From Cloacibacillus evryensis DSM 19522 (lineage in GTDB: Bacteria > Synergistota > Synergistia > Synergistales > Synergistaceae), in NCBI RefSeq assembly GCF_000585335.1, contig NZ_KK073872.1, positions 2,037,283 to 2,101,282 on the forward strand: a stretch of 64,000 nucleotides of DNA, written 5' to 3'. The position numbers and the translations under genes are program-made. Position 1 is the stretch's first letter. Each line of letters starts with the position of its first letter. Under the pieces are notes generated by a model. It was not told the origin of the DNA. It did not search any database and saw nothing but the letters and a program-made list of their open reading frames with translations. Positions 1 through 64,000 of the stretch are shown here, piece after piece.

Positions 1-60
1 GCGTACACCTTTGAGCCAGTCGCTTACGGTGGCGCCTGTCACGTTTTCGCTTTTTACGAG
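1..60 (-). pseudogene. glpX-like 3'-region fragment, cut by window edge
   Basis: Read on the minus strand, this stretch encodes LVKSENV followed by TGATVSDWLKGVR. It aligns with [24 protein letters not shown] of the complete glpX at 5060-6070, with about four residues missing and several substitutions. The DNA shares the run CCTTTGAGCCAGTC with the real gene. It is probably a diverged partial copy of the class II fructose-1,6-bisphosphatase gene, whose remaining 3' part would lie left of the window. Upstream codons (beyond position 60) no longer resemble GlpX. Confidence 0.6.
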
Positions 61-85
61 ATATATTTTATACAGCTAAAATACT

Positions 86-1382
86 CAGGGCAAACGCATC
101 AACATTCTGAGATTAACTTGATCATATAATCATTATCCCATCCAGCCTTAAGGCGTTTTCCCCTAAGGCTGGTTTTGCCGGATTTGTCTTGTTTCAGTAA
201 ATTAATTGCACAATGCCTGATGATTGCCATATTTGCGGCACTGTTTTTTTGTCTGTTGCGCATCGCGTCTTCATTGAATATCACATCAAGAACCCAATGG
301 AGACTGTTTTCGATACCCCAGTGTGAACGTACTGACCGTCCTATTTCTGCCGCGTCAGCCGGCAGACTGCTTATGTAGTATCTTCGTTCCACAGAACTCT
401 GAGTGCCGGATTCTCTTGTGGATTCCACCATGATTATGCTCTTGAGCCCCTTCCATTTATCAAATTCCGCAATGTCTATTTTCTCATTGTTTTCTATTGC
501 AGCGACGTTCCTTTTTTCTATACGACCGTGGCTTTTTTCAATCGTCGCATATGATGTGTGAGTTACTCCGGCGTAATCTGTTTTCTCTTCGCATTTGAAA
601 AGATGTTCCGCCATTTCCAGCGTGCCGCCCTGATTGCCTTTCAAGGCCAGCAGGTAATTCCCTTTCATAGAGACAATCTTATCTGCTATTGCTTTCTGGC
701 ATCCCATGGCGTCTATTGTTATAGTGCAGTTTTTGATATCAAGCATATCCAGAAGGGTCGGAATTGCTGTAATTTCGTTTGACTTAGCTTCCGTTGCTGT
801 TTGGGCTAAAACAATTCCATTATCTGAGGACCACGCACTTACCATATGCAGGCAATCGCGGTGCTCTGTGTTTTTGAAGGACCTTCTGGATGTCTTGCCG
901 TCGATGGCAATGACGCCTTTTAAACGTTCGGACAATGACCTGGCCCAGTTCGCAAAACACTCCGAAAACTGCTTCGGGTCCAAGGCTGACATTACCCTGT
1001 TCATTGTGTCGTGGGAAGGGATTCCATTTGGTAAATCAAGAAACGATTCAAAGAAATCCTGTTTGCACTTTGCAAAAAGTTCAATGTCGTTAAAGCCTTC
1101 CGCACCGCAGATGACCCCGCACAGCACAATAGTAAGAATGTCGGTCAGGTTGTGCCTGATGTGGTTCTCCGCACGATTGTCAGTGAGAATAGCGAAATGT
1201 TGGCTGATGCTTGTTTGCATGTTCATTAAAACACTCCATAAATTATTTATTGTAGTTTAGCATATTAATGATTTATTTGATTAGGGATAATACATTTTCA
1301 TATGATACGTTTCGGTTTATGGTTGCTGGTGATATCGTTTTTTTGTACAAAGTTTTTGACCTTTATTGATGCGTTTGCCCTG
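86..1382 (-). mobile_element. ISAs1-family insertion sequence
   Basis: The element carries perfect 17-bp terminal inverted repeats: CAGGGCAAACGCATCAA at 86-102 and its complement at 1366-1382. It is flanked by a near-perfect 10-bp direct repeat (CTAAAATACT at 76-85, CAAAAATACT at 1383-1392), consistent with the 8-10 bp target duplications of this family. It holds a single transposase gene on the minus strand. The insertion lies inside an operator-like inverted repeat upstream of hipB: joining the flanks rebuilds a second copy of the motif seen at 1419-1438. Confidence 0.9.
99..1226 (-). CDS. ISAs1-family transposase
   Basis: This 375-residue DDE transposase belongs to the ISAs1 / H-repeat-associated family and catalyses cut-and-paste movement of the surrounding element. 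Visible motifs are AIDGKTSR with the first catalytic Asp near residue 109, TIDAMGCQKAIADKI with the second near 172, and the C-terminal HWGIENSLHWVLDVIFNED block typical of the family, which supplies the catalytic Glu. Length matches full family members and no frameshift is seen, so it may be active. The start is the ATG at 1226, preceded by a GGAG-type ribosome binding site. The first of the two closely spaced Mets is taken. Confidence 0.92.
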   Translation of the reverse strand: MNMQTSISQHFAILTDNRAENHIRHNLTDILTIVLCGVICGAEGFNDIELFAKCKQDFFESFLDLPNGIPSHDTMNRVMSALDPKQFSECFANWARSLSERLKGVIAIDGKTSRRSFKNTEHRDCLHMVSAWSSDNGIVLAQTATEAKSNEITAIPTLLDMLDIKNCTITIDAMGCQKAIADKIVSMKGNYLLALKGNQGGTLEMAEHLFKCEEKTDYAGVTHTSYATIEKSHGRIEKRNVAAIENNEKIDIAEFDKWKGLKSIIMVESTRESGTQSSVERRYYISSLPADAAEIGRSVRSHWGIENSLHWVLDVIFNEDAMRNRQKNSAANMAIIRHCAINLLKQDKSGKTSLRGKRLKAGWDNDYMIKLISEC

Positions 1383-1400
1383 CAAAAATACTAGCTATAA

Positions 1401-1438
1401 TTGACATAAATAACTTTTATAGCTAAAATATTAGCTAT
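1401..1438 (+). promoter_or_regulatory. hipB promoter with overlapping operator
   Basis: A perfect -35 TTGACA (1401-1406), a 17-bp spacer and a -10 TAAAAT (1424-1429) stand directly before the hipB ATG at 1437. Transcription would therefore start at or next to the start codon, suggesting a leaderless mRNA. The inverted repeat ATAGCTA-N6-TAGCTAT (1419-1438) covers the -10 and the ATG and is a good autoregulatory operator candidate. A second copy, ACAGCTA-N6-TAGCTAT, existed upstream before the ISAs1 element split it (72-85 plus 1393-1399). Confidence 0.6.
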
Positions 1439-1694
1439 GAATATATCATTTTTTCAGCATCATACTCCGCCTGAAATCGCCCTTGCTCTTGCCGCTAATG
1501 TGCGTGCGCGCAGGAAGGAGAGGAAGCTCACGCAGAGCGGGCTGGCAAAGTTGTCGGGGGTAAGTTTGGGCTCCATCAAAAGATTTGAAAGCAGCGGGGA
1601 GATTTCTCTGAAATCTCTGCTGAATATTGCCGTGGTGCTTGACTGTGAAGAGGATTTTTTTCTCTTTTTACAAAAAAGCATTATGCCTCTATAG
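1437..1694 (+). CDS. hipB: HipB-like XRE-family antitoxin/repressor
   Basis: An 85-residue helix-turn-helix protein with an XRE/Cro fold at about residues 20-72 (LAANVRARRKERKLTQSGLAKLSGVS, then GSIKRFESSGEISLKSLLNIAVVL). In the HipBA type II toxin-antitoxin system, HipB represses the operon and neutralises the HipA kinase. The next gene, 12 bp downstream, is a hipA N-terminus, which supports the name. The start at 1437 leaves no room for a ribosome binding site, as expected for a leaderless message. It is intact and could still bind its operator, although its partner is truncated. Confidence 0.8.
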   Translation: MNISFFQHHTPPEIALALAANVRARRKERKLTQSGLAKLSGVSLGSIKRFESSGEISLKSLLNIAVVLDCEEDFFLFLQKSIMPL

Positions 1695-1706
1695 AGGATG
1701 TCATAA

Positions 1707-2066
1707 ATGAAAAAAGTTAGGGCGTTGTCTGTCGGCTATAACGGCCGTCCTGTCGGGAGGCTTGCGCTGACTCCCGATGGCTTTTCCGCCTTTGAGTATA
1801 ACAGAGACTGGCTGGCAGCCGGTTTTTCGATCAGCCCTTTCAGCCTACCGTTAAAAGGTGGCGTTTTCGTACAAAAGAGGCGTGAACCATTCGAGGGCGG
1901 CTTTGGTATTTTCGCCGACAGTCTGCCGGATGGCTGGGGACATTTGCTCTTAGATCGTATAATGCTGAAAAATTATCTTGATCCATACGGTATAGATATT
2001 TTGCAGCGCCTTGCCATAACGTTAAACCTCCTGTTTTGTCTGTATATTGTACATTACCGACTATGA
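1707..2066 (+). pseudogene. hipA: Truncated HipA-like toxin (N-terminal fragment)
   Basis: The reading frame gives 119 residues. The first ~105 match the HipA N-terminal subdomain 1 (RALSVGYNGRPVGRLAL near the start, then FGIFADSLPDGWGHLLLDR). After DILQRLAI the frame runs into an unrelated hydrophobic tail and stops. Full HipA proteins are about 400-440 residues and carry the kinase core and catalytic Asp in the missing part, so this copy cannot be an active toxin. The junction near 2020 falls in AT-rich DNA with no further HipA similarity that I can see. It follows hipB with normal operon spacing. Confidence 0.8.
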
Positions 2067-2363
2067 GGAGTTTTACACATTTTTTTACGCACTACCCAAA
2101 AGAAAGCACAAATAGAGATGGAAACCAATATAGTTATCATACCAACGCCGCTATATTGCCTTGACCAGTTGCTTAATTCAATGCAAACACAGCTATCGTT
2201 ACGAAATATACAGTTCAAGCCGCTTTTTACATGTGTGAACTGTCCGCAGGCCCTTTTCTCAATCGATAAGGGCCTGTGGACAAAAGCTGAACCAAACTAA
2301 GGTTTTAGGATATGCGGGCGGCTGTAATAAGGCCGCTTCCGCAGAGGATGTGTTTATATACCG
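2067..2363. other. Gene-poor AT-rich stretch with a strong hairpin
   Basis: I see no convincing gene. An inverted repeat at 2242-2281 has a 14-bp stem (GTCCGCAGGCCCTT / AAGGGCCTGTGGAC, one G-T pair), and a weaker GC-rich hairpin lies around 2315-2345. Either could end transcription of the convergent DUF3791/DUF3990 operon, but neither has a clear T-run. Confidence 0.4.
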
Positions 2364-2597
2364 TCACATATCCCCATGCGCGGCGACAAAATCTGCATAT
2401 AGCTGTGCCGGGCTTTCGTACCAATACTTTGTGCTTTCTTTTTCAAGCATCGCATATGTGCCGGAATTATAAAACTCTACAACGGCGCGGTTCAGCGGCA
2501 TATTTTTATCTTTGTTCAAACGTCTTGCGATCGCCGCGACTTTGTAGGGGATAAATATATGGACGTTCTCCTGTGTTATTTTAGGAATCCTTTTCAT
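2364..2597 (-). CDS. Small protein of DUF3990 module, possible RHH-like regulator
   Basis: A 77-residue protein and the last gene of a three-gene unit, overlapping the DUF3990 gene by 17 bp. The N-terminus (ENVHIFIPYKVAAIARRLNK) looks like a short beta strand followed by a helix. A second helix (LNRAVVEFYNSGTYAMLE) and the motif STKYWYESPAQLYADF follow. The strand-helix-helix outline resembles a ribbon-helix-helix DNA-binding antitoxin, but this is an inference from pattern only. Small proteins of this type recur beside DUF3791/DUF3990 genes. I do not know its biochemical role. Confidence 0.6.
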   Translation of the reverse strand: MKRIPKITQENVHIFIPYKVAAIARRLNKDKNMPLNRAVVEFYNSGTYAMLEKESTKYWYESPAQLYADFVAAHGDM

Positions 2598-3087
2598 CTG
2601 ATACGACCTCCTTTTCTCCCAGAAAACGCAGTTGTTTCACCGCCCTGTCAGTATGAAAGGATATCTGATCGGCCAGGGCATATGTCCGCAGACGGCGTAT
2701 CACTGTATCAAAGTCTATAAATCCTCCTTCAAACGCATTGAGGCATGTGTAGACTCTGTCATTAGCCACAGCGCCCTGTACGATGTCGTAAGGGTGCGCG
2801 AAGCCGACGTCTTTTCTGTTATGCATGATAAAAGTCAACCAAGCGCGGCTTGGGCCTCTGAATTTCCGTATTTGCATGATCTTGGATTTAAAGATGCTTT
2901 CATCCAATTCATAGGAGGATATGTATCCCCGTGGAACACCGTCACGTCTGCATTTGATTTTCGACCATTTCGCCGCTTGCGCAAAACTGGTGGTGGTATA
3001 AAAACCACCGCCAAAATCAAGCTGCTGTCTGCTCAATGATAAATCGGGTTCAGGTACTGGAATTAATCCGCCATGGTAGAGTATCAT
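2581..3087 (-). CDS. DUF3990 protein, ADP-ribosyltransferase-like putative toxin
   Basis: 168 residues matching the DUF3990 family. Diagnostic segments are ILYHGG at residues 2-7, LDFGGGFYTTTSFAQAAKWS at about 23-42, and a C-terminal DQISFHTDRAVKQLRFLG. The YHG, FYTT and QISFHT blocks are laid out like the NAD-binding and catalytic motifs of ADP-ribosyltransferase folds, in which this family is generally placed. No enzyme assay is implied. It overlaps the upstream DUF3791 gene by 4 bp (ATGA) and the downstream small gene by 17 bp, so the three are probably translated together, as in toxin-antitoxin operons. Confidence 0.75.
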   Translation of the reverse strand: MILYHGGLIPVPEPDLSLSRQQLDFGGGFYTTTSFAQAAKWSKIKCRRDGVPRGYISSYELDESIFKSKIMQIRKFRGPSRAWLTFIMHNRKDVGFAHPYDIVQGAVANDRVYTCLNAFEGGFIDFDTVIRRLRTYALADQISFHTDRAVKQLRFLGEKEVVSDEKDS

Positions 3088-3359
3088 CTTACAGCTCCGC
3101 GTTTTTTGAGATATAGTTCTATTTCGTCTATGACATATTCAAGCGACTGTGTATGGAGCACATCATAGCCGTCGATCAGATAGTCCAGCACACCCTCTTT
3201 TTCAAACATGTTTGCGGCGTCGGCGCCTTTCATCGCATGTCTGACTTTATACGCTTCAATGCAGGATGAAACAAATTCCGCTTTTTTTTCAAGCCTGTCC
3301 ACGCCGCCCGCCTCCTCATAATGTGTATTGATTTCATAAAAATTATATCCTATTTTCAA
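3084..3359 (-). CDS. DUF3791 protein, first gene of putative TA module
   Basis: 91 residues with the DUF3791 signature: a helix containing KKAEFVSSCIEAYKVRHAM, then NMFEKEGVLDYLIDGYDVLHTQSLEYVIDEI. The family commonly sits immediately upstream of DUF3990 genes, as here, and is a plausible antitoxin or partner. The start codon is TTG (3357-3359), chosen because GGGAG lies 7 bp upstream and no ATG fits better. The gene overlaps its downstream neighbour by ATGA. It has no signal peptide or membrane segment and its function is unproven. Confidence 0.75.
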   Translation of the reverse strand: MKIGYNFYEINTHYEEAGGVDRLEKKAEFVSSCIEAYKVRHAMKGADAANMFEKEGVLDYLIDGYDVLHTQSLEYVIDEIELYLKKRGAVR

Positions 3360-3706
3360 TAGATTCTCCCGCTGTTTTACACATATCCGTCATGGCTGTA
3401 TATTTCGCCGCAAGAGCGGTAAGTGGGTCAGAGTTAGATTTTCTGTCTTTAGACAAATTTGGACAAATGATCGCAGATTCGGCGTCCGGGAAATTGTCAA
3501 CTACGCAGATTCTCGTTTACTATCCGTCCGTTACAATTCTATTTTATAAAACTGCGAGTACTCGCAAAAATATTCAATAGGAATTGTAAAAGCGATCCAT
3601 GTTGATGTGTACGTGACTGGAAGCAACGCGCGGTTTCTGTCCAAAGGTGTACTTACAGTAAGCAAGTGGGTGAAAAGGGAAAGGCCTTCACGCATCAGGT
3701 CCCTGT
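3360..3706. other. Degraded intergenic DNA with ATPase relic
   Basis: There is no intact gene. The stretch contains a small palindrome (GCGAGTACTCGC, 3554-3565) and a plus-strand relic of a DUF4143-type ATPase, listed separately. Several short open frames lack ribosome binding sites or recognisable products. Confidence 0.4.
3586..3651 (+). pseudogene. Relic of AAA_14/DUF4143 ATPase middle region
   Basis: The plus-strand frame reads VKAIHVDVYVTGSN then ARFLSKGV. This is the recognisable DVYVTGSNxxxLS segment that follows Walker B in AAA_14/DUF4143 ATPases. That segment is exactly what is missing from the minus-strand family member at 3707-4615, so the two may be pieces of one rearranged gene or of two copies. 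Only about 22 codons are convincing. Confidence 0.55.
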
Positions 3707-4615
3707 TTACAGCTCAAAACAGTCTTCATTGAGCAGAAAATCGTATAACCCAAGGTGTATAATCCCTATCTCGTCAACCCATGGCTTCATCGATGTTTTA
3801 GTTATGACAAATTTTTTGAAAAAATCATTTACTGTCAGAAGTGGGCGAAGCTCCTGCCTCGCCTTCATGTCGTCGGATATATTAAGCGCAGACTGAATGT
3901 AATATTTCTTAGCCCCTTTATTTACGACAAAGTCGATTTCATATGACTTCTGACGCCGCTTTCCGGCTTCATCCGTTTCCTCGATTCTGACAACGCCAAC
4001 ATCTACAGAGAAGCCTCTTGTGAGAAGCTCATTGTATACAATATTCTCCATAATATGCGTTTCTTCCTGCTGGCGCAGGTTGAGTCTGACGTTCCTTAAA
4101 CCTATATCCACGCAATAATATTTGGACGGATATTCAAAATATTTTTTGCCCTTGACATCGTATTTCCTTGAACGTTTGAATAAAAACGAATCGGTCAGAT
4201 ATTCCAGGTAAGCTGTGATAGTTTCACTACTTACCTTCACGCCCTTTACACTTTTCAGCGTATTCACAATTTTACTGGCATTCGTCAGCGACCCTACAGA
4301 CGAACACAGGGCATCGGTTAGCTCGCCGAGCACGTCGATCAATTCTATTTGATATCGTTCGACAATGTCCTTGAAATAGACCTCATCGAACAGATTTGAT
4401 AGGTATTTGAATTTTTCCTCGCCATTTTTTTGCCTACCCAGCGCAATGGAAATAATATGGTCGTCCGGTACACCAGTGGATTTCAGGTGGTCACAGAAAA
4501 TTTTGAAAAGCAAAAAACTCTTTCCACACTGCCTGACACCCTTAATGATTTTTATCTGACCGTTTCCCTGCCTGCTTATTAATTGGTTCAGGTATCTATC
4601 TCTCTTAATATACAT
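3707..4615 (-). pseudogene. AAA_14/DUF4143 ATPase with internal deletion
   Basis: The frame is open for 302 residues, whereas this family is usually about 400. The N-terminus is standard (MYIKRDRYLNQLI, then the Walker A loop KGVRQCGKSF). At about residue 60, HIISIALG jumps to GRQKNGEEKFKYLSNLFDEVYFKDIVERY, which normally occurs over 100 residues later. Walker B and the sensor region are therefore missing. The C-terminal DUF4143 nuclease-like half (YCVDIGLRNVRLN, then YEIDFVVNKGAKKYYIQSA) is intact. It is probably non-functional as an ATPase but could still make protein. Its biological role is unknown. Confidence 0.75.
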
Positions 4616-4991
4616 TCACCATTCTCCATCCGAAACTTAGTCGTAAATACGACCTAATATCGAATTACGTTATAACATAACAGGTGGCAGGTTGGACAGC
4701 AATTTATCTTTTATCGTTATTGAGGCATCTTCACAGAATATTACGACGAGGCGCCAGCGCCGCTGTTTTTCTATCGGCCATGTTTCCTGACAGCATTGGT
4801 AAACTTGCCGATATGTCCGTCTGCTATTTAGCGCCCGGTCTAACGCCGCATGATCTGCCATTGGCGGTGTTGGAGTAGCTGATGGAGTGAATTTTTAGTT
4901 GTAGACAATGCTTCCCAGCCATAACAAGACAACGAATAATGCCGCATAGAAGATGCATGGGACAGGCTATCTCGTTCACCATAAGAAAATT
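4616..4991. other. No convincing gene
   Basis: This spacer lies between the ATPase relic and the glpX terminator. Short frames exist on both strands (about 4670-4878) but neither has a ribosome binding site or a recognisable product. I see no repeats beyond the terminator to its right. Confidence 0.5.
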
Positions 4992-5029
4992 ATGGAGCCT
5001 GAACGCATTATACCGCGTTCAGGCTCCAT
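4992..5029 (-). terminator. Rho-independent terminator of glpX operon
   Basis: A perfect 15-bp stem (4992-5006 with 5015-5029; GGAGCCTGAACGC / GCGTTCAGGCTCC core) with an 8-nt loop lies just downstream of the glpX stop on the minus strand. It is followed by the T-rich run AATTTTCTT in that direction. Confidence 0.85.
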
Positions 5030-5059
5030 GTTGTTATGACGTGTAATCCGCTGTTTCGC

Positions 5060-6070
5060 TTACAGGAACGAGCAGGTCGACGAGGCCGCGCCGTATTTGA
5101 TGCCGCTGATCTCGTCTAGCTTCTGGACGTTGTGCACCGCGTTGATGTAGCGCAGCGTGCCGCTCTTCGCGCGCATAACGAGCGACGACGTCTCGATGCC
5201 GTCGCCTGAGTAGCGCACGCCTTTGAGCCAGTCTCCGTCTGTGACGCCCGTCGCCGCGAAGAAGACGTTTTCGCAGCTTACGAGGTCGTTGAGGTGGAGG
5301 ACTTTATTGACGTCCATACCCTTTTCTTTGCACTTCTCGCGCTCTTCGTCGTTGCGCGGCCAAAGTTTGCACTGCATGTTGCCGCCGACGCATTTGAAGG
5401 CGCAGGCGGTGATGACCGCCTCCGGCGAACCGCCGACTCCCATGAGGAGGTCGATGCCGGCATTGGGCTTGCAGGTCGAGAGGGCGCCAGCGACATCGCC
5501 GTCTGGGATGAGGCGGATACGCGCGTGGAGCGAACGTATCTCTTTGATAAGTTCCTCGTGGCGCGGCCTGTCAAGGACGACGACCGTGACGTCTTCCACC
5601 GATTTTCTCAGCGCGCGCGCGACGGCTCTGATGTTGTCGGTCGGCGTGGCGTCGATGTTGATCGCGTGTGCCGCGTAGGGGCCGGTGGCGATCTTGTTCA
5701 TATAGAAGATATGCTGCGGATCGAAGAGCGTATTCCTCTCCGCGAAGGCCACGACGCTGACGGCGTTCGGAAGTCCGAGGGCGGTGAGGCGCGTGCCGTC
5801 GATCGGGTCTACCGCTATATCAACCTGAGGTTCTGTTCCGCAGCCCAGCTTTTCGCCGTTGAAAAGCATCGGCGCTTCGTCTTTCTCGCCTTCACCAATA
5901 ACAACTACTCCGTCCATATTGACGGTATTGAGAATAAACCGCATCGCGTTGACCGCAGCTCCGTCAACGCCGTTCTTATCCCCGCGTCCCATCCAGCGGC
6001 CTGCGGCCATAGCGGCGGCTTCTGTCGCCCTTACCATCTCAAGCGCTAGATTTCTGTCTGGTGCAGACAT
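5060..6070 (-). CDS. glpX: Fructose-1,6-bisphosphatase class II
   Basis: This 336-residue GlpX hydrolyses fructose 1,6-bisphosphate to fructose 6-phosphate in gluconeogenesis, in the cytoplasm. The metal-dependent phosphatase signature is clear: [14 protein letters not shown] near residue 56, [14 protein letters not shown] near 86 (the DPIDGT motif of the Li-sensitive phosphatase superfamily), and [18 protein letters not shown] near 214. Length is normal. The start ATG has a GGAGGGG ribosome binding site. It is the last gene after purB (20-bp gap) and is followed by a strong terminator. A diverged fragment of the same gene sits at the left edge of the window. Confidence 0.95.
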
Positions 6071-6090
6071 AATAAAACCCCTCCGTATTG

Positions 6091-7407
6091 TTATTTTGAG
6101 GGCACAGCCGCGGCAAGCTCTGGAAAGCGGCTGAAGACCTCGTCTATGTGCTTTAGATAATACCCCAAATCAAACAAAGATTCCAGCTCGGAATGTGTCA
6201 TTTTCGTGATTCTCGGGTCTGATTTAAGAAGTTCGAGCAATGGGACCTTTTCATTCCAGCAGCGCATGGCGTTGCTCTGCGCGATCGCGTAGGCGTCCTC
6301 GCGGCTGACGCCCTCTTTTTCAACCAGGGTTATGAGCACGCGTCCCGAGAAGAGGAGTCCCTTGGTGATGTCGATATCCTCCATCATCTTGTCGGCGTTC
6401 ACGACAAGGCCGCTCATCACTTTGATCATTATTTTCGTCATGTAGTGGGCAAGGTGGAAGGCGTCGGGCCACATGACGCGCTCCACGGAGGAGTGGCTGA
6501 TGTCGCGCTCGTGCCAGAGGGCGATGTCCTCAAGCGCCGGCACGGCGAAGCCGCGCAGCAGGCGCGACATGCCGCAGACCCGCTCGCAGAGGATCGGGTT
6601 TTTCTTGTGCGGCATCGCGGAAGAGCCTTTCTGCCCCTTTTTGAAGGGTTCGAGGGCCTCCAGCACCTCAGTGCGCTGGAGATGGCGCACCTCGAGCGCG
6701 AGCCGCTCAAGCGTGCCGCCAAAGATGGCGAGGTCGGTTATGATGCGCGCGTGTCTGTCTCTCTGGATGACCTGCGTCGAGACGGGGTCTATGCCGAGGC
6801 CGAGCAGCTCGCAGACGCGAGCCTCTATCGAGGGAGGGCAGTTCGCGTATGTGCCGACGGCTCCCGACAGCTTCCCCACCATCATCTCTTTTTTTGTTTC
6901 TGTCAGGCGCTCGATGTCGCGCCCCAGTTCGGCGTAATGGTTGAGCAGCTTGAGGCCGAAGGTAGTCGGCTCGGCGTGGATGCCGTGGGTGCGCCCGGGA
7001 CAGGGCGTCAGCTTATATTCGACGGCTTTTTCACCGAGTATCCCGTGAAGTTTTTTAAGCTCTCCGATGACGACGTCCATGCTCTCGCCGAGCAGGAGCG
7101 AGGAGGCGGTGTCGATGACGTCGCTGCTCGTCAGCCCAAGGTGAACGAAGCGCCCCGATTCGCCGATCGTCTCGGCGACGCTCGATACGAAGGCGATGAC
7201 GTCGTGCTGCGTCACCTCTTCTATCTCGCGGATGCGCGCGACGTTGAAACCGGCTTTTTCTTTGATATTCCTGAAGTCCTCGTCCGGGACTACTCCCGCC
7301 TCGTTCCAGGCCCGCGTCGCCGCCAGCTCGACGTCAAGCCAGCGGCCGAAGCGGTTTTCGTCGGTCCATATTTTTTTTATCTCTTGTGTTTCGTAGCGCG
7401 GTATCAT
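6091..7407 (-). CDS. purB: Adenylosuccinate lyase
   Basis: A 438-residue member of the fumarase/aspartase superfamily. It cleaves SAICAR to AICAR plus fumarate and adenylosuccinate to AMP plus fumarate in purine synthesis. Family signatures are [10 protein letters not shown] (residues 91-100), [10 protein letters not shown] (138-147, with the catalytic His) and the superfamily signature [11 protein letters not shown] (261-271, flexible serine loop). The start is the ATG after GGGAGG. It is probably cotranscribed with glpX 20 bp downstream. Compact length matches the bacterial/archaeal short PurB type. Confidence 0.96.
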
Positions 7408-7496
7408 AGAGATTGCCTCCCATTATAAATTGTATGGATCACTTTTATGAAAATTTCGCGGCAAGCGTGTCAGCCGGTTTAAACTCAGTAGAAATC

Positions 7497-8066
7497 TTAA
7501 TCTTCGCCGCCGCTGGCAGCCGCCAGCGCACAGCGAACCTCTCTCTTCCAGTCCTCGCGCACAAGTTCCAGCCATTTATCATAGGCGCCGCTCTTGAAGT
7601 CAGGGAAGGTATAGAAGAAGTTTTCCCAGCGGCCCTTGCGGCGGCAGAGCGTCACCTCGCAGAAGATGCCGTCGCGCAAGTAGACGCGGTGCGCCTGTCC
7701 CTTTGTCGAGGCCAGCAATAATCTGGCTCCGTCTATCGTCCCCGGGTCAAGGTTGACGCGGCGGCTTGCGCCCGTCTCTCTCTCGATGCGGCAGCTCGCG
7801 ATCTTCCAGTCCGGCAGCGCCGAGGTCGGGTAAAGTCCCGGGTAGGAGAAGAATACTCTGTCCAGTTTGGGCGCGATCTCCTCGTAATAGTTGGTCCAGA
7901 CGAACGGTATTCTTTCGCTCACGCGTTCCGGCCTGCCCCAGATATTTTCCAGCAGGCCGCAGGTATCTTCATAGACCGCGGTCTCGCCCATGGGTACAAG
8001 GAGGGCGAGAATCTTTTTTACGAGCGGGTCGCGCGGGTGCCGTCCGTTATTCACGCTCTCCGGCAT
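7497..8066 (-). CDS. DUF4416 family protein
   Basis: About 189 residues when started at the ATG at 8066 (MPESVNNGRHPRDPL). A longer frame from 8099 would overlap ftsY by 53 bp and has a less typical N-terminus. The protein has the layout of DUF4416: a start region with LALLVPMGE, then WTNYYEEIAPKLDRVFFSYPGL, a conserved NLDPGTIDGARLLLASTKGQAHRVYL core, and YTFPDFKSGAYDKWL near the end. The function of the family is not known. It overlaps the 3' end of ftsY by 20 bp and closes the tmk-holB-PSP1-ftsY gene series. Confidence 0.8.
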   Translation of the reverse strand: MPESVNNGRHPRDPLVKKILALLVPMGETAVYEDTCGLLENIWGRPERVSERIPFVWTNYYEEIAPKLDRVFFSYPGLYPTSALPDWKIASCRIERETGASRRVNLDPGTIDGARLLLASTKGQAHRVYLRDGIFCEVTLCRRKGRWENFFYTFPDFKSGAYDKWLELVREDWKREVRCALAAASGGED

Positions 8067-8976
8067 CGAGCAGCGTCTCCACAAAGGTGCGCGGGTCAAA
8101 GAGCTGAAGGTCGTCTATCCCCTCACCAAGCCCCACGTAACGTATCGGCATTTTAAGTTTATCGGCGATCGCGATGACGATGCCCCCTTTTGACGTATTG
8201 TCAAACTTCGTAAGCACCACGCCCGTGATAGGCATCGCTTTGCTGAAGGTCTCGGCCTGCATGAAACCGTTCTGCCCCGTCACGGCGTCGAGCACGATAA
8301 GAACTTCGGCTGGGCCCTCCGGTATTTCGCGCTTGATGACGCGCGTCACCTTAGAGAGCTCCTCCATGAGATTTGACTTCGTGTGAAGACGTCCCGCGGT
8401 GTCGGCGATGATAACATCGTCGCCCGCGGCCTTGGCGGCCATTATCGAATCAAACACGACGGCCGCGGGGTCGCTGTCCTGCGCCTGAGCGACCACACGC
8501 ACGCCCGCGCGCTCGCCCCAGGCTTTGAGCTGCTCTATCGCGGCGGCGCGGAATGTGTCGGCGGCGGCCATTATCACACGTCTGCCGTCAGCTTTGAGCT
8601 GAGAGGCAAGCTTGCCCGAGGTGGTCGTCTTGCCGCTGCCGTTGACGCCGATCATGATGACGACGGCGGGCTTCTGCGAAAGGTCGAGAGGCTTTCCCAT
8701 TCCCGGCACAGCCTCCAGACGTGAGATCAGCAACTCGGCAAAGGCTGATTTCAGCTCCTGTTTATTGGTTATCCGGCGATCCACCATCACCTGCTTAAGG
8801 TCGTTTATAAGCGCCTCCGTCGTATCGATGCCGACGTCGCCGAGGATCAGACTCTCCTCCAGTTCATCCCAAAAATCATCGGTGACCGGGTCGTCTGAAA
8901 AGAGGTTTGATACGCCCTGGGTCCATCTGTTCCCCGTATTTTTCAGCTTCTCGGCAAAGTTTTTGAATATTCCCAT
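8047..8976 (-). CDS. ftsY: Signal recognition particle receptor FtsY
   Basis: 309 residues comprising the N and G domains of the SRP receptor GTPase, which docks ribosome-nascent chain complexes at the inner membrane. The G1 P-loop GVNGSGKTTT (110-119), G3 DTAGRLHTK (192-200) and G4 TKFD (256-259) with the FtsY-type AVTGQNG are all present. There is no long acidic A domain, only a short N-terminal amphipathic segment (MGIFKNFAEKLKNTG) that may contact lipid. It starts 2 bp after the PSP1 gene stop and overlaps the DUF4416 gene, so it is translationally coupled on both sides. Confidence 0.96.
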   Translation of the reverse strand: MGIFKNFAEKLKNTGNRWTQGVSNLFSDDPVTDDFWDELEESLILGDVGIDTTEALINDLKQVMVDRRITNKQELKSAFAELLISRLEAVPGMGKPLDLSQKPAVVIMIGVNGSGKTTTSGKLASQLKADGRRVIMAAADTFRAAAIEQLKAWGERAGVRVVAQAQDSDPAAVVFDSIMAAKAAGDDVIIADTAGRLHTKSNLMEELSKVTRVIKREIPEGPAEVLIVLDAVTGQNGFMQAETFSKAMPITGVVLTKFDNTSKGGIVIAIADKLKMPIRYVGLGEGIDDLQLFDPRTFVETLLDAGERE

Positions 8977-8978
8977 TC

Positions 8979-10271
8979 CTACACCTCCGATTTAGCGGGC
9001 GCCGCGTTATCGGAACCCTTTTTGGCCCCGGGCCTCCTGCGGCGCTGAAAATGACGTTTCGGCCGCTCTCCGCCATCCTGCGCCGCCTTATCCTCTTTTG
9101 GCGGCCTCGCCTCGGCGGCGTGCTTCACCTTCTGAACGACGTCCTCGCGCGGATCTTCATGCTCGTCGCGGATAGTCTGCGGCTCGTGCTTCACGCGGCG
9201 CTTCTTTTTCTTTTTATTTCCGCGCGGTTTTTGCTCAGGATTTGCCTCCCCGCCGTCGGGGCGGCGTTTGGCGGCGTTTTCCTCACGCTTCGGCTCGGCG
9301 GCTGCTTTTTCGTGGTGGCCGCCGCACTGCATGCATTTCGGGAAGAAATCCTGTATTTTCAGGACCGGCTCCGCGATCTCCTCCTCCGGCACCACCCATT
9401 CGCCGCCGGACGAAACGGTCTCTTTGAACTCTTCAAATTTGTCCCTCGGGACTTTAACCTCGCCCTTGCCGGCGATGAAGCAGCGCAGGCTCTTGCTGGG
9501 CAGGTCGATACCGGCGATGATGACGTTGCCGTTCGGCGTCTTTATTTTCGAGCCCGGGTTGGGAAAACCCTCCCATGCCTCGTGGTAGGCTTCGTGCTCG
9601 TAACACATGCAGCACATGAGCCTGCCGCATATACCTGATATTTTGGCCGGGTTCAGCGCCAGGTTCTGCTCCTTCACCATCTTTATGCAGATGGGGGCGA
9701 ACTGGTTGAGCCAGTAGCTGCAGCAGCAGGGCTGCCCGCAGGGACCGACTCCTCTGATGATTTTCGCCTCGTCGCGAACGCCTACCTGCCGCAGTTCGAT
9801 GCGGGTTTTGAATTCGCGCGCAAGGTCACGCACATAGGCGCGGAAATCGACGCGCTGCTCCGAGGAAAAATAGAAAAAGAGCTTGCGCTTCGCGCGCAGG
9901 AACTCAACGTCTATGAGCTTCATTTCGAGGTTGTGAGGCTTCAGAAGTTCCTTCGCCTCTTTCAGTATCCTGTTTTCCTCTTCGCGGTAGCCTTCGGCGG
10001 TTTCAGTATCTTCCTTCGCGGCAAAGGCCATAAAGGTAAGGTCCGTCACCACCGGTTCGGAATTTTTGGCCATCCCGTCGCCGTGTTCCGAGGCGTTGCG
10101 CAGCAGGCGGTAGGCCGCCTCCTGTTCGGCGTTTATCTCACCCACCGCCACCGCGAGCTCTTCACCGCGCACCGATTCCACGATGAGCGCGGCGCCCTTC
10201 TTTATATCTCCGTCATACTCGACAAGCCCAAGATAACGGGGCTTACCATAAATTGCCAAGTATTTGTTCAT
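8979..10271 (-). CDS. PSP1-domain protein, YaaT-like stage 0 sporulation homologue
   Basis: 430 residues from the ATG at 10271 (MNKYLAIYGKPRYLGLVEYD), chosen because AAGGAGG lies 10 bp upstream. The PSP1 domain covers about residues 55-260, with the cysteine-rich core GVGPCGQPCCCSYWL then GICGRLMCCMCYEHEAY, probably a metal or Fe-S site. The last ~120 residues are low-complexity and basic (KKKKRR, RRRRPGAKKG), unlike the shorter Bacillus YaaT, and may bind nucleic acid. In Bacillus, YaaT forms the RicAFT complex controlling RNase Y. Here it sits between holB and ftsY, the usual position near tmk and holB. It overlaps the holB end by 29 bp. Confidence 0.85.
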   Translation of the reverse strand: MNKYLAIYGKPRYLGLVEYDGDIKKGAALIVESVRGEELAVAVGEINAEQEAAYRLLRNASEHGDGMAKNSEPVVTDLTFMAFAAKEDTETAEGYREEENRILKEAKELLKPHNLEMKLIDVEFLRAKRKLFFYFSSEQRVDFRAYVRDLAREFKTRIELRQVGVRDEAKIIRGVGPCGQPCCCSYWLNQFAPICIKMVKEQNLALNPAKISGICGRLMCCMCYEHEAYHEAWEGFPNPGSKIKTPNGNVIIAGIDLPSKSLRCFIAGKGEVKVPRDKFEEFKETVSSGGEWVVPEEEIAEPVLKIQDFFPKCMQCGGHHEKAAAEPKREENAAKRRPDGGEANPEQKPRGNKKKKKRRVKHEPQTIRDEHEDPREDVVQKVKHAAEARPPKEDKAAQDGGERPKRHFQRRRRPGAKKGSDNAAPAKSEV

Positions 10272-10986
10272 TGGGAACTTCCTCCTTGAATAGAGCAAAA
10301 ACTAAATCCTCTATCACCGGCACGGAGAGCCTTCTCTGCTCCATGAGGCGTATCAGCGAATCCAGCTCGGATGCTTTTATATAGTCGTTCTTTTCCGTAA
10401 GATCGCGTACCCAGCCCTGCATCTCCAGATAGAGAATCTCGGGGCTCGGTTTCCTGCCCGCATCCATCCACTTCGCCCACTCCCTGATGCTTGCGGGCAT
10501 CGGATGGGCCTTCAATATTTCCTCGGGCAGATCTATATGTATCGACCAAATGCGGCTCTTGATCGTCGGGATGAGATTGTCTTCCTCCGACATAAACAGT
10601 ATGTTGCCATGCTCCGGAGGTTCTTCGGTGATCTTCAGCAGGCTGTTGGAAGCCTCGACGGATAGTTTGTCCGCCAGCCAGACGACGGCGAGACGGCGCC
10701 GGGAAGAGAGAGGATGAAGCGCGAGCTCCCCCTGAAGCCGGCGGCACTCGTCGATCGACGGCGCCGACGAGACAGTTCCCGCGTTTATCATATCGGGATG
10801 CTCTCCGTCCTTCCAAAGGTCGTCATCCCCCAGCACGAGCCGTCCGTACATTTCGGAAAAGGTCTCCTGCATAATATGGGGGATGACCACCCCAACCGAC
10901 TGCGGCGTCCTTCCTGATGCCGCGGCGTTCGCCAGCTCACGCCAGCCCTGCGAGGACTCTATAAGGGCGACCGTCTCCTGGTTCAC
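10243..10986 (-). CDS. holB: DNA polymerase III delta' subunit-like protein
   Basis: 247 residues with the clamp-loader delta' pattern: LALHPLSSRRRLAVVWLADKLSVEASNSLLKITEEPPEHGNILFMSEEDNLIPTIKSRI contains the LL-K-EEPP core and the SR(I/C) arginine-finger region, near residues 95-165. No Walker A P-loop is seen, as expected for delta', which does not hydrolyse ATP. It is shorter than the E. coli protein (334) because the N-terminal zinc module appears to be missing. It overlaps tmk by 4 bp and the PSP1 gene by 29 bp. The tmk-holB-PSP1 order is conserved in many Gram-positive bacteria. Confidence 0.85.
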   Translation of the reverse strand: MNQETVALIESSQGWRELANAAASGRTPQSVGVVIPHIMQETFSEMYGRLVLGDDDLWKDGEHPDMINAGTVSSAPSIDECRRLQGELALHPLSSRRRLAVVWLADKLSVEASNSLLKITEEPPEHGNILFMSEEDNLIPTIKSRIWSIHIDLPEEILKAHPMPASIREWAKWMDAGRKPSPEILYLEMQGWVRDLTEKNDYIKASELDSLIRLMEQRRLSVPVIEDLVFALFKEEVPNEQILGNLW

Positions 10987-11600
10987 AGGGAAACTCCCCT
11001 TTCGGCCAACACAGACTTCACCAGTTCAAAAACCTCAGCCGGATCTTTCCCGCCGCACTCGATCACGGCCCAACGGCGCGGCTCCAACTTTGCCAGCTCG
11101 CCGTATCCCTCGTCGATCTTCCGCATAAAGGCAAGACCTTCGCGCTCAAAGGAATCGGGTTTTCCCCGTTTGCCGACGCGCGCGAGCGCAGTCTCCGGTG
11201 AAATTTTAAAAAAGAGCGTAATGTCCGGCACGGGCAGCGCCGCAAGCGCGGCCATATCCCGCAGCGGCTCAAAGGGCATTCCCCTGCCCCATACCTGATA
11301 GGCGAGAGTGGAATCATGGTAACGTTCGCATATGGCATGACGGCCTTCGGCAAGAGCTGGCGCTATCACCCGCGCGGCGTGCTCCGTTCTGTCAAGCATG
11401 AAAAGAAAGAGCTCGCTCCAAGGGTGGCGCAGACCGCCATCAAGCACCATGCCGCGCAGCAGGCCCCCGCCCTCCCAACCGCCGGGCTCGCGGGTAAGGA
11501 CGGCTCCGCCCCCTTTATTCAAAAGCTCGAAGAGCAGCCTCGCCTGCGTCGATTTCCCGCATCCGTCAATGCCCTCGAAGGTAATAAACATCACACCCAC
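10983..11600 (-). CDS. tmk: Thymidylate kinase
   Basis: 205 residues that phosphorylate dTMP to dTDP. The P-loop FEGIDGCGKSTQA lies at residues 8-20, the DR(Y/H)-type motif CERYHDSTLAYQVWGRG near 95-111, and the lid region KRGKPDSFEREGLAFMRKIDEGY near 145-170. It is the first gene of the minus-strand operon tmk-holB-PSP1-ftsY-DUF4416. The start may be the ATG at 11600 or the third-codon ATG at 11591. The first is kept because AAAGGCGG precedes it. Downstream it overlaps holB by 4 bp. Confidence 0.95.
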   Translation of the reverse strand: MGVMFITFEGIDGCGKSTQARLLFELLNKGGGAVLTREPGGWEGGGLLRGMVLDGGLRHPWSELFLFMLDRTEHAARVIAPALAEGRHAICERYHDSTLAYQVWGRGMPFEPLRDMAALAALPVPDITLFFKISPETALARVGKRGKPDSFEREGLAFMRKIDEGYGELAKLEPRRWAVIECGGKDPAEVFELVKSVLAERGVSL

Positions 11601-11687
11601 CGCCTTTACAATAGATAATCATAACATAATTCATGATAAAATTATCAGAGACTATTCCTAATTTTACGTTAATCGGAGGCGCAGCGG

Positions 11688-12572
11688 ATGTACGAACTTA
11701 TTCAGGCCGGCGAAAAGAGCTGGTATATAAAAAATCCCGCGAATGTAGGCGTCTACTCTCTCGGCGGCGGTGATATCTGTCTCATCGATTCCGGCAACGA
11801 TAAAGAGGCGGGGCGCAAAATACTCAAAAAAGTCACGGAAGAGGGGTGGCGGGTCTCCTGCATCATCAACACCCACTCGAACGCCGACCACACCGGCGGC
11901 AACCAGTTCATCCAAAGCCGGACGGGCTGCCGCGTCCTCTCCACCGATATAGAAAACACCTTCGCGAGGCACCCGGAGCAGGAGAGTTCTTTCCTCTATG
12001 GAGGATACCCCTACGCGGAGCTGCGCAATAAATTCCTGCTGGCGAAACCGACGGAAAGCACAGTAAACATTGAAGACGCGCTGCCCGAGGGGCTGGAGAT
12101 AATAAAACTCCCCGGCCACTACTTCGATATGATCGGGATAAAGACCGACGACGGCGCCTGTTTCCTCGCCGACTCGCTCTTCAGCGCCGAGATCATCGCG
12201 AAATACCACATCGTTTTTATCTACGACGTGGCTAAATTCCTTGAAACGCTCGACATGCTGGAGGGGCTTGAAGCAAAAATATTCATCCCCGCGCACAACG
12301 AGCCCCTGACGGACATCAGGGAGCTGATAGAGGTCAACCGCGCTAAGGTACACGAGATCGCGGCGCTCCTCTGCGAAATATGCGCCGCGCCCAAAACGTT
12401 CGAGCGGATACTCAAAGAGGTCTTCGCCCGTTACGGCCTGACGATGGACCACAATCAATATGTGCTCGTCGGCAGTACGATAAGGTCATACCTCTCGTGG
12501 CTGCACGACGGCGGCAGGCTGAATATAGAATTTATCGACAATGAGATGCTCTGGAGCAAGACGGACGGCTAA
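11688..12572 (+). CDS. Metallo-beta-lactamase-fold hydrolase
   Basis: 294 residues on the plus strand, divergent from tmk. The metal-binding signature is HSNADHTGG near residue 63 (HxNxDH in place of the usual HxHxDH). A conserved LPGHYFDMIGI near 140, FLADSLFS near 158 and PAHNEPL near 205 supply the later metal ligands. The C-terminal ~80 residues (FERILKEVFARYGLTMDHNQYVLVGSTIRSYLSWLHDGGRL) form a winged-helix-like tail seen in some glyoxalase II-like hydrolases. The substrate cannot be deduced. The start ATG follows GGAGGCGCAGCGG. Confidence 0.88.
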   Translation: MYELIQAGEKSWYIKNPANVGVYSLGGGDICLIDSGNDKEAGRKILKKVTEEGWRVSCIINTHSNADHTGGNQFIQSRTGCRVLSTDIENTFARHPEQESSFLYGGYPYAELRNKFLLAKPTESTVNIEDALPEGLEIIKLPGHYFDMIGIKTDDGACFLADSLFSAEIIAKYHIVFIYDVAKFLETLDMLEGLEAKIFIPAHNEPLTDIRELIEVNRAKVHEIAALLCEICAAPKTFERILKEVFARYGLTMDHNQYVLVGSTIRSYLSWLHDGGRLNIEFIDNEMLWSKTDG

Positions 12573-12618
12573 CGAAAAGACCGGCTGCGCTTAGACAGCG
12601 GAGGTAGGAGGTACCTTT

Positions 12619-13521
12619 ATGTCAGATAAAATAGCCCTATTCGAGAATAAAAAGATACGCTCTGTTTGGATGGAGGCGGAGGAAGAGTGGTACTTCTCTG
12701 TCGTGGATATCGTGAGTGCGTTAACCGGCAGCATAGACGGCAGAAAATACTAGAACAAGCTAAAACAGCGTCTGAAGGAAGAGGGTAATGAAACGGTGAC
12801 AAATTGTCACCAGTTGAAATTACAGGCCGCTGACGGCAAGATGCGCTTGACTGATGTCGCATCGGCCGAGAATATACTGCGCCTGATCCAATCCATCCCG
12901 TCCCCCAAGGCCGAGCCATTCAAGCTCTGGCTCGCGCGCGTCGGCGCGGAACGCATAGAAGAGACGGCGGACCCTGAGCTGGCCATCGACCGTGCCTTTG
13001 AGACATATCTGAAAAAAGGCTATACAAAAGAATGGATTAACCAGCGGCTGCTCTCGATCCGTATCCGCAGCGACCTAACGACCAAATGGGACACCCGCGG
13101 CGTCAAGAAGGACATGGAATACGCCATCCTCACCGACGAGATAACGAAAGCATGGACCGGCGTGACGACACGCCAATACAAGAATTTCAAAGGGCTTAAG
13201 AAAGAGAACCTCCGCGACAACATGAGCGACCTCGAGCTGGTGCTGAATATGCTCGCCGAGGCAACCACAACCGAGATATCAAAGACCGTGAAGCCGGAAA
13301 CTTTCGAAAATAACGCCAATGTCGCACGTCAGGGCGGGCAAGTGGCGGGAAATATCAGGAAGGAAATAGAGGCAAAATCCGCCCGCCCGGTCATCACCAA
13401 GCAGAACGCAATAGACTTTACCAACGTTATTGAGCTGGTCACGGAAATAGATCAGGAGAAAAAGGGAGCTTATGAAACAAACTCTGTAAATATAGAAATC
13501 GCAAAAAAAGGCCTTCTGTGA
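12619..13521 (+). pseudogene. BRO-family phage antirepressor-like gene, amber-interrupted and truncated by IS
   Basis: From the ATG at 12619 (GGAGG 7 bp upstream) the frame encodes a BRO-N-like start (IALFENKKIRSVWMEAEEEWYFSVVDIVSALTG), then meets TAG at 12751-12753, directly after GRKY. The same frame continues with NKLKQRLKEEGNETVTNCHQLKLQAADGKMRLTD, so a single change of TGG (Trp) to TAG explains the stop. The rest is open to 13521, but the last ~15 codons and the stop lie within the left end of the IS256-family element, so the natural C-terminus is lost. BRO-N proteins are typical of prophages and mobile islands. Confidence 0.8.
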
Positions 13522-14937
13522 TAAATTAAAATTACTTACAGGAGGCCTTTAAAATGGCAAAAGATAAGAAGATTACTCACAAAGTTCAGATGACAGACGG
13601 GAAAAGAGATATCATCAGATACCTACTTCAGGAATACGATATCAAATCTGCAAAGGATATCCAGGATGCGCTGAAAGATCTTCTGGGTGGTACGATTAAA
13701 GAGATGATGGAGACTGAGATGGACGAACATCTCGGTTATAAGAAATCTCAGCGTTCAGAAGGCAGCGACTACCGCAACGGATACAAACAAAAGCATGTAA
13801 ACTCAAGTTTTGGAGAGTTTTCCATAGACGTTCCTCAGGACAGGGAATCCAGCTTCGAGCCTAAGATAGTAAGAAAGCGACAAAAAGATATTTCCGAGAT
13901 AGACCAGAAAATAATATCTATGTACGCTAAAGGAATGACTACCCGTCAGATATCGGCAACGATACAGGATATTTACGGGTTCGACGTCTCAGAAGGCTTC
14001 ATATCGGATGTGACTGACAAGATAATGCCGCAGATCGAAGAATGGCAGAACAGGCCACTCTCCGAAGTCTATCCCATTGTTTTTATAGATGCGATTCATT
14101 ATTCTGTTAGGGAAGATAACGCAGTAAAGAAGCTCGCAGCCTATGTAATACTTGGAATCAACAGCAACGGTATAAAAGAAGTGCTTTCTCTGCAGGTGGG
14201 AGAAAATGAAAGCGCCAAATACTGGCTGACAGTCCTGAATTCCCTGAAGAACCGTGGTGTAAGGGATATCTTCATTCTCTGTGCAGACGGCCTTAGCGGA
14301 ATGCGCGAAGCAGTCGAAAGTGCGTTCCCGCAGACCGAATACCAGCGCTGCCTTATACATCAGGTCAGGAGCACTATGAAATATGTGGTTGAAAAAGACC
14401 GCAAAGAATTTGCCGCAGACCTGAAAACAATCTATCAAGCTCCCGACGAGTCCCATGCGCTGGAAGCCAGGGATCGTGTTGCTGAGAAATGGGGATCAAA
14501 ATATGCAAATGCAGTGAAGGGGTGGGAGCGCAACTGGGATACGATCTCTCCGATATTTAAATTTTCTTGCCAGGTAAGAAAGGTCATTTACACGACAAAC
14601 GCGATAGAAAGCCTTAATTCCAGCTATCGCAGGCTCAACAGCCAAAGAAGCGTATTCCCCAGCGCAGGCGCCCTTTTAAAAGCCTTATATCTGGCTACTT
14701 TTGAGGCGACCAAAAAATGGAGTATGCCAGTTAGGAACTGGCGCAGTATCCTTGGTGAACTAGCTGTAATGTATGAAGGACGGATGCCTGAATAGGCTAA
14801 GATTAATAAAAAGCGGTCAGTGTTTGTATTGACACTGGCCACTTAATAGGTTGATAATTTTGTCATACAGGGATCGTTATTAGCCCTAGTTGTATTGGAT
14901 TTCTCACAGAAGGTCCATATTTACAGAGTTTTTTTCA
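13473..14937 (+). mobile_element. IS256-family insertion sequence
   Basis: The element has imperfect terminal inverted repeats: TGAAACAAACTCTGTAAATAT at 13473-13493 matches the complement of 14917-14937 with one mismatch. An inner repeat CCTTCTGTGA (13512-13521) is repeated inverted at 14904-14913. It contains one transposase gene. I could not find a clear 8-9 bp target duplication, so the ends may be off by a few bases or one flank may have rearranged. Its left end truncates the BRO-family gene. Confidence 0.8.
13554..14795 (+). CDS. IS256-family (mutator-type) transposase
   Basis: 413 residues of the Transposase_mut family. The N-terminal region with MMETEMDEHLGYKKSQRSEGSDYRNGY is diagnostic of IS256-type enzymes. 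The catalytic core shows VFIDAIHYSVRED (first Asp, near residue 180), FILCADGLSGMREAVESAFP (second Asp, near 245) and YTTNAIESLNSSYRR (Glu, near 360). Length is complete and no frameshift is visible. The ribosome binding site GGAGG lies 9 bp before the ATG. Confidence 0.95.
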   Translation: MAKDKKITHKVQMTDGKRDIIRYLLQEYDIKSAKDIQDALKDLLGGTIKEMMETEMDEHLGYKKSQRSEGSDYRNGYKQKHVNSSFGEFSIDVPQDRESSFEPKIVRKRQKDISEIDQKIISMYAKGMTTRQISATIQDIYGFDVSEGFISDVTDKIMPQIEEWQNRPLSEVYPIVFIDAIHYSVREDNAVKKLAAYVILGINSNGIKEVLSLQVGENESAKYWLTVLNSLKNRGVRDIFILCADGLSGMREAVESAFPQTEYQRCLIHQVRSTMKYVVEKDRKEFAADLKTIYQAPDESHALEARDRVAEKWGSKYANAVKGWERNWDTISPIFKFSCQVRKVIYTTNAIESLNSSYRRLNSQRSVFPSAGALLKALYLATFEATKKWSMPVRNWRSILGELAVMYEGRMPE

Positions 14938-15108
14938 CACGCCCGAAAAAGGGGACAGGTATATAATGGACATCGTCAAGACATACTTTCTAGTCTGTGC
15001 TGGAACAATCTATCCTGGGGTTCTTACGTAGTTTTGGTTTCATTGTCCTGGCTTTCTCCTGATAACTACAGATTCTCTACGTATATTTTGCCTCATTACT
15101 GCAATCTT
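14938..15108. other. Short AT-rich spacer, nothing identified
   Basis: This DNA lies between the IS256-family element and the rpoN stop codon. I see no gene, terminator or repeat. Confidence 0.4.
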
Positions 15109-16452
15109 TTACATACTATTACTAGGTTTATCGGCTTTTTCAGTGACGACTGATTTATGTCCTTTGTGGCCCCCCAAATATTTCCGTGAGTAACTGCCGG
15201 TTATCCCCATCTCATTACGATATTTCGCCACAGTCCGCCTAGATATGCGGATGCCTTTTTCGAGTAAGATTTGGGATATTTTATCGTCACTTAAGATTTC
15301 CATACTTCCCAGAATTATAGAAATCTGCTTTTTCACATAATCCCTTCCGGTATTATTTTTACTCGGAACTACATTCGGCCAGGAAGAAAACAATGCGCTC
15401 ATTTTATATGTCCTTGCTGGGGTCTGAATATATTTATCTTTTACACATCTGCTTATCGTGGAGACATGCGTTTCCAACTCTTCCGCGATCTTCGCCATAC
15501 TCAACGGCTTTAAAACACTTTGGCCTAAAATATAGTCTTCCTGTGTCTGACATATGATGAGAGATACTTTTTGTAACAGGTCTCGTCTTTTTTCAATAAT
15601 TTCATTAATAAAATTAATTCTGTGAACCTTCTCGCTGAAGTATTTCTGCAATTGTTCGTTGCCACACTCATCCATGAGCTTTTTATATGTGCCACTTACA
15701 CAGAGTGGCTGTTCTTGCCCATTATTTACTTCTATTTTCCAGCAGCCACATTCAAAGGAGGCAATAACATCTGGAATCACGTATTGTATATTTTCGGTAT
15801 CATATCCATTCAACGGATAAGGATTAAGTGTTTTTATTATTTCTATGTAGCGCTGTATTTGGTCTATACTTATACCAACAGCATTGGCAATCTTACGCAC
15901 TTTACCGCCAGCCAAATCATAGAGATATTCTTTGATTATAGTATGAAGTTTCACATCAGTATTATATGGCCAGGGCAACTGTAGAATTAGGCATTCTTCT
16001 AAGGATGCGGCAGCTATACCCTTTGGGGCAAGACTTTTTAGCAGCTTAATGTAGTAAGCTGCATTCGTCACAGAAATATCTAGTATAGTCGCTACCTCAG
16101 CCGCATTTTTTGTTAACCGTCCTTTTGAGTCTAAAAGACCTATAATGGATCTTATTATCCTGACCTCTTTACAATTATATTTACCTAGATCCAGCTGAGA
16201 AAGCAACAACTCTTCAATAATATTCTCCTGCGGTGCCGGTACATCTAAGATAGGGCTGTCTTCTCCATCATCGATTCTGGACGTTAAGTATTGCGGCTGA
16301 TCATAAAATTCCAACAAGGGATTCGCATTTCGCTCTTCATTTACAAAATCGATCAAATCAGTTATCGGCATCGATAATATTTTAAGTGACTCTAGCATCG
16401 TAGGCGAAAGGAATTGCTTTTGTTCAAGCACAGGACTGTGATTCAAATCCAT
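15109..16452 (-). CDS. rpoN: RNA polymerase sigma-54 factor
   Basis: 447 residues covering all three RpoN regions. The glutamine/leucine-rich region I starts MDLNHSPVLEQKQFLSPTMLESLKIL. The core-binding domain is in the middle (KNAAEVATILDISVTNAAYYIKLLKSLAPKGIAA). A helix-turn-helix follows near 330-350 (SMAKIAEELETHVSTISRCV), and the C-terminal RpoN box is RISRRTVAKYRNEMG, which reads the -24 element. It is visibly AT-rich compared with the core genes. Two genes further along stand a sigma-54 activator and a consensus sigma-54 promoter, so this may be a dedicated, horizontally acquired copy. No downstream partner genes such as hpf or ptsN are visible. Confidence 0.95.
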   Translation of the reverse strand: MDLNHSPVLEQKQFLSPTMLESLKILSMPITDLIDFVNEERNANPLLEFYDQPQYLTSRIDDGEDSPILDVPAPQENIIEELLLSQLDLGKYNCKEVRIIRSIIGLLDSKGRLTKNAAEVATILDISVTNAAYYIKLLKSLAPKGIAAASLEECLILQLPWPYNTDVKLHTIIKEYLYDLAGGKVRKIANAVGISIDQIQRYIEIIKTLNPYPLNGYDTENIQYVIPDVIASFECGCWKIEVNNGQEQPLCVSGTYKKLMDECGNEQLQKYFSEKVHRINFINEIIEKRRDLLQKVSLIICQTQEDYILGQSVLKPLSMAKIAEELETHVSTISRCVKDKYIQTPARTYKMSALFSSWPNVVPSKNNTGRDYVKKQISIILGSMEILSDDKISQILLEKGIRISRRTVAKYRNEMGITGSYSRKYLGGHKGHKSVVTEKADKPSNSM

Positions 16453-16649
16453 CCATGGTTCACCACCTTAAAGGCACAATATCGGGTTACCTGACGTTAG
16501 TATAAAATAAATATGAACCTATGTCATATGATATCATTTTCAGCAATTGATATATGATGATGCACGCCTTCCATAAATATATAGTAACATCTAATTTTAG
16601 GAAGGCGAGCATCAGACAGCACCACAGGTGATATTAGCTATGATTTATA
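16453..16649. other. rpoN upstream / symporter downstream spacer
   Basis: AT-rich DNA. A weak hairpin CGCCTTCC / GGAAGGCG (about 16566-16612, long loop) could mark the end of symporter transcription on the minus strand. I cannot pick an rpoN promoter with confidence. Confidence 0.3.
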
Positions 16650-18095
16650 CTATACCCGTTTTGGCATTCTTTGAGATGTCATTTTAGTCACAATATAAAT
16701 GGTAAATGAGGCTGCTATCATCCCGGGTACTATTTCATGAAAAAATTTACTGTACCCCGCCATATACCAAATTGTAGATACCACGCTACCAGTAAGCATA
16801 CCTGTTACGGCCCCCTTTTGATTACAATAGCGAGGTAAAAAGAGAACAAAAATAATCAGCGGACCAAACGCGGCCCCCACTCCCGACCATGCGTAGTTCA
16901 CAAGGGCAAAGACTGTGTCTATGCGCATAAGAGCAATAGACAGAGAGAGGATGCCACACACGAGCATAACTATACGGCTTATTTTTACTATTTCGCGAGT
17001 GCTATAATCTTTTTTATTTACAATTTTCATAATCTCTACTACAGACTGTACGGCAACCATCAGTTGCGAGGAATAGGTAGACATTATAGCGGCAAAGATT
17101 GCGGCAATTACTAAACCAACAACAGCACTAGGCAAAAATTCCGCTACCATCGTGGGAAACACATATTCAGGATCGCTGAGATTTGGCATCAAAATACGGC
17201 CGCAGAGGCCAATTAAATTGGAGCCTATCATTGTAGCCATTGTCCATAGAACGCCTATCCATGCGACTGATTTAAGTGTGGCATTATCCTTTGCCGTAAT
17301 AAACCGCTGCTGGACATGCGGTTGGCCAATAGTTCCTATCCCGTATATTACCCACCCTAGAGCAAGACTCGTACCAGCTTTTCCCATTGTTCCGTGAGCA
17401 AAATGTGCAAACATTGGATCTATCGCGATCAGATCCGCCCAAAATTGCTGCCAACCCCCGAGCACAAATATGATTGTGGTAATTGGGGCTACTATCAATA
17501 TCGACATCATTATTAGTCCTTGGACCAAATCTGTGTATATAACAGATTTATATCCACCGCCAAAACAATACGCGATAACAAATACACCTGAAAATATCAG
17601 TGCAAGCGTATAATCCATACTAATCAGAGAGTTAATTGTCTTGCCCGCCGAGGTCAGTTGGGTGGACATATACGGTAAGAAAAACAAAGTTAATATCGCG
17701 GCACTAACCAGTCCAACACCGTGCCCTTTCGTGTGCCACGTAGCATTGATTTTTTTATCTATTAGATCCGCAACACTTAGAGCACCATATTCTTTGCTTT
17801 GCGCTCTTAAATAGGGTGCGATAAGACAATAATTTAAAAATCCTCCTAAAAGGAAACCAACATACATCCACATGCTGAATAAACCAACAGCATAAGACCA
17901 CCCACAGGCGCCGATAAATATCCAACCGCTTGAATTAGTGGCTCCAGCGCTGATTGCTGTAGGCCAAGCGCCGAATGTCTTATTCCCCGTAAAGTACGAC
18001 TCTTCCGATTTTCCTCCATCTCGTCCTTTGAATATCCCCATCGCAAAAACAGCAACAAGGTAAAGCGTTAAAACTATAATACTACCCGCTTTCAT
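16650..18095 (-). CDS. Sodium:solute symporter (SSS family)
   Basis: 481 residues, highly hydrophobic, with about 13 membrane segments. It belongs to the SSS/PutP family of Na+-coupled uptake systems. Family motifs are SYFTGNKTFGAWPTAISAGATNSSGWIFIGACGW (residues 33-66), FGGGYKSVIYTDLVQGLIM (near 178-196) and GIGTIGQPHVQQRFITAKD near 250. The substrate cannot be read from sequence; a short-chain organic acid is possible given the neighbouring acetoacetate decarboxylase-family gene. Its ATG overlaps the stop of a 43-codon gene (ATGA), with the GGAGG inside that small gene, so translation is coupled. Confidence 0.92.
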   Translation of the reverse strand: MKAGSIIVLTLYLVAVFAMGIFKGRDGGKSEESYFTGNKTFGAWPTAISAGATNSSGWIFIGACGWSYAVGLFSMWMYVGFLLGGFLNYCLIAPYLRAQSKEYGALSVADLIDKKINATWHTKGHGVGLVSAAILTLFFLPYMSTQLTSAGKTINSLISMDYTLALIFSGVFVIAYCFGGGYKSVIYTDLVQGLIMMSILIVAPITTIIFVLGGWQQFWADLIAIDPMFAHFAHGTMGKAGTSLALGWVIYGIGTIGQPHVQQRFITAKDNATLKSVAWIGVLWTMATMIGSNLIGLCGRILMPNLSDPEYVFPTMVAEFLPSAVVGLVIAAIFAAIMSTYSSQLMVAVQSVVEIMKIVNKKDYSTREIVKISRIVMLVCGILSLSIALMRIDTVFALVNYAWSGVGAAFGPLIIFVLFLPRYCNQKGAVTGMLTGSVVSTIWYMAGYSKFFHEIVPGMIAASFTIYIVTKMTSQRMPKRV

Positions 18096-18223
18096 ATGAT
18101 ATTACCTCCTTCGTTATTATCTTCCGGCGGCCATGGTATGTATTTAAGTCCAAGCCAAAAAAGTACTATATGGAATATTGGCATAATAAAATACAAAAAA
18201 GTTATCATAAGTGGCATTTTCAT
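18092..18223 (-). CDS. 43-residue membrane protein coupled to SSS symporter
   Basis: The small frame MKMPLMITFLYFIMPIFHIV continues LFWLGLKYIPWPPEDNNEGG and ends NII. It encodes one membrane helix (about residues 5-27) followed by a short polar tail. Its TGA overlaps the symporter ATG in ATATGA, and the GGAGG serving the symporter lies within its last codons. Other SSS transporters have small one- or two-helix partner proteins directly upstream (for example DUF997/YhdT and DUF3311 proteins), so an accessory subunit is the natural guess. The sequence is not clearly assignable to those families. The ATG at 18223 is chosen over the third-codon ATG; GGAG lies about 13 bp upstream. Confidence 0.65.
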   Translation of the reverse strand: MKMPLMITFLYFIMPIFHIVLFWLGLKYIPWPPEDNNEGGNII

Positions 18224-18263
18224 CTCTTAAGTTCATCTCCTTATAAGTAAGCTTCCTGTCGCC

Positions 18264-18305
18264 AACCACCTGTACCACCAAATATTTTAGGTCGTACAGG
18301 TGGTT
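18264..18305 (-). terminator. Hairpin between decarboxylase-family gene and small ORF
   Basis: A perfect 12-bp stem (AACCACCTGTAC at 18264-18275 with GTACAGGTGGTT at 18294-18305) and an 18-nt loop lie 10 bp past the decarboxylase stop. There is no T-run, so it may be an attenuator or mRNA stabiliser that sets different levels for the two cistrons rather than a full terminator. Confidence 0.45.
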
Positions 18306-18314
18306 GAACTATTG

Positions 18315-19085
18315 CTAAAATTCGTTAATAAGCGTATCTACTACTGTGGCCCAACCATGCTCATCTGATATTCGATGATTTCCTGTGATAAAGCGCCCAC
18401 CCAATACCTCTTCAGGCGTAAAATCTGCTACAGGACACCTGTCAACGCTATTGAGCGTCACATTACACGGATGCTCAATACACGATTCCTGCACATAATC
18501 GGAACTGGAATCTCTTGTCAAAACTCTCTTCAAGGCTATCCCTGGACCTTCCGCTTTACCTATAACCTGCATTTGGATATGGGGATGAAGTTTAAGTGTT
18601 TTCAACGGCTGTTCTAAAGCCTTGGTTTTATCCATCTCTAGCCTGATTATTTCAACGCCACCTTTTTCACATACGGCGGTTATTTTTTCATCATTTTCTT
18701 CCATCCAGCACCGGCCATATTTCTTAGGATATCCCCAAAGTTCGCGGCCGGCTGCAATCGAATAGTCCTGATCCTCAAATTCAACTAGAAAATGACCACC
18801 CACTATGTTTTTGTACTTGACCGGAATAACAATCGCCGCATCCCAATATGCTCCCGTCTCTGCGCCGCTGAAATCACCAACATAAATATGATAGTAATTA
18901 TCAACATACTCGAAAGGCGTTGGTTCCAAATATTTTTTAAGAATATCAGGATCGGTTCTGCATATCACAGTTAGAGTCCTATTGCCTGGACATTCGTATG
19001 GAACTTTAGGATCTGCATAAAGGGGAAACTGCACCGGAATGTTGTTCGCATTTGCTACTTTGATTTTACTGTTCACGTAGATCAC
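18315..19085 (-). CDS. Acetoacetate decarboxylase family protein
   Basis: 256 residues of the ADC family. The Schiff-base lysine motif is present as ELWGYPKKYGR (residues 115-125, Lys121 or Lys122). The preceding acidic stretch VEFEDQDYSIAAGRE supplies the conserved glutamates. ADC removes CO2 from acetoacetate, but many family members act on other beta-keto or aldol substrates, so the exact reaction is open. It lies immediately behind a consensus sigma-54 promoter and is followed by the small membrane protein and the SSS symporter, which suggests uptake and breakdown of one substrate under control of the adjacent activator. Confidence 0.85.
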   Translation of the reverse strand: MIYVNSKIKVANANNIPVQFPLYADPKVPYECPGNRTLTVICRTDPDILKKYLEPTPFEYVDNYYHIYVGDFSGAETGAYWDAAIVIPVKYKNIVGGHFLVEFEDQDYSIAAGRELWGYPKKYGRCWMEENDEKITAVCEKGGVEIIRLEMDKTKALEQPLKTLKLHPHIQMQVIGKAEGPGIALKRVLTRDSSSDYVQESCIEHPCNVTLNSVDRCPVADFTPEEVLGGRFITGNHRISDEHGWATVVDTLINEF

Positions 19086-19136
19086 CTCGTTTTAAGATAG
19101 ACATCAACTTAATGTTGTGCCTATCTATTATTAAAA

Positions 19137-19151
19137 GCAAGAAATGTGCCA
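19137..19151 (-). promoter_or_regulatory. Sigma-54 (-24/-12) promoter for decarboxylase-symporter operon
   Basis: On the minus strand the sequence reads TGGCACATTTCTTGC, with the GG and GC dinucleotides spaced exactly as in the RpoN consensus TGGCAC-N5-TTGC. It lies about 50 bp upstream of the decarboxylase start. The activator and rpoN genes flank the operon. Confidence 0.85.
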
Positions 19152-19218
19152 AGCATAAAAATGAGGCAATCAGCTAAGAAAATATTATGTCACTCATTCA
19201 CAAGAGCTAATTATCATC

Positions 19219-19247
19219 ATAAATAGTATTTAAAAAATACTATTTAT
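19219..19247 (-). terminator. Palindrome at the end of the activator gene
   Basis: A perfect 13-bp inverted repeat (ATAAATAGTATTT / AAATACTATTTAT, 3-nt loop) overlaps the activator stop codon. It may end activator transcription. Because it lies about 70-95 bp upstream of the sigma-54 promoter, it could equally be an enhancer site for the activator. Confidence 0.45.
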
Positions 19248-20703
19248 AGTACATTTTGTTTTTTGTTTCTTGAACAAATTCCCGCAAATGAAACTTGCTG
19301 AGTTTATTTTGAAGAGTCTGTTGCGGAATCTCCAACTCTTGAGCAGCTTTTGAAAGGTTACCTTTATACTTCGTAATAGTCTCTTTCAGTAGCGATATTT
19401 CAAAATTTGTCACGGCTCTCTTAAGTGAAAAAGAAAATTTAGGTAGCAAGATATCATGCCCACCAGCACAAGGATAAAAATTCTGCGATATTACATCCCC
19501 GGAAAATGGAAACATCTCCTTACGGTCAAATGCTATTATTTTTTTTGAGGACATGCATATTGAACGTTCTACGACATTCTTCAATTCTCTTACATTACCA
19601 GGCCAGTCATACTCCATGAAGAAATTAATACTCTTCCGATCAAAACCCACTATGGACTTACCATACATATCATTGAATTCTTCTACAAAATGTTTTACTA
19701 AAATAGGAATCTCGTCTTTTCGGGCTCTTAAAGGAGGAACTTCCAAATAAACCACGCATATGCGATAAAACAGGTCGTTTCGTATCATCCCCTCTCCAAC
19801 GAGCCGATCTGGTTTAGTGTTTGTCGCTGTAATTAATCTAAAATTAACTGGTATCTCTTTTAACCCACCAACCCTACGTACTACATGTTCTTGGAGAGGG
19901 CGTAGTATCTTTGCCTGTAGGTTCAGCGGCATGGAGTTTATTTCATCAAGAAACAAAACCCCCTTGTTCGCCAGTTCAAAAAGCCCTGGTCTGGTTTCCG
20001 CACCAGTAAAGCTCCCCTTTACAGTACCGAACAAACTACTCTCCAAAAGAGATTCTGGAATTGCTGCGCAATTTTGCGCGATAAATGGCGTGTCGTTCGC
20101 CTTATACATCGAATATACTGACTGAGCTATCATTTCTTTACCTGTACCAGTTTCGCCATAAATCAATAGATTAGCCTGTGAGTTAGCAGCAAGTATTATC
20201 TTTCTTTTCAACTCCTGAGTAGCTGGACCATCTCCAATAATATCACTTAAACAGTAATGGGATTCCCTTACCTTAAACTCATCTTTCAATATTTCGTTAA
20301 TATGAGGAAACTTCCTATAAAAAAATTCCTTTGATTCAGAACTAAGTTCATCCATAGGCTCTGCCGCTTCACATACGGCAACTATCTCGTTATTGTCAAT
20401 GATAGGAAATACTGAAATTAAAGAAATCCTTTGTTTTTTATTGATATCTGTCCACATACACACCGTATTCATTTCAGGTTTCCCTGTTGCAAAGACTCGT
20501 TCTATTACACTATTACCTATTGTCAGATCGGGAAAAATATCATACATAGACGGATTAAGAAATTCTCTCCCTTGATAAAGTCTATGCTTAGCAAGGTTAT
20601 TTACATATATGATTTTTCTTTCGAGATTAACAACACACACGGAAGATTCAATATTTGCCAAAACATGCTCTAGGTAATCTTTGTTGAGCTTGTTGCCATT
20701 CAT
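19240..20703 (-). CDS. PAS-domain sigma-54-dependent transcriptional activator
   Basis: 487 residues from the ATG at 20703 (MNGNKLNKDYLEHVL; GGGAG about 10 bp upstream). The longer frame to 20751 has no ribosome binding site. The N-terminal ~115 residues form a PAS-like sensor (VCVVNLERKIIYVNNLAKHRL). The AAA+ domain runs from about 150 to 385, with Walker A YGETGTGKE (182-190), the sigma-54 contact loop GSFTGA (230-235, usually GAFTGA), Walker B GVLFLDEIN and the arginine-rich RKDEIP region. A Fis-type helix-turn-helix ends the protein (GNLSKAAQELEIPQQTLQNKL). It very likely drives the divergently placed promoter at 19137-19151. The PAS ligand is unknown. Confidence 0.9.
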   Translation of the reverse strand: MNGNKLNKDYLEHVLANIESSVCVVNLERKIIYVNNLAKHRLYQGREFLNPSMYDIFPDLTIGNSVIERVFATGKPEMNTVCMWTDINKKQRISLISVFPIIDNNEIVAVCEAAEPMDELSSESKEFFYRKFPHINEILKDEFKVRESHYCLSDIIGDGPATQELKRKIILAANSQANLLIYGETGTGKEMIAQSVYSMYKANDTPFIAQNCAAIPESLLESSLFGTVKGSFTGAETRPGLFELANKGVLFLDEINSMPLNLQAKILRPLQEHVVRRVGGLKEIPVNFRLITATNTKPDRLVGEGMIRNDLFYRICVVYLEVPPLRARKDEIPILVKHFVEEFNDMYGKSIVGFDRKSINFFMEYDWPGNVRELKNVVERSICMSSKKIIAFDRKEMFPFSGDVISQNFYPCAGGHDILLPKFSFSLKRAVTNFEISLLKETITKYKGNLSKAAQELEIPQQTLQNKLSKFHLREFVQETKNKMYYK

Positions 20704-20889
20704 GACATACACACTCCCTACTATATAAGAATATCCACTTTTATTATACATAAATACAACAAAATTGATATTTAAGTAAAAGAACTTTTAAGCTACAAGT
20801 TCAAACCTTTACTTTTTATACAGAATAACAAAATAAATATTTATCTTATTTTTAAATTTTAGCTAAGAAAAAATGTGTAGGGCAAAAAA
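20704..20889. other. Activator upstream region
   Basis: A very AT-rich spacer between the activator and the 3' end of selC. It probably holds the activator promoter, but I cannot choose -35/-10 boxes with confidence. It is the right margin of the AT-rich island. Confidence 0.35.
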
Positions 20890-20986
20890 TGGCGGAGGCG
20901 TGTAGGAATCGAACCTACCGAGACGGGCGTTACCCACCTCCACCGGATTTGAAGTCCGGGCCCAGCACCAGCTGAAACGCACCTCC
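20890..20986 (-). tRNA. selC: tRNA-Sec (anticodon TCA)
   Basis: A 97-nt gene on the minus strand starting GGAGGTGCG and ending CGCCTCCGCCA, with CCA encoded. The anticodon loop CTTCAAA gives TCA (plus-strand 950-952 of this 20.9-kb line), reading UGA. It has the long variable arm (GGAGGTGGGTAACGCCCGTCTC), a T-arm GTAGG-TTCGATT-CCTAC and the extended acceptor stem of selenocysteine tRNA. The organism therefore makes selenoproteins. No UGA-containing selenoprotein gene was recognised in this window. Confidence 0.95.
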
Positions 20987-21001
20987 GAAATGACGCGGTA
21001 A

Positions 21002-21030
21002 AGTCTATCAGAAAGTCGGCCTCACCGCAA
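21002..21030 (-). promoter_or_regulatory. Probable selC promoter
   Basis: On the minus strand, TTGCGG (21025-21030) and TAGACT (21002-21007) are separated by 17 bp and lie 15 bp before the 5' end of tRNA-Sec. The position and spacing are good. The -10 is only a moderate match. Confidence 0.45.
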
Positions 21031-21113
21031 TCATCTTTTGCACAAAAGATATATGGCGGCCGTTTTTTACAGATGTTATACTTTTTAAAATTGATTTTCC
21101 GGAGGGGTACGAA

Positions 21114-22628
21114 ATGGCGGTCAGCATTCTCAATAATGTGATCGGGCCGGTAATGCCCGGCTCTTCAAGCTCTCATACCGCGGGACCATATCATATCGCT
21201 AAGCTTTTTCGCGGATTTGCCGGGGCTTTGCCCAAAAGGACGGTCTTTACGTTCGCGCCGGGAAGTTCGATCGCCGAATGTTATCGTGACCAGGGGTCGG
21301 ATCTGGCTCTCGTCATGGGCACCCTCGGACTGCCGCTGACCGACGGGCGCTTCAAGGAGGCGCTCTCACTATTTTCCGCCTTCGGCATCGAGATAGAATT
21401 TGCGATAGATAATTTCAAGGGCGCGCGCCACCCCAACAGTATAATGATAGAGGCCGAGACTGAGGGCGGCGGCATTCTCACCGCCGTCGCCGATTCCACG
21501 GGCGGAGGGGCTTTCACTCTCCACGCACTGAACGGCTGCCAGGTGGATATCTCCGGCGACGCCTATTATCTATTCGTTGAATCCGAGCTGCCGCCGGACT
21601 CCAGCTCTTTTGACGGATATGGAACTGTAACACGGCACGAAAACGGCTTTTTGCTGACCTCCCCCTACGAGATACCACCCGAGGCCGTCGATAAGCTGCG
21701 CGCGGCGCCGGGAGTAAGCTCTCTCAGAGCGGCGGAGCCGGTATTCTATCCTATACGGGGGCGGGCGCTTTATAAGGACGGACGCGAAATGATCGAATAC
21801 GCGCGCGAGCGCGGCATTTCTTTAGGGGAGACCGCGCTCGAGTACGAATCCGCGCTGCTTGATATGCCCAAAGATGAGCTTGACCGGGAGATGGAACGGC
21901 GTCTGTCGGTGATGGAACGAGCCGTAGCGCTGGGACTGTCGGACGGTTCGCCGCGAATGTCGCTGCTCGCTCCGACCGCGAAGGAGATAATGGCCGCGGA
22001 GGCCGCAGGAAAACTGGCGCTCGGCGGCATCCACACGCGGGCCGCGGCGCGCGCGATGGCGGCGATGCAGGTGAACAGCGGTCAAGGCATCGTCTGCGCC
22101 GCTCCCACGGGAGGTTCCGCGGGAGTTTTGCCTGGCGTCGTCGTCACGATGCTCGATGATCTTAAAATCCCGCGCGCCGACGTGGTGCGCGCGATGTGGG
22201 CCGCGGGCGCGGCTGGTTGGGTGCTCGGAGAACACGGCACCTTCGCCGCCGAGGTCTGCGGCTGTCAGGTGGAGATCGGCGCGGCGGGAGCGATGGGCGC
22301 GGCGGCGGTCGTTGAAATGGCGGGAGGCTCGGCGGCGCAATGCTGCGACGCGGCGGCGGTGATGTTCCAGAACGCGATGGGTCTCGTCTGCGACCTTGTG
22401 CAGGCGACCGTTGAGATCCCATGCCACACCAGAAACGCCTCTTTCGCCTCTCAGGCCTTTGTATGCGCCGATCTCGTTTTAGGCGGATATCATAATCCCG
22501 TGGGCATAGACTGCACGGTAGAGGCCGTATGCGCCAGCGGACGAATGCTGCCCTGTGAGCTCCGCTGCACCTCGCTGGGCGGCATGGCAGTGACGAGCGA
22601 GGCCCTTGCGATGAAAAAGAGAAGGTAG
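21114..22628 (+). CDS. sdaA: L-serine ammonia-lyase (iron-sulfur type, single chain)
   Basis: 504 residues combining the beta domain (start MAVSILNNVIGPVMPGSSSSHTAGPYHIAKL) and the alpha domain (from about residue 285, NSGQGIVCAAPTGGSAGVLPGVV). It deaminates L-serine to pyruvate and ammonia with a [4Fe-4S] cluster. Conserved cysteines are visible in EVCGCQVEIGAAGAMG, SAAQCCDAAAV and the C-terminal GIDCTVEAVCASG region. It is on the plus strand with GGAGGGG 8 bp before the ATG and runs convergently toward the nucleoside phosphorylase genes. The lone forward orientation suggests its own transcription unit. Confidence 0.92.
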   Translation: MAVSILNNVIGPVMPGSSSSHTAGPYHIAKLFRGFAGALPKRTVFTFAPGSSIAECYRDQGSDLALVMGTLGLPLTDGRFKEALSLFSAFGIEIEFAIDNFKGARHPNSIMIEAETEGGGILTAVADSTGGGAFTLHALNGCQVDISGDAYYLFVESELPPDSSSFDGYGTVTRHENGFLLTSPYEIPPEAVDKLRAAPGVSSLRAAEPVFYPIRGRALYKDGREMIEYARERGISLGETALEYESALLDMPKDELDREMERRLSVMERAVALGLSDGSPRMSLLAPTAKEIMAAEAAGKLALGGIHTRAAARAMAAMQVNSGQGIVCAAPTGGSAGVLPGVVVTMLDDLKIPRADVVRAMWAAGAAGWVLGEHGTFAAEVCGCQVEIGAAGAMGAAAVVEMAGGSAAQCCDAAAVMFQNAMGLVCDLVQATVEIPCHTRNASFASQAFVCADLVLGGYHNPVGIDCTVEAVCASGRMLPCELRCTSLGGMAVTSEALAMKKRR

Positions 22629-22676
22629 GTCAAAGGATTTTCGCACATCCGGCCGGCGCATACGATAGGCGGCGCG

Positions 22677-23981
22677 TTAGAATACGTAATCCAGTATCAG
22701 TTCGCGCCTTTCGGCGTTTTCGGATACGGCCCAGCAATCCGTGAGATATTTCATCGCCTCGGCAAGCCTGGCGTCGTCATTGTAGAGTACCTCTATAACC
22801 GTATCGCCGACTGATACGGCGTCGCCGGTCTTTTTTCTCAGGCGGACGGCGACGGAACGGTCTATTTCGTCGTCGAGCTTCATACGGCCGCCGCCCAGCG
22901 CGCGGAGCGCCTCGCCGACGGAGAGCGCGTCAAGTTTCGAGAGGACGCCCCGCCTGGAGCTCTTTATCAAAAAGCTCTTCCCAGCGCGCGGCAGCACTTC
23001 CAGCGGGCGGCTGACCACTTCGGCGTCGCCGCCCTGCGCCGCGATTATTTCGGCAAATTTTCGCAGTGCGGAACCGTCGTCAAGGGCGCGTTCGGCAAGC
23101 CTCGCTCCCTCGGACATGTCCTTCGCGAGAGAGGCGACGGCGAGCATCAGGCCGCAGAGCGCCACGCACAGCCTCCTTGTGTCGGCGGGACCGCGGCCGC
23201 TCAACACCTCCACGGCCTCAAACACCTCCGCGGCGTTTCCCACCCATTCGCCGAGCGGCTGTTCCATGTCGGTTATCGCGGCGACGGCTCCTTTGCCGAG
23301 TTTTTTTGAGACCTTAACGAGGTTTTCGGCCAGGAAGGCCGCCTCTTCCCTGTTTTTCATGAAAGCGCCGCTGCCGCATTTTACGTCGAACACATAACCA
23401 AAAGCCCCGCCCGCGAGTTTCTTGCTGACGATGCTCGCGGTGATAAGCTCCGTCGAGGGGACGGTACCGGTCACGTCGCGCAGCTTGTAGAACCTGCCCT
23501 CCGCGGGAGCCAGCTGTTTTGAGTGGCCCGAGATGGCGCAGCCGATGCGGCTCACCTGTTCGAGAAATTCTTCCGGCTCAAGGTGCATCCTCATGCCCGG
23601 AATAGATTCAAGCTTATCGACGGTGCCGCCGGTGAAGCCGAGCCCCGGCCCCGAGAGCTTGGAGACTACGGCGCCGCAAGCCGCGGCGAGCGGCAGGAGC
23701 ACCAGTGTCGTCTTGTCTCCGACGCCTCCGGTGCTGTGTTTGTCCACTATATGAAGGTCGGAGGGGAAGGAATAGGTCTCACCAGACTTCGCGAGAGACT
23801 CGGTGAAATACATGGTCTCGTTTTCATCCAGCCCGTTGAGGTAGGCCGCCATCAGCCAGGCGGAGAGCTGATAGTCGGGAGCTTCGCCCACCATGAGCCT
23901 GGCGATGAGTTCGCTGAACTCTTCCCTGCCGTGCCGCCCTTTATCGCGTTTTTTCTCTATGAACTCTATCATGTTGAACAT
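22677..23981 (-). CDS. Pyrimidine-nucleoside / thymidine phosphorylase
   Basis: 434 residues of the thymidine/pyrimidine phosphorylase family, which split thymidine or uridine with phosphate to the base and (deoxy)ribose 1-phosphate. The signature KHSTGGVGDKTTLVLLPLAAACGAVVSKLSGPGLGFTGGTVDKLE lies at about residues 80-125. Substrate choice (deoA versus pdp) cannot be settled by eye. It follows the purine nucleoside phosphorylase with a 1-bp overlap, making a two-gene salvage operon. The shortest sensible start is the ATG at 23981; an in-frame ATG three codons later is equally possible. Confidence 0.93.
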   Translation of the reverse strand: MFNMIEFIEKKRDKGRHGREEFSELIARLMVGEAPDYQLSAWLMAAYLNGLDENETMYFTESLAKSGETYSFPSDLHIVDKHSTGGVGDKTTLVLLPLAAACGAVVSKLSGPGLGFTGGTVDKLESIPGMRMHLEPEEFLEQVSRIGCAISGHSKQLAPAEGRFYKLRDVTGTVPSTELITASIVSKKLAGGAFGYVFDVKCGSGAFMKNREEAAFLAENLVKVSKKLGKGAVAAITDMEQPLGEWVGNAAEVFEAVEVLSGRGPADTRRLCVALCGLMLAVASLAKDMSEGARLAERALDDGSALRKFAEIIAAQGGDAEVVSRPLEVLPRAGKSFLIKSSRRGVLSKLDALSVGEALRALGGGRMKLDDEIDRSVAVRLRKKTGDAVSVGDTVIEVLYNDDARLAEAMKYLTDCWAVSENAERRELILDYVF

Positions 23982-24805
23982 CAGAGGCGAACCTCCTCTA
24001 TGAAGGCCTCGATCAGACGCGCCACCGTCTCGCCGGCTTTGGACATCGTCTCAAGCACCTCCTGATGGGTCAGCTTTTCAGAGGTGATGCCGGCGCCGTA
24101 ATTCGCCGCGCAGGAGACGCCCAGCACGCGGATCCCCATGTGGTTCGCGGCGATCACCTCCGGCACGGTGGACATGCCGACGATGTCGGCGCCCAGCATC
24201 CGCGCCATGCGCACCTCGGCGGGTGTTTCAAAGGAGGGGCCGCTGAAGGCGATATATACCCCGCGGCGCAGCTCAATCCCCTCTTTAGAGGCGGCCTGTT
24301 CCAGAACGCGCAGAAATTCCCGGTCATAGGCCTCCGTCATGTCAGGAAAGCGCACTCCCCAGTCGTCGTTGTTCACGCCTATGAGCGGATTCGTACCCAT
24401 GAAGTTGATATGATCCTCGATGGCGACGATGGAGCCCGGCCTGATATCGGTGTTCACCGCGCCGGAGGCGTTCGTCACGACAAGGGCCTCTATTCCAAGC
24501 TGGCCAAGGACGCGCACGGGAAAGGTGACCTCCGGCATCGTGTACCCCTCGTAATAGTGGGCGCGTCCCTGCATCGCCGCGACCGGCGTCCCGCGCAGAC
24601 TGCCGAGCAGAAGCTTCCCCTCGTGTCCGGGAGCTGTGGAGCGCGGCCAGTACGGTATCTCCTCGTAGGGAATGATCTCAGGACGTTCCAGCTGTTCGGC
24701 GACGCGCCCAAGTCCCGATCCCAGCACGATAGCCGCCTTCGGCCTCAGCGCGCTTCTCTTTTCAATATATCGGAGCGCCTCATCCACCTTGTCCCAGTGA
24801 TACAT
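23981..24805 (-). CDS. punA: Purine nucleoside phosphorylase (type I, trimeric)
   Basis: 274 residues. It phosphorolyses purine nucleosides in salvage. The glycine-rich phosphate loop AIVLGSGLGRVAEQL (25-39), MQGRAHYYEGYTM (78-90, GRxHxYEG motif), TNASGAVN (about 115-122) and the base-binding SGPSFETPAEVRM with MSTVPEVIAANHMG (near 190-230) identify the PNP/MTAP family. The Met before STVPE and the Asn in AANYGAG favour PNP over MTAP. It overlaps the pyrimidine phosphorylase gene by one base. Confidence 0.9.
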   Translation of the reverse strand: MYHWDKVDEALRYIEKRSALRPKAAIVLGSGLGRVAEQLERPEIIPYEEIPYWPRSTAPGHEGKLLLGSLRGTPVAAMQGRAHYYEGYTMPEVTFPVRVLGQLGIEALVVTNASGAVNTDIRPGSIVAIEDHINFMGTNPLIGVNNDDWGVRFPDMTEAYDREFLRVLEQAASKEGIELRRGVYIAFSGPSFETPAEVRMARMLGADIVGMSTVPEVIAANHMGIRVLGVSCAANYGAGITSEKLTHQEVLETMSKAGETVARLIEAFIEEVRL

Positions 24806-24880
24806 CTATATCTCCTCCTCATCGCGGGTGAATATATTTCAAGCCTCTAATGTTTCAACTGCGCATCTGATCCGGGGCGC

Positions 24881-25783
24881 TCAGGCCCGGGGGTGAAAAC
24901 GATCGTAGTAATCCCGCAGCTCCATGTCCATATGCGTGTATTTTTCCGTCGTCATGATAGAGCTGTGTCCCAGTATCTCCTGCAGCGTCCTTTGATCCAT
25001 ACCGTTGCGCAGCAGGTGCGTAGCGAAGGTATGGCGCAGCACGTGCGGATGAAGGCGGGCGACGGGAATGTCAGCCATCAGGCCGCGCTTGCGCATGATG
25101 ACCCACAGCGTCTCCCGATGCAGCTGTTTTCCGTTCCGCGAGAGGAAGAGCCACTCTGTCCCATGTTTATCGAGTTTGGGACGATATTCAGCGATATATT
25201 CACCTATGTGGCGGCGGACGGCACCTATGTAGGGTATCGTCCGCTCTTTGCCGCCCTTGCCGCGGACGTACACTATCCCGTTGGCGGCGTCAAGGTCGCG
25301 CAGCCGTACGCTGCAAAGCTCCGAGGCCCTCATGCCGGCTCCGTAGGCAAGCTCGATAAAGGCCCGGTCGCGCTTGCCGATCGGCGTGCCGTCCTCGCAG
25401 GCGTTGATTATCCGCTGCACCTCTCCCTCGGTCATCACCTGCGGCAGCGTCTTCGTCCTCGCCGGCAGCGGCGCGAGGCGCGGCAGATTGTCGGTCACTC
25501 CGTCATACTGCAAAAAGCGCGCGAAAGAGCGGAGCATCGCTCCCAGACGCTGGACCGATGATTTTTTGCGCCCCTCTCCCTGCTGTGCCAGCAGGAAGCG
25601 TGAGATGGCGTCGGCCTGCATATCAAGCGGGTCGTGCCCGTTCGCCTCGCAGTGCGCGAGCCATATCTGCATGTCCGAGTTGTAGGCGCGCTGTGTGTTT
25701 TCTCCGCATCCGCGCTCGAGCCGGAGGTAGTCGGTGAAACGTTCTATCGTCTTTCCAAGCTCGCCTCCGACGGGGCGGATCAT
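24881..25783 (-). CDS. xerD: XerD-like tyrosine recombinase
   Basis: 300 residues from the ATG at 25783, which overlaps the Nudix stop (ATGA). A longer open frame to 25975 is ignored because it lies inside the Nudix gene. The N-terminal core-binding SAM-like domain covers about 8-95. The catalytic residues of the tyrosine recombinases are all visible: Arg in GAGMRASELC (near 155), Lys in RGKGGKERTIPY, HxxR in HPHVLRHTFATHLL (near 245), the second His in LGHSSIMTTEKYTH, and Tyr within that motif (TEKYTH). The size and the housekeeping neighbourhood fit the chromosome-dimer resolvase XerC/D rather than a phage integrase. Confidence 0.9.
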   Translation of the reverse strand: MIRPVGGELGKTIERFTDYLRLERGCGENTQRAYNSDMQIWLAHCEANGHDPLDMQADAISRFLLAQQGEGRKKSSVQRLGAMLRSFARFLQYDGVTDNLPRLAPLPARTKTLPQVMTEGEVQRIINACEDGTPIGKRDRAFIELAYGAGMRASELCSVRLRDLDAANGIVYVRGKGGKERTIPYIGAVRRHIGEYIAEYRPKLDKHGTEWLFLSRNGKQLHRETLWVIMRKRGLMADIPVARLHPHVLRHTFATHLLRNGMDQRTLQEILGHSSIMTTEKYTHMDMELRDYYDRFHPRA

Positions 25784-26340
25784 TTCCGCCTTCCTCTGGC
25801 CGCATACCAATAGTAGGCCATCAGCGTCTTGCCGTCGTTTATCTTCTTTTCGGCGATCATCTTTCCCAGCTCTTCTGGGGCGAAGGGAAATACCTTTATG
25901 TACTCGTCGTCGTCCGCGGGAAGTTTTGATGATATAAGATCCGTCGCGTAGTAGACAAATATCTTCTCTGTGCAAAAACCGGGGGAACTGTAAAATTCCG
26001 CGATCTCCTCGATATGCCCCGGCCTGAAACCGACCTCTTCCTGAAGCTCGCGTATCGCGGTCTCGCGCGGGTCCTCGCCGGCTTCGACGAGCCCGGCGGG
26101 GATCTCGTATATATCCTCGTCTATCGCGTGCCTGTACTGCCGGACAAGGACTATTTCCCCGCGCTCGTTGACGGGAAGGACCGCCACGGCGGATTTGTGC
26201 AGCACCACCTCGCGAACCTTCTCCGAGCCCGAGGGAAACTTAACGGTGTCCACCCGAAGATCGACGATGCGTCCTTTATACTTGCATTCGGAACGCACGA
26301 TGTTGCGCAATTGATTTTTAGAATCGCTCAAGACAAGCAC
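25780..26340 (-). CDS. Nudix hydrolase, ADP-ribose pyrophosphatase type
   Basis: 186 residues with a perfect Nudix box at 83-105 (G-X5-E-X7-REXXEE-X-G: GLVEAGEDPRETAIRELQ then EEVG). The context YRHAIDEDIYEIPAGLVE and the SSPGFCTEKIFVYYATDL region match the ADP-ribose pyrophosphatase (NudF-like) group, which cleaves ADP-ribose to AMP and ribose 5-phosphate. It overlaps xerD by 4 bp. fmt ends 3 bp upstream, so it is in one operon with def and fmt. Confidence 0.9.
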   Translation of the reverse strand: MLVLSDSKNQLRNIVRSECKYKGRIVDLRVDTVKFPSGSEKVREVVLHKSAVAVLPVNERGEIVLVRQYRHAIDEDIYEIPAGLVEAGEDPRETAIRELQEEVGFRPGHIEEIAEFYSSPGFCTEKIFVYYATDLISSKLPADDDEYIKVFPFAPEELGKMIAEKKINDGKTLMAYYWYAARGRRK

Positions 26341-26343
26341 CTC

Positions 26344-27279
26344 TTATCCAATCTCTTCGCCCTTTTCAATACGGGCTCCGCGCGCCCAGTCCGCCGCGCG
26401 CTGCGGCTTTTTACCCTCCGGCTGTACCTCTACGAGCTTCAGCGCCCCCTCGCGGCAGGCGATGACTGGCATTCCCTCGACGATCTCACATCGGCCGGCT
26501 TCGCGGGCGACAGAGGGCAGCGGTTCCGCGGCAAGCACGCGCAGGCGTTTTCCCCGTACCGCGCAGTATACTCCGGGCGAGCTTCCGATCCCTCTGATCT
26601 TGTTGACGATCTCCCGGGCGCCGTCGGCGCGCCAGTCGATCTTTCCCTCAGATTTGTCTATCTTGGGCGCCGCGGTCGCATTTTCCTCTTTTTGCGGAGT
26701 AAAATGCCAGTCTTCCGGCGCGGCTTCGCAAAGGTAATGAAGCAATGTCCCCGCGCCGAGCAGGGCGGCCTTCTCCATCAGCGTCGCGGTATTGTCTTCC
26801 GGCAATATCTCCAGCTCGGGCTGCGCGAGTATCGGCCCGGAATCCATGCCCGCGTCAAGTCGGAATATGGAGACCGCGGTCTTCGTCCTGCCATCCATCA
26901 GCGCCCGCTGTATGGGGGCCGATCCTCTGTATTCCGGCAGCCTGGAAGGATGGATGTTCAGACACCCCAGAGGAGCCATCGAAAGCACCGGCTCCTTTAT
27001 GATATGGCCGAAATCTATCACCAGCATCACATCGGGGGTGTTGTCCCCCAGCCAGGCGAGCCGTTCACGGTCGGCAGCGAGTTTTTCCGTGGTATGGACG
27101 GGCAGCCCGAGCGTCCCGGCAAGCTCCCATACGGGTGTATTCTGGAACTTGAGCCCGCGTCCGGCGGTTTTCGGCGCGTTTGTCAACACCCACGCGGGGC
27201 GCACACGCTCGGATATTATTTCAAGACACCGGGAGGCAAAGCGCCCGGAGCCCATGAACCCGACTGTAAGGCGGCCCAT
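26344..27279 (-). CDS. fmt: Methionyl-tRNA formyltransferase
   Basis: 311 residues. It formylates initiator Met-tRNA with 10-formyl-THF. The N-terminal Rossmann part starts MGRLTVGFMGSGRFASRCLEII. The substrate loop is NIHPSRLPEYRGSAPIQRALMDG near 105-127, where the usual HxSLLPxYRG has Arg for the first Leu. The catalytic Asp is in DAGMDSGPIL (about 143-152). The C-terminal domain includes IDWRADGAREIVNKIRG. It overlaps def by one base (TAATG) and lies next to it as in most bacteria. Confidence 0.94.
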   Translation of the reverse strand: MGRLTVGFMGSGRFASRCLEIISERVRPAWVLTNAPKTAGRGLKFQNTPVWELAGTLGLPVHTTEKLAADRERLAWLGDNTPDVMLVIDFGHIIKEPVLSMAPLGCLNIHPSRLPEYRGSAPIQRALMDGRTKTAVSIFRLDAGMDSGPILAQPELEILPEDNTATLMEKAALLGAGTLLHYLCEAAPEDWHFTPQKEENATAAPKIDKSEGKIDWRADGAREIVNKIRGIGSSPGVYCAVRGKRLRVLAAEPLPSVAREAGRCEIVEGMPVIACREGALKLVEVQPEGKKPQRAADWARGARIEKGEEIG

Positions 27280-27770
27280 TATTTTTCCGCCGCCCGTTTG
27301 GCGATTTTTTTCTTGAGGAACTGGCGTTTGAGCGGGGAAACTCGGTCGATAAGCAGACGCCCGTTCAGATGGTCTATCTCATGGGAGAAGACGCAGGCGG
27401 TGAATCCGTCGAGCGAGAGCCGCCGCGGAGCGCCGGTTTCGTCCTGATAGACGACCGTAAGTTTCTCCGGCGACGTGACCTTCTCGTAGATGCCGGGAAA
27501 GCTGAGGCAGCCCTCCTCGTTCGTCACTGAGCCCTCCGCTTCGATAACTTCGGGATTCACAAGGACAAACTTTTCTCCATGATAATCTATGACGACGAGC
27601 TTTTTCGTGACCCCGACCTGCGGCGCGGCAAGGCCTATCCCGTCGCTGGCGTACATAGTCTCGAACATGTCGTCGATGAGAGACTTCAGCTCCCCGTCAA
27701 AATCTTCCACCCGCTCCGTCTCTTCGCGAAGCACCGGATCGGGATAAACGCATATAGCTCTAAGGGCCAT
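27279..27770 (-). CDS. def: Peptide deformylase
   Basis: 163 residues from the ATG at 27770 (MALRAICVYPDPVL), selected because AGGAGG lies 8 bp upstream; the frame could extend nine codons further. It removes the formyl group from nascent N-termini using Fe2+. The three motifs are complete: GIGLAAPQVG, EEGCLSFPG and HEIDHLNG. The C-terminus is basic (KRQFLKKKIAKRAAEK). It starts the def-fmt-Nudix-xerD operon directly behind the rpsA terminator. Confidence 0.96.
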   Translation of the reverse strand: MALRAICVYPDPVLREETERVEDFDGELKSLIDDMFETMYASDGIGLAAPQVGVTKKLVVIDYHGEKFVLVNPEVIEAEGSVTNEEGCLSFPGIYEKVTSPEKLTVVYQDETGAPRRLSLDGFTACVFSHEIDHLNGRLLIDRVSPLKRQFLKKKIAKRAAEK

Positions 27771-27821
27771 AATTGACCTCCTGTCATGTATCTTCATATT
27801 TGCCCTATTGTAACGTAAAAA

Positions 27822-27850
27822 GAGGCCCCGCTCAAGATGAACGGGGCCTC
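27822..27850 (-). terminator. Terminator of the rpsA operon
   Basis: The GC-rich 9-bp stem GAGGCCCCG (27822-27830) / CGGGGCCTC (27842-27850), followed on the minus strand by TTTTTACG, lies 25 bp past the rpsA stop. It separates the mutS-to-rpsA gene series from def. Confidence 0.9.
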
Positions 27851-27874
27851 CGTATATTTTGATCCGGCTTTAGC

Positions 27875-29464
27875 CTATTCGGCCTCTTCCTTCTCGCGCT
27901 GCTTGAGAAGGTCTCCGATCGAGAAGTTCATCTCTTCCTGCGGGAGCTGGCTGTTGGAGCTTTCCTGCCTTCTCCGGTCTCCGCCCTCGGGGCGGCGGCG
28001 GCGCGGACGGTCTTCGCCGCGCTTTGAAGGAGCTCCGCCGGAGGCGGGCTGATCGTGAGATTCATCACGCGGCGCGCGTCTTACGGGCTCTTCGTTCGCG
28101 GGACGCAGGCTGAGGCGGATACGGCGCTCGACGGGGTTCACTTCGAGAACGCGGGCGGTAACTTCCTGTCCCTCTGAAAGCACTTCTTTGGGATTCTCCA
28201 CTCTCTGTGTCGAGAGCTGGGAGATGTGGATGAGCCCTTCGATGCCCTCTTCAAGTTCGACGAAGGCTCCGAAGTCAGCGATGCGGACGACCTTTACGGG
28301 GACTTCGGCATCCTTCTGGTACTTCTCGGCGGCATCCTTCCAGGGGTCGTTGAGCTGCTTGTAGCCGAGGCTGATGCGCTTGCGTTCCGTATCGGTCTCG
28401 ATGATCGAAACTTCGACCTTCTGTCCCTTTTTGAGGACTTCTTTCGGGTGCTTGATGCGCGTCCAGCTGAGGTCTCCGATATGGATAAGTCCTTCTACGC
28501 CGGGCTCTATTTCTACGAATGCGCCGAATTCTGTCAGGTTGGTGACGGTGCCCTCGGTGACTTTTCCGGGCGTCCAGCGCTCGGCCGCCGTCGTCCAGGG
28601 ATCGTCAAGCGTCTGGCGGATCGAGAGGGAGATCCTGTTGTTCTCCTTGTCGATGCCGATGACCTTTACCTTGACATGATCACCCTTGGCGACTATCTCT
28701 TTGGCCTTCGCGTTGCGCTGCCATGAAAGTTCGCTGATGTGGACAAGTCCTTCCATCGCACCAAGGTTGACGAAAACACCGAAGGAAGTGATGCTGCTGA
28801 CATCGCCCTCAAGGACGTCGCCTTCATGTACCTGATCATAGAAGGCCTGGCGGATGCCTGTGAGTTCCTCTTCGATGAGGCTGCGGCGTGAGAATACGAG
28901 GCGGCGCTTTCTGCGGTCCTTTTCGATGAGCTTCACGGGGAACTCCTGGTCAAGGAGCTTTCCGGGGTTCACTCCATGCCCTTCCTGCGTGAGATGAGAG
29001 ATGGGGATGAATCCTTCGATGCCGCAGCAGCTTACGATGAGGCCGCCCTTCACCTTGCGGATTCCCTTTACCGTTATCGTCTCGTTGTTCTCCGCCTCTG
29101 CTTCGAGCCTGTTCCAACGCTCGTCAAATTCGCAGCGCCAGCGTGAGAGACCGAGCTGGGCGTCTTCGCCCTGTCCGATATTCGTGATCTGCACTCTGAC
29201 CTTGGCGCCGTTCTCGGGCTCGGGAGTCTCTTCTACGAGAACTCTGTGAGTCCATTCTTTGCGCGGAAGAAAGCCTTCGCATTTGTAGCCTACATCTACG
29301 AGCCAGCCGTCCTCACGTGAATCGACGACGGTTCCCTCCACGACCTTGCCGCGGTGGAAGTCGCCCATCACATCGTACTGCTGCATCATTTCTTCCATTG
29401 TTTCTTCTTTTTCCTGTGTTTCCATTACGTCTTCTGTACGAAGCTCGTCAACCATTCCCAACAT
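27875..29464 (-). CDS. rpsA: 30S ribosomal protein S1 (five S1 domains)
   Basis: 529 residues with five S1 repeats. Their starts are about GKVVEGTVVDSREDGWLVDV, the divergent TITVKGIRKVKGGLIVS, GDVLEGDVSSITSFGVFVNL, GKVTEGTVTNLTEFGAFVEI and VPVKVVRIADFGAFVELEEG. The C-terminal tail after residue ~455 is low-complexity and arginine-rich (RPRRRRPEGGDRRRQ) and ends NFSIGDLLKQREKEEAE. S1 binds mRNA on the small subunit. It follows ispH by only 8 bp; in some clostridia IspH and S1 are fused, so this is the unfused form of the same pairing. The start is uncertain among ATGs at 29464, 29455 and later. Confidence 0.9.
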   Translation of the reverse strand: MLGMVDELRTEDVMETQEKEETMEEMMQQYDVMGDFHRGKVVEGTVVDSREDGWLVDVGYKCEGFLPRKEWTHRVLVEETPEPENGAKVRVQITNIGQGEDAQLGLSRWRCEFDERWNRLEAEAENNETITVKGIRKVKGGLIVSCCGIEGFIPISHLTQEGHGVNPGKLLDQEFPVKLIEKDRRKRRLVFSRRSLIEEELTGIRQAFYDQVHEGDVLEGDVSSITSFGVFVNLGAMEGLVHISELSWQRNAKAKEIVAKGDHVKVKVIGIDKENNRISLSIRQTLDDPWTTAAERWTPGKVTEGTVTNLTEFGAFVEIEPGVEGLIHIGDLSWTRIKHPKEVLKKGQKVEVSIIETDTERKRISLGYKQLNDPWKDAAEKYQKDAEVPVKVVRIADFGAFVELEEGIEGLIHISQLSTQRVENPKEVLSEGQEVTARVLEVNPVERRIRLSLRPANEEPVRRAPRDESHDQPASGGAPSKRGEDRPRRRRPEGGDRRRQESSNSQLPQEEMNFSIGDLLKQREKEEAE

Positions 29465-29472
29465 CCTCCTGC

Positions 29473-30306
29473 TTACATCATCTTTAATTTTTGGATCAGT
29501 TCTTTTATCAGCCAGTCGGGGGTGCTGCCTCCCGCGGCTATTCCAATCGTATCCTTATTTTCCAACCAACCCCCTTCCAGTTCTCCCGCGTGTTCTATCC
29601 ACAAGGTCGGCACTCCTGAACCGGAGGCGATCTCTGCGAGCTTTCGCGTATTAGCGCTGTTTCTGCCGCCCAGCACTATGATGCCATCCGCCTCTTCCGC
29701 GAGCCGGCAGACGGACTGTTGGCGCGCGAGAGTCGCGCGGCATATCGTATTATATACCTTTATTTCAGGAGATACAGAGGCAAATCCGCCCACCAGCGCC
29801 GCAAATGTCTCCACGCGCTGCGTGGTCTGGCTCAATATGCCGCAGCGCCTGCCGTACAATTCGCGAGGGATCTCTCCCGCCGATGCCAGCACGCGGACCT
29901 CTCCGGAAACATAGCCCATAATACCCTTGACCTCCGGATGGGAGGCGTCTCCTAATATTATCACGATATAGCCATCTTGGGAAAGGGTTTGTGCTCTTTC
30001 CTGAGCCGTTTTTACAAAAGGACATGTCCCGTCGACCATTTTCGCGCTTCTTTCGCGCAGCAATTCAAATATCTCCGGCGTTACTCCGTGCGCCCGCACA
30101 AAAGATACCGCGCCCTCCGGCACCTCTTCCGGCGAATCGACGACGACGAGCCCCTGTTTCTCGAGACGCGCTATCTCCTGCGGATTATGTATCGGGCTGC
30201 CCAGCGCGAAGACCCGGCGACCTTTCTTCAGCTCTTCCTCAAGTGTCGTTATCGCGCGTTTTACGCCGAAGCAGAGCCCCGTCGGGTCGGCGGTTATGAT
30301 CCTCAC
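29473..30306 (-). CDS. ispH: 4-hydroxy-3-methylbut-2-enyl diphosphate reductase
   Basis: 277 residues. The last enzyme of the MEP isoprenoid pathway (LytB), a [4Fe-4S] protein making IPP and DMAPP. The three cluster cysteines are in GLCFGVKRAI (Cys near 12), DGTCPFVKTAQ (near 95) and YNTICRAT (near 190). GSPIHNPQEIARLEKQG, VRAHGVTPEIF and SHPEVKGIMGY contain the conserved histidines, and the catalytic Glu sits near GVPTLWIE/SQTTQ region. It overlaps miaA by 4 bp and is followed 8 bp later by rpsA. Confidence 0.94.
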   Translation of the reverse strand: MRIITADPTGLCFGVKRAITTLEEELKKGRRVFALGSPIHNPQEIARLEKQGLVVVDSPEEVPEGAVSFVRAHGVTPEIFELLRERSAKMVDGTCPFVKTAQERAQTLSQDGYIVIILGDASHPEVKGIMGYVSGEVRVLASAGEIPRELYGRRCGILSQTTQRVETFAALVGGFASVSPEIKVYNTICRATLARQQSVCRLAEEADGIIVLGGRNSANTRKLAEIASGSGVPTLWIEHAGELEGGWLENKDTIGIAAGGSTPDWLIKELIQKLKMM

Positions 30307-31250
30307 GCGCCGCCCTCCAGGTGCGCGAGGCAGCGCGGGACGACGTCTTTTAGGGCGTCCTCCTTCGATACCTCGTCAAAATCGTACCATACAGCGGGCT
30401 CAAAATGCTTGAACCAAGTCATCTGCCGGCGAGAGAAGGCCTTAGTCGAGCGGATGTCGCCCTCGATCGCCTCAAGAAAGGTGCATTCGCCGCCGATGTA
30501 CCGCACCAATTCGCGATAGCCAAAGCCCTGCAGGGCGGGAAGCGACGGAGAATAGCCGTTGTCAAGCAGCCATTTGACCTCCTCCGGATATCCGCTGGCG
30601 AACTGCTCCTTGACGCGGCGCTCTATATTCCGGTAAAGATTGGCGCGCAGCCGCGTCAGGCCGATATACAATATTTCATAGGGAGACTCTATCTTGCCCT
30701 GCCGCCCGTACCACCAGCTCGCATTTTTGCCGGTGATGCGGAATATTTCGAGGGCGCGCATGGTGCGGACGGGGTCGTTCCGATGTATCCTGGCCCCCGC
30801 TTCGGGATCTATCTCAAGCAGCTCCTGATGCAGCGCGGGAAGCCCGCGTCCCGTTATCTCCTCTTCAAGCTGGGACCTGATATTTTCATCTTTAGGCAGG
30901 TCCTCCGAGAGCATTCCGGCAAGCGCGCGGTAGTAGAATGGCGTGCCTCCGATCAGCAGCGGCGCGCGTCCGCGGGCCATGATCCGGCTCACGGCGTCCT
31001 CAGTATCCTCCGCGAAGTCGGCGGCGGAATATATCTGATCGGGGTCGACGACGTCGATCAGATGGTGGATCACCTCGCGCCGGATCTCACGCGAGACCTT
31101 GTCCGTGCCGACGTCGAGATAACGGTAGACCTGGCGCGAGTCGACAGAGATGACCTCGGCATTCAGCCTGGCGGCAAGCGCGAGGCTGAACTCCGTCTTG
31201 CCGACCGCGGTCGGTCCGATTATCGCAACAACGGGAATTTTCTTAACCAT
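30303..31250 (-). CDS. miaA: tRNA dimethylallyltransferase
   Basis: 315 residues. It transfers dimethylallyl to A37 of tRNAs reading U-initial codons. The P-loop IGPTAVGKTEFSLALA (11-26) and the DSRQVYRYLDVGTDKVS motif (about 36-52) are diagnostic. GGTPFYYRALAGML and FRITGK follow at normal positions. The substrate DMAPP comes from IspH, encoded by the next gene. It overlaps mutL by one base and ispH by four. Confidence 0.95.
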   Translation of the reverse strand: MVKKIPVVAIIGPTAVGKTEFSLALAARLNAEVISVDSRQVYRYLDVGTDKVSREIRREVIHHLIDVVDPDQIYSAADFAEDTEDAVSRIMARGRAPLLIGGTPFYYRALAGMLSEDLPKDENIRSQLEEEITGRGLPALHQELLEIDPEAGARIHRNDPVRTMRALEIFRITGKNASWWYGRQGKIESPYEILYIGLTRLRANLYRNIERRVKEQFASGYPEEVKWLLDNGYSPSLPALQGFGYRELVRYIGGECTFLEAIEGDIRSTKAFSRRQMTWFKHFEPAVWYDFDEVSKEDALKDVVPRCLAHLEGGA

Positions 31251-32992
31251 TATCTTTCAAACCAGTCGCGTAGTTTTTTATTTTCGATGAGGAATACCGT
31301 CGGCCTTCCGTGCGGGCAGGTATACGGTGTGTCGCAGCGTTCGAGGCGGCGCAGCAGTTCAAGGGCCTCCTCGGGCTCAAAACGGCGTCCCAGCTTTACC
31401 GCGTCGCGGCAGGCGAGGCGCGCCATGCGCCACCACACCTCGCGGTCGCGTTTGGCGGGGTCGTTTTCGACCTCCAGGCCGCGCAGAGCCGAGCGGAGCA
31501 TGTCGATCGGCGAGAGATGCCCTTTGCCCTTGATCGCGGGCACCGCCGTCACCTTGCCGCCCTCCGTGCGGAATCCGAGCGCGGCAAGCTCTTTTTCGTA
31601 GAGCGCCGCCTCGGCGGCCGCCGCCTGCGGTATCTCCATCGGCAGAGTCAGCCACTGCGTCGCGATATTATCTTTGAAATTTTCGCAGATATCCTCAAAA
31701 AGGATGCGTTCATGCGCCGCGTGCGGGTCCATCACGGCGAGCGCCCCCGGAAAGTCGAAAATCAGGAAACCCTCGGCGCTCTGGCCGACATAATTTTTAT
31801 CGAAGAAAAACTCTTCTTCGTCCGGCGGCGTTTCCTCCGCCGGCGTGAAGATGTTTTCCGCCTGCGCCTCCGCGCCCAGCGGGCTGGCGGCGCGCCACGG
31901 TCCCTTCTTCTGGAAGCTCCATCCGTCCGGGCTGTATGACGCCTGCGCGGAAGAGGGCTCCGTTCCGAAGGCGGCCCGCGGCGGCGTCAGAAAAGCCTCG
32001 GCCCCGCCGGGCGGCATCGGCGGCGCGGCGATCGAATGCCGCTGCGCGAAGATCGCCTTTGCGTTGTCATAAACGATCTTGAAGGCGTCGCCGCTCCGGC
32101 GGAAGCGCACTTCCTCCTTCGTCGGATGGATATTGACGTCGACATCCTGCGGAGGGAGGTCGAGAAGTACGAGCCATTCGCCGTAAGCCGCGGCGTCAGC
32201 GGTGGAAAGAGCGGCGCGTATCGCGGCGTCCTGCACCCGCCGCCCGTTGACGAAGAGCATGATCACGACGCGGCGCGAATCCGGGATCGGATTCCACCAG
32301 AGGCGGGCGAAGAGAGGACCGCTCCGCGACTCGGAATGATATATCTTCGTCTGTAGGCCCCAGCGGCGCAGCAGCGTCTCCTCCACACTACCGGCCCCCG
32401 TATATTCAAGGATCTTTTTATTCTCCTCGTAAAGGCGGAAGGTCACCTCGGGATGTATCAGCGCGTAGTCGTTGACGATCTGGACGATCCTGCGCAGCTC
32501 CGCCGACGAGGTCTTAAGAAATTTACGGCGCGCGGGCAGGTTGAAAAACAGGTCGTCTATCTGTATCCGCGTCCCCGGCTTCGCCGGCGTCTCCGTGTGC
32601 AGGGTTATCACGCCCGCCTCGCAGCGGATGAGGCCGCCGGTGCCGGCTCCGTCCGTCTTGCTGCGTATCTCCATCCGCGAGACGGCGGCGACGCTCGCGA
32701 GCGCCTCCCCGCGATACCCCAGGGTCGATATCCTCTCAAGGTCTTCGATGTCCGTTATCTTGCTCGTCGCGTAGCGCTCAAGCGCGAGCGGCAGCTCCGC
32801 GCAGGGGATGCCGCAGCCGTCGTCCTCGATGACGAAAGAGCTCTTGCCGCCCTGTTCCGTCTGTATCGAAATCGTGCGGGCTCCCGCGTCGAGCGAATTT
32901 TCTATCAGTTCCTTCGCGACGGACGAGGGACGTTCTATCACCTCTCCGGCGGCGATCCTCGTTGAAATGTCGGGGGCGAGCTTCTTTATCAT
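31250..32992 (-). CDS. mutL: DNA mismatch repair protein MutL (endonuclease type)
   Basis: 580 residues. The N-terminal GHKL ATPase motifs are intact: ELIENSLDAGA (residues 29-39), EDDGCGI (about 57-63), TLGYRGEAL (about 89-97) and PARRKFL (about 152-158). The C-terminal part carries DPHAAHERILFE, matching the metal-dependent nicking motif DQHAxxExxxxE with Gln changed to Pro, plus ACRDAVKLG and CPHGRP. It is therefore the intrinsic-endonuclease class found in bacteria without MutH. It overlaps mutS by 4 bp and miaA by 1 bp. Confidence 0.95.
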   Translation of the reverse strand: MIKKLAPDISTRIAAGEVIERPSSVAKELIENSLDAGARTISIQTEQGGKSSFVIEDDGCGIPCAELPLALERYATSKITDIEDLERISTLGYRGEALASVAAVSRMEIRSKTDGAGTGGLIRCEAGVITLHTETPAKPGTRIQIDDLFFNLPARRKFLKTSSAELRRIVQIVNDYALIHPEVTFRLYEENKKILEYTGAGSVEETLLRRWGLQTKIYHSESRSGPLFARLWWNPIPDSRRVVIMLFVNGRRVQDAAIRAALSTADAAAYGEWLVLLDLPPQDVDVNIHPTKEEVRFRRSGDAFKIVYDNAKAIFAQRHSIAAPPMPPGGAEAFLTPPRAAFGTEPSSAQASYSPDGWSFQKKGPWRAASPLGAEAQAENIFTPAEETPPDEEEFFFDKNYVGQSAEGFLIFDFPGALAVMDPHAAHERILFEDICENFKDNIATQWLTLPMEIPQAAAAEAALYEKELAALGFRTEGGKVTAVPAIKGKGHLSPIDMLRSALRGLEVENDPAKRDREVWWRMARLACRDAVKLGRRFEPEEALELLRRLERCDTPYTCPHGRPTVFLIENKKLRDWFER

Positions 32993-35568
32993 TTGAATCC
33001 AAGTACCTTTCTGCTCTCTTCGCGCAGGCGGCAGACCAGCTCGAGCGCCGCCAGCGGCGTCATATTGTTCGGGTCGCAGACGGAAAGCTCCTCGAGGATC
33101 GCCTCCTGACGCACGTCAAAAAGCGTGAGCTGGTTCTGCTGCGAATTCTTTATCTCCTCGTTTTTCTCCGCGCCCTTTTCCTCAAATTTAGCAAGCAGCT
33201 CCTCGGAGCGCCGCAGCACTGCGGCGGGGACCCCGGCAAGACGCGCCACCTCTATCCCGTAGGAGCGGTCGGATGGCGCTTCGACGATCTTATGGAGGAA
33301 TACCACGCCGTGCTCGCCCTCTTCAACTCCCATGCTGAGGTTGACTATCCCCGGGAGAAGGTCCGCGAGCTGGGTAAGTTCGTGATAATGGGTCGCGAAA
33401 AATACGCGCGGCTGGGCGTGCTCCTGCCCCTGTAAAAATTCGACTACCGACCAGGCGATGCTTAGGCCGTCATAAGTCGAAGTCCCGCGCCCCACCTCGT
33501 CGAGGATTATCAGGCTGCGGTCCGTGGCGTGGCGCAATATATTGGCCGTCTCCACCATCTCCACCATGAAGGTGCTCTGCCCGCGCGCCAATTCGTCACG
33601 CGCGCCGATGCGCGTGAATACGCGGTCGATCAGCCCGATGCGCGCGCTCTCGGCGGGGATGAAGGAACCCATATGGGCCATCACCGCGATCAGCGCCGCC
33701 ATGCGCAGATAGGTAGATTTACCGGCCATATTCGGCCCCGTAATGAGGGCGATCCGGCGTCCGTTTTCGGCGCTGAAGTTGAAGTCGTTCGGCGTGAACG
33801 GGTTCTTGCCGAGAGTCACCTCGACGACGGGGTGCCTGGCGCCGCGAACGACGAAATCCTTGCTCATGTCCATCCGCGGGCGGCAGTATCCCTGCTCGGC
33901 GGCGACGGCGGCAAGCGACAGCAGCGTGTCAAGCTCGGCGAGGAAATTCGCCGTGCGCTGTATCGATGAGGCCTGCGCCAGCACCTCGTCCACCAGGGCT
34001 GCGTATATCCGCTCTTCTATCGCCAGCATTTCGCCCTCGGCGCTGAACATTTCACGCTCAAAGGCCTTCAGCTCGTCGGTGATGAAACGCTCGGCGTTCA
34101 CAAGCGTCTGCTTGCGTATGTAATTCAGGGGAGCCCTGTCGGCGCTGCCTTTCGGTATTTCTATGTAATATCCGAAGACCTTGTTGACGCCGGCCTTCAG
34201 GTTTTTTATGCCGCTTTTGGCGCGCTCGGCCTCCTCAAAGGCGGCGAGCCACGACGAGGAATCCTCCGCCTTGCTGCGCCACGAATCAAGCTCCGCGTCG
34301 TAGCCGCTTTTGATGACGCCGCCGTCGCGCAAGAAGCGCGGTACCGAGTCGGCTACCGCCGCGTGGAGCAGCGCCGCGAGCTCCGAGGTGTCACAGGCGG
34401 GAATGAGGGCGGCGAGAGCCCCCTCCCCGGCGGCGATCGCCCTTATCTCAGGCACGATGTCGAGAGTCTCCTTAATGACCAGCATATCCGAGGGCGAACC
34501 CATTTTAAGGGTGATGCGGGAAAGCGATTTTCCCATATCGCGGCAGCCCGCGAGCAGCTCGCTCAGGCGCGACCTGAGCCTCGGATCGCCCGTCAGCCGT
34601 TCGACTATATCCTGGCGCGCCCCGATCGCTTCAATGTCCTGCAACGGCGAGGTGATCCACTCCTTAAGCATCCTCTTGCCCATCGGCGTGCGGCAGCGGT
34701 TGAGCACCCAGAACAGCGAGGTCGCGCTCTGATCGATAAGTTCAAGATTTGCCTGAGTGTTCTGGTCAAGAATGAGGTTTTCGCGCGGGAGTATCGGCGT
34801 GACGGCGGTTATGTGCGACGCCTTGGAAAATTGAGTCTCCTCAAGGTATTTGACGGCGGTGGCCGCCGCCCCCGCCGCCGCGTCGCGATCGTCGAGCCCC
34901 ATCGCGGACAACGACGATATATTCCACTTGCGGCAGAGCCAAGCTGAGGCCTGCGCGGGAGCGAAATCCCCCCTGTCGCGCTCCACCGCGTTGCAGGAGG
35001 CGAGAGAGGGACAATTTTTGCGGAACTGGTCGATCTGTCCGCGCCGCAGAAGCACTTCGTTGGGGGCAAAGGCCGAAAGGATCGAAACTCCGCCCTCAAA
35101 GGAGAAGGTACCGGCGCGCAGGGCGCCGCTCGCGGAATCCAGCAGCGCCAGAGAGAGGTTCCTGCCATCGAAGAGACAGGCCGCGATCTTTCCGTCGCCG
35201 TCGGAGTTCTCCGGCAGCCACGTCCCCGGCGTGACGATGCGGGTGACGCTGCGCTCGACGAGAGTCCGTCCGTCCGGTTCGGTGATCTGCTCGCAGATCG
35301 CCACGCGGAAGCCGGCGGAGACAAGCCTGCCAAGGTAGGAATCGACTGAATGGAAGGGGACGCCCGCCATCGGTATCTGGTTTTCCGAATCCTTGGAACG
35401 TGAGGTAAGGGTGATGTCGAGCACGGCGGAGGCCGTCTTCGCGTCTTCAAAGAACATCTCGTAAAAATCTCCCATGCGGAAAAAGAGAAGGCAGTCCGGG
35501 TACTTGTCCTTCCAGTGCACATACTGCTCAAGCATGGGGGTCATCTTGATTCCAACGGGCAATTCCAA
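32989..35568 (-). CDS. mutS: DNA mismatch repair protein MutS
   Basis: 859 residues. It recognises mispairs as a dimer. The mismatch-reading FYE motif is in FFRMGDFYEMFFEDA (near residue 35). Domain II, the core lever and the clamp follow. The C-terminal ATPase has Walker A GPNMAGKSTYLRMA (near 620) and Walker B/signature LDEVGRGTSTYDGLSIAW (near 695). The upstream-most start is a TTG (35568) with AAGGAA before it. The ATG at 35544 (MTPMLEQYVHWK), typical of family N-termini, is an alternative. It begins the mutS-mutL-miaA-ispH-rpsA series. Confidence 0.96.
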   Translation of the reverse strand: MELPVGIKMTPMLEQYVHWKDKYPDCLLFFRMGDFYEMFFEDAKTASAVLDITLTSRSKDSENQIPMAGVPFHSVDSYLGRLVSAGFRVAICEQITEPDGRTLVERSVTRIVTPGTWLPENSDGDGKIAACLFDGRNLSLALLDSASGALRAGTFSFEGGVSILSAFAPNEVLLRRGQIDQFRKNCPSLASCNAVERDRGDFAPAQASAWLCRKWNISSLSAMGLDDRDAAAGAAATAVKYLEETQFSKASHITAVTPILPRENLILDQNTQANLELIDQSATSLFWVLNRCRTPMGKRMLKEWITSPLQDIEAIGARQDIVERLTGDPRLRSRLSELLAGCRDMGKSLSRITLKMGSPSDMLVIKETLDIVPEIRAIAAGEGALAALIPACDTSELAALLHAAVADSVPRFLRDGGVIKSGYDAELDSWRSKAEDSSSWLAAFEEAERAKSGIKNLKAGVNKVFGYYIEIPKGSADRAPLNYIRKQTLVNAERFITDELKAFEREMFSAEGEMLAIEERIYAALVDEVLAQASSIQRTANFLAELDTLLSLAAVAAEQGYCRPRMDMSKDFVVRGARHPVVEVTLGKNPFTPNDFNFSAENGRRIALITGPNMAGKSTYLRMAALIAVMAHMGSFIPAESARIGLIDRVFTRIGARDELARGQSTFMVEMVETANILRHATDRSLIILDEVGRGTSTYDGLSIAWSVVEFLQGQEHAQPRVFFATHYHELTQLADLLPGIVNLSMGVEEGEHGVVFLHKIVEAPSDRSYGIEVARLAGVPAAVLRRSEELLAKFEEKGAEKNEEIKNSQQNQLTLFDVRQEAILEELSVCDPNNMTPLAALELVCRLREESRKVLGFK

Positions 35569-35664
35569 AATTTCCTTGATTCCTTCCTTCTAAAGATAAC
35601 TAAAGATAAAATTTCAAACCGCCGGACGCCACAGGCGCGCCGGCGGCGCGGGTGGCGTATACGA

Positions 35665-36075
35665 TCAGCGGCCCCGGTCCAGGTAGCTTTGAAGAAGCAG
35701 GGTGGCCGCTATCTTATCCACCTTTTTCTTTCTTCCCGCGCGCGATACGTCCGCCTCCAGCAGCGCCTGCTGAGCGATGGTCGTCGTAAAGCGCTCGTCC
35801 CAGAACTCGATCTCAAGGTCTGGAAAATATTCCTGTACCGACTTCGCCGTCTCGCGCATACGAACGGCCTCCGGCCCCTCGCTGCCGTCGGTGCGGCGCG
35901 GCATGCCGATCAAAAGTTTGGGCTTCTCGTACTCGCCTGCTATCTTTGCTAGATCGGAAAGCCAGCAGCCCTTAGCGTCAAGCACGGCGACCCCCTGCGC
36001 AAAAAAGCCCAAGGGGTCGCTGACGGCGACACCGATCCTGACAGATCCTATATCAAGAGCGATTATCCTCTGCAT
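35665..36075 (-). CDS. ruvX: Putative Holliday junction resolvase / pre-16S rRNA nuclease YqgF
   Basis: 136 residues of the RNase H-like YqgF family. The catalytic Asp is in ALDIGSVRIGVAVSDPLG (residues 6-23). LLIGMPRRTDGSEGPEA (near 54-70) and EFWDERFTTTIAQQAL (near 90-105) carry the other acidic residues, and KKVDKIAATLLLQSYLD closes the protein. Family members mature the 5' end of 16S rRNA or resolve junctions. It overlaps the alaS stop by one base (TAATG), as in many bacteria where the two are adjacent. Confidence 0.92.
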   Translation of the reverse strand: MQRIIALDIGSVRIGVAVSDPLGFFAQGVAVLDAKGCWLSDLAKIAGEYEKPKLLIGMPRRTDGSEGPEAVRMRETAKSVQEYFPDLEIEFWDERFTTTIAQQALLEADVSRAGRKKKVDKIAATLLLQSYLDRGR

Positions 36076-38726
36076 TACTTTCCTTTTGCCATTAGCCCCT
36101 CAAAGAGTTTCGGCGCGGCGGCGAACGCCTTGTCGAGATCCTTTGAGCTAGGCGCTCCGCCCTGCGCCAGCGTCGGGCTTCCGCCGCCCTTGCCGCCCAT
36201 CTCGGCGGCCACCGCTTTCAGCAGCGAACCGGCGTTCGCCCCGAGTTTCACGATATCGGGCGAAGCCATCGCGGTAAAGGCGACGTGCTTTTCTTCGCCG
36301 ACGCCGGCGAGCAGCATCAGCGCGTTCGGATACTTCTGGCGTATCCGGTCGCCGATCTGCCGCAGCAGATCGGGCGTGATATTCTCAAACTTCTCGACGA
36401 TAAGGTCGACGCCGCCGGCGTTGGCCTTCGGCCTCACGCTGTTCTCTATATCGGACATCGCGGCTTTCACCTGAAGCTCACGGTTTTTACGCTCAAGCAC
36501 CTTCTTTTCGTCGACCATCGACTCGACCTTGGACATCAGGGATTCAATATCCCCGCCGACCATAGTCACGAGCGAAGTGACCGCGAGGCCGAACGACTGG
36601 AAAAGGGGCAGCGAAGACGATCCCGCGACCGCCGTTATACGGCGGATGCCGGAGCCGATGCCCTCCTCGCGGAGGATCTTCACAAGGCCGATCTCTCCCG
36701 TGTTTTTAACGTGAGTCCCGCCGCAAAGTTCTGTTGAAAAGTCCTCTATATCCAGCACGCGGACCTCGTCCCCGTATTTTTCGTCAAAAAGCGCGCGGGC
36801 GCCCGTCTTCTTCGCCTCTTCTATCGCCATCACGGTGGTAACGACGGGCTTGTTTTTCAGCACCTCGGCGTAGACGATGCCCTCCACCTCGCGCAGTTCG
36901 TCGAGCGTCACCGGCGCAAAGTGGTTGAAGTCGAAGCGCAGGAAGGTCGGCGTCACGATAGAACCGGCTTGCCGCACATGCTTGCCGAGCACGCGCGCGA
37001 GCGCCTCGTGCATAAGGTGAGTCGCCGTGTGGTGACGCTGTATCTCGGCGCGGCGTTCCGCGTTTATTTCAGCGGTCACACCGTCGCCCGTTTTTACGAC
37101 GCCGGAGAGGACCTTGCCGCGGTGGACGATGAGGTCCGCCACCGGATAGACGGTGTCAGCCACCTCAAACGTCATGCCGGAGGCCGTTATCGTTCCGGTG
37201 TCTCCCACCTGGCCGCCCTTTTCGGCGTAAAACGGGGTATCGCTGAGGACGATGTCGGCCTCTGCGCCGGCCGCGGCGCTCTCGGCAAGTTCTCCGTCGA
37301 TGATTATCGCTTTGACTTGAGCTTCGCACTTCACCTCTGTATATCCGCAGAAGGGGCTCGGGGCGATCTTATCCGCGAGCTCCGTATAGACGTTCTTTGA
37401 GATGACGCTGCTCGTCTGTTTGCTTGAGGCGCGGGCGCGCTCGCGCTGCTCCTCCATCGCCGCCTCGAAGCCGTCCTTATCCACTGAGATGCCTCGCTCT
37501 TCGCAGATCTCCTCCGTGAGTTCGAGCGGGAAACCGAACGTGTCGTAAAGAACGAACGCAACGTCACCGGGCAGCTTATTTTCTTTGCCGGCTTCAAGTT
37601 TTGCTATTTCCGAATCCAGAAGGTCGCTGCCCTGCGCCAAGGTGCGCGAGAAGCGCTCCTCTTCAAGGCTCAGCACCTGCTCTATCGTCGCGGCCTGTTC
37701 CTTCAGCTCCTGATATTCGTCGCCTATAGATTCGCGCACGACGGGCAGCAGCTTAGTAAGGAACGGCTCTTCGATGCCTAGCAGCCGCCCGTAGCGCACG
37801 CACCGCCTGATGAGCCGGCGCAGCACGTAGCCCGTGCCGTCGTTCGCGGGAAGGATGCCGTCGGCGATCATGAACGCCGAGGCGCGGATGTGGTCGGAGA
37901 TGACCTTGACCGCCATATCTCTCTTCGGGTCCTCTCCGTACTTGACGTTGACGAGTTCGCAGGCTTTGTCCATGATCGGACGGAAAAGGTCCGTCTCAAA
38001 ATCGTTGGGGACGCGCTGAACGACCGACGCCAGCCTTTCGAGGCCCATGCCGGTGTCTATATTTTTATGGGGCAGCGGCGTGAGGTTGCCGGCCTCGTCG
38101 CGGTTATACTGCATAAAGACAAGGTTCCATATCTCAAGATAGCGGTCGCAGTCGCAGCCGACCGTGCAGGTCGGTTTGCCGCAGGAAAACTTCTCGCCCT
38201 GGTCATAGATTATCTCCGAGCAGGGGCCGCAGGGGCCGACCGGGCCGGCGGCCCAGAAGTTGTCATCCGCGCCGAGGCGGAAGATGCGCTCCTTCGGCAG
38301 CCCGACCTTTTCGTGCCAGATATCGAAAGCCTCGTCGTCGTCAAGATAGACCGTCGCGTAGAGGCGGTTCGGGTCGAGGCCGACGCGCTCGGTGAGAAAT
38401 TCCCAGGCCCAGGGGATGATCTCGGGCTTGAAGTAATCGCCGAAACTGAAGTTGCCCAGCATCTCGAAGAACGTATGATGGCGCGCCGTGCGTCCGACGT
38501 TCTCGATGTCGTTCGTGCGCACGCACTTCTGCGAGGTCGTCGCGCGCGTCACCTCAGGCGTCTTCAAGCCGAGGAAATACGGCTTGAAAGGCACCATGCC
38601 CGCTATCGTAAAAAGGAGGGTCGGGTCGTCAGGCACCAGCGAAAAGCTGTGATACCTTTTGCATCCCTTTTCCTCAAAAAATTTCAAAAACAGTTCGCGT
38701 AACTCTTTGCCGCTGCGGCGTTCCAT
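36075..38726 (-). CDS. alaS: Alanyl-tRNA synthetase
   Basis: 883 residues from the ATG at 38726 (MERRSGKELRELFLKFFEEKG). The class II catalytic core covers about 1-240 (motif 1 near RYHSFSLVPDDPTLLFTIAGM, then TTSQKCVRTNDIENVGRT and HHTFFEMLGNFSFGDYFK). The editing domain has HTATHLMHEAL and CGGTHVKNTG, supplying the zinc ligands that clear mischarged Ser and Gly. The C-Ala region ends GGKGGGSPTLAQGGAP. It is cotranscribed with ruvX. Confidence 0.97.
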   Translation of the reverse strand: MERRSGKELRELFLKFFEEKGCKRYHSFSLVPDDPTLLFTIAGMVPFKPYFLGLKTPEVTRATTSQKCVRTNDIENVGRTARHHTFFEMLGNFSFGDYFKPEIIPWAWEFLTERVGLDPNRLYATVYLDDDEAFDIWHEKVGLPKERIFRLGADDNFWAAGPVGPCGPCSEIIYDQGEKFSCGKPTCTVGCDCDRYLEIWNLVFMQYNRDEAGNLTPLPHKNIDTGMGLERLASVVQRVPNDFETDLFRPIMDKACELVNVKYGEDPKRDMAVKVISDHIRASAFMIADGILPANDGTGYVLRRLIRRCVRYGRLLGIEEPFLTKLLPVVRESIGDEYQELKEQAATIEQVLSLEEERFSRTLAQGSDLLDSEIAKLEAGKENKLPGDVAFVLYDTFGFPLELTEEICEERGISVDKDGFEAAMEEQRERARASSKQTSSVISKNVYTELADKIAPSPFCGYTEVKCEAQVKAIIIDGELAESAAAGAEADIVLSDTPFYAEKGGQVGDTGTITASGMTFEVADTVYPVADLIVHRGKVLSGVVKTGDGVTAEINAERRAEIQRHHTATHLMHEALARVLGKHVRQAGSIVTPTFLRFDFNHFAPVTLDELREVEGIVYAEVLKNKPVVTTVMAIEEAKKTGARALFDEKYGDEVRVLDIEDFSTELCGGTHVKNTGEIGLVKILREEGIGSGIRRITAVAGSSSLPLFQSFGLAVTSLVTMVGGDIESLMSKVESMVDEKKVLERKNRELQVKAAMSDIENSVRPKANAGGVDLIVEKFENITPDLLRQIGDRIRQKYPNALMLLAGVGEEKHVAFTAMASPDIVKLGANAGSLLKAVAAEMGGKGGGSPTLAQGGAPSSKDLDKAFAAAPKLFEGLMAKGK

Positions 38727-38804
38727 AAAGATTGCCCCCAATAGTTTTTAATCTAATTGATTATTATAATCCATATCCGCCCTCTGCGAATATTATTCAG
38801 ATCA

Positions 38805-40091
38805 TTATTCGGCGCTGGTGAGATATTGCCTCGCCGCGCGGGCGTCGTTCATGACCTTTTCGGCGTCCATCTTTGTGAAGGCGCCCATGTGATAGAGCGT
38901 CTCGCCGGCGACGACCGTCGTCCTCACGTCCGCCGAGGAGCCGGCGTATACGAGGCAACCAGGCAGATTTTCAAGGTCCCAGCCGACATAGTGCGGCTGG
39001 TCGAGGTCGATCAGCATGAAGTCCGCCGTGTATCCCTCCTTAATGAGTCCCGTCTTTTCAAATCCGAGAGCACGCGCCCCGTTCACCGTCGCCATGCGCA
39101 GGGCATCCTCCGCGGAGAGCAACGTCGGGTCCATGTTCGCGCCCTTCTGGGCAAGCGCCGCGAAGCGGAGTTCGTCCCACATGTCGAGGCGGTTGTTGCT
39201 CGAAGCGCCGTCGGAACCGATGGAGACCGTCACTCCGGCCCTCTGCATCGCCGCCACGGGAGCCGTGCCGCTGCCGAGTTTCCAGTTGCTCTTCGGATTG
39301 TGCGCCGCCGTTATATTGGGGCGCGCGTAGAAGGGCAGTTTATCCTTTTCTATCCAGACACAGTGCGCGAGGAGCAGCCGCTTGACTCCGGTCAGGCCGG
39401 TCTTATCAAGGAACTCCTCCGGCGTCATGCTCTTTGAAGATTCAGAGAGGGTCCAGTCGCTTGTCGTCTCAAGCCAGTGGAGCTGGACGGCGAGATCGTT
39501 TTCCTTCGCCGCGTCGGCGACATCCCTCATAAGCTCAAAGGGTACCGTGTAGGGAGCGTGCGGCCCCAGCTGCACGTTGACAAGTCCCTGCGCGCCGTTG
39601 TAGTCCCGCGCGAGCTTCAGGTTTTCCGCGAGCTTCTCCGCGCCGTCCGCGCCTCCGACGATGCCGCGGCATAGCCCGGCTCTCATGCCGGCCGCCAGCG
39701 CCGCCTCGGCGACGCGGTCCATGAAGAAATACATATCGGCGAAGCAGGTCGTCCCCGTCGAGAGCATCTCCATGATCGCGAGCTGAGTCCCAGCGTAGAC
39801 GAGGTCTCCGTTAAGCCTGTTCTCCACGGGCCAGATCCTTTGTTGAAGCCATTCCATGAGTGGGAGCTCCTCGCCGAGACCGCGCAGCAGCGTCATCGCC
39901 GCGTGTCCGTGCGCGTTGACGAAGCCGGGAATAAGCGCCGTCCTGCCGCGCCCCTCATAGGCCGCTCCGTAGCGGAAGGTGCCGGCCGGTTCGACGGCCG
40001 CGATCCGCGAGCCCTCGGTGCGCACGTCGCAGCGGCGCGCGCCCTTCGACTCTCCGTCCCATACGATCACATCACGATAGAGATTCTGCAT
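38805..40091 (-). CDS. mtaD: MTA/SAH deaminase-type amidohydrolase
   Basis: 428 residues from the ATG at 40091 (GAGGG 8 bp upstream). It is an amidohydrolase of the TRZ/ATZ group: metal-binding NAHGHAAMTLLRGLGEELPLMEWL near 55-80, VQLHWLETTSDW near 210, LLAHCVWIE near 250 and SIGSDGASSNNRLDMWDEL near 295 carry the His/Asp ligands. The family deaminates S-adenosylhomocysteine, methylthioadenosine or related adenosines. Being directly behind ahcY and mtnA, a role in SAH/MTA salvage is likely. The exact substrate is inferred from context. Confidence 0.88.
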   Translation of the reverse strand: MQNLYRDVIVWDGESKGARRCDVRTEGSRIAAVEPAGTFRYGAAYEGRGRTALIPGFVNAHGHAAMTLLRGLGEELPLMEWLQQRIWPVENRLNGDLVYAGTQLAIMEMLSTGTTCFADMYFFMDRVAEAALAAGMRAGLCRGIVGGADGAEKLAENLKLARDYNGAQGLVNVQLGPHAPYTVPFELMRDVADAAKENDLAVQLHWLETTSDWTLSESSKSMTPEEFLDKTGLTGVKRLLLAHCVWIEKDKLPFYARPNITAAHNPKSNWKLGSGTAPVAAMQRAGVTVSIGSDGASSNNRLDMWDELRFAALAQKGANMDPTLLSAEDALRMATVNGARALGFEKTGLIKEGYTADFMLIDLDQPHYVGWDLENLPGCLVYAGSSADVRTTVVAGETLYHMGAFTKMDAEKVMNDARAARQYLTSAE

Positions 40092-40092
40092 T

Positions 40093-41340
40093 TTATTCCC
40101 TCCAGCTCGCCATATATTCTTCCTGTTCCGGCGTGAGTTTTTCAATCGTTATTCCGAGAGATTCAATCTTGAGCTCGGCGATGCGGCGGTCAAGCTCCTC
40201 CGGTACGTTGTAGAGCCCCGGCGCGAGCCTGTTGTTCGCGATGTAAAGCGACGACAGCAGCTGCATCGCGAAGCTGAGATCCATTATTTCAACGGGATGT
40301 CCGTCGCCGGCGGCAAGATTGACGAGGCGTCCCTCGCCGAGCAGATGGAGCCTGCGGCCGTCCGCCGTCACAAAGGTCTCTATATTGTCGCGCGACTGCC
40401 GCGTTTCAACGGCGATGGCGCGAAGGTCGGGAACGTACACCTCGACGTCAAAGTGTCCGGCGTTCGCCAGCAGGACGCCGTCCTTCATATTTTCAAAATG
40501 CTCCCGGCGGATCACTTTAGTGTTTCCCGTAACGGTGATGAAGACATCGCCCACTTTGCTCGCGGCGTTCATATCCATCACCTCAAAACCGTCCATCAGC
40601 GCTTCGAGCGCGCGGTGCGGGTCGACCTCGACAACGATGACGCGCGCGCCGAGCCCGGCCGCCCGCTTTGAAGCGCCCTTGCCGCACCAACCGTAGCCGG
40701 ATATGACGACGTTCTTGCCGGCAACGATAAGATTGGTAGTGCGCAGGATCGCGTCCCACACCGACTGTCCCGTGCCGTAGCGGTTATCGAAAAGGTGCTT
40801 GCTCTGCGCGTCGTTGACGGCCAGCATCGGGAAGGGCAGCACGCCCTCGTCGGCCATCGCCTTGAGGCGTTTGATGCCGGTGGTCGTCTCCTCGCAGCCG
40901 CCGAGGATATTTTTGATGAGGTCGCGACGCTCTTCGATTATCATCGTCACCACGTCGCCGCCGTCGTCGATGATCACCTGCGGGTCCCATTTAAGCATTT
41001 CGCGGAGGTTCTCGCCGTATTCCTCGGCCGTCATCCCGCGGCGGCTGAAGACGTGGACCTCCTCTTCAACGAGAGCCGCGCATATCGGGTCCTGCGTCGA
41101 AAGCGGGTTGCTGCCGGCGGTGACGACCGTAGCGCCGAGCTGGCGGAGCACCTTCAGCAGGCAGGCCGTCTTCGCCTCGAGGTGAAGGCAGGTTCCCACC
41201 ACCACGCCGGCGAGCGGCTGCGCGGGAGCCTCTTTTTCGGCGATGAGCCGAAGCACGGGCATGTATTCCCAGGCCCACTCCATGCGCCGGCGTCCCTCCG
41301 GAGCAAGACTTATATCCGCGATCTTGAATTCATTTCTCAT
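40093..41340 (-). CDS. ahcY: Adenosylhomocysteinase
   Basis: 415 residues. It splits S-adenosylhomocysteine reversibly into adenosine and homocysteine using bound NAD. Recognisable features are GTCLHLEAKTACLL near 49-62, SNPLSTQD, DDGGD near 122, ETTTGIKRLKAM, the NAD site VVISGYGWCGKGASKRAAGLGARVIVVEVDP near 208-238 and NAGHFDVEV near 290. The C-terminus ends EEYMASWRE rather than the usual KPDHYRY, as in shorter archaeal/bacterial forms, so a deamination-coupled archaeal-type S-inosylhomocysteine pathway with the next gene is conceivable. It overlaps mtnA by 11 bp. Confidence 0.93.
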   Translation of the reverse strand: MRNEFKIADISLAPEGRRRMEWAWEYMPVLRLIAEKEAPAQPLAGVVVGTCLHLEAKTACLLKVLRQLGATVVTAGSNPLSTQDPICAALVEEEVHVFSRRGMTAEEYGENLREMLKWDPQVIIDDGGDVVTMIIEERRDLIKNILGGCEETTTGIKRLKAMADEGVLPFPMLAVNDAQSKHLFDNRYGTGQSVWDAILRTTNLIVAGKNVVISGYGWCGKGASKRAAGLGARVIVVEVDPHRALEALMDGFEVMDMNAASKVGDVFITVTGNTKVIRREHFENMKDGVLLANAGHFDVEVYVPDLRAIAVETRQSRDNIETFVTADGRRLHLLGEGRLVNLAAGDGHPVEIMDLSFAMQLLSSLYIANNRLAPGLYNVPEELDRRIAELKIESLGITIEKLTPEQEEYMASWRE

Positions 41341-42361
41341 TTCTATTATTTCCTCCCCGGAAAAATTTTTCTATATTTTCAGCATACGGCGCGCGGATAA
41401 TGCCGCGCTCCGTAATGATTCCCGCGATAAGTTCATTCGGCGTGACGTCAAAGGCCGGATTCCATACCTTGATCTCCTCCGGGATCACACAAACACCGCC
41501 GATGGCGCGGACCTCGTTCCCGCAGCGCTCCTCGATCGGGATATCGGCTCCGCAGGCGCACTCCGCGTCAAAGGTCGAGAGCGGCGCGGCGATGTAGAAG
41601 GGCACTCCGTGCCGCTTCGCCGCGATCGCGAGGCCGTAGGTGCCGATCTTGTTCGCGGCGTCGCCGTTCATCGCCACGCGGTCCGCGCCGGTGACTACGG
41701 CGTCGATCTTCACGCGCGACATCAGGAAAGCGGCCATCGAATCGGTGATCACCGTAACGTCAAAACCGTCCTGCTGAAGTTCATAGGCGGTAAGCAGGCC
41801 GCCCTGAAGGCGCGGGCGCGTCTCGTCGGCGTATATCCTGATCCGTTTTCCCGCCTCGGCGGCGGCGCGGAAGACTCCGAGCGCCGTTCCATATCCCGCC
41901 GTCGCCAGCGCCCCTGCGTTGCAGTGCGTTATCGCCGCGCCGCGGTCGGGCAGTATGGACGCTCCGAAGCGTCCGATGCTTTTATTTATCTCGATATCCT
42001 CGTTATGGATCGTCAGCGCCTCATTCTCCATAATAAGGTATAGTTCGCCGTTATCTTTATTCCTGTTTTCAAGCCAAAGTTCTCTCATGCGTTTGATGGC
42101 CCAGAAGAGGTTCACCGCCGTGGGGCGCGTCGCGGCGAGGCGTTCGGCCGCCTCCGCGAAATCTTCGTTCTTAAGCGCGAGGACCAGGCCGTAGGCCGCG
42201 GCCACTCCAATGGCGGGAGCCCCGCGGACGGTCATGTTTTCTATCGCGAGGGCGGTATCCTCCGCGCTCTCACAGACCGCATATTCCGTCCTGCTCGGGA
42301 GCAGCCGCTGGTCGAGCAGCCGCAGCTTCCCATCCTTCCACTCTATCGTCGCGGGCAGCAT
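41330..42361 (-). CDS. mtnA: Methylthioribose-1-phosphate isomerase
   Basis: 343 residues of the MtnA/eIF2B-like family, converting methylthioribose 1-phosphate to methylthioribulose 1-phosphate. The catalytic Cys is in ITHCNAGALATAGYGTALG (near 155) and the Asp in VVTGADRVAMNGDAANKIGTY (near 235-255). MTVRGAPAIGVAAAYGLVLAL lies near 45. The other Mtn pathway genes are absent here, so it may work with mtaD and ahcY on the methylthioadenosine/SAH branch or on 5-deoxyribose salvage. It begins 2 bp after the xseA stop. Confidence 0.92.
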   Translation of the reverse strand: MLPATIEWKDGKLRLLDQRLLPSRTEYAVCESAEDTALAIENMTVRGAPAIGVAAAYGLVLALKNEDFAEAAERLAATRPTAVNLFWAIKRMRELWLENRNKDNGELYLIMENEALTIHNEDIEINKSIGRFGASILPDRGAAITHCNAGALATAGYGTALGVFRAAAEAGKRIRIYADETRPRLQGGLLTAYELQQDGFDVTVITDSMAAFLMSRVKIDAVVTGADRVAMNGDAANKIGTYGLAIAAKRHGVPFYIAAPLSTFDAECACGADIPIEERCGNEVRAIGGVCVIPEEIKVWNPAFDVTPNELIAGIITERGIIRAPYAENIEKFFRGGNNRNEK

Positions 42362-42362
42362 A

Positions 42363-43598
42363 TCATTCAGCCCCCCTCGAAAAGGTCTTATTTGAAACCT
42401 CTTTCACCACCGCTTCGGCGCTGCCGTCGTTTAAGATGATCCTCACGGCGTCGCCGGCCTTCAAGGAGGCCGCGGAGCGTATCACCGTGCCGGAGAGGTC
42501 GGTGCAGATGCTGTAGCCCTTCGCCAGCAGCGAAAGCGGCGAAAGGTTCGCGAGCCGCGCGGCAAAGGCGGCGAGGCCGGAGCACTCGTCCCTGAGCCTG
42601 CGGGAGATCGCGTCCCTGATCGAATCCGCGGCTCGCGCGGCGAAATCGGCGGCCGGCTGCAGATGACCTCTGACGATGTCTCTGTCCAGACGCTCTTTCG
42701 TGGCGGCGACATTTTTATCCATAAAGCCGATGCGCGTCTCAAGCCTTCCGCGCATATTGCGCGCGGCGCTCAGCAGCGCGGTGTCGAGCGCTTTCCCGTC
42801 AGGAAAAAGCCGCTCCGCCGCCCCAGACGGCGTGGGCGCCGCCGCGTCGGCCGCCATGTCTGCAAGAGTGCTGTCTATCTGGTGTCCCAATCCGGTTATC
42901 ACCGGCACGGGAGAAAGCCGGATCGCGCGGACCACAGATTCGTTGTCGAAGATGTCGAGGTCGTCGCGGTTCCCGCCGCCGCGCGCGAGCATAACGCAGG
43001 AAAGCCCGCGGATACGCCGCGCCAGCTCAAAGGCGCGGACGATCTCCTCGGGAGCGCCGAGCCCCTGCATAAGGCTCGGGATCACGATCAGCTCCGCGCA
43101 GGGGAATCTCAGAGAGTGAAGCTTTAAAATATCCTGAAGCGCGGCTCCGGTCGGCGAGGTGATCACGGCGACCCTTTCCGGATAACGCGGCAGCGGCCTC
43201 TTGAGGCGGGGATCAAATATGCCCTCCTGCTCAAGGCGCAGCCGCAGCGCCTCTTTGGCGCGCGCCTTCGCGCCGGCCCCCAGCGGCAGCAACGTCGTCG
43301 CGTAGATCTGATAGGAGCCGCGGGCGCCGTAGACGTCTATCTTGCCGCGCACGAGCACCTCGTCGCCATCCTTCGGCCAGACGAGCACCGAGTTGGCGTA
43401 TGAGCGGAATAATACGCAGGCGACGCGTGAATTTGCGCCTAGCAGCGTAAAGTAGGCGTGCCCGCTGGTGTGGAGTTTAAAGCCGAGCAGCTCGCCGCGT
43501 ACGGAAAGATTCTGCAGCGACGGTTCGCGAAAGAGCGCCTCCCTCACGGAGGCCGTCATCTCGTCTACCGTCACGATAACGTTTTTACTGCTGTTCAT
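42363..43598 (-). CDS. xseA: Exodeoxyribonuclease VII large subunit
   Basis: 411 residues. The N-terminal OB domain (LSVRGELLGFKLHTSGHAYFTLLGANSRVACVLFRS) and the catalytic region (YPERVAVITSPTGAALQDILKL, then ARGGGNRDDLDIFDNESVVRAI and PVITGLGHQIDSTLADMAADAAAPTPSGAAE) match XseA throughout. The nuclease degrades single-stranded DNA. No xseB small-subunit gene is adjacent. It overlaps nusB by 14 bp. Confidence 0.95.
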   Translation of the reverse strand: MNSSKNVIVTVDEMTASVREALFREPSLQNLSVRGELLGFKLHTSGHAYFTLLGANSRVACVLFRSYANSVLVWPKDGDEVLVRGKIDVYGARGSYQIYATTLLPLGAGAKARAKEALRLRLEQEGIFDPRLKRPLPRYPERVAVITSPTGAALQDILKLHSLRFPCAELIVIPSLMQGLGAPEEIVRAFELARRIRGLSCVMLARGGGNRDDLDIFDNESVVRAIRLSPVPVITGLGHQIDSTLADMAADAAAPTPSGAAERLFPDGKALDTALLSAARNMRGRLETRIGFMDKNVAATKERLDRDIVRGHLQPAADFAARAADSIRDAISRRLRDECSGLAAFAARLANLSPLSLLAKGYSICTDLSGTVIRSAASLKAGDAVRIILNDGSAEAVVKEVSNKTFSRGAE

Positions 43599-44118
43599 TG
43601 TCGCTGCGCACTATGCGGCCAAGCACTCCGTTTACGAAGCGTCCGGACTCTTCCGTGCCAAAGGCCTTGGCGATCTCCACCGCCTCGGATATCGCCACGT
43701 TCACCGGGACATTCTGTGCCAGCACACCTTCGTAAAGGGCCAGCGATATGACGGCCTTGTCGATCGCGACAAGCCTTTCCGGACGCCATTTGCTCTCCAT
43801 GTTGACGCGGATGATCTCTTCCAGCTTCGCGGAATTGCTCCGCACGCCGCGGAAGAGCTCCGTAGCGTAGGCCAGCACCTCGTCCCGCTCCGCCTCGGAG
43901 AGCGCGAGGTCAAAGGAAGATACGGAGGGGAACTTCTCTTTGTCCGGAGAGTCCGCCCCCTCTTCCGCAAGCTCCGCGCTGAAAAGCTCAAGGGCCTCGT
44001 CGGCGGAGAGCGTCTCAAGCGCCTCCTGCGGCGGGGTATCCGGCCTCATGTCAAGCATATACACCAATTGCAGCGCGACCTCTCGCGCCCTGTGGCGCAG
44101 CCGCGCCCTACGGGACAT
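43585..44118 (-). CDS. nusB: Transcription antitermination factor NusB
   Basis: 177 residues from the ATG at 44118 (MSRRARLRHRAREVALQLVYMLD); a TTG two codons earlier has better ribosome binding site spacing. NusB binds boxA RNA with S10 in rRNA antitermination. The C-terminal signature is ERLVAIDKAVISLALYEGVLAQNVPVNVAISEAVEIAKAFGTEESGRFVNGVLGRI. It is longer than usual owing to an acidic insert (EELAEEGADSPDKEKFPSV) in the middle. The gene lies 10 bp after a membrane-protein gene and overlaps xseA. Confidence 0.92.
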   Translation of the reverse strand: MSRRARLRHRAREVALQLVYMLDMRPDTPPQEALETLSADEALELFSAELAEEGADSPDKEKFPSVSSFDLALSEAERDEVLAYATELFRGVRSNSAKLEEIIRVNMESKWRPERLVAIDKAVISLALYEGVLAQNVPVNVAISEAVEIAKAFGTEESGRFVNGVLGRIVRSDNEQQ

Positions 44119-44128
44119 CACCAAAAAA

Positions 44129-44602
44129 TCATCTCCTGAAATGTTCTTTCAACGCCGCTATCTGCCTCTGCCCATCGTCCGTGATAAGGACCCAGGCGAC
44201 TCCATATCCGACCACGGCTGAGAAGATAGACCAAAGTATCCCCCTGATGCCCATGTGGAAAAGCGCCGTGATGCCGGCAGCCGCGGCGGCCCAAAAGAGC
44301 GGCAGCATCCATACCGGCGTCGTCTTCCTATTATCCTGCGGGGCGATATTCACCCAATTCAGCTGCACCGCGATGCCGGACTTGTTGAATATGCCCTCAA
44401 AGCGCCTCTCAAGGGCGCTCTTCGTCTCAAGATTCGTGTCCTCGGGCGCCGCTATATAGGCGTTGAGGAGATTCTTTTCGCCGATAAACGATATCTCCTG
44501 CACGTAAAGCTCCTGTGGGAGACGCTTCGATATGATCAATTTTATCGCGTCGCCGTCCACCCATATCTTGCCAAGTTTTGTCGTTGTCCATAGAAACAGC
44601 AT
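44129..44602 (-). CDS. Hypothetical protein with two C-terminal membrane segments
   Basis: 157 residues from the ATG at 44602 (GAGAGG 11 bp upstream); a GTG three codons earlier sits too close to that site. The first ~95 residues are soluble (KIWVDGDAIKLIISKRLPQELYVQEISFIGEKNLLNAYI, then ERRFEGIFNKSGIAVQLNWVN). Residues ~105-140 form two hydrophobic helices (VWMLPLFWAAAAAGITALF, GILWSIFSAVVGYGVAWVLI). I do not recognise the family. It lies between the Asp23 gene, separated by a terminator, and nusB, a place often held by Asp23-associated membrane proteins such as AmaP, but sequence similarity to those is not evident. Confidence 0.7.
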   Translation of the reverse strand: MLFLWTTTKLGKIWVDGDAIKLIISKRLPQELYVQEISFIGEKNLLNAYIAAPEDTNLETKSALERRFEGIFNKSGIAVQLNWVNIAPQDNRKTTPVWMLPLFWAAAAAGITALFHMGIRGILWSIFSAVVGYGVAWVLITDDGQRQIAALKEHFRR

Positions 44603-44623
44603 GCTCTGCACCGCCTCTCAAAA

Positions 44624-44655
44624 AAGAAGGCCGGTCATAGCAAACCGGCCTTCTT
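44624..44655 (-). terminator. Terminator after the Asp23-family gene
   Basis: The strong stem AAGAAGGCCGGT / ACCGGCCTTCTT with a short loop is followed on the minus strand by a T-run (TTCTTTTTT), 20 bp past the Asp23 stop. Confidence 0.88.
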
Positions 44656-44675
44656 GGTAGTTAAACGCTGTTAAA

Positions 44676-45143
44676 TCAGGCCCCTTCAACGTTGAGCGGA
44701 TCGATCCCGTCAGCCTCTTCGCCGTCGGTGGTCTTCTTTTCCGCGAAGGTGATACCCTGAACGTAGATATTTACGCCCTTGATCGAGTATCCCGTGTAGC
44801 GCTCCACCTGCTCCTTGATAGCCTCCTGGACGTCCCAGCAGACGTCGGGAATCCGCAGGCCGTACTTTACGGAGATATAGGCGTCGACTACGATCTCGGG
44901 GGAATCGCCGTCGGAGATCGAGATGCGGACTCCGTTCACCGTCTTGCGTCCGAGCCTGAGGTTTGCCATCAATCCTGGGCTGGCCGGGGATACCCCTTCG
45001 ACGCTGTTCAGCGCCTTGGTCGCAAGCTGCGCGATGACGTCTTCGGAGATGCGTACCTTCCCCTCAAGATTCGTCTGGCCGAGACCGGGTTCAGTCTCCT
45101 GCTTTTCTTCAACATTGAAATCTTCGTTCATTGATTCAACCAT
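44676..45143 (-). CDS. Asp23/Gls24 family envelope stress protein
   Basis: 155 residues. An acidic N-terminal tail of ~25 residues precedes the Asp23 domain (GKVRISEDVIAQLATKALNSVEGVSPASPGL, then GVRISISDGDSPEIVVDAYISVKYGLRIPDVCWDVQEAIKEQVERYTGYSIKGVNIYVQGITF). The family is linked with cell envelope stress and in some species is anchored by AmaP. The start ATG at 45143 has GGGAGG 9 bp upstream. Monocistronic or last in its unit, since a terminator follows. Confidence 0.9.
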   Translation of the reverse strand: MVESMNEDFNVEEKQETEPGLGQTNLEGKVRISEDVIAQLATKALNSVEGVSPASPGLMANLRLGRKTVNGVRISISDGDSPEIVVDAYISVKYGLRIPDVCWDVQEAIKEQVERYTGYSIKGVNIYVQGITFAEKKTTDGEEADGIDPLNVEGA

Positions 45144-45248
45144 GCCGCAATTCCTCCCTCAATACAAGATCCCCAATATCTTCAACTCTAAAAAACGATG
45201 AACGTCCCTGATCCGTACACGGGGGTACGAAACAGGAGACCAGCGCGC

Positions 45249-45686
45249 CTAATCTTCCGGAAGTTTGAATGGCTTGCCGCAGTGCGGGCAGACAAGGTCT
45301 TCCTCTTCGTCATACATCGCCGGTTCAAAGTAGAAATCGTTATTGCAGTTCGGGCATGTTACCGACTCATATTCCTCTTCGTCGAAATCCTCGTAGTCTT
45401 CCTCGTCGTCATCATCATAGTGATGGTGATGGCAGCACTCGTCATCATCCTCATCCTCGCAAAGCGCGTCGATCTCATCTTCGAGATCCGAGACATCCTC
45501 GTCAAGCTGTTCGAGGTAGGCATTGAGCTCCTCATGTACCTCTTCGTGATCCTCAATTGCAACAGCCAGGGAATCCAGTGCATCGACCAATGCGGTGTAA
45601 AACTTTGCTTTGTCAGGCGAATCAGCCGTTAAATTCTGTCCGTCGATAAGCCCCTTCAAATATGCTATTTTCTCACGTGCGCTCAT
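45249..45686 (-). CDS. CD1247-type acidic zinc-ribbon protein
   Basis: 145 residues. The N-terminal ~55 residues match the CD1247 N-terminal domain (MSAREKIAYLKGLIDGQNL, then KFYTALVDALDSLAVAIEDHEEVHEELN). A very acidic middle contains the cluster CCHHHHY within DEDDDE...DDDDEED, followed by a CxxC...CxxC zinc ribbon (VTCPNCNNDFYF, LVCPHCGKPFKL). The family is known from anaerobic Firmicutes and its function is undetermined. The extra Cys/His cluster suggests additional metal binding. Confidence 0.82.
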   Translation of the reverse strand: MSAREKIAYLKGLIDGQNLTADSPDKAKFYTALVDALDSLAVAIEDHEEVHEELNAYLEQLDEDVSDLEDEIDALCEDEDDDECCHHHHYDDDDEEDYEDFDEEEYESVTCPNCNNDFYFEPAMYDEEEDLVCPHCGKPFKLPED

Positions 45687-45737
45687 TTGAATCCCTCCTG
45701 TTGGATTATGCGAATGCGGAAGAAACCTGTGCCCGGT

Positions 45738-46310
45738 TTACTTCTTCGCTCGCTCTAAATACTCTCCCGTCCTTGTGTCTACGACTATTTCCTCGCCGTT
45801 TTCCACAAAGAACGGAACAGTAACTACAAGGCCAGTTTCCGTCGTCGCGGGCTTGCCGCCGCCGGAGGCCGTATCGCCCTTAAATCCGGGCGGCGTGTCG
45901 GTGATCTTCATCGTCACCTGGTTCGGGAGTTCGATCCCCATTACGCGCCCTTCGTACATATCAAAGCTGACTTCAAGGTCGTCTATAAGAAACTTCACCA
46001 TATCGCCGAGAATATCGGGAGACAGCGTCACCTGATCATACGATTCCATATCCATGAAGACGAAGTCTTCTCCGTCCTTGTACTGATACTGCGCGGGCCT
46101 TTCGTCAAAGACGATCCTCTCAAAACGTTCGCCGGACTTGAAGGACTGGTCGACGCTCGAACCGGTCTCAAGGTTACGGAGCTTTCCGCGGACTATCGCC
46201 CCGCCCCTTCCCATTTTATGATGCGAACATTCGAGAAGAACCCACATCCCGCCCTCCCATTTGATCTTCAAACCGGGACGGAAATCACTAGTATCGACTA
46301 TCTGTGCCAT
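45738..46310 (-). CDS. efp: Elongation factor P
   Basis: 190 residues from the ATG at 46310 (GGGAGG 8 bp upstream). EF-P rescues ribosomes stalled at polyproline. KOW-like domain I holds the tip loop HHKMGRGGA, with Arg35 where most bacteria have Lys and Met where Pro is usual. OB domains II and III follow (GERFERIVFDERPAQYQYKDGEDFVFMD, then GVTMKI-like and ENGEEIVVDTRTGEYLERAKK). No modification enzyme (EarP, EpmA, YmfI) is visible nearby. Confidence 0.95.
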   Translation of the reverse strand: MAQIVDTSDFRPGLKIKWEGGMWVLLECSHHKMGRGGAIVRGKLRNLETGSSVDQSFKSGERFERIVFDERPAQYQYKDGEDFVFMDMESYDQVTLSPDILGDMVKFLIDDLEVSFDMYEGRVMGIELPNQVTMKITDTPPGFKGDTASGGGKPATTETGLVVTVPFFVENGEEIVVDTRTGEYLERAKK

Positions 46311-46381
46311 AAAAATGCCTCCCTGTACTCGTATGAGCATGCCTCATGCCCACATATATCATTTCCTGACTATGCCATAGA

Positions 46382-46411
46382 ATCATAACATAAAATGTGT
46401 TGACTTATCAA
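46382..46411 (-). promoter_or_regulatory. Probable efp promoter
   Basis: On the minus strand, TTGATA (46406-46411) and TATGAT (46382-46387) are separated by 18 bp, about 72 bp upstream of the efp ATG, in an AT-rich stretch of otherwise GC-rich DNA. Confidence 0.5.
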
Positions 46412-46487
46412 ATATTATAAACAAATAATATCATCCGGAAGAGCCAACTTACGCATTTCCCGCCCTCATCAGCCGCGCGGGGCAAGA

Positions 46488-47423
46488 TCAGGGGCCGCGG
46501 ACATTCGGCAGCGGCCAGCTGAACTTCGCGCAGTAAAGGATATGCCGCGAACGGCCGCGCCACTGCGCGAGTATCTCTTCACGGCAATTTTCCTCTCCGA
46601 CGATACGCCCCGGCGCGAGAGTCTCGTCGCCGCCGCGCGCCACCAGATAGACCGTAAGCAGGTTTTTTCCGTCGTCGAGATAAAAACGGATGTCACAGAT
46701 ACCGTTCTCCCGCGGCTGGTCGCCCGTCGTGCGAAAATCTTTCGTATAGAGCTTATCATCCCACGCCCAGCATTCCATCGCGCGGAATAGCAGCAGCCGC
46801 TCGCCCTTGGAAACGACGGCCTCCTCCGCCCCATAATTTTTGAGTTCGAGTTCAGAGCCGGAGGCCTTTGTTACGAGAAGCAGCGATCTCCGCGGGCGGC
46901 AGTTCTCAAAGAGGACCCAATTCTTCACGGATTTGGACTTGTCGTAGAGGTCAAGGTCAAAGTGATCGCGGTTCGGAGCCGTGTCAAAACTTATCCTCGC
47001 GGCGACTTTTCCCACACCGCCCTCCTGCCGCGTGCGGCAAAGCTCAGGATAGGCGTAAGCGAGACGCAAACAGCCGTTGGAGCGGCCGTTTTTATCCGAC
47101 GTCACCGAGACGGGGCCGTCCCAACTGAACGGAGCCCCCAGCTGTGAACCGAACCCCTTTTTGTATTCGCCGGCGTCTCCGGGGATACCCAGCGCGCAAT
47201 AGAAAATGGGGCCGCGCAATATGCCGCAGGCCGTCCAGATACGCGATTCCGCCACCCTGCGGTCGACGAAGGCGCGGCAGACATAAAGAGCGCCCTTGAA
47301 GGGCGAAAAGAAGAGAGAGAGGATGACAGAGATAACCATGAGCGCAACAAGGCACTCTGCCAGCGTGAAAGCCGCACGGCGGTCAGCGCCCGTGTTCAGG
47401 CCAGACGACAGCGACCGATCCAT
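46488..47423 (-). CDS. Prepilin-like protein of the type IV pilus cluster
   Basis: 311 residues. A short basic leader (MDRSLSSGLNTGADRRAA) precedes the class III signal FTLAECLVALMVISVILSLFF, with the conserved Glu at +5 and a hydrophobic helix, so PilD-type processing after Ala is expected. The body (~270 residues) is larger than a major pilin and resembles a minor pilin such as PilW/ComGF type, though I cannot assign it. It overlaps the preceding small pilin-like gene by 41 bp and ends the pilus operon. Confidence 0.75.
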   Translation of the reverse strand: MDRSLSSGLNTGADRRAAFTLAECLVALMVISVILSLFFSPFKGALYVCRAFVDRRVAESRIWTACGILRGPIFYCALGIPGDAGEYKKGFGSQLGAPFSWDGPVSVTSDKNGRSNGCLRLAYAYPELCRTRQEGGVGKVAARISFDTAPNRDHFDLDLYDKSKSVKNWVLFENCRPRRSLLLVTKASGSELELKNYGAEEAVVSKGERLLLFRAMECWAWDDKLYTKDFRTTGDQPRENGICDIRFYLDDGKNLLTVYLVARGGDETLAPGRIVGEENCREEILAQWRGRSRHILYCAKFSWPLPNVRGP

Positions 47424-47694
47424 TATTTCCGACGGGGATACTGTAGAGCCGCACGGAGACGCCTCCGGGGATCACGCGGCGCTCTGTTTCAAACGAGGAC
47501 AGTTCATCCGCGCCGCCCGCAACTAAAAGGGCTATCACCTCACCGGCCCTCCTCTCCGCCTCCAGCCGCCGCTTTCCGCTCTCGGCCAGCTTCACGGCCG
47601 AGCTCAGCATGGAAGAGGCGGCGATCAAAACGACCAGCGCGGTGAACATGGCAACGACCGCCTCCGCAAGTAAGGAGCCGCTACGTTTTCCCAT
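47383..47694 (-). CDS. Small pilin-like protein
   Basis: 103 residues starting MGKRSGSLLAEAVVAMFTAL followed by VVLIAASSML. The motif G-SLLAE at the start of a hydrophobic helix is a prepilin peptidase site with Glu at +5, like minor pilins of the PilV/GspI group. The rest is short, with AERRAGEVIALLVAGG. It begins one base after the pilT stop and overlaps the next pilin gene. Confidence 0.65.
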   Translation of the reverse strand: MGKRSGSLLAEAVVAMFTALVVLIAASSMLSSAVKLAESGKRRLEAERRAGEVIALLVAGGADELSSFETERRVIPGGVSVRLYSIPVGNNGSVAVVWPEHGR

Positions 47695-48768
47695 CTATAT
47701 CATATAGCGGTTGAAACTCTCTACATCGTAGGCGTGGGCCAAAGCCTCTCTTTTACCGACCATGCCCTTCTGACAGAGGCTGGCGAGATCCTGGTCCATC
47801 GTGTGCATTCCGAGCGCCGAACCGGTCTGAATGACGTTTTTTATCTGCGAGCTCTTTCCCTCGCGGATATAATTGCGCACGGCGTTTGTCGCGACAAGGT
47901 ATTCGGTGGCGACCGCCCGACCCGGTATCCCCTCAAGAGGGATCAGCTGCTGTGAAAGGACCCCGAGCAGCATCGAGGCCAGCTGGATGCGTATCTGCTG
48001 CTGCTGATAGGGGGGGAATACGTCGATTATACGGTCGATGCTCTGCGCCGCGTCGCGCGTGTGCAGAGTCGCGAGCACGAGATGCCCCGTCTCGGCGGCT
48101 GTGATCGCCGCCGAGATCGTCTCAAGATCCCGCATTTCGCCGATCATTATCACGTCCGGGTCCTGGCGCATCGCGCGGCGCAGCGCCTCGGCGAAGGTCT
48201 TCGTGTCGCGTCCGAGTTCGCGCTGGTGTATGAGCGCGACCTCGGAGGTATAGAGGTATTCTATCGGATCTTCGACGGTCACGATGTGCACCGAACGCGT
48301 GAGGTTTATCTCCTGGATGATCGCCGCGAGCGTTGTCGACTTGCCGGAGCCGGTCGGTCCGGTGACAAGAAAGAGGCCGTTATTCTTCTTCGTCATCACC
48401 TTAAGGTCGTCCGGCAGCCCCAGCTGCTTCATCGTGCGGATATTTGAGGTGATGGCGCGCAGCGCGAGCGCGGGACAGCCCTTTTCATATGAGAAATTGG
48501 CGCGGAAACGCTGCTCCTTCACCCCCATGTCGAGGCCGAAGCTGAAATCATATTCCCGCTCTTTGTTGAAACGTTCGATCTGGCTCTCAGTCAGCAGCTC
48601 GCTGACCGCCTGGCGCATATCATCTTCGGCCAGAGGCTGGGCCTCCGGGATGCGCACAAGGTTTCCGTCTATCCGCAGCATCGGCACGTCCCCGACGCTC
48701 AAGTGAACGTCGCTCGCACAGCTGTTTATTCCTCTTATCAGAGTATCTTTCAGGACAAATCCCGTCAT
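47695..48768 (-). CDS. pilT: Type IV pilus retraction ATPase PilT
   Basis: 357 residues. The hexameric ATPase for pilus retraction. Features are the N-terminal ASDVHLSVGDVPMLRIDGNL, Walker A LFLVTGPTGSGKSTTLAA (near 130-147), the Asp box VTVEDPIEYLY, Walker B DPDVIMIGEMRDLETISAAITAAETGHLVLATLHTRDAA with the two conserved His of the His box, and the AIRNLIRE-like segment NAVRNYIREGK near 310. It lies 14 bp after pilB. Confidence 0.95.
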   Translation of the reverse strand: MTGFVLKDTLIRGINSCASDVHLSVGDVPMLRIDGNLVRIPEAQPLAEDDMRQAVSELLTESQIERFNKEREYDFSFGLDMGVKEQRFRANFSYEKGCPALALRAITSNIRTMKQLGLPDDLKVMTKKNNGLFLVTGPTGSGKSTTLAAIIQEINLTRSVHIVTVEDPIEYLYTSEVALIHQRELGRDTKTFAEALRRAMRQDPDVIMIGEMRDLETISAAITAAETGHLVLATLHTRDAAQSIDRIIDVFPPYQQQQIRIQLASMLLGVLSQQLIPLEGIPGRAVATEYLVATNAVRNYIREGKSSQIKNVIQTGSALGMHTMDQDLASLCQKGMVGKREALAHAYDVESFNRYMI

Positions 48769-48782
48769 TTTGGCAGGCTCCT

Positions 48783-50501
48783 CTAATCAATTATCGTTGT
48801 AAACAGCATCTCGTCGATGCTCGTAACGCCCTCTTCGACCTTGCGGCGCGCGTCCTCGCGCAGCGTTATCATCCCGAAACGGCGCGCGTAGTCGCGCAGC
48901 TCCTGTTCCGAGGCGCCGTCGTTTATCATCGCACGCAGCGTATTGTCAATCATCATTACCTCGGCGATCACGGTGCGTCCCTTATAGCCCGTGAAGCGGC
49001 ACTCTGGGCAGCCCTTAGGCCCGTAGACCGCGGTACCCTCCGGGATGCCGGTCTCCGCCTCCATCGCCGCGTTGACGAACAGCCTCTCTCTGCAGTGCGG
49101 ACAGAGGCTCCTTACAAGTCGCTGGGCAAGCACGGCGCGCAGCGAGGAGGCGAGCAGGAAGCGCGGCACCCCCATATCGACGAGCCTGTTGATGGCGGTC
49201 GGCGCGTCGTTCGTGTGCAGAGTGCTGAGGACCAGGTGTCCCGTGAGGGCGACGCGCACCGCAAGGTGGGCTGTCTCCGTGTCGCGGATCTCTCCGACCA
49301 TTATTATGTCGGGGTCCTGGCGCAGGATAGAACGGAGGGCGCTCCCAAAGGTGAGGCCGATCCTCTCGTTTATCTGTATCTGTGTGAGGCCGGCGATCGT
49401 AAATTCGACGGGGTCCTCCAATGTGATGATATTCTTTGAGGGGTCGTTCAGTATTTCAAGCAGCGAATAGAGCGTCGTCGACTTGCCGGACCCCGTGGGG
49501 CCGGTCACCAGCACGATGCCGTTTGAAGCCCGTATCGCCTCGCGCAGCATCTCCTGCTGAACGTCGCTGAAGCCGAGCCTCTCCATCCCGATACGGTCGT
49601 TGCTCTGGTCGAGTAGCCGCAGCACCACCTTCTCCCCCAAAATGGAGGGAAGCGTCGAGACGCGCAGGTCTATCCGCGAGCCCGCGACCTTGATCAGGAT
49701 ACGCCCGTCCTGCGGACGCCGTTTTTCCGCGATATCCATCCCCGAGAGGATCTTGATGCGGGCGATGAGCGGCAGGTGAAGGTTGCTCGGGATCTCTATG
49801 TTGCTGAACAGCGTGCCGTCGATGCGAAAGCGGACGCGCGTCATCGATTCAGTCGGTTCGATATGGATATCGGAGGCCTTCTCGCGCACAGCCTGCTCAA
49901 GAATGCTGTTCACCAGCCGCACGACGGGAGCGGCGTCGGCGGCGATGTTCGTCACGTCCTGCGCCGTAGTCTGTGAAACGGTGACTATGTTCGGCGCCGA
50001 CTGCACGGCCTGCTCCTGCTTCATGACGTCGGCCATCGCGTCGTGGACGCTCGTCTGCACACGATAATAATTGACCAGGGCTTTATGGATGTCAGTCGAG
50101 GTCGCCACCCGTATTTCGATCTCCCTGTTCGTAAGCAGATAAAGCTCGTCGACGGCGTAAGTATCCATCGGGTCGGCCATCGCGATAACTATCTTATCGT
50201 CTCCGACCAGCTCCAGCGGCAGGATATTGAGGCGCGCCGCCACATTCTCAGGGACGAGCGCGAGGGCCTCCTGCTGCGGGCGCATCTTCACCATAGACAC
50301 CTGCTGCAGGTCAAGCTGCTGGGCGAGCGCCTCCGCGAGATGATTTTCCGTCAGATAGCCCTCTTTTATCAATATCTCTCCCAGGCGTAGATGCGATACC
50401 TTCTGCTCCGCCAGCGCGGCTTTAAGGTTCTCCTGCGATATCACTCCCGCGTTGAGCAGGAGCTCTCCCAGGCGGATGATCTTTATCTGCTGATGGGCCA
50501 T
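48783..50501 (-). CDS. pilB: Type IV pilus assembly ATPase PilB
   Basis: 572 residues of the GspE/PilB family. Two N-terminal MshEN-like segments (IRLGELLLNAGVISQENLKAALAEQ, then LRLGEILIKEGYLTENHLAEALAQQ) suggest c-di-GMP binding. The ATPase core has Walker A LVTGPTGSGKSTTLYSLLE (near 325), EDPVEFTI, and DPDIIMVGEIRDTETAHLAVRVALTGHLVLSTLHTNDA. The tetracysteine zinc site CPHC...CPEC lies near 470-510. It drives pilus extension at the inner membrane. Confidence 0.95.
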   Translation of the reverse strand: MAHQQIKIIRLGELLLNAGVISQENLKAALAEQKVSHLRLGEILIKEGYLTENHLAEALAQQLDLQQVSMVKMRPQQEALALVPENVAARLNILPLELVGDDKIVIAMADPMDTYAVDELYLLTNREIEIRVATSTDIHKALVNYYRVQTSVHDAMADVMKQEQAVQSAPNIVTVSQTTAQDVTNIAADAAPVVRLVNSILEQAVREKASDIHIEPTESMTRVRFRIDGTLFSNIEIPSNLHLPLIARIKILSGMDIAEKRRPQDGRILIKVAGSRIDLRVSTLPSILGEKVVLRLLDQSNDRIGMERLGFSDVQQEMLREAIRASNGIVLVTGPTGSGKSTTLYSLLEILNDPSKNIITLEDPVEFTIAGLTQIQINERIGLTFGSALRSILRQDPDIIMVGEIRDTETAHLAVRVALTGHLVLSTLHTNDAPTAINRLVDMGVPRFLLASSLRAVLAQRLVRSLCPHCRERLFVNAAMEAETGIPEGTAVYGPKGCPECRFTGYKGRTVIAEVMMIDNTLRAMINDGASEQELRDYARRFGMITLREDARRKVEEGVTSIDEMLFTTIID

Positions 50502-50513
50502 GGCCGCACGCCC

Positions 50514-52364
50514 CTACTGGTACAGGCTGACGCTCGGCATGTCGACCACTTCGGCCGCGCCGGTCGGGATGTCAAGTATATAGGGGATGGCGATGAAGGC
50601 CATTTGTGACTTTGAATGCTTCGTCGTGCGCGATTTGAACAGCTCGCCAAGAAGCGGTATGTAGCCAAGGATCGGCACGCGCGTGATGTTGTTCGTCTTG
50701 TTCTCCTGATAGAGGCCTCCGATGACGAATATCTCGCCGTTGCGCACCCGCACCTGAGTATCGACTTCGCGCTTCGTCGTCTCAGGAGCCTCGGAGTCGC
50801 CGGATTTACGGAAGGATACGATCTCGCCCGTCGATATCTTCATCTTGATCGTCAAAAAACCGTCGCGCCCCATCACCGGCGTGAAATCAAGCGTCGGCCC
50901 TGTCTCCTGGTTCGAGAACTCGGGGTTGCCGTTGTCGTCGACTCCTGACTGGTAGAGGTAATTATGCGTCAGCTTGATGGTGGCCTTTTGTCCGTCCAGC
51001 GCCACCACCGACGGCGAGGCAAGCACCTTGCCCTTGTTGTCTGACTCCATCGCGCGCAGTCCCGCGTCGAGCATCTTCATCGCGGGGTCCACCACGTTCG
51101 CGGGGAATGTCGAATCGGACGTTCCGCCGACGATCGGCAGCGCCCCTTGTGTCGTAGTGCCGGTTGGGTTGACGTTAGGCGTCACGCTGCCGTTGCCGTA
51201 AGTATAGCGGCTGCCGAGGCCGGTGGCGCCGTAAGTGAATATCCAGCCCTTATAGACGGCGGCGATCATCGATTCTATCTCCTGCTGCGCGCCGTCGTTT
51301 ATCTCGATGAGGCGCGCTTCGATCATCACCTGTTTGCCCGGATGGTCGATGCGGTTCATCAGCGTCTCTATCTGTCTATGCTGTTCGGGCGTCGCCGTGA
51401 CGTAGAGCGAACGCAGCCTTTCGTCGACGACGGGCGGCTTCGGCAGCGGTACAAGCCCCATGATTATCGCCGGCAGCTTAGCGGCCTCGGCGTAGGCCAC
51501 CTTATACTGGCGCGTCTGGTTCTGCCCCAGCGTCTTGCCGATATTGTCCGTCGTGCCGACGACGAGCGTCTTGCCGATCAGCGAATAGGCCAGGTCGTTC
51601 ATGCGCAGCATGTAGGCAAATACCTCGCCGAAACGCGTATTTTTGAAAGAAAAGGTCATCGGCGTCTCGGGTACCGAGGCGTCGAGCACGAGGTTCAGAT
51701 CCTTGAGCTTCGCGAGCATGCGGAAGACTTCGCGCAGCGAGACCTCACGCAGTTCGAGCGTCACCGGGGTCGAGATGGAAAGCGGGTCTCCGGCCGGCAC
51801 CGGACGCGCCTTTGGGATAAGCGGCGGCGGTGTGAGATCAGAGGGACTTTCAAGCAAGATCCGCAGGCGGCTGGAACCCGGCATGCCGGAGATATCCTTC
51901 AGCACAAGCGGTTTCGGGCCGATAATATTCATCGTGACGCCCTTCCGGTCGTTCGAGGTAACGCGGACCTGCTCGATCAGCGGGAAATCATAGCGCTGCG
52001 TCCACTCCTCGCTCTTCTTGAGGTTGAGCTTGAAGACGTCCCACTCAAACTCATCCCACCAATCCTTGCGGTCCGTATCGCGCGGAAAACGCGTGTCTCC
52101 GAAGACGAGCGTCGCGGCGTTGTCAGAGCTCACAGCCTCCGGCAGCGGCAGCCGCGTGCCGCGCAGCTCGATCATCATCTGCGTAGCTCCCATCTGATGC
52201 AGCCGCATTCCCTCAATGATCGGCTTCTGATCGTCGAGCTTGCGCGCCTCGGCGGCGACCGCCTCGCCGCGGTGCGGCGCGGCCAGCACACAGAGTGCGG
52301 CGCAAAGTAAAATCATAAAGACCCTGTAATTTATAAATCCGTGCGGTGATTTTTGTTTGCCCAT
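50514..52364 (-). CDS. pilQ: Type IV pilus secretin PilQ
   Basis: 616 residues with a signal peptide (RVFMILLCAALCVLAAPHRGEAVA). An AMIN-like N-terminal region precedes an STN/N0 domain (VTLELREVSLREVFRMLAKLKDLNLVLDASVP) and an N1 domain. The C-terminal secretin domain carries VMIEARLIEINDGAQQEIE and VDTQVRVRNGEIFVIGGLYQE, plus VPILGYIPLLGELFKSRTT. It forms the outer-membrane pore for the pilus, which shows the organism is diderm. It is in the middle of the pilM-to-pilT operon and overlaps the PilP-like gene by 34 bp. Confidence 0.95.
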   Translation of the reverse strand: MGKQKSPHGFINYRVFMILLCAALCVLAAPHRGEAVAAEARKLDDQKPIIEGMRLHQMGATQMMIELRGTRLPLPEAVSSDNAATLVFGDTRFPRDTDRKDWWDEFEWDVFKLNLKKSEEWTQRYDFPLIEQVRVTSNDRKGVTMNIIGPKPLVLKDISGMPGSSRLRILLESPSDLTPPPLIPKARPVPAGDPLSISTPVTLELREVSLREVFRMLAKLKDLNLVLDASVPETPMTFSFKNTRFGEVFAYMLRMNDLAYSLIGKTLVVGTTDNIGKTLGQNQTRQYKVAYAEAAKLPAIIMGLVPLPKPPVVDERLRSLYVTATPEQHRQIETLMNRIDHPGKQVMIEARLIEINDGAQQEIESMIAAVYKGWIFTYGATGLGSRYTYGNGSVTPNVNPTGTTTQGALPIVGGTSDSTFPANVVDPAMKMLDAGLRAMESDNKGKVLASPSVVALDGQKATIKLTHNYLYQSGVDDNGNPEFSNQETGPTLDFTPVMGRDGFLTIKMKISTGEIVSFRKSGDSEAPETTKREVDTQVRVRNGEIFVIGGLYQENKTNNITRVPILGYIPLLGELFKSRTTKHSKSQMAFIAIPYILDIPTGAAEVVDMPSVSLYQ

Positions 52365-52906
52365 CTCCAGCTCACTCCTTTTGAATCTATGGAAAGTATC
52401 TTTCCCTTTCCGCCGCCAAAGGTCATCCCCGGCTTGAATATCAGTCCCGGCTCCTCGCCGTCTATGTCGAGCGTACAGACCGTGCTGGCGCCGAGAACCA
52501 CAAGTCCTTTTATCGCAACGACCGGCACAAAATCCGGCACTTTTGTATCAGAGGCAAGAGAGGGCGGAGGTGTTACCGCCGCGACCGGAGAGCGCCCGAT
52601 GGCGTCGGAAAGCGCGACAAGCTCCGGGCTCTGGTCGCGCAGCTTCCTAAAAGCCTCGTATTTAGCGTTGAGCGCCTTCGCCGATTCGGCAGCCTGAGCG
52701 CCGCCCGTCGTCTGTCCTCCGACGCTCCCGTCATCGACGACGATGGAGTTCATCGCGATGAAATTGCGCATTGTAAAGACGGCGGCGGCCAGAAAGACCG
52801 CTAAAAGCAGCGCGAAGATATATTCTTTTTTCCTCTCCTCCGGCGATTTGACCGCCTCGCCGCGACGCATCCGCTGGAAAAGGTCTTTCAGCGATATGGA
52901 CCTCAT
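52331..52906 (-). CDS. PilP-like pilus assembly protein
   Basis: 191 residues. One membrane helix near residues 28-48 (YIFALLLAVFLAAAVFTMRNF) is followed by a linker and a small beta-rich C-terminal domain (VPVVAIKGLVVLGASTVCTLDIDGEEPGLIFKPGMTFGGGKGKILSIDSKGVSWRW) resembling the HR/PilP fold that docks on the secretin. The name rests on position between the PilO-like gene and pilQ and on this layout, not on strong sequence identity. It is not an obvious lipoprotein, unlike classical PilP. Confidence 0.65.
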   Translation of the reverse strand: MRSISLKDLFQRMRRGEAVKSPEERKKEYIFALLLAVFLAAAVFTMRNFIAMNSIVVDDGSVGGQTTGGAQAAESAKALNAKYEAFRKLRDQSPELVALSDAIGRSPVAAVTPPPSLASDTKVPDFVPVVAIKGLVVLGASTVCTLDIDGEEPGLIFKPGMTFGGGKGKILSIDSKGVSWRWANKNHRTDL

Positions 52907-53433
52907 TTCGCCGCCTCCTTCAGCACGCCGCCGACCTTGGCGACGACGGTGAAGCTGTATTTGACATTATTGTCCTTCAGCCCCTCAAGCGAGAGGTCGG
53001 ATATCCTTATCATATAGGCCCCCTGCCGGAACGAGGCCAACAGGCGCAGCAATTCGTTATAGTTGGCTTCTCCCGCGACCTTGAAGGAGATGGCATCCTC
53101 TTTTTCATCGGCTTTCGCTACGTCGGCGTCGCCGAAGCCCTGGGCCGACAGCAGGCCGAGCAGCACGGAATAGAACTTGTTCTGCGACTCTATCGCGCCC
53201 GGCAGCCCCTTTTCATCGATCTTTACCGAAGATTTATACTGGATGACGGCGTTGGAGCGCGCCGCCACCGTAGCCTTCAGTATCTGCGCCTCTTTTGAAG
53301 AGTCCGAGAACCCCGCGATACCGCCGTTGACCATCCTCATAACAAAGAGCTGCGCGGCGATCAGCAGCAGCACGACGGCGACCGCCACGAGTATCTGTTC
53401 CCGTTTCAGCTCGGCTATTTCAATGCTCTTCAT
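52903..53433 (-). CDS. PilO-like pilus assembly protein
   Basis: 176 residues with an N-terminal membrane helix (QILVAVAVVLLLIAAQLFVMRMV, about 13-35), a short coiled region and a ferredoxin-like C-terminal part (ISFKVAGEANYNELLRLLASFRQGAYMIRISDLSLEG), which is the PilO pattern. PilN and PilO form the inner-membrane alignment complex. It overlaps the PilN-like gene by 4 bp and the PilP-like gene by 4 bp. Confidence 0.7.
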   Translation of the reverse strand: MKSIEIAELKREQILVAVAVVLLLIAAQLFVMRMVNGGIAGFSDSSKEAQILKATVAARSNAVIQYKSSVKIDEKGLPGAIESQNKFYSVLLGLLSAQGFGDADVAKADEKEDAISFKVAGEANYNELLRLLASFRQGAYMIRISDLSLEGLKDNNVKYSFTVVAKVGGVLKEAAK

Positions 53434-54059
53434 CTGCTTCCGCCCTCCTCCGTCTCGTCAGGAGCACCCGCCGCCTCCCTGGCAGCGACGTCGCCGTCAA
53501 GCAGTATCTTCTGCAGCGGATTGAGCTTTACCTCTATGGAAAAGGCCCGGAGATTCACGCCGTTTCGCTGGGCGGAGGTGATCACCGGCAGTGAAACGGA
53601 GCCGACGCTCGAGGCCTTGAGCAGTCCGTCGCCAAACTCCAGCACCTCTTCGTCGGCGAAGGCCACTCCCTTCAGTGAGGCGTTCTCGCGCGTCATCGTC
53701 AGAGACTCGACGACGACGCCGTCAACGAGCCTCTCTCCCAGCTCGTAGAGAAATTCCACCGAAGGCGCGTCGTCAAGAATAAAATTCAGCTTCTCCTCGA
53801 TCGCGCCGCTCTCCTTTGTCAGGCGGGCCAGCTCCGTCTCCATCATCTTGAGATTTTCGTTGTTGGCGCTTACTGACGCGGCAAGCTCCGCCCGCGCGGC
53901 GCGGAGGGAAAACAGGCGGTAACCGCCCATCGCCAAGAGCAGCAGGGATGAAATGAAAAAGAGCGCCGCCAGCGAAAAGAGTATATAGTGGCGGGAGCTT
54001 TTCTCGATCTCTGTCTGTTGTTCCTGTTTATTGGTACGAAGGTCAAGCTTTACGACCAT
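53430..54059 (-). CDS. PilN-like pilus assembly protein
   Basis: 209 residues. A short cytoplasmic N-terminus with MVVKLDLRTN (the Leu/Asn motif that in PilN docks into PilM), a membrane helix near 30-50 (LFSLAALFFISSLLLLAMGGY), a coiled-coil stretch (RAARAELAASVSANNENLKMMETELARLTKE) and a periplasmic domain. This matches PilN. It starts 4 bp after the pilM stop. Confidence 0.75.
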   Translation of the reverse strand: MVVKLDLRTNKQEQQTEIEKSSRHYILFSLAALFFISSLLLLAMGGYRLFSLRAARAELAASVSANNENLKMMETELARLTKESGAIEEKLNFILDDAPSVEFLYELGERLVDGVVVESLTMTRENASLKGVAFADEEVLEFGDGLLKASSVGSVSLPVITSAQRNGVNLRAFSIEVKLNPLQKILLDGDVAAREAAGAPDETEEGGSR

Positions 54060-54063
54060 GGCG

Positions 54064-55014
54064 TCACCTCAGCGCAAGCCCAAGCGCGACGTTCCAGCCG
54101 CCCTTGCTGTCAAAATCTATGCCGTGGACCTTCATCGGGTCGATGAGCATTACCGATTCCAGCGATGTCGACTCCTTGAGCAGGCCGCAGAGGTGCGGCG
54201 AGGCGCCGGGACCGAAGAGATAGACCGAATCGGCGCGAAAGGCGCGATTCTGCGACATCGCGAACTGCAGTGAAGAGCGGATCTCGCGGGCAAAGGAGAT
54301 GCCGTGCCCACGATACTCCTCGCTCTCAAAACCGCCTGATATGATATCCGCGCCAAAGCCGAAAGAAATATTGCGGTAAAAAATACCGCAGCCATTCCAC
54401 GAAAGAATCAGCACCGAGCGCTGATTCCCGGCGTAGACATAGGCGCAGCCGGCATCGATGGGGCGGGGCGGATTGGCGGCGCGTTCGAGCGCGATCTGCG
54501 ACGGCTCGATCGAGGCGATCTTTATGCCGTGGGCCGAGGCGGCGCGGGAGATATTGTCAAGCAGCGACCTGCGGGCCGCGGCGACGAGAAAGCGCTTCTC
54601 GGAAAGATCCTCGCGCACGGGATATTCGATCTCCGCGATGTCATACCCACCCTCCTTCTCGGGAAAGGGAAAATAATTCTCAAACTCGTAACGAAAGGCC
54701 ATACGGGCCTCCGCAAGAGTCATCCCCGGCAGATTGACGATGCGCAGCAGCGACTCCGTCACGGGCAGGGCAAAATTGACCGCGACATTGAAGCCGCGGA
54801 CCGTTTGCGCGATATGATCAAATACCGGATCGAGATACGCTCCCGAATCGGAGAACGGGTCGTCCGAAGCGCCGCTTACCGGCGGGACGCTCCCGGACAC
54901 GGAATCAACGACATTATAAAAGCCGTCTCCCCCCTCCAGCGAGAGATAACGAAAACCTTCCGCATCCAACACAAGACCGGCGGAAATTGTCTTTTTCTTT
55001 GAAAAAAAGCCCAT
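54064..55014 (-). CDS. pilM: Type IV pilus assembly protein PilM
   Basis: 316 residues from the ATG at 55014 (MGFFSKKK; GGGGGAG 5 bp upstream). The actin-like PilM fold is indicated by AGLVLDAEGFRYLSLEGG near the start, VNLPGMTLAEARMAFRYEFENYFPFPEKEGGYDIAEIEYP near 95-135, SIEPSQIALERAAN near 175 and VYLFGPGASPHLCGLLKE near 265. PilM sits in the cytoplasm and binds PilN. It is the first recognisable gene of the pilM-N-O-P-Q-B-T operon. Confidence 0.88.
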   Translation of the reverse strand: MGFFSKKKTISAGLVLDAEGFRYLSLEGGDGFYNVVDSVSGSVPPVSGASDDPFSDSGAYLDPVFDHIAQTVRGFNVAVNFALPVTESLLRIVNLPGMTLAEARMAFRYEFENYFPFPEKEGGYDIAEIEYPVREDLSEKRFLVAAARRSLLDNISRAASAHGIKIASIEPSQIALERAANPPRPIDAGCAYVYAGNQRSVLILSWNGCGIFYRNISFGFGADIISGGFESEEYRGHGISFAREIRSSLQFAMSQNRAFRADSVYLFGPGASPHLCGLLKESTSLESVMLIDPMKVHGIDFDSKGGWNVALGLALR

Positions 55015-55253
55015 GGGACTCCCCCAGCAAGCGCCAACAGCGCTCAAGAATCGATAACGACAATAAAGATGCCGCCAGACACGGCAGCCTCCTTCAGCAT
55101 TATATAATAAAATTTCTTAAAATACATACTTTTTAAGTTGAATTAAAAAATACTTTTTCAAAATGTCGCCTGCAGACGACGCCGTTGGAGAGAGAAAACA
55201 TCAGACGGCGATACGCGGCAAACGCATCAACCGATCGCTCGCAGATAAATCGG

Positions 55254-55311
55254 CGTAAATCGCAGTTCATCTTCCCCCAGCAGTCGCGTAAATCGCAGTT
55301 TATCTTTCCCC
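55254..55311. repeat. Two-copy tandem repeat, period 33 bp
   Basis: CGTAAATCGCAGTTCATCTT (55254-55273, continuing CCCC) recurs as CGTAAATCGCAGTTTATCTT (55287-55306, continuing TCCCC) with one or two changes. The two units are 33 bp apart. The arrangement resembles transposase-binding repeats at an IS end, but no transposase is attached. Confidence 0.6.
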
Positions 55312-55354
55312 TCTCCCAAAGGAAATCAACAATAGCAGTTTTGCATAATAACAA

Positions 55355-55485
55355 AAAAATCGGCGCGAAGAAGTGCCGTAGGCTAAATAAGCCGGTCTCT
55401 GAGTACCGGAGCCGTATTCTCCATACGGCGAGGACACTCAGGGGCCGGCTTATGACGCATACGGTGCTTATTCGCGCCGATTTTT
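55355..55485 (-). other. 131-nt nested hairpin, possible ncRNA, terminator or MITE
   Basis: A perfect 15-bp outer stem (AAAAATCGGCGCGAA at 55355-55369, complement at 55471-55485) encloses a 10-bp stem (371-380 with 460-469), a 9-bp stem (387-395 with 445-453), a 6-bp stem (399-404 with 436-441) and a 7-bp apical hairpin (GCCGTAT-TCTCC-like loop-ATACGGC). All nest into one rod. On the minus strand the rod ends in T7, so it would terminate transcripts from the 56593-55502 gene pair. It is much larger than an ordinary terminator. Confidence 0.6.
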
Positions 55486-55501
55486 ATAAACGCCGATTTA
55501 C

Positions 55502-55981
55502 CTAAAACTGACTGTTGGGATCGTAATCCTTCGTCTTTATCAGCATATAGACGCTGGTGCCGCCGGCATAATCCGGCGCGGCCTTGGCGTCGCTCGTCGG
55601 CTCGGCGTAGAGGCGGTCCTCCTCTTTCAACACCGCAAGCTCCTTCGCTACCCGGTTCCCATCCTTAGGGATCAGCGCCGTCTCCGCTCCGTCATACCTG
55701 ACAAAAAGCGCGCCGTCGTCGTTCACCACGGAAAGCCCCCTCGTATCGATCGCCGTCTTGGAAGCCTCTTGCCTCTGTATGTCGGCAATCGCCTGCGGCC
55801 AGGAATCAGTCTCCGAATAATAGGCGAAGGCCGACGCCCTTACGTTGCTCATATCTGCGGCGATCTTATGCGCCTCCGCTGATGCCTTCATGTTATCGCC
55901 TGAGTAATAGACGAAGCCTCCGAAAATTAAGATCGCAAGACCGACAACGATCAGCCCGGCATGTTTTTTTTCGCTGTTCAT
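55502..55981 (-). CDS. Single-pass membrane protein, unknown function
   Basis: 159 residues. A short basic N-terminus and one membrane helix (AGLIVVGLAILIFGGFVYYSG, about 8-28) precede an extracytoplasmic domain of ~125 residues ending TSVYMLIKTKDYDPNSQF. The layout and segments (AADMSNVRASAFAYYSETDSWP; VYMLIK near the end) parallel the neighbouring 56009-56593 protein (VKNMNQIKASTLMVFSNPANW; VYLLIK). They are therefore probable paralogues with a pilin-like N-terminal helix but no clear prepilin cleavage site. The position next to the pilus operon suggests a related envelope role. Confidence 0.7.
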   Translation of the reverse strand: MNSEKKHAGLIVVGLAILIFGGFVYYSGDNMKASAEAHKIAADMSNVRASAFAYYSETDSWPQAIADIQRQEASKTAIDTRGLSVVNDDGALFVRYDGAETALIPKDGNRVAKELAVLKEEDRLYAEPTSDAKAAPDYAGGTSVYMLIKTKDYDPNSQF

Positions 55982-56008
55982 ATGGTTCGCCCTCCAATCA
56001 CTGCGACA

Positions 56009-56593
56009 TCAATGTCTGGCGGGAGCCGCTTTGATCAGCAGATAGACTGGCGCCGCGCCGCCCTCGTTATAATAGCCGCCCTCGACGGAGGCCGTCTTGT
56101 AAAGCCCCTCCGCCTTGTTCATCGCCGTCAGTTCGCGCAGCACGCCGCTCTCCGTGGCGTCGCCCTGGTAGGCGACAAAAAGTCCCTCCGGCGTATGGAT
56201 CACCTCATATTTTGTGAAATCCTTTTTAGAGGGACGCTCGCTCTCGCCGCCCAAACCGATATCGTTGGTAAAATCGTTTGTGAATTTGATCCGTGAACCG
56301 ACGGGAAACAGCTCCCAGTTCGCGGGATTCGAGAATACCATCAGCGTCGAGGCCTTGATCTGATTCATATTCTTGACGATATCATGCGCCGAGGCGCGGC
56401 GGTTCTGCTGCTCCGCCGCCATATACCAGACGCCGACGAGCGCGAAAGCCGCGATAAAAAATATCACCATCGCCGTACGGTTCCAGATCGGCTTCACGAC
56501 AGGCTCTTTGCCTGCGCTATCCGCATTGGGGGAAGCGCTCTCTTTTGCCGCGCCCTCCGTTGACTCTTCTTTTTTAATATCTTCTTCCGACAT
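56009..56593 (-). CDS. Single-pass membrane protein, paralogue of its neighbour
   Basis: 194 residues. A ~35-residue acidic, low-complexity cytoplasmic tail (MSEEDIKKEESTEGAAKESA) is followed by a membrane helix at about 41-60 (AMVIFFIAAFALVGVWYMAA) and a ~130-residue outer domain containing HDIVKNMNQIKASTLMVF and ending APVYLLIKAAPARH. It shares its plan with the 55502 protein, 27 bp downstream. I do not recognise the family. The pair forms a separate two-gene unit before the big hairpin. Confidence 0.7.
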   Translation of the reverse strand: MSEEDIKKEESTEGAAKESASPNADSAGKEPVVKPIWNRTAMVIFFIAAFALVGVWYMAAEQQNRRASAHDIVKNMNQIKASTLMVFSNPANWELFPVGSRIKFTNDFTNDIGLGGESERPSKKDFTKYEVIHTPEGLFVAYQGDATESGVLRELTAMNKAEGLYKTASVEGGYYNEGGAAPVYLLIKAAPARH

Positions 56594-56940
56594 CTTTATC
56601 CGCTCCTTTTGACGCGGCGCGAAAGCCGCCGCAATATCTTCTGCAAAAGATTCTAGCGGAACGCTGATTTTTTTCGTTTGTAGGAATACTTCTATCGCGG
56701 TAGGTGGAAAGACGGAAAAGATAGCCCCTTCACGCGTCCGGTTTTACAGTCCTCTTCAAACGCGCCGGTAAGTGAAAGCCGGAAGACGACGCACACCAGC
56801 CCCATAGGTCCGGCAAAAACGCGCCGAACATACCTTCTTCGGGGCATGATTTAGAGTTCTTTCGGAAACCTTAGAAAACTATTGGAGATGAGAGAGATGC
56901 CGGCGTCGTTCGATGATGTTTTCGCGAGATATATGGCATA
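56594..56940. other. CRISPR trailer-side flank, no gene seen
   Basis: 347 bp between the membrane-protein gene start and the first recognisable CRISPR repeat. No supported open frame, RNA or repeat. The promoter of the 56593-55502 pair should lie here. Confidence 0.4.
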
Positions 56941-57076
56941 CTTTTAATCCACACGAGCGTGAGCTCGTGACTTTTTTCCCGAGCAGGGCCGCCACGATGC
57001 CGCCATTTTAATCCGCACGAGCGTGAAGCTCGCGACCATGCGCGTGTGCGGGTTATCTATGGCACAGGTATTTTAA
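56941..57076 (-). CRISPR. Degenerate trailer end of type I-C-like CRISPR array
   Basis: Two decayed repeats at 56941-56971 (one base missing in the loop region, first base changed) and 57005-57036 (two substitutions), separated by a 33-nt spacer. A second 33-nt spacer (57037-57069) is followed by the first 7 bases (ATTTTAA) of a third repeat at 57070-57076. The rest of that repeat lies at 60813-60841, on the far side of the IS. Decay at this end and the repeat orientation mark it as leader-distal. Confidence 0.9.
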
Positions 57077-57131
57077 GCCCAAACTTTTCCATCTTCTAGG
57101 TACTAGAGGAAGTTAACAGGAGCTTCTTGGT

Positions 57132-58565
57132 TTAGACCTTTAATCCCAGAAGCTCCAGAACCTTTGCGGTCTTCTTGGTGATAATGGTCGTTTTCCACTC
57201 CTTGCCCTGAAGCTGCTTACGGATTCCGGAGAGATAAAAGATACAGTCGCGAATCGAAAACTTTTGCAGCATCTCCGCATCCTTCATTCTTGAATAAAGC
57301 CTGTAAATTATCATCAGAGAAATATGGTTGATAAAAGCCCATGCCTCAAACGAAACATCCTTCTGCATATAGCTTACATCGGCCTCAAGCGTATTCTTCA
57401 ATACGTCAAACGATTCTTCAATCGCAGCCCGCTTCTTATAAAACTCATAGACATTCCTGCCGTCCGCTTCAATATTAGTGCGTATCAGCAATACCCCCAT
57501 CTTTCCAGCCCTTTCAAAAAGCCCCTCTTCGGTATAACCATCCACATGCGACGCGATCCTGCTCATGTAATCGCGCTGCTCCCGAAGCTCAAGATCCTTG
57601 TCGAGATAAGTAAACACCTTGCCCGCCGCATTACCGTCCGCGTCCTTTATTATCTCCTCGAAGAACCAGACAGGGCGGTCGTTAAACAGAAAAGTCCCCT
57701 TATAATCCCTGGCGCCTATCCTATCCTTATTGAAATACCTGCTGTTCCTGCGAAGAGGCACTATATACTTCAGACCGCACGAATCCATCATCTTGAAATT
57801 ATAATCAGAACCAAAACCCTTATCTGCGATCACCACCATATCCTTCACACCAGATTCAGCCACTGCCTCGCGAAAAGAGCTGACATCGCAGATATTTCCG
57901 GCAAACGTCCGATAATAGACGGGAGCCGCCTCAGGCTTAAGAGAAAAGGCATACATAAGATTGACCTGAGGGGAATAATCAGGCGTATGGCAATACCCCT
58001 GCTTAGCGTTCAGCATATTGTCAGAATGGGAAGGAATGCGAGTGCCGTCGAAAAGGATATACTCCGTGCCGGAAACAAAACCCTTCATAAAATCGACCAT
58101 CGCGGGACGTCTGTCGCCAAGCGCCGCAAGAAAACCGGACATAGCTTTTGAAGAAAGATCCAGCCCCGGCAGTTCCACAGAAAGAAAAGAGCGCACATAA
58201 CCTTCATGGAGGCGCTTGAACGGCTCCATAGAAACGATCCTCAGCAGCGCTAAAACGTAGATATACCTCCAGCACTCAGGAAAACGCTTCTGAAGTTCAG
58301 TGCGGATATCGCCGGACATATCAAGCAGCAGCTTAGACGCGCCGTACTCCACGTCGGGTTTAGGCTCTGCGCTCACTAAACAGCTATTTTTAGGAATCAA
58401 GCCGTTCTCAGTGATACGTCCAAGATAAGCGCCGGAGATTTTCTTGGCGCGTTTCTTTTCTTTATCGTAAACAGTAGTGCGTTCGTAAAGATAAAACCTA
58501 CCGTTTTGTTCCTTGATCTCTTTTCCCGGACCTTTGTAAGCTGCGACCCAATCAGGCATAGACAT
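57132..58565 (-). CDS. IS4/IS1634-like DDE transposase of the outer element
   Basis: 477 residues from the ATG at 58565 (MSMPDWVAAYKGPGKEI; GGAGG 8 bp upstream); a longer frame from 58643 lacks a ribosome binding site. The DDE catalytic pattern is visible as ILFDGTRIPSHSD (first Asp, near 180), DMVVIADKGFGSDYNF (second, near 245) and YKKRAAIEESFDVLKN (Glu, near 385, in the Y-R-E-K arrangement of the IS4 superfamily). The C-terminus ends near KTAKVLELLGLKV. It appears complete. Confidence 0.88.
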   Translation of the reverse strand: MSMPDWVAAYKGPGKEIKEQNGRFYLYERTTVYDKEKKRAKKISGAYLGRITENGLIPKNSCLVSAEPKPDVEYGASKLLLDMSGDIRTELQKRFPECWRYIYVLALLRIVSMEPFKRLHEGYVRSFLSVELPGLDLSSKAMSGFLAALGDRRPAMVDFMKGFVSGTEYILFDGTRIPSHSDNMLNAKQGYCHTPDYSPQVNLMYAFSLKPEAAPVYYRTFAGNICDVSSFREAVAESGVKDMVVIADKGFGSDYNFKMMDSCGLKYIVPLRRNSRYFNKDRIGARDYKGTFLFNDRPVWFFEEIIKDADGNAAGKVFTYLDKDLELREQRDYMSRIASHVDGYTEEGLFERAGKMGVLLIRTNIEADGRNVYEFYKKRAAIEESFDVLKNTLEADVSYMQKDVSFEAWAFINHISLMIIYRLYSRMKDAEMLQKFSIRDCIFYLSGIRKQLQGKEWKTTIITKKTAKVLELLGLKV

Positions 58566-58585
58566 GTCAAGACCTCCAAGATGTA

Positions 58586-58608
58586 CATAGTACCCAGTAA
58601 GTACTATG
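58586..58608. promoter_or_regulatory. Perfect hairpin upstream of the outer transposase
   Basis: CATAGTAC / GTACTATG with a 7-nt loop lies just upstream of the GGAGG. It may shield the transposase ribosome binding site when read through from outside, a common IS safeguard. This role is an inference. Confidence 0.4.
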
Positions 58609-58612
58609 ATTA

Positions 58613-58696
58613 TAATACAAAAAGAGATATTCTGCAATAGCAAACAGTAAAGAAATACGTTGCTATTGCAGAATATCTTTTATATGTGTGAAAAAG
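58613..58696 (+). repeat. 84-bp direct repeat, left copy
   Basis: Identical to 60689-60772. It starts TAATACAAAAAGAGATATTC and ends ATATGTGTGAAAAAG. It contains a perfect 19-bp inverted repeat (AGATATTCTGCAATAGCAA and complement). The pair brackets the inner IS exactly, so it is best read as its target duplication. Confidence 0.92.
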
Positions 58697-58833
58697 CGGG
58701 TCTTTGACACTTTTCATCTAAAAAACACTTAAAAAAGTCGGTAATAGGCTTATTTTTTTGTCAAATCTTCTTATGTGGATATTACGTATTGTGTCGTATT
58801 GTGTTATAATAAGCGCATATGGAGGCGATTTAT

Positions 58834-60384
58834 ATGAGGCTTATGAAGTCTGTTTCTCCGAACGCTGTTTCTCTCTATGTTATCAAATCAATTAACGTCA
58901 ACGGAAGACGTTCTACTAAGATCGTCGAAAAACTTGGTACTTATGCTCAGCTCAAGGAAAAGCTCGGCGGCGAGGATCCAGAGGAATGGGCCATACGCTA
59001 TATTGAAGAGCTGAACAAAAAGGAAAAAGAGGGCGCAGAGCCGGATGTTATCGTGAAGTATTCTCCTGCCAGGCTTATAGAGAAAGGGGAACGCCGTTCT
59101 TTCAACGGCGGATATCTCTTTTTACAGTGGATATATTATGCCCTGGGGTTGGATAGGATCTGCCAAAAGGTGGCAGACAAGCATGCGTTCTGTTTTAATT
59201 TGAATTCTATTTTATCGCGTCTGGTCTACAGCCGCATTATTTTCCCTGCCTCCAAGCTGGCTACGCTGCGTTTGTCAGAAGCTTTCCTTGAGGCCCCGGA
59301 TTTTGCGCTGCATCATCTTTACAGGGCGCTTTCTGTCCTGGCCGCGGAGTGCGATTATATCCAGTCTGCGCTGTATAAGGCAAGCGGGAGGGTGTTTGGC
59401 CGCAGTACGGGGGTGGTGTATTACGACTGTACCAATTATTATTTTGAGATCGAGCAGGAGGATGAGGAAAGGCGCTACGGCTGCAGCAAGGAGCACAGGC
59501 CTAATCCTATTGTGCAGATGGGGCTTTTTATGGATTACGAAGGTATTCCGCTTGCTTTCTGCATCAACCCGGGCAATACGAACGAGCAGGTTACTTTGCA
59601 GCCGCTTGAGCAGAAGCTGATGGATGATTTCAAGCTTTCTAAATTTGTGGTCTGCACGGACGCTGGGCTTGCTTCAGACGCCAACAGGAAGTTCAACGAC
59701 GGCGTGGACAAAGCTTTTATTACGACTCAGTCTATAAAGAAACTAAAGAAGTATCTGCGGGAGTGGGCTCTGGATACGTCCGGCTGGAGGATGAAGGGCT
59801 CTGATAAAAATAAGACTTATGACTTGTCTGTCGTTGAGAAGGAGGCGGAAAATGACGAGAAAGCGGCGGAGTCGTACGGGGATAAAATATTCTATAAAGA
59901 ACGCGGAATGAAGGAAAACAAGCTGGAACAAAATCTTATCGTCACTTATTCTCTAAAGTACAGGGAGTATCAACGAAAAGTACGCGGGCGGCAGATAGAG
60001 CGCGCCGAGAAAACGATCAAATCCGACCCGGGAAAGCTTGATAAGATCAACGCCAACGATTACAGACGTTTCATAAAGCGCGAGATGGTGGATGAGAAGG
60101 GTAATGAAACGCAGGCAAAAGAACGTTTCTCCATAGACAGCGCGCAGATAGAGAAAGAGGCGGCTTATGACGGTTTCTACGCCGTGTGCACCAACCTTGG
60201 CGACGACGCGGAGACAGTGGCGGGCATATCGCACGGACGTTGGGAGATCGAAGAGTGCTTCCGTATAATGAAGAGCGAATTTAAAGCGCGGCCGGTGTTT
60301 CTTCGCCGCGAGGAACGGATAAAAGCGCACTTCCTTACTTGTTTTATTTCACTGCTCATATACAGGCTGCTTGAAAAAAGCTGA
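58834..60384 (+). CDS. IS1634-family transposase, C-terminus frameshifted
   Basis: 516 residues from the ATG at 58834 (MRLMKSVSPNAVSLYVIKSI; GGAGG 8 bp upstream). The N-terminus with a repeated-strand SINVNGRRSTKIVEKLGTY is typical of IS1634 transposases. Catalytic segments are VVYYDCTNYYFEIEQED (near 195), FVVCTDAGLASDANRKF (near 275) and HGRWEIEECFRIMKSEF (near 470). The frame stops at LLEKS-TGA (60384). The -1 frame from the A6 run carries on with KLNYKYTSTEIIQELRDMNF and ends with TAG at 60587, which looks like the true C-terminal ~65 residues. One lost A would explain it. Confidence 0.85.
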   Translation: MRLMKSVSPNAVSLYVIKSINVNGRRSTKIVEKLGTYAQLKEKLGGEDPEEWAIRYIEELNKKEKEGAEPDVIVKYSPARLIEKGERRSFNGGYLFLQWIYYALGLDRICQKVADKHAFCFNLNSILSRLVYSRIIFPASKLATLRLSEAFLEAPDFALHHLYRALSVLAAECDYIQSALYKASGRVFGRSTGVVYYDCTNYYFEIEQEDEERRYGCSKEHRPNPIVQMGLFMDYEGIPLAFCINPGNTNEQVTLQPLEQKLMDDFKLSKFVVCTDAGLASDANRKFNDGVDKAFITTQSIKKLKKYLREWALDTSGWRMKGSDKNKTYDLSVVEKEAENDEKAAESYGDKIFYKERGMKENKLEQNLIVTYSLKYREYQRKVRGRQIERAEKTIKSDPGKLDKINANDYRRFIKREMVDEKGNETQAKERFSIDSAQIEKEAAYDGFYAVCTNLGDDAETVAGISHGRWEIEECFRIMKSEFKARPVFLRREERIKAHFLTCFISLLIYRLLEKS

Positions 60385-60587
60385 ACTATAAATATACCAG
60401 CACGGAAATAATCCAAGAACTGCGCGACATGAACTTTCGCGAGGAAAAAGGCAATGGGTTTGTCCCTTCTTACACAAGGACAGATCTAACAGACGCCCTG
60501 CATGAAGAGTTTGGCTTCAGAACGGACTATCAGATTGTAAGCCAAAAGAAAATCAAAGAAATCTTCAAACAGACGAAATCCTGTTAG
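60385..60587 (+). pseudogene. Frameshifted C-terminal extension of the IS1634-family transposase
   Basis: The -1 frame continues the transposase through NYKYTSTEIIQELRDMNF, VPSYTRTDLTDALHEEFGF and KKIKEIFKQTKSC to a TAG at 60587. This is a plausible domain end for the family. The shift occurs at CTTGAAAAAAGCTGA (60369-60384 area). Confidence 0.7.
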
Positions 60588-60628
60588 ACATTACTCACTT
60601 TTCGGCAAAAAGTAAAGAGCTCTTTAAT

Positions 60629-60661
60629 TCAGTTATACCATGGGTTAAGAGCTCTTTTTAT
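60629..60661 (+). terminator. Probable terminator of the inner transposase
   Basis: AAAGAGCTCTTTAA (about 60614-60627) and TTAAGAGCTCTTTTTA (about 60646-60661) form a hairpin with a T-run after the second arm, between the transposase end and the right inverted repeat. Confidence 0.5.
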
Positions 60662-60688
60662 TGTTGAAAAGTGTCAAAGACGGGATTT

Positions 60689-60772
60689 TAATACAAAAAG
60701 AGATATTCTGCAATAGCAAACAGTAAAGAAATACGTTGCTATTGCAGAATATCTTTTATATGTGTGAAAAAG
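60689..60772 (+). repeat. 84-bp direct repeat, right copy
   Basis: Exact copy of 58613-58696 on the other side of the inner IS. Beyond it the DNA (TTACGCTCGGATGGTCCC) is the remaining right end of the outer element. Confidence 0.92.
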
Positions 60773-60812
60773 TTACGCTCGGATGGTCCCTAGACTATGG
60801 AAAAGTTTGAGA

Positions 60813-61022
60813 TTAATCCACACGAGCGTGAAGCTCGTGACCGACTTCCCCCTACAGCCGGACGCCGTCAGCGGGATTTTAATCCACACGAGCGTGAAGC
60901 TCGTGACCCTCCGCTTCGCACTCCTTCGTGTCAAAAGTCCAATTTTAATCCACACGAGCGTGAAGCTCGTGACGGCCTGTGTAGTCGATGTGTATTACGC
61001 TTGCCGGATTTTAATCCACACG
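60813..61022 (-). CRISPR. CRISPR array, first block inside the IS
   Basis: The remainder of the IS-split repeat (60813-60841, TTAATCCACACG onward), two complete 32-bp repeats (60876-60907, 60942-60973) and the first 15 bases of another (61008-61022), with three 34-nt spacers. Orientation is the same as the main block. The repeat is of the type I-C kind: on the minus strand it begins GTCACGAGCTTCACGC and ends TCGTGTGGATTAAAAT. Confidence 0.95.
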
Positions 61023-61035
61023 TGTGGATTAAAAT
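61008..61035. repeat. 28-bp perfect palindrome at the inversion junction
   Basis: The first 15 bases of a minus-oriented repeat (ATTTTAATCCACACG) merge, sharing CG, with the last 15 bases of a plus-oriented repeat (CGTGTGGATTAAAAT). The result is perfectly self-complementary. Confidence 0.95.
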
Positions 61036-61424
61036 GAAATGCAACATGCAAAGCGGCTCCGGCATTTTGTCACGAGCTTCACGCTCGTGTGGATTAAAAT
61101 TTTTATATACTGTACAATCGCACGATTGATAACATCGTCACGAGCTTCACGCTCGTGTGGATTAAAATATTTGCAAGGTTTGTATACGTGGTGTAACGAC
61201 CTTGTCACGAGCTTCACGCTCGTGTGGATTAAAATTACGGTTTGGGCCCCGGGAGGCAACGGCGTGGATAAGTCACGAGCTTCACGCTCGTGTGGATTAA
61301 AATCGTGGGAGTTCTGCAACTCACAGCCGCATGAGTTGTCACGAGCTTCACGCTCGTGTGGATTAAAATAGAGAAGGAACCGAAGAACAAGTTGGAGAGA
61401 TCGCGTCACGAGCTTCACGCTCGT
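61023..61424 (+). CRISPR. Inverted CRISPR block with six spacers
   Basis: Five complete repeats (61069-61100, 61137-61168, 61204-61235, 61272-61303, 61338-61369), a half repeat at the left junction and a 20-base partial repeat at 61405-61424 all run in the opposite orientation to the rest of the array. The six spacers are 33-36 nt, like those elsewhere. The repeat sequence is unchanged, so the inversion is recent relative to repeat decay. Minus-strand transcripts from the leader would read this block antisense. Confidence 0.95.
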
Positions 61425-61445
61425 TCGGATGGAAAGCAAGCTAGA
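61425..61445. other. 21-nt scar at the right inversion junction
   Basis: Between the truncated plus-oriented repeat and the next normal repeat lie only 21 nt (starting TCGGATGGAAAG). A full repeat end of 12 nt and a normal 33-36 nt spacer would be expected. Part of a repeat and probably part of a spacer were lost when the inversion formed. Confidence 0.8.
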
Positions 61446-64000
61446 ATTTTAATCCACACGAGCGTGAAGCTCGTGACTATTCCGCGACGCCGGCATCAGC
61501 GCGACACACATCATTTTAATCCACACGAGCGTGAAGCTCGTGACCTTCCTCCTTCACATCAATTTTTAAGCGCTGATAATTTTAATCCACACGAGCGTGA
61601 AGCTCGTGACTGTAACAAATGTTTGGCGTGCGGTAAGTCTTGGATTTTAATCCACACGAGCGTGAAGCTCGTGACTCAAGGCGCTGAACCGCTTCGGTGA
61701 TTCCGAGCTATTTTAATCCACACGAGCGTGAAGCTCGTGACTTTATCCGGATTTCGACGAGGATGAAAAGCTGTCGATTTTAATCCACACGAGCGTGAAG
61801 CTCGTGACGATTCCGGTGCGCCGCTGCGACGCGATCAGCAAATTTTAATCCACACGAGCGTGAAGCTCGTGACAAATTTTACCTTTATGGAGCGGATCAG
61901 TTGCCGCATTTTAATCCACACGAGCGTGAAGCTCGTGACTCTTCCTGATCTTTTGACTTGTCGGGATCTTCGATTTTAATCCACACGAGCGTGAAGCTCG
62001 TGACTTGAACAGGCCGGTGCGGCGGCAAACACGGCAAAATTTTAATCCACACGAGCGTGAAGCTCGTGACTGCAGGAGCGGATCGTTATCTCGTGTGTAA
62101 CGATAATTTTAATCCACACGAGCGTGAAGCTCGTGACGCGGGCGCGTTGGTGACATCATTATGCGTATTACGATTTTAATCCACACGAGCGTGAAGCTCG
62201 TGACGAGACGCGCGGTGTTGTCTCAATCTAAGGAGGCGTTATTTTAATCCACACGAGCGTGAAGCTCGTGACCCTCACGACGGGCGGGAAACGTCGGGCT
62301 CGCGCCCATTTTAATCCACACGAGCGTGAAGCTCGTGACTTTCGACGATTATCGGCTATGGCCGTTTTTGATGATTTTAATCCACACGAGCGTGAAGCTC
62401 GTGACGCGAGAGCGTCAGGCCGAGACGGGCCGAAAGGTGAATTTTAATCCACACGAGCGTGAAGCTCGTGACTAAGAGTAATATCGCATTAAAAGCAACA
62501 CTTGCAATTTTAATCCACACGAGCGTGAAGCTCGTGACGCAAACCTAAGCCCAAAGAGCCGGCAGATGATCGATTTTAATCCACACGAGCGTGAAGCTCG
62601 TGACAAGTTTATCGCCACGACCGAAACGGATATCACAGTATTTTAATCCACACGAGCGTGAAGCTCGTGACACAGAGAGCTCCGCCGTCATTGCCTTTGC
62701 CAGCTTATTTTAATCCACACGAGCGTGAAGCTCGTGACCAGTCCGCTCAGTTCAACTTTATGCTGCGGCTCATTTTAATCCACACGAGCGTGAAGCTCGT
62801 GACCAAATTCGTCCCAGTCCTGGAAGACGACGGAAAATATTTTAATCCACACGAGCGTGAAGCTCGTGACGCGGTGCTGCTGGAGAGGTCAAGCCCACCG
62901 TAGCAATTTTAATCCACACGAGCGTGAAGCTCGTGACGCCCTTGAAGAATGTTTTCCGTTCGCTAATATCATTTTAATCCACACGAGCGTGAAGCTCGTG
63001 ACTACGCCGCTACAAATAATGCTACAATGGTTATAGATTTTAATCCACACGAGCGTGAAGCTCGTGACGGTTCTTTTGGCGGCGTGGCCGACTCGCCCGA
63101 TGCATTTTAATCCACACGAGCGTGAAGCTCGTGACGTACCCTTCAAGGCTGTCGTCGTAGGTCGGCCTATTTTAATCCACACGAGCGTGAAGCTCGTGAC
63201 ATCGCGCGCTCTACGTAGCCGTCTGCAAAGACAACATTTTAATCCACACGAGCGTGAAGCTCGTGACTTTTATTTTCTGTGGAGATGAAAACCTTAATCT
63301 ATTTTAATCCACACGAGCGTGAAGCTCGTGACCTCCGCACAACGGCGAACCGCGCGCCGTTAGACGGAATTTTAATCCACACGAGCGTGAAGCTCGTGAC
63401 TCATTCTTTTGCACAAAGAGGCCGGTGGTCACGCAATTTTAATCCACACGAGCGTGAAGCTCGTGACATCTCATTCATCTCACCAGTATTATCATTGTTC
63501 GGATTTTAATCCACACGAGCGTGAAGCTCGTGACCTTTTGAGTCAGACAGTTACAGCGGCAATGATTTATTTTAATCCACACGAGCGTGAAGCTCGTGAC
63601 GCGTTGACCGCTTTCATACGGTTTTCGGCCTGATCATTTTAATCCACACGAGCGTGAAGCTCGTGACGAGGGTGTCGGCTTTTGTTACTGCGCCGGGGTG
63701 ATTTTAATCCACACGAGCGTGAAGCTCGTGACGCCGCGAAGGGCGTTTCGACGCTTACTGCTTCGCCGATTTTAATCCACACGAGCGTGAAGCTCGTGAC
63801 GTGCGCGGCTGGGCGGCGCGGCGGTCTTTCGTTAAATTTTAATCCACACGAGCGTGAAGCTCGTGACCCGATCACCGTAGCAGGTATTCAGAGCATACGC
63901 ATTTTAATCCACACGAGCGTGAAGCTCGTGACGTTTTCGTACTTGCGGAGAGCGTGGGAATTAAGCATATTTTAATCCACACGAGCGTGAAGCTCGTGAC
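61446..64000 (-). CRISPR. Main CRISPR array block, 39 repeats, continues past window
   Basis: 39 complete 32-bp repeats with 38 spacers of 33-36 nt (repeat starts at 61446, 61513, 61579, 61644 and so on to 63969). On the plus strand each repeat starts ATTTTAATCCACACGAGC and ends GTGAAGCTCGTGAC, and I see no variants. The stem CACGAGC/GCTCGTG and the 3' handle GTGGATTAAAAT on the minus strand match type I-C repeats. The last repeat ends exactly at 64000, so more array, the leader and perhaps the cas genes lie to the right. Short open frames through the array are artefacts of the repeat. Confidence 0.98.

Follow-up and report, generated by a model that had tools for sequence, protein, structure and literature searches.

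In the genome of Cloacibacillus evryensis DSM 19522, an insertion sequence (IS) of the IS1634 family sits inside a repeat of a long CRISPR array, and a second element of the same family is nested within the first. Very probably, the first IS entered a TTTAAT site in the third-oldest repeat and was later entered by the second, presumably leaving the leader-side array functional and the old spacers cut off or disabled. The stretch analysed here comprises 64,000 nt (the window; C1:2037283-2101282) of a genome that consists of one contig of 3,488,464 bases; positions without the prefix C1 are those of the window.

A repeat at the old end of a CRISPR array is split by an IS

The array spans about 13.8 kb (approximately C1:2094222 to 2107992) and is still running where the window stops. 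Perfect 32-nt repeats number 147, of which the minus strand carries 142 and the plus strand 5. Two further repeats, including the split one, have two mismatches each, and the repeat at the left end is degenerate, which gives a total of about 150. Among 144 regularly spaced spacers, 27 are 33 nt long, 54 are 34 nt and 52 are 35 nt. The longest spacer of all, at C1:2101618-2101668, measures 51 nt and has an internal duplication of about 17 nt.

To the right of the array, a profile scan identified minus-strand frames matching Cas1c, Cas4, Cas3, Csd2 and Cas5c. Cas1c scored 492 bits on TIGR03640 (cut-off 385); TIGR02589 (111 bits, cut-off 182) and TIGR01876 (63.5 bits, cut-off 85) were top matches, yet under their cut-offs. 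A putative Cas8 frame was also seen. With Cas1c, Csd2 (Cas7), a Cas5c replacing Cas6 and 32-nt repeats all present, the array is, judged by its sequence, a type I-C CRISPR-Cas system. Since the cas genes and the leader lie at the far right end, the array is read leftwards, with its oldest spacers at low window coordinates. The degenerate repeats are located at the array end near the insert, opposite the leader. The old end and the split repeat are made up as follows:

56940-56971, minus strand: oldest CRISPR repeat (trailer end), degenerate; near consensus, with changes and one base missing
56972-57004, minus strand: oldest spacer, 33 nt, with a near-intact upstream repeat
57005-57036, minus strand: CRISPR repeat with 2 mismatches
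57037-57069, minus strand: second-oldest spacer, 33 nt; the hairpin side of its upstream repeat is lost to the IS
57070-57077, minus strand: trailer-side remnant of the split repeat, ATTTTAA plus the IS-adjacent G
60813-60841, minus strand: leader-side remnant of the split repeat, with an intact hairpin and processing site
60842-64000, minus strand: leader-side CRISPR array, extending about 6.7 kb past the window to about C1:2107992

The first-pass annotation had proposed that ATTTTAA at 57070-57076 and the sequence starting at 60813 are two parts of one repeat, and this proved correct. TTAA ends the left part (57073-57076) and starts the right part (60813-60816), and joining the sequence up to 57072 to that from 60813 gives ATTTTAATCCACACGAGCGTGAAGCTCGTGAC. 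Deleting the insert and one TTAA in silico thus restored a perfect 32-nt repeat, identical to the 147 perfect ones. A chance placement of ATTTTAA was dismissed because the motif occurs only four times on the plus strand of the first 56.9 kb, stands one spacer length past a repeat and completes a truncated repeat 3.7 kb away. The matching inverted ends of the insert were likewise found, CCCAAACTTTTCCAT on the left and CTCAAACTTTTCCAT on the right, both read inward. That an IS interrupts a CRISPR repeat and has separated the oldest spacers agrees with the position of the type I-C cas genes and the leader at the far right, and two old spacers are indeed displaced by 3.7 kb from the remaining array. 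The spacer preceding the insert was said to have the array-standard length of 33 nt; the length holds and falls within the range of the array, but it is not the standard, as 34 and 35 nt are commoner. Overlooked at that stage were that the insert consists of two elements and that the cut lies within the 5' handle of the crRNA. The sister species (G013) provided no empty allele for comparison: its array is shorter, has a different, 33-nt repeat and is located elsewhere in the genome.

The insert consists of two nested IS1634-family elements

The insert is an outer element of 1.66 kb that is interrupted by a second one:

57078-60811, no strand assigned: outer IS1634-family element with terminal inverted repeats; 1,658 bp without the nested element, with a second copy of the same length
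57132-58565, minus strand: outer transposase, 477 aa, DDE, frame intact; matches NF033559 and PF01609
58609-58696, no strand assigned: left copy of the 88-bp duplication made by the nested IS; holds the stable hairpin of the outer IS
58697-60684, plus strand: nested (inner) IS1634-family element, 1,988 bp, inverted ends CGGGTCTTTGACACTTTTCA / TGAAAAGTGTCAAAGACGGG; second copy at C1:1739805-1744074
58834-60384, plus strand: inner transposase; NF033559 359 bits, above the family cut-off
60685-60772, no strand assigned: right copy of the 88-bp target duplication, 1 mismatch

The outer transposase scored 130.2 bits against NF033559, the model of the IS1634 family (curated cut-off 100), and thus belongs to this family. 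For the IS1634 family, a length of 1,500-2,000 bp and a terminal C are given (PMC2266710); the outer element is 1,658 bp long with ends CCC.../CTC... and has duplications in the family range of 5-6 bp, perfect over 6 bp in its second copy and in the CRISPR copy itself identical in the core only (TTTAAG/ATTAAT). This second copy, the only other one in the genome (C1:1360263-1361792), is un-nested and shows 24 differences in 1,658 bp. It lies directly downstream of a gene that, from its reading frame, we take to be galU-like. Close relatives of the outer IS were found neither in a scan of plasmids nor in a single-protein scan of genome contigs; an alignment-based scan of genome contigs yielded 53 loci with related transposases. 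The outer IS also carries a very stable hairpin beside its transposase gene (RNA fold z about -9.8), and exactly this stretch was duplicated by the nested IS.

IS1634 and IS1549 are reported to produce long and variable target duplications of 8-514 bp (PMC2266710, PMC8024623), for which, according to PMC2266710, there was no mechanistic model at that time. The inner element behaves in the same way: its two copies have the same ends and are flanked by repeats of 88 bp (1 mismatch) and 42 bp. A cruciform origin of these long duplications was considered and rejected, as the 88-bp stretch folds (DNA -19.4 kcal/mol, z -8.0) but the 42-bp stretch does not (z 0.31). Further copies of the inner element that might decide on this idea were not found in the phylum, where relatives occur in 3 of 185 genomes, this one included. 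The second inner copy is itself interrupted by a 2.27-kb element flanked by GACATTAC, the gene set of which we take, from its proteins, to be IS66-like. The inner transposase has a shortened C-terminus, owing to a one-base difference from the other copy in an A run near 60374. Both copies of this gene differ by one homopolymer base, in the A run here and in a G run in the other copy, each of which shortens the frame; these differences result from decay of the gene or from sequencing errors.

A probable 6-bp target duplication with a TTAA-like core for the outer element

Within the split repeat, the outer element is flanked by the following two sequences:

57072-57077, no strand assigned: TTTAAG, left copy of the 6-bp target duplication, with the TTAA core at 57073-57076
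60812-60817, no strand assigned: ATTAAT, right copy of the 6-bp target duplication, with the TTAA core at 60813-60816

The first-pass annotation had read this as a duplication of TTAA. The core is identical on both sides as claimed, but the length of 4 bp had to be corrected: since the other genomic copy is flanked on both sides by a perfect 6-bp duplication, TTTAAT, we read the duplication of the CRISPR copy as 6 bp as well, with only the TTAA core still identical. In its ends and its TTAA-containing target, this other copy otherwise agrees with the proposed placement. In print, duplications of IS1634-family elements are given as 5-6 bp (PMC2266710), and that of ISGka5 as 6 bp (PMC8024623).

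We further examined the flanks of 33 loci, 31 picked from the 53 related ones plus L020 and L021, on the basis of their inverted ends alone; 16 of these 33 top picks had family-type ends as judged by eye. Ten of the 16 relatives were flanked by perfect 6-bp duplications and two (L052, L075) by perfect 7-bp duplications, three (L035, L040, L042) showed mismatches at outer positions only, and one (L064) had no match. The remaining 17 loci had no usable end or required a shift of the end, after which L021, L043 and L053 match at 6 bp. Among the ten perfect relatives and the other genomic copy, the outer bases of the duplication vary from insertion to insertion. The target rule of the outer element is therefore best read as a 6-bp duplication with a TTAA-like core. 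That the duplication truly comprises 4 bp, with the outermost G and A belonging to this copy of the IS, appears unlikely to us. Only TTAA is identical on both flanks here, and L035, L040 and L042 likewise agree in the core and differ at one or both outer positions; however, a 4-bp rule with fixed bases would yield neither the TTTAAT of the other copy nor perfect 6-bp duplications with variable outer bases in ten of 16 relatives.

If the duplication is 6 bp long, the CRISPR copy deviates from its original target, which is known letter for letter as TTTAAT from the 147 sister repeats. The changed bases are exactly those touching the element, T to G at position 6 on the left and T to A at position 1 on the right. 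We tentatively consider, as a possible though not the favoured explanation, that the joining step of this IS lineage involves a cut one base outside the element, which would leave a donor base at each 5' end that is sometimes sealed in rather than trimmed. The outer-position-only mismatches in three of the four mismatched relatives fit this reading, an argument that leaves out an earlier scan in which a matching core had been demanded. Two ordinary mutations would also give the TTTAAG/ATTAAT pattern.

The statement that the repeats offer dozens of equivalent targets was right in substance: the 13.8-kb array span contains 182 TTAA and 158 TTTAAT sites. Another 107.6 kb of the genome hold 219 TTAA and 43 TTTAAT sites, which extrapolates to about 7,100 and 1,400 genome-wide, so that about one tenth of the TTTAAT sites fall in the 0.4% of the genome taken up by the array. 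This abundance, together with the location of both genomic outer copies at TTTAAT, might suggest that the repeats are a preferred landing zone and that CRISPR arrays serve as sinks for elements with TTAA targets, which we nevertheless regard as improbable. Only one of about 150 repeats was hit, with just two copies in the genome, and we thus see no sign of a hot spot. As the array holds about 10% of the TTTAAT sites, a hit there by one of two copies has a chance of about 1 in 5, and no preference beyond the target sequence is needed. In addition, a crude repeat test flagged only one of 64 loci, some of which represent the same genome again, besides the locus studied here (L085), and at the flagged locus the IS abuts the array without a target duplication.

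The insertion lies within the predicted 5' handle of the crRNA

In type I-C crRNAs, the repeat contributes 11 nt as the 5' handle and 21 nt as the 3' handle (PMC5965380). The minus-strand repeat reads GTCACGAGCTTCACGCTCGTG/TGGATTAAAAT, and the IS is located within its last 11 bases, that is, within those that Cas5 of a type I-C system would leave as the 5' handle. According to its predicted fold, the leader-side remnant of the repeat retains the hairpin. With a complete hairpin and processing site, the leader-side array is expected to work normally, including its last crRNA. Before the spacer at 57037-57069, only the last seven bases of the repeat remain; as the upstream hairpin and processing site are missing, a proper crRNA is not expected from this spacer. 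The oldest spacer (56972-57004) is preceded by a near-intact repeat and could be processed if transcribed, but reaching it from the leader would require a transcript through 3.7 kb of IS. As the outer transposase gene has the same direction as the array, read-through into the two old spacers is possible. A consensus scan for promoters and terminators gave no excess over shuffled sequences (6 versus 5.8, and 6 versus 4.8). We infer a loss of crRNAs, and that the insertion was tolerated because only the oldest spacers are affected.

For neither of the two spacers, 56972-57004 and 57037-57069, was an exact match for 24 of its bases found in viral_contigs. When 149 spacers were compared with about 135 kb of the own genome and the sister species, both IS included, the search for self-targeting returned matches of 14-15 nt only.

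Further rearrangements at the old end of the array

Three repeats past the IS insertion, a part of the array is inverted:

61008-61445, plus strand: inverted block of the same array with six reversed spacers and 5 perfect reversed repeats (core 61021-61424)

Its left junction (61008-61035) is a perfect 28-nt palindrome formed by two half repeats, while the right junction (61405-61445) is damaged and lacks portions of a repeat and of a spacer. In a survey of human gut arrays, spacer inversions are described as virtually absent, at <0.01% of array pairs (PMC11307328), and the inverted block is therefore probably rarer than the IS insertion. Among the papers listed in our literature search on inversions within CRISPR arrays, we saw no report of one.

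The trailer border of the array (56600-56940; also L031 at about 5038-6050, L027 and L028) is a breakpoint of a rearrangement of about 0.85 Mb relative to the sister species. In that species, by our naming of the reading frames, pilin and pilC come after the pilus genes, and a LysR-type gene comes after the array. In the present genome, the presumed pilus genes lie next to the array, and those for pilC and pilin lie 0.85 Mb away, next to the LysR-type gene. Both breakpoints contain a related intergenic stretch of about 80 nt.

At 55355-55485, the window also contains a palindromic element with 63-nt arms that are 78% complementary. The query stretch holding it gave dozens of partial matches across the sister genome, and the element is probably a dispersed MITE-like or REP-like repeat.

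Order of events

We propose that an IS1634-family element entered the TTTAAT of the third-oldest repeat of an otherwise intact type I-C array, which would have duplicated 6 bp, and that a second IS1634-family element then entered the non-coding side of the first, duplicating 88 bp. Alternatively, the second IS might already have resided in the first, so that a preformed 3.7-kb unit entered the repeat in a single transposition. The outer ends are intact around the nest, and such a unit might have retained its mobility; the one other outer copy, however, is un-nested, and the order of events has left no mark in the present sequence. This alternative is conceivable, yet we hold it to be clearly the less probable course. 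An assembly artefact would be most improbable. The array and both IS are repetitive, and the same stretch contains the long inverted block and the single-base homopolymer differences, but the whole genome is assembled in one contig, unique spacers lie on either side, and the target duplications are coherent at both levels of nesting. Two successive insertions are our preferred reading.

Comparison with known systems

IS insertion into a CRISPR repeat is a known phenomenon, of which the present case is a new and clean example with a second element nested. Insertions of IS6110 in the direct repeats of the DR (CRISPR) locus of Mycobacterium tuberculosis have long been described (PMC4880099, PMC3439451). 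As in these reports, the IS within the repeat separates or hides the adjacent spacers; in contrast, it belongs to another family, and insertion at the DR locus is described as preferential, with 10 inferred in one strain, whereas here one in about 150 repeats was hit. Archaeal CRISPR loci carry insertions of IS, MITEs and plasmids (ISH4, a 132-bp MITE, ISC1359; PMC4390879), comparable rare cases of mobile elements in an array. Unlike ISC1359, which is reported to have struck a spacer under selection, the present IS lies in a repeat at the old end, with no selection evident. For cas genes, a survey listed 28 natural insertions of IS (Nat Commun 2023, PMC10359306), again with IS insertion as a route of CRISPR-Cas damage; there the whole system was inactivated, whereas here the cas genes and nearly all spacers are untouched. 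With the IS1634-family members IS1634, IS1549 and ISGka5, as published, the present elements share the transposase family, the terminal C, the 5-6 bp duplication (outer element) and the long variable duplications (inner element). They differ in that both duplication behaviours occur in one nested pair, with 130 bits for the outer and 359 bits for the inner transposase on the family model.

At a locus from the Bacillota (L078, 1-1854 and 1855-4217), a distant IS1634-family element lies directly against a CRISPR array of 27 repeats, at its trailer end. This element is itself interrupted by another transposase gene, and its flanks are mismatched, as would be seen after deletion of the remaining array.

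Implications

If donor bases are indeed sealed in at the joining step, CRISPR repeats would be a natural reporter of transposon joining errors, with a known target. For the array itself, it can be predicted from the position of the cut within the 5' handle which one spacer should be disabled. Visible damage is concentrated in the trailer-most dozen of about 150 repeats, which include the degenerate repeats, the IS and the inverted block, and the old end of a very long array is where loss should cost least.

What the first reader, a model, noticed from the sequence alone, without database searches (positions are those of the whole stretch)
61008..61445. A six-spacer block of the CRISPR array is inverted in place
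All repeats on both sides run minus-strand, but five full repeats plus two partial ones between 61021 and 61424 run plus-strand with unchanged sequence and normal spacing. A simple direct-repeat array can lose spacers by recombination but should not invert. The repeat's own palindromic stem (CACGAGC/GCTCGTG) may have provided the inverted homology. Spacers in this block would be transcribed antisense from the normal leader and probably give no usable crRNA.
Basis: partly seen in the sequence, partly recalled or inferred. Interest (0 to 1): 0.82.

Follow-up and report, generated by a model that had tools for sequence, protein, structure and literature searches.

The report
Flipped block inside a CRISPR array
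Near the old end of a very long bacterial CRISPR immune-memory array, a block of six memory units sits backwards in the DNA, apparently from a rare one-off rearrangement, so those six memories are probably no longer usable; large surveys almost never find such a flip.

Summary
In a type I-C array (142 perfect repeats on the minus strand, leader and intact cas genes to the right), window 61023-61424 runs the other way: five perfect plus-strand repeats, a half repeat at each end and six unique spacers. Flipping it back restores one perfect 32-nt repeat at the left. The right junction lacks about 29 nt (half a repeat plus about a third of a spacer). No other array in the genome carries this repeat, none of the spacers recurs in the array, and the array's only other broken repeats are an insertion-sequence (IS) site and two worn trailer-end copies. 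Most likely this is a real, single, non-programmed inversion by microhomology or template-switch joining. Misassembly is unlikely but cannot be excluded without reads. Twenty-two other arrays in the phylum show no flip. Published surveys report no inversions in 198 tuberculosis isolates and under 0.01% of gut array pairs. It is a rare curiosity, not a new system.

The parts
61023..61424 (+). Inverted block: two half repeats, five intact repeats, six spacers, all in the orientation opposite to the rest of the array
61008..61035 (.). Left junction: perfect 28-bp palindrome ATTTTAATCCACACG|TGTGGATTAAAAT, two head-to-head half repeats
   Evidence: the only copy in the genome at up to 3 mismatches
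61069..61100 (+). Intact inverted repeat 1
   Evidence: 0 mismatches
61137..61168 (+). Intact inverted repeat 2
61204..61235 (+). Intact inverted repeat 3
61272..61303 (+). Intact inverted repeat 4
61338..61369 (+). Intact inverted repeat 5
61405..61424 (+). Right junction: first 20 nt of a plus-strand repeat, cut off
61425..61445 (-). Remnant (21 nt) of a truncated spacer; about 29 nt (half a repeat plus 12-13 nt of spacer) are missing before it, judged from the mean unit length of 66.3 nt
60876..60973 (-). Last two intact normally oriented repeats on the trailer side of the block
61446..64000 (-). Normally oriented array on the leader side; continues to genome position 2107992, where the leader and cas2-cas1-cas4-cas3-cas7-cas8-cas5 begin
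57077..60812 (-). Insertion sequence (IS1634/IS4-like transposase 57132-58643) inside a repeat, TTAA target duplication at 57073 and 60813, itself carrying a nested IS1634-family element (58697-60683) with an 89-bp duplicated flank
56941..57036 (-). Two degenerate ancestral repeats, the trailer end of the array beyond the insertion sequence

Best explanation
This is a real, single, non-programmed inversion of about 400 bp inside an otherwise regular type I-C CRISPR array. One break or template switch fell inside one repeat, with no base lost. The other fell about six units towards the leader, where roughly 29 nt (the second half of a repeat and the start of its spacer) disappeared. The piece between was rejoined backwards at 2-3 bp of microhomology (ACG/CGT). 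The likely route is RecA-independent joining: fold-back template switching at a stalled fork, helped by the hairpin-forming repeat, or rejoining of two breaks. Functionally the six spacers are now antisense to the leader transcript and most likely silent; immunity held by the other 140-odd spacers should be unaffected. Shown here: the architecture, the restored repeat, the missing bases and the uniqueness. Inferred: the molecular route and the silence of the spacers.
For: Five perfect plus-strand repeats with normal spacing between minus-strand repeats. Flipping restores a perfect repeat. All six spacers are unique, so this is not a duplication. All copies of this repeat in the genome lie in this one array: 144 reverse and 5 forward genome-wide, against 142 perfect plus two 2-mismatch minus copies and 5 plus copies here. 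The junctions are the only broken repeats in the array besides the IS site and the degenerate trailer-end copies. The 28-bp junction palindrome occurs once in the genome. Twenty-two other arrays in the phylum are uniform in orientation.
Against: No raw reads or second strain were available. No relative held shares these spacers (for the genus). The pre-inversion sequence at the right junction is unknown, so microhomology there cannot be tested.
Confidence: 0.72

Rival explanations
1. Inversion by recombination between the 7-bp stem arms (CACGAGC in one repeat, GCTCGTG in another), followed by loss of the hairpin tip at the left junction and of about 16 nt at the right one.
For: The arms exist in every repeat and fold stably. 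The predicted left product is an 18-bp hairpin, of the kind that hairpin nucleases such as SbcCD are known to cut (own knowledge). Total loss, about 29 nt, is the same as in the main model.
Against: Neither predicted junction is present as such; it needs two extra deletions where one event suffices; 7 bp is far below the homology RecA needs (own knowledge).
Confidence: 0.13
2. Assembly or sequencing artefact in a highly repetitive array.
For: Nearly 150 identical 32-bp repeats are hard to assemble; no reads could be inspected.
Against: The genome is a single 3,488,464-bp contig. An error at repeats would join at whole repeats and keep one orientation, whereas here both junctions are truncated, base-specific and contain no complete repeat. 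Read-chimera hairpins would duplicate the spacers in reverse, and none is duplicated. The block is only about 400 bp, within one long read.
Confidence: 0.1
3. Insertion-sequence-driven inversion: two oppositely oriented copies flanked the block, recombined and one was lost.
For: A nested pair of insertion sequences sits in the array about 210 bp to the left; further copies exist elsewhere in the genome.
Against: No terminal repeat, TTAA duplication or other insertion remnant at either junction.
Confidence: 0.03
4. A programmed, reversible switch that turns six spacers on or off.
For: The block now carries 32-bp perfect inverted homology to its neighbours, so further flips are possible by homologous recombination.
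Against: The two ends do not carry matching inverted recombination sites; sequence was lost at one end; no promoter-like site that would read the block was found above shuffle level.
Confidence: 0.02

Closest known systems
Deletion and duplication of repeat-spacer units in CRISPR arrays (reviewed in PMC8047081)
   Same: Rearrangement within one array without new spacer capture
   Different: Those keep the direct orientation and whole repeats; here the orientation is reversed and the junctions cut through repeats
Large chromosomal inversions ending at CRISPR loci in Thermotoga (DeBoy et al. 2006, cited in PMC4869251; paper itself not held)
   Same: Inversion with CRISPR repeats at the ends (recalled from memory)
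   Different: Those join separate arrays and invert large regions (from memory); here about 400 bp inside one array
Template-switch inversion of the segment between short inverted repeats (PMC8604942)
   Same: A segment between short inverted sequences is flipped
   Different: Described there in yeast and bounded by inverted repeat arms; here junctions have only 2-3 bp of microhomology and a deletion
Type I-C CRISPR-Cas
   Same: Cas1c above cut-off, Cas8c, Cas5c, Cas7 and Cas3c matches, I-C-like 32-nt repeat with GTC...TTCAC...GTGGATT
   Different: cas3 lies between cas7 and cas4 rather than first in the operon; Cas5 and Cas7 score below the curated NCBIfam I-C cut-offs

Membership tests
Type I-C CRISPR-Cas array and locus | I-C-type cas1 and cas8c next to the array | tested here: met
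   Cas1c 492 bits, cut-off 385; Cas8c E=2.9e-186, Cas3c E=3.5e-96
Type I-C CRISPR-Cas array and locus | All effector genes open | tested here: met
   cas5, cas8, cas7, cas3, cas4, cas1 and cas2 are each open reading frames
Type I-C CRISPR-Cas array and locus | Cas5/Cas7 above curated I-C cut-offs | tested here: not met
   Cas5d 63.5 bits against 85; Csd2 111.4 against 182.25; a divergent member, though PADLOC profiles still pick Cas5c and I-B/I-C Cas7. A score threshold, not a defining biological feature.
In-place inversion of an array segment | Reversed repeats with unique spacers between normally oriented repeats | tested here: met
In-place inversion of an array segment | Flipping back restores the ancestral junction | tested here: inconclusive
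   Perfect at the left, about 29 nt missing at the right
In-place inversion of an array segment | Un-inverted array in a sister strain | not testable with these tools
   One genome per species held; the one congener held shares no block spacers
In-place inversion of an array segment | Spacer polarity against protospacers and PAM agrees with the block's own repeats | tested here: inconclusive
   No protospacers found for block spacers
Site-specific invertible switch | Matching inverted recombination sites at both ends | tested here: not met
   Left end palindrome, right end truncated repeat and spacer

The most novel reading that the evidence does not exclude
The array is unstable and flips: inverted repeats created by the first event let RecA keep inverting segments, so the population holds mixtures of sense and antisense spacer blocks that change which immune memories are expressed.
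Probability: 0.04. Interest if true: 0.75.

Novelty: new variant of a known kind. Interest (0 to 1): 0.42.

Why it matters
CRISPR arrays are treated as ordered, one-directional records. An internal inversion shows that orientation can be broken, which would mislead tools that infer array direction and spacer age, and leaves a scar of microhomology-type repair inside an array that can be compared between strains. It also offers a natural test of whether antisense repeats are processed into crRNA. It does not reveal a new system.

Tried and rejected
Protospacers for the block spacers to test polarity by PAM: none in phages, plasmids, IMG/VR exact 20-22-mers for all six spacers, or the phylum beyond weak chance hits. 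Origin from a second array: rejected, all copies of the repeat lie in this array. Inverted duplication: rejected, spacers unique. Insertion-sequence footprint at the junctions: none seen. Promoter that could read the block from the left: none above shuffle level. The junction palindrome in other sequenced genomes: none. Related loci by Cas1 in genome contigs: no confirmed hit. The apparently better flip solution 61027/61445 (score 55) was rejected: it reads the already intact repeat at 61446 as restored and leaves a broken left repeat. Comparing the outer insertion sequence with its second copy to fix its exact ends: the match strings were not found in the fetched locus, so the ends rest on the inverted repeats and the TTAA duplication.

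Full report
What is there. The window ends inside a long CRISPR array. The 32-nt repeat, read from the leader, is GTCACGAGCTTCACGCTCGTGTGGATTAAAAT. In the genome it has 142 perfect copies on the minus strand from 2098158 to 2107992 and five perfect copies on the plus strand. The array runs from the leader on the right to the trailer on the left: cas2, cas1 (type I-C), cas4, cas3, cas7, cas8 and cas5, all open, lie to the right, while degenerate repeats at window 57005 and about 56941 mark the trailer end.

The inverted block. The plus-strand copies start at 61069, 61137, 61204, 61272 and 61338 with unit lengths 68, 67, 68 and 66, inside the range of the rest (65-69 nt, mean 66.3). A half repeat lies at each end (61023-61035 and 61405-61424). 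Six spacers of 33-36 nt lie between. None recurs in the array, so the block is not an inverted copy. Chance is excluded: shuffled sequence gives no match.

Junctions. The left junction is ATTTTAATCCACACG joined to TGTGGATTAAAAT, a perfect 28-bp palindrome that occurs once in the genome. Reversing 61020-61424 (or the three equivalent choices up to 61023-61421) rebuilds a perfect 32/32 repeat there. The right junction is GTCACGAGCTTCACGCTCGT joined to TCGGATGGAAAGCAAGCTAGA, after which the normal array resumes. With a mean unit of 66.3 nt, and 37 nt present in the restored unit, about 29 nt are missing: half a repeat and 12-13 nt of spacer. The only other damaged repeats in the array are the one holding the insertion sequence and the two degenerate copies at the trailer end.

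How it arose. One inversion with a small deletion at one end accounts for everything. The four equivalent solutions mean 3 bp of inverted microhomology. The repeat's hairpin (folding energies -11.0 and -12.3 kcal/mol for the two strands as RNA) may still have promoted a template switch. Insertion sequences about 210 bp away left no trace at the junctions. No other array in the genome carries the repeat, so the block did not come from a second array. The exact route is inference.

Is it an artefact? The contig is a complete 3.49-Mb sequence, the junctions cut through repeats at specific bases, and no spacer is duplicated. These points speak against assembly error and read chimeras, but reads were not available, so about 10% remains.

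Function. Transcribed from the leader, the block is antisense. The reverse complement of the repeat also folds into a hairpin, but the flanking bases of the crRNA handle would be wrong; that Cas5c needs them is from own knowledge. A promoter scan found no candidate that would read the block from the left. The six spacers are therefore probably silent; this is inferred. Their targets could not be found, so a PAM-based polarity test was not possible.

How unusual it is. In 22 other arrays next to cas1c genes in the same phylum, each array was uniform in orientation (one lone opposite match in L034 lies far from its array). A gut metagenome study reports spacer inversions in fewer than 0.01% of related array pairs (PMC11307328). 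A study of 198 M. tuberculosis isolates found no partial or global inversion (PMC7708916). A review of array rearrangement discusses deletions and duplications; a search of its text for inversion found only an inverted promoter-guide cassette in an engineered plasmid (PMC8047081). No paper describing an inverted block inside an array was found in the searches made; the library is open-access only, so an earlier report may exist.

Verdict. Observation confirmed, inversion very likely real, mechanism probably microhomology or template-switch joining. It is a new variant of known array rearrangements, not a new kind of system.

Noticed in passing
window 57077-60812: An insertion sequence split a CRISPR repeat at its TTAA and itself carries a second IS1634-family element with an 89-bp duplicated flank; the parts beyond it are the old trailer end of the array. 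Further copies of each lie elsewhere in the genome.
   Followed up: partly
genome 2101618-2101668 (just past the window end): One spacer is 51 nt instead of 33-37 because of an 18-nt tandem duplication inside it (ATCGCTTTGCCGATGTTG twice).
   Followed up: no
L065 2290-8395: The I-C operon has cas3 between cas7 and cas4 rather than at the front, and Cas5 and Cas7 fall below the curated I-C cut-offs; a divergent I-C layout.
   Followed up: partly
L011 array, spacers 26 and 56 and spacers 83, 89 and 107 counted from the trailer side: Groups of spacers share stretches of 12 to about 20 nt, as if taken from overlapping or related protospacers.
   Followed up: no
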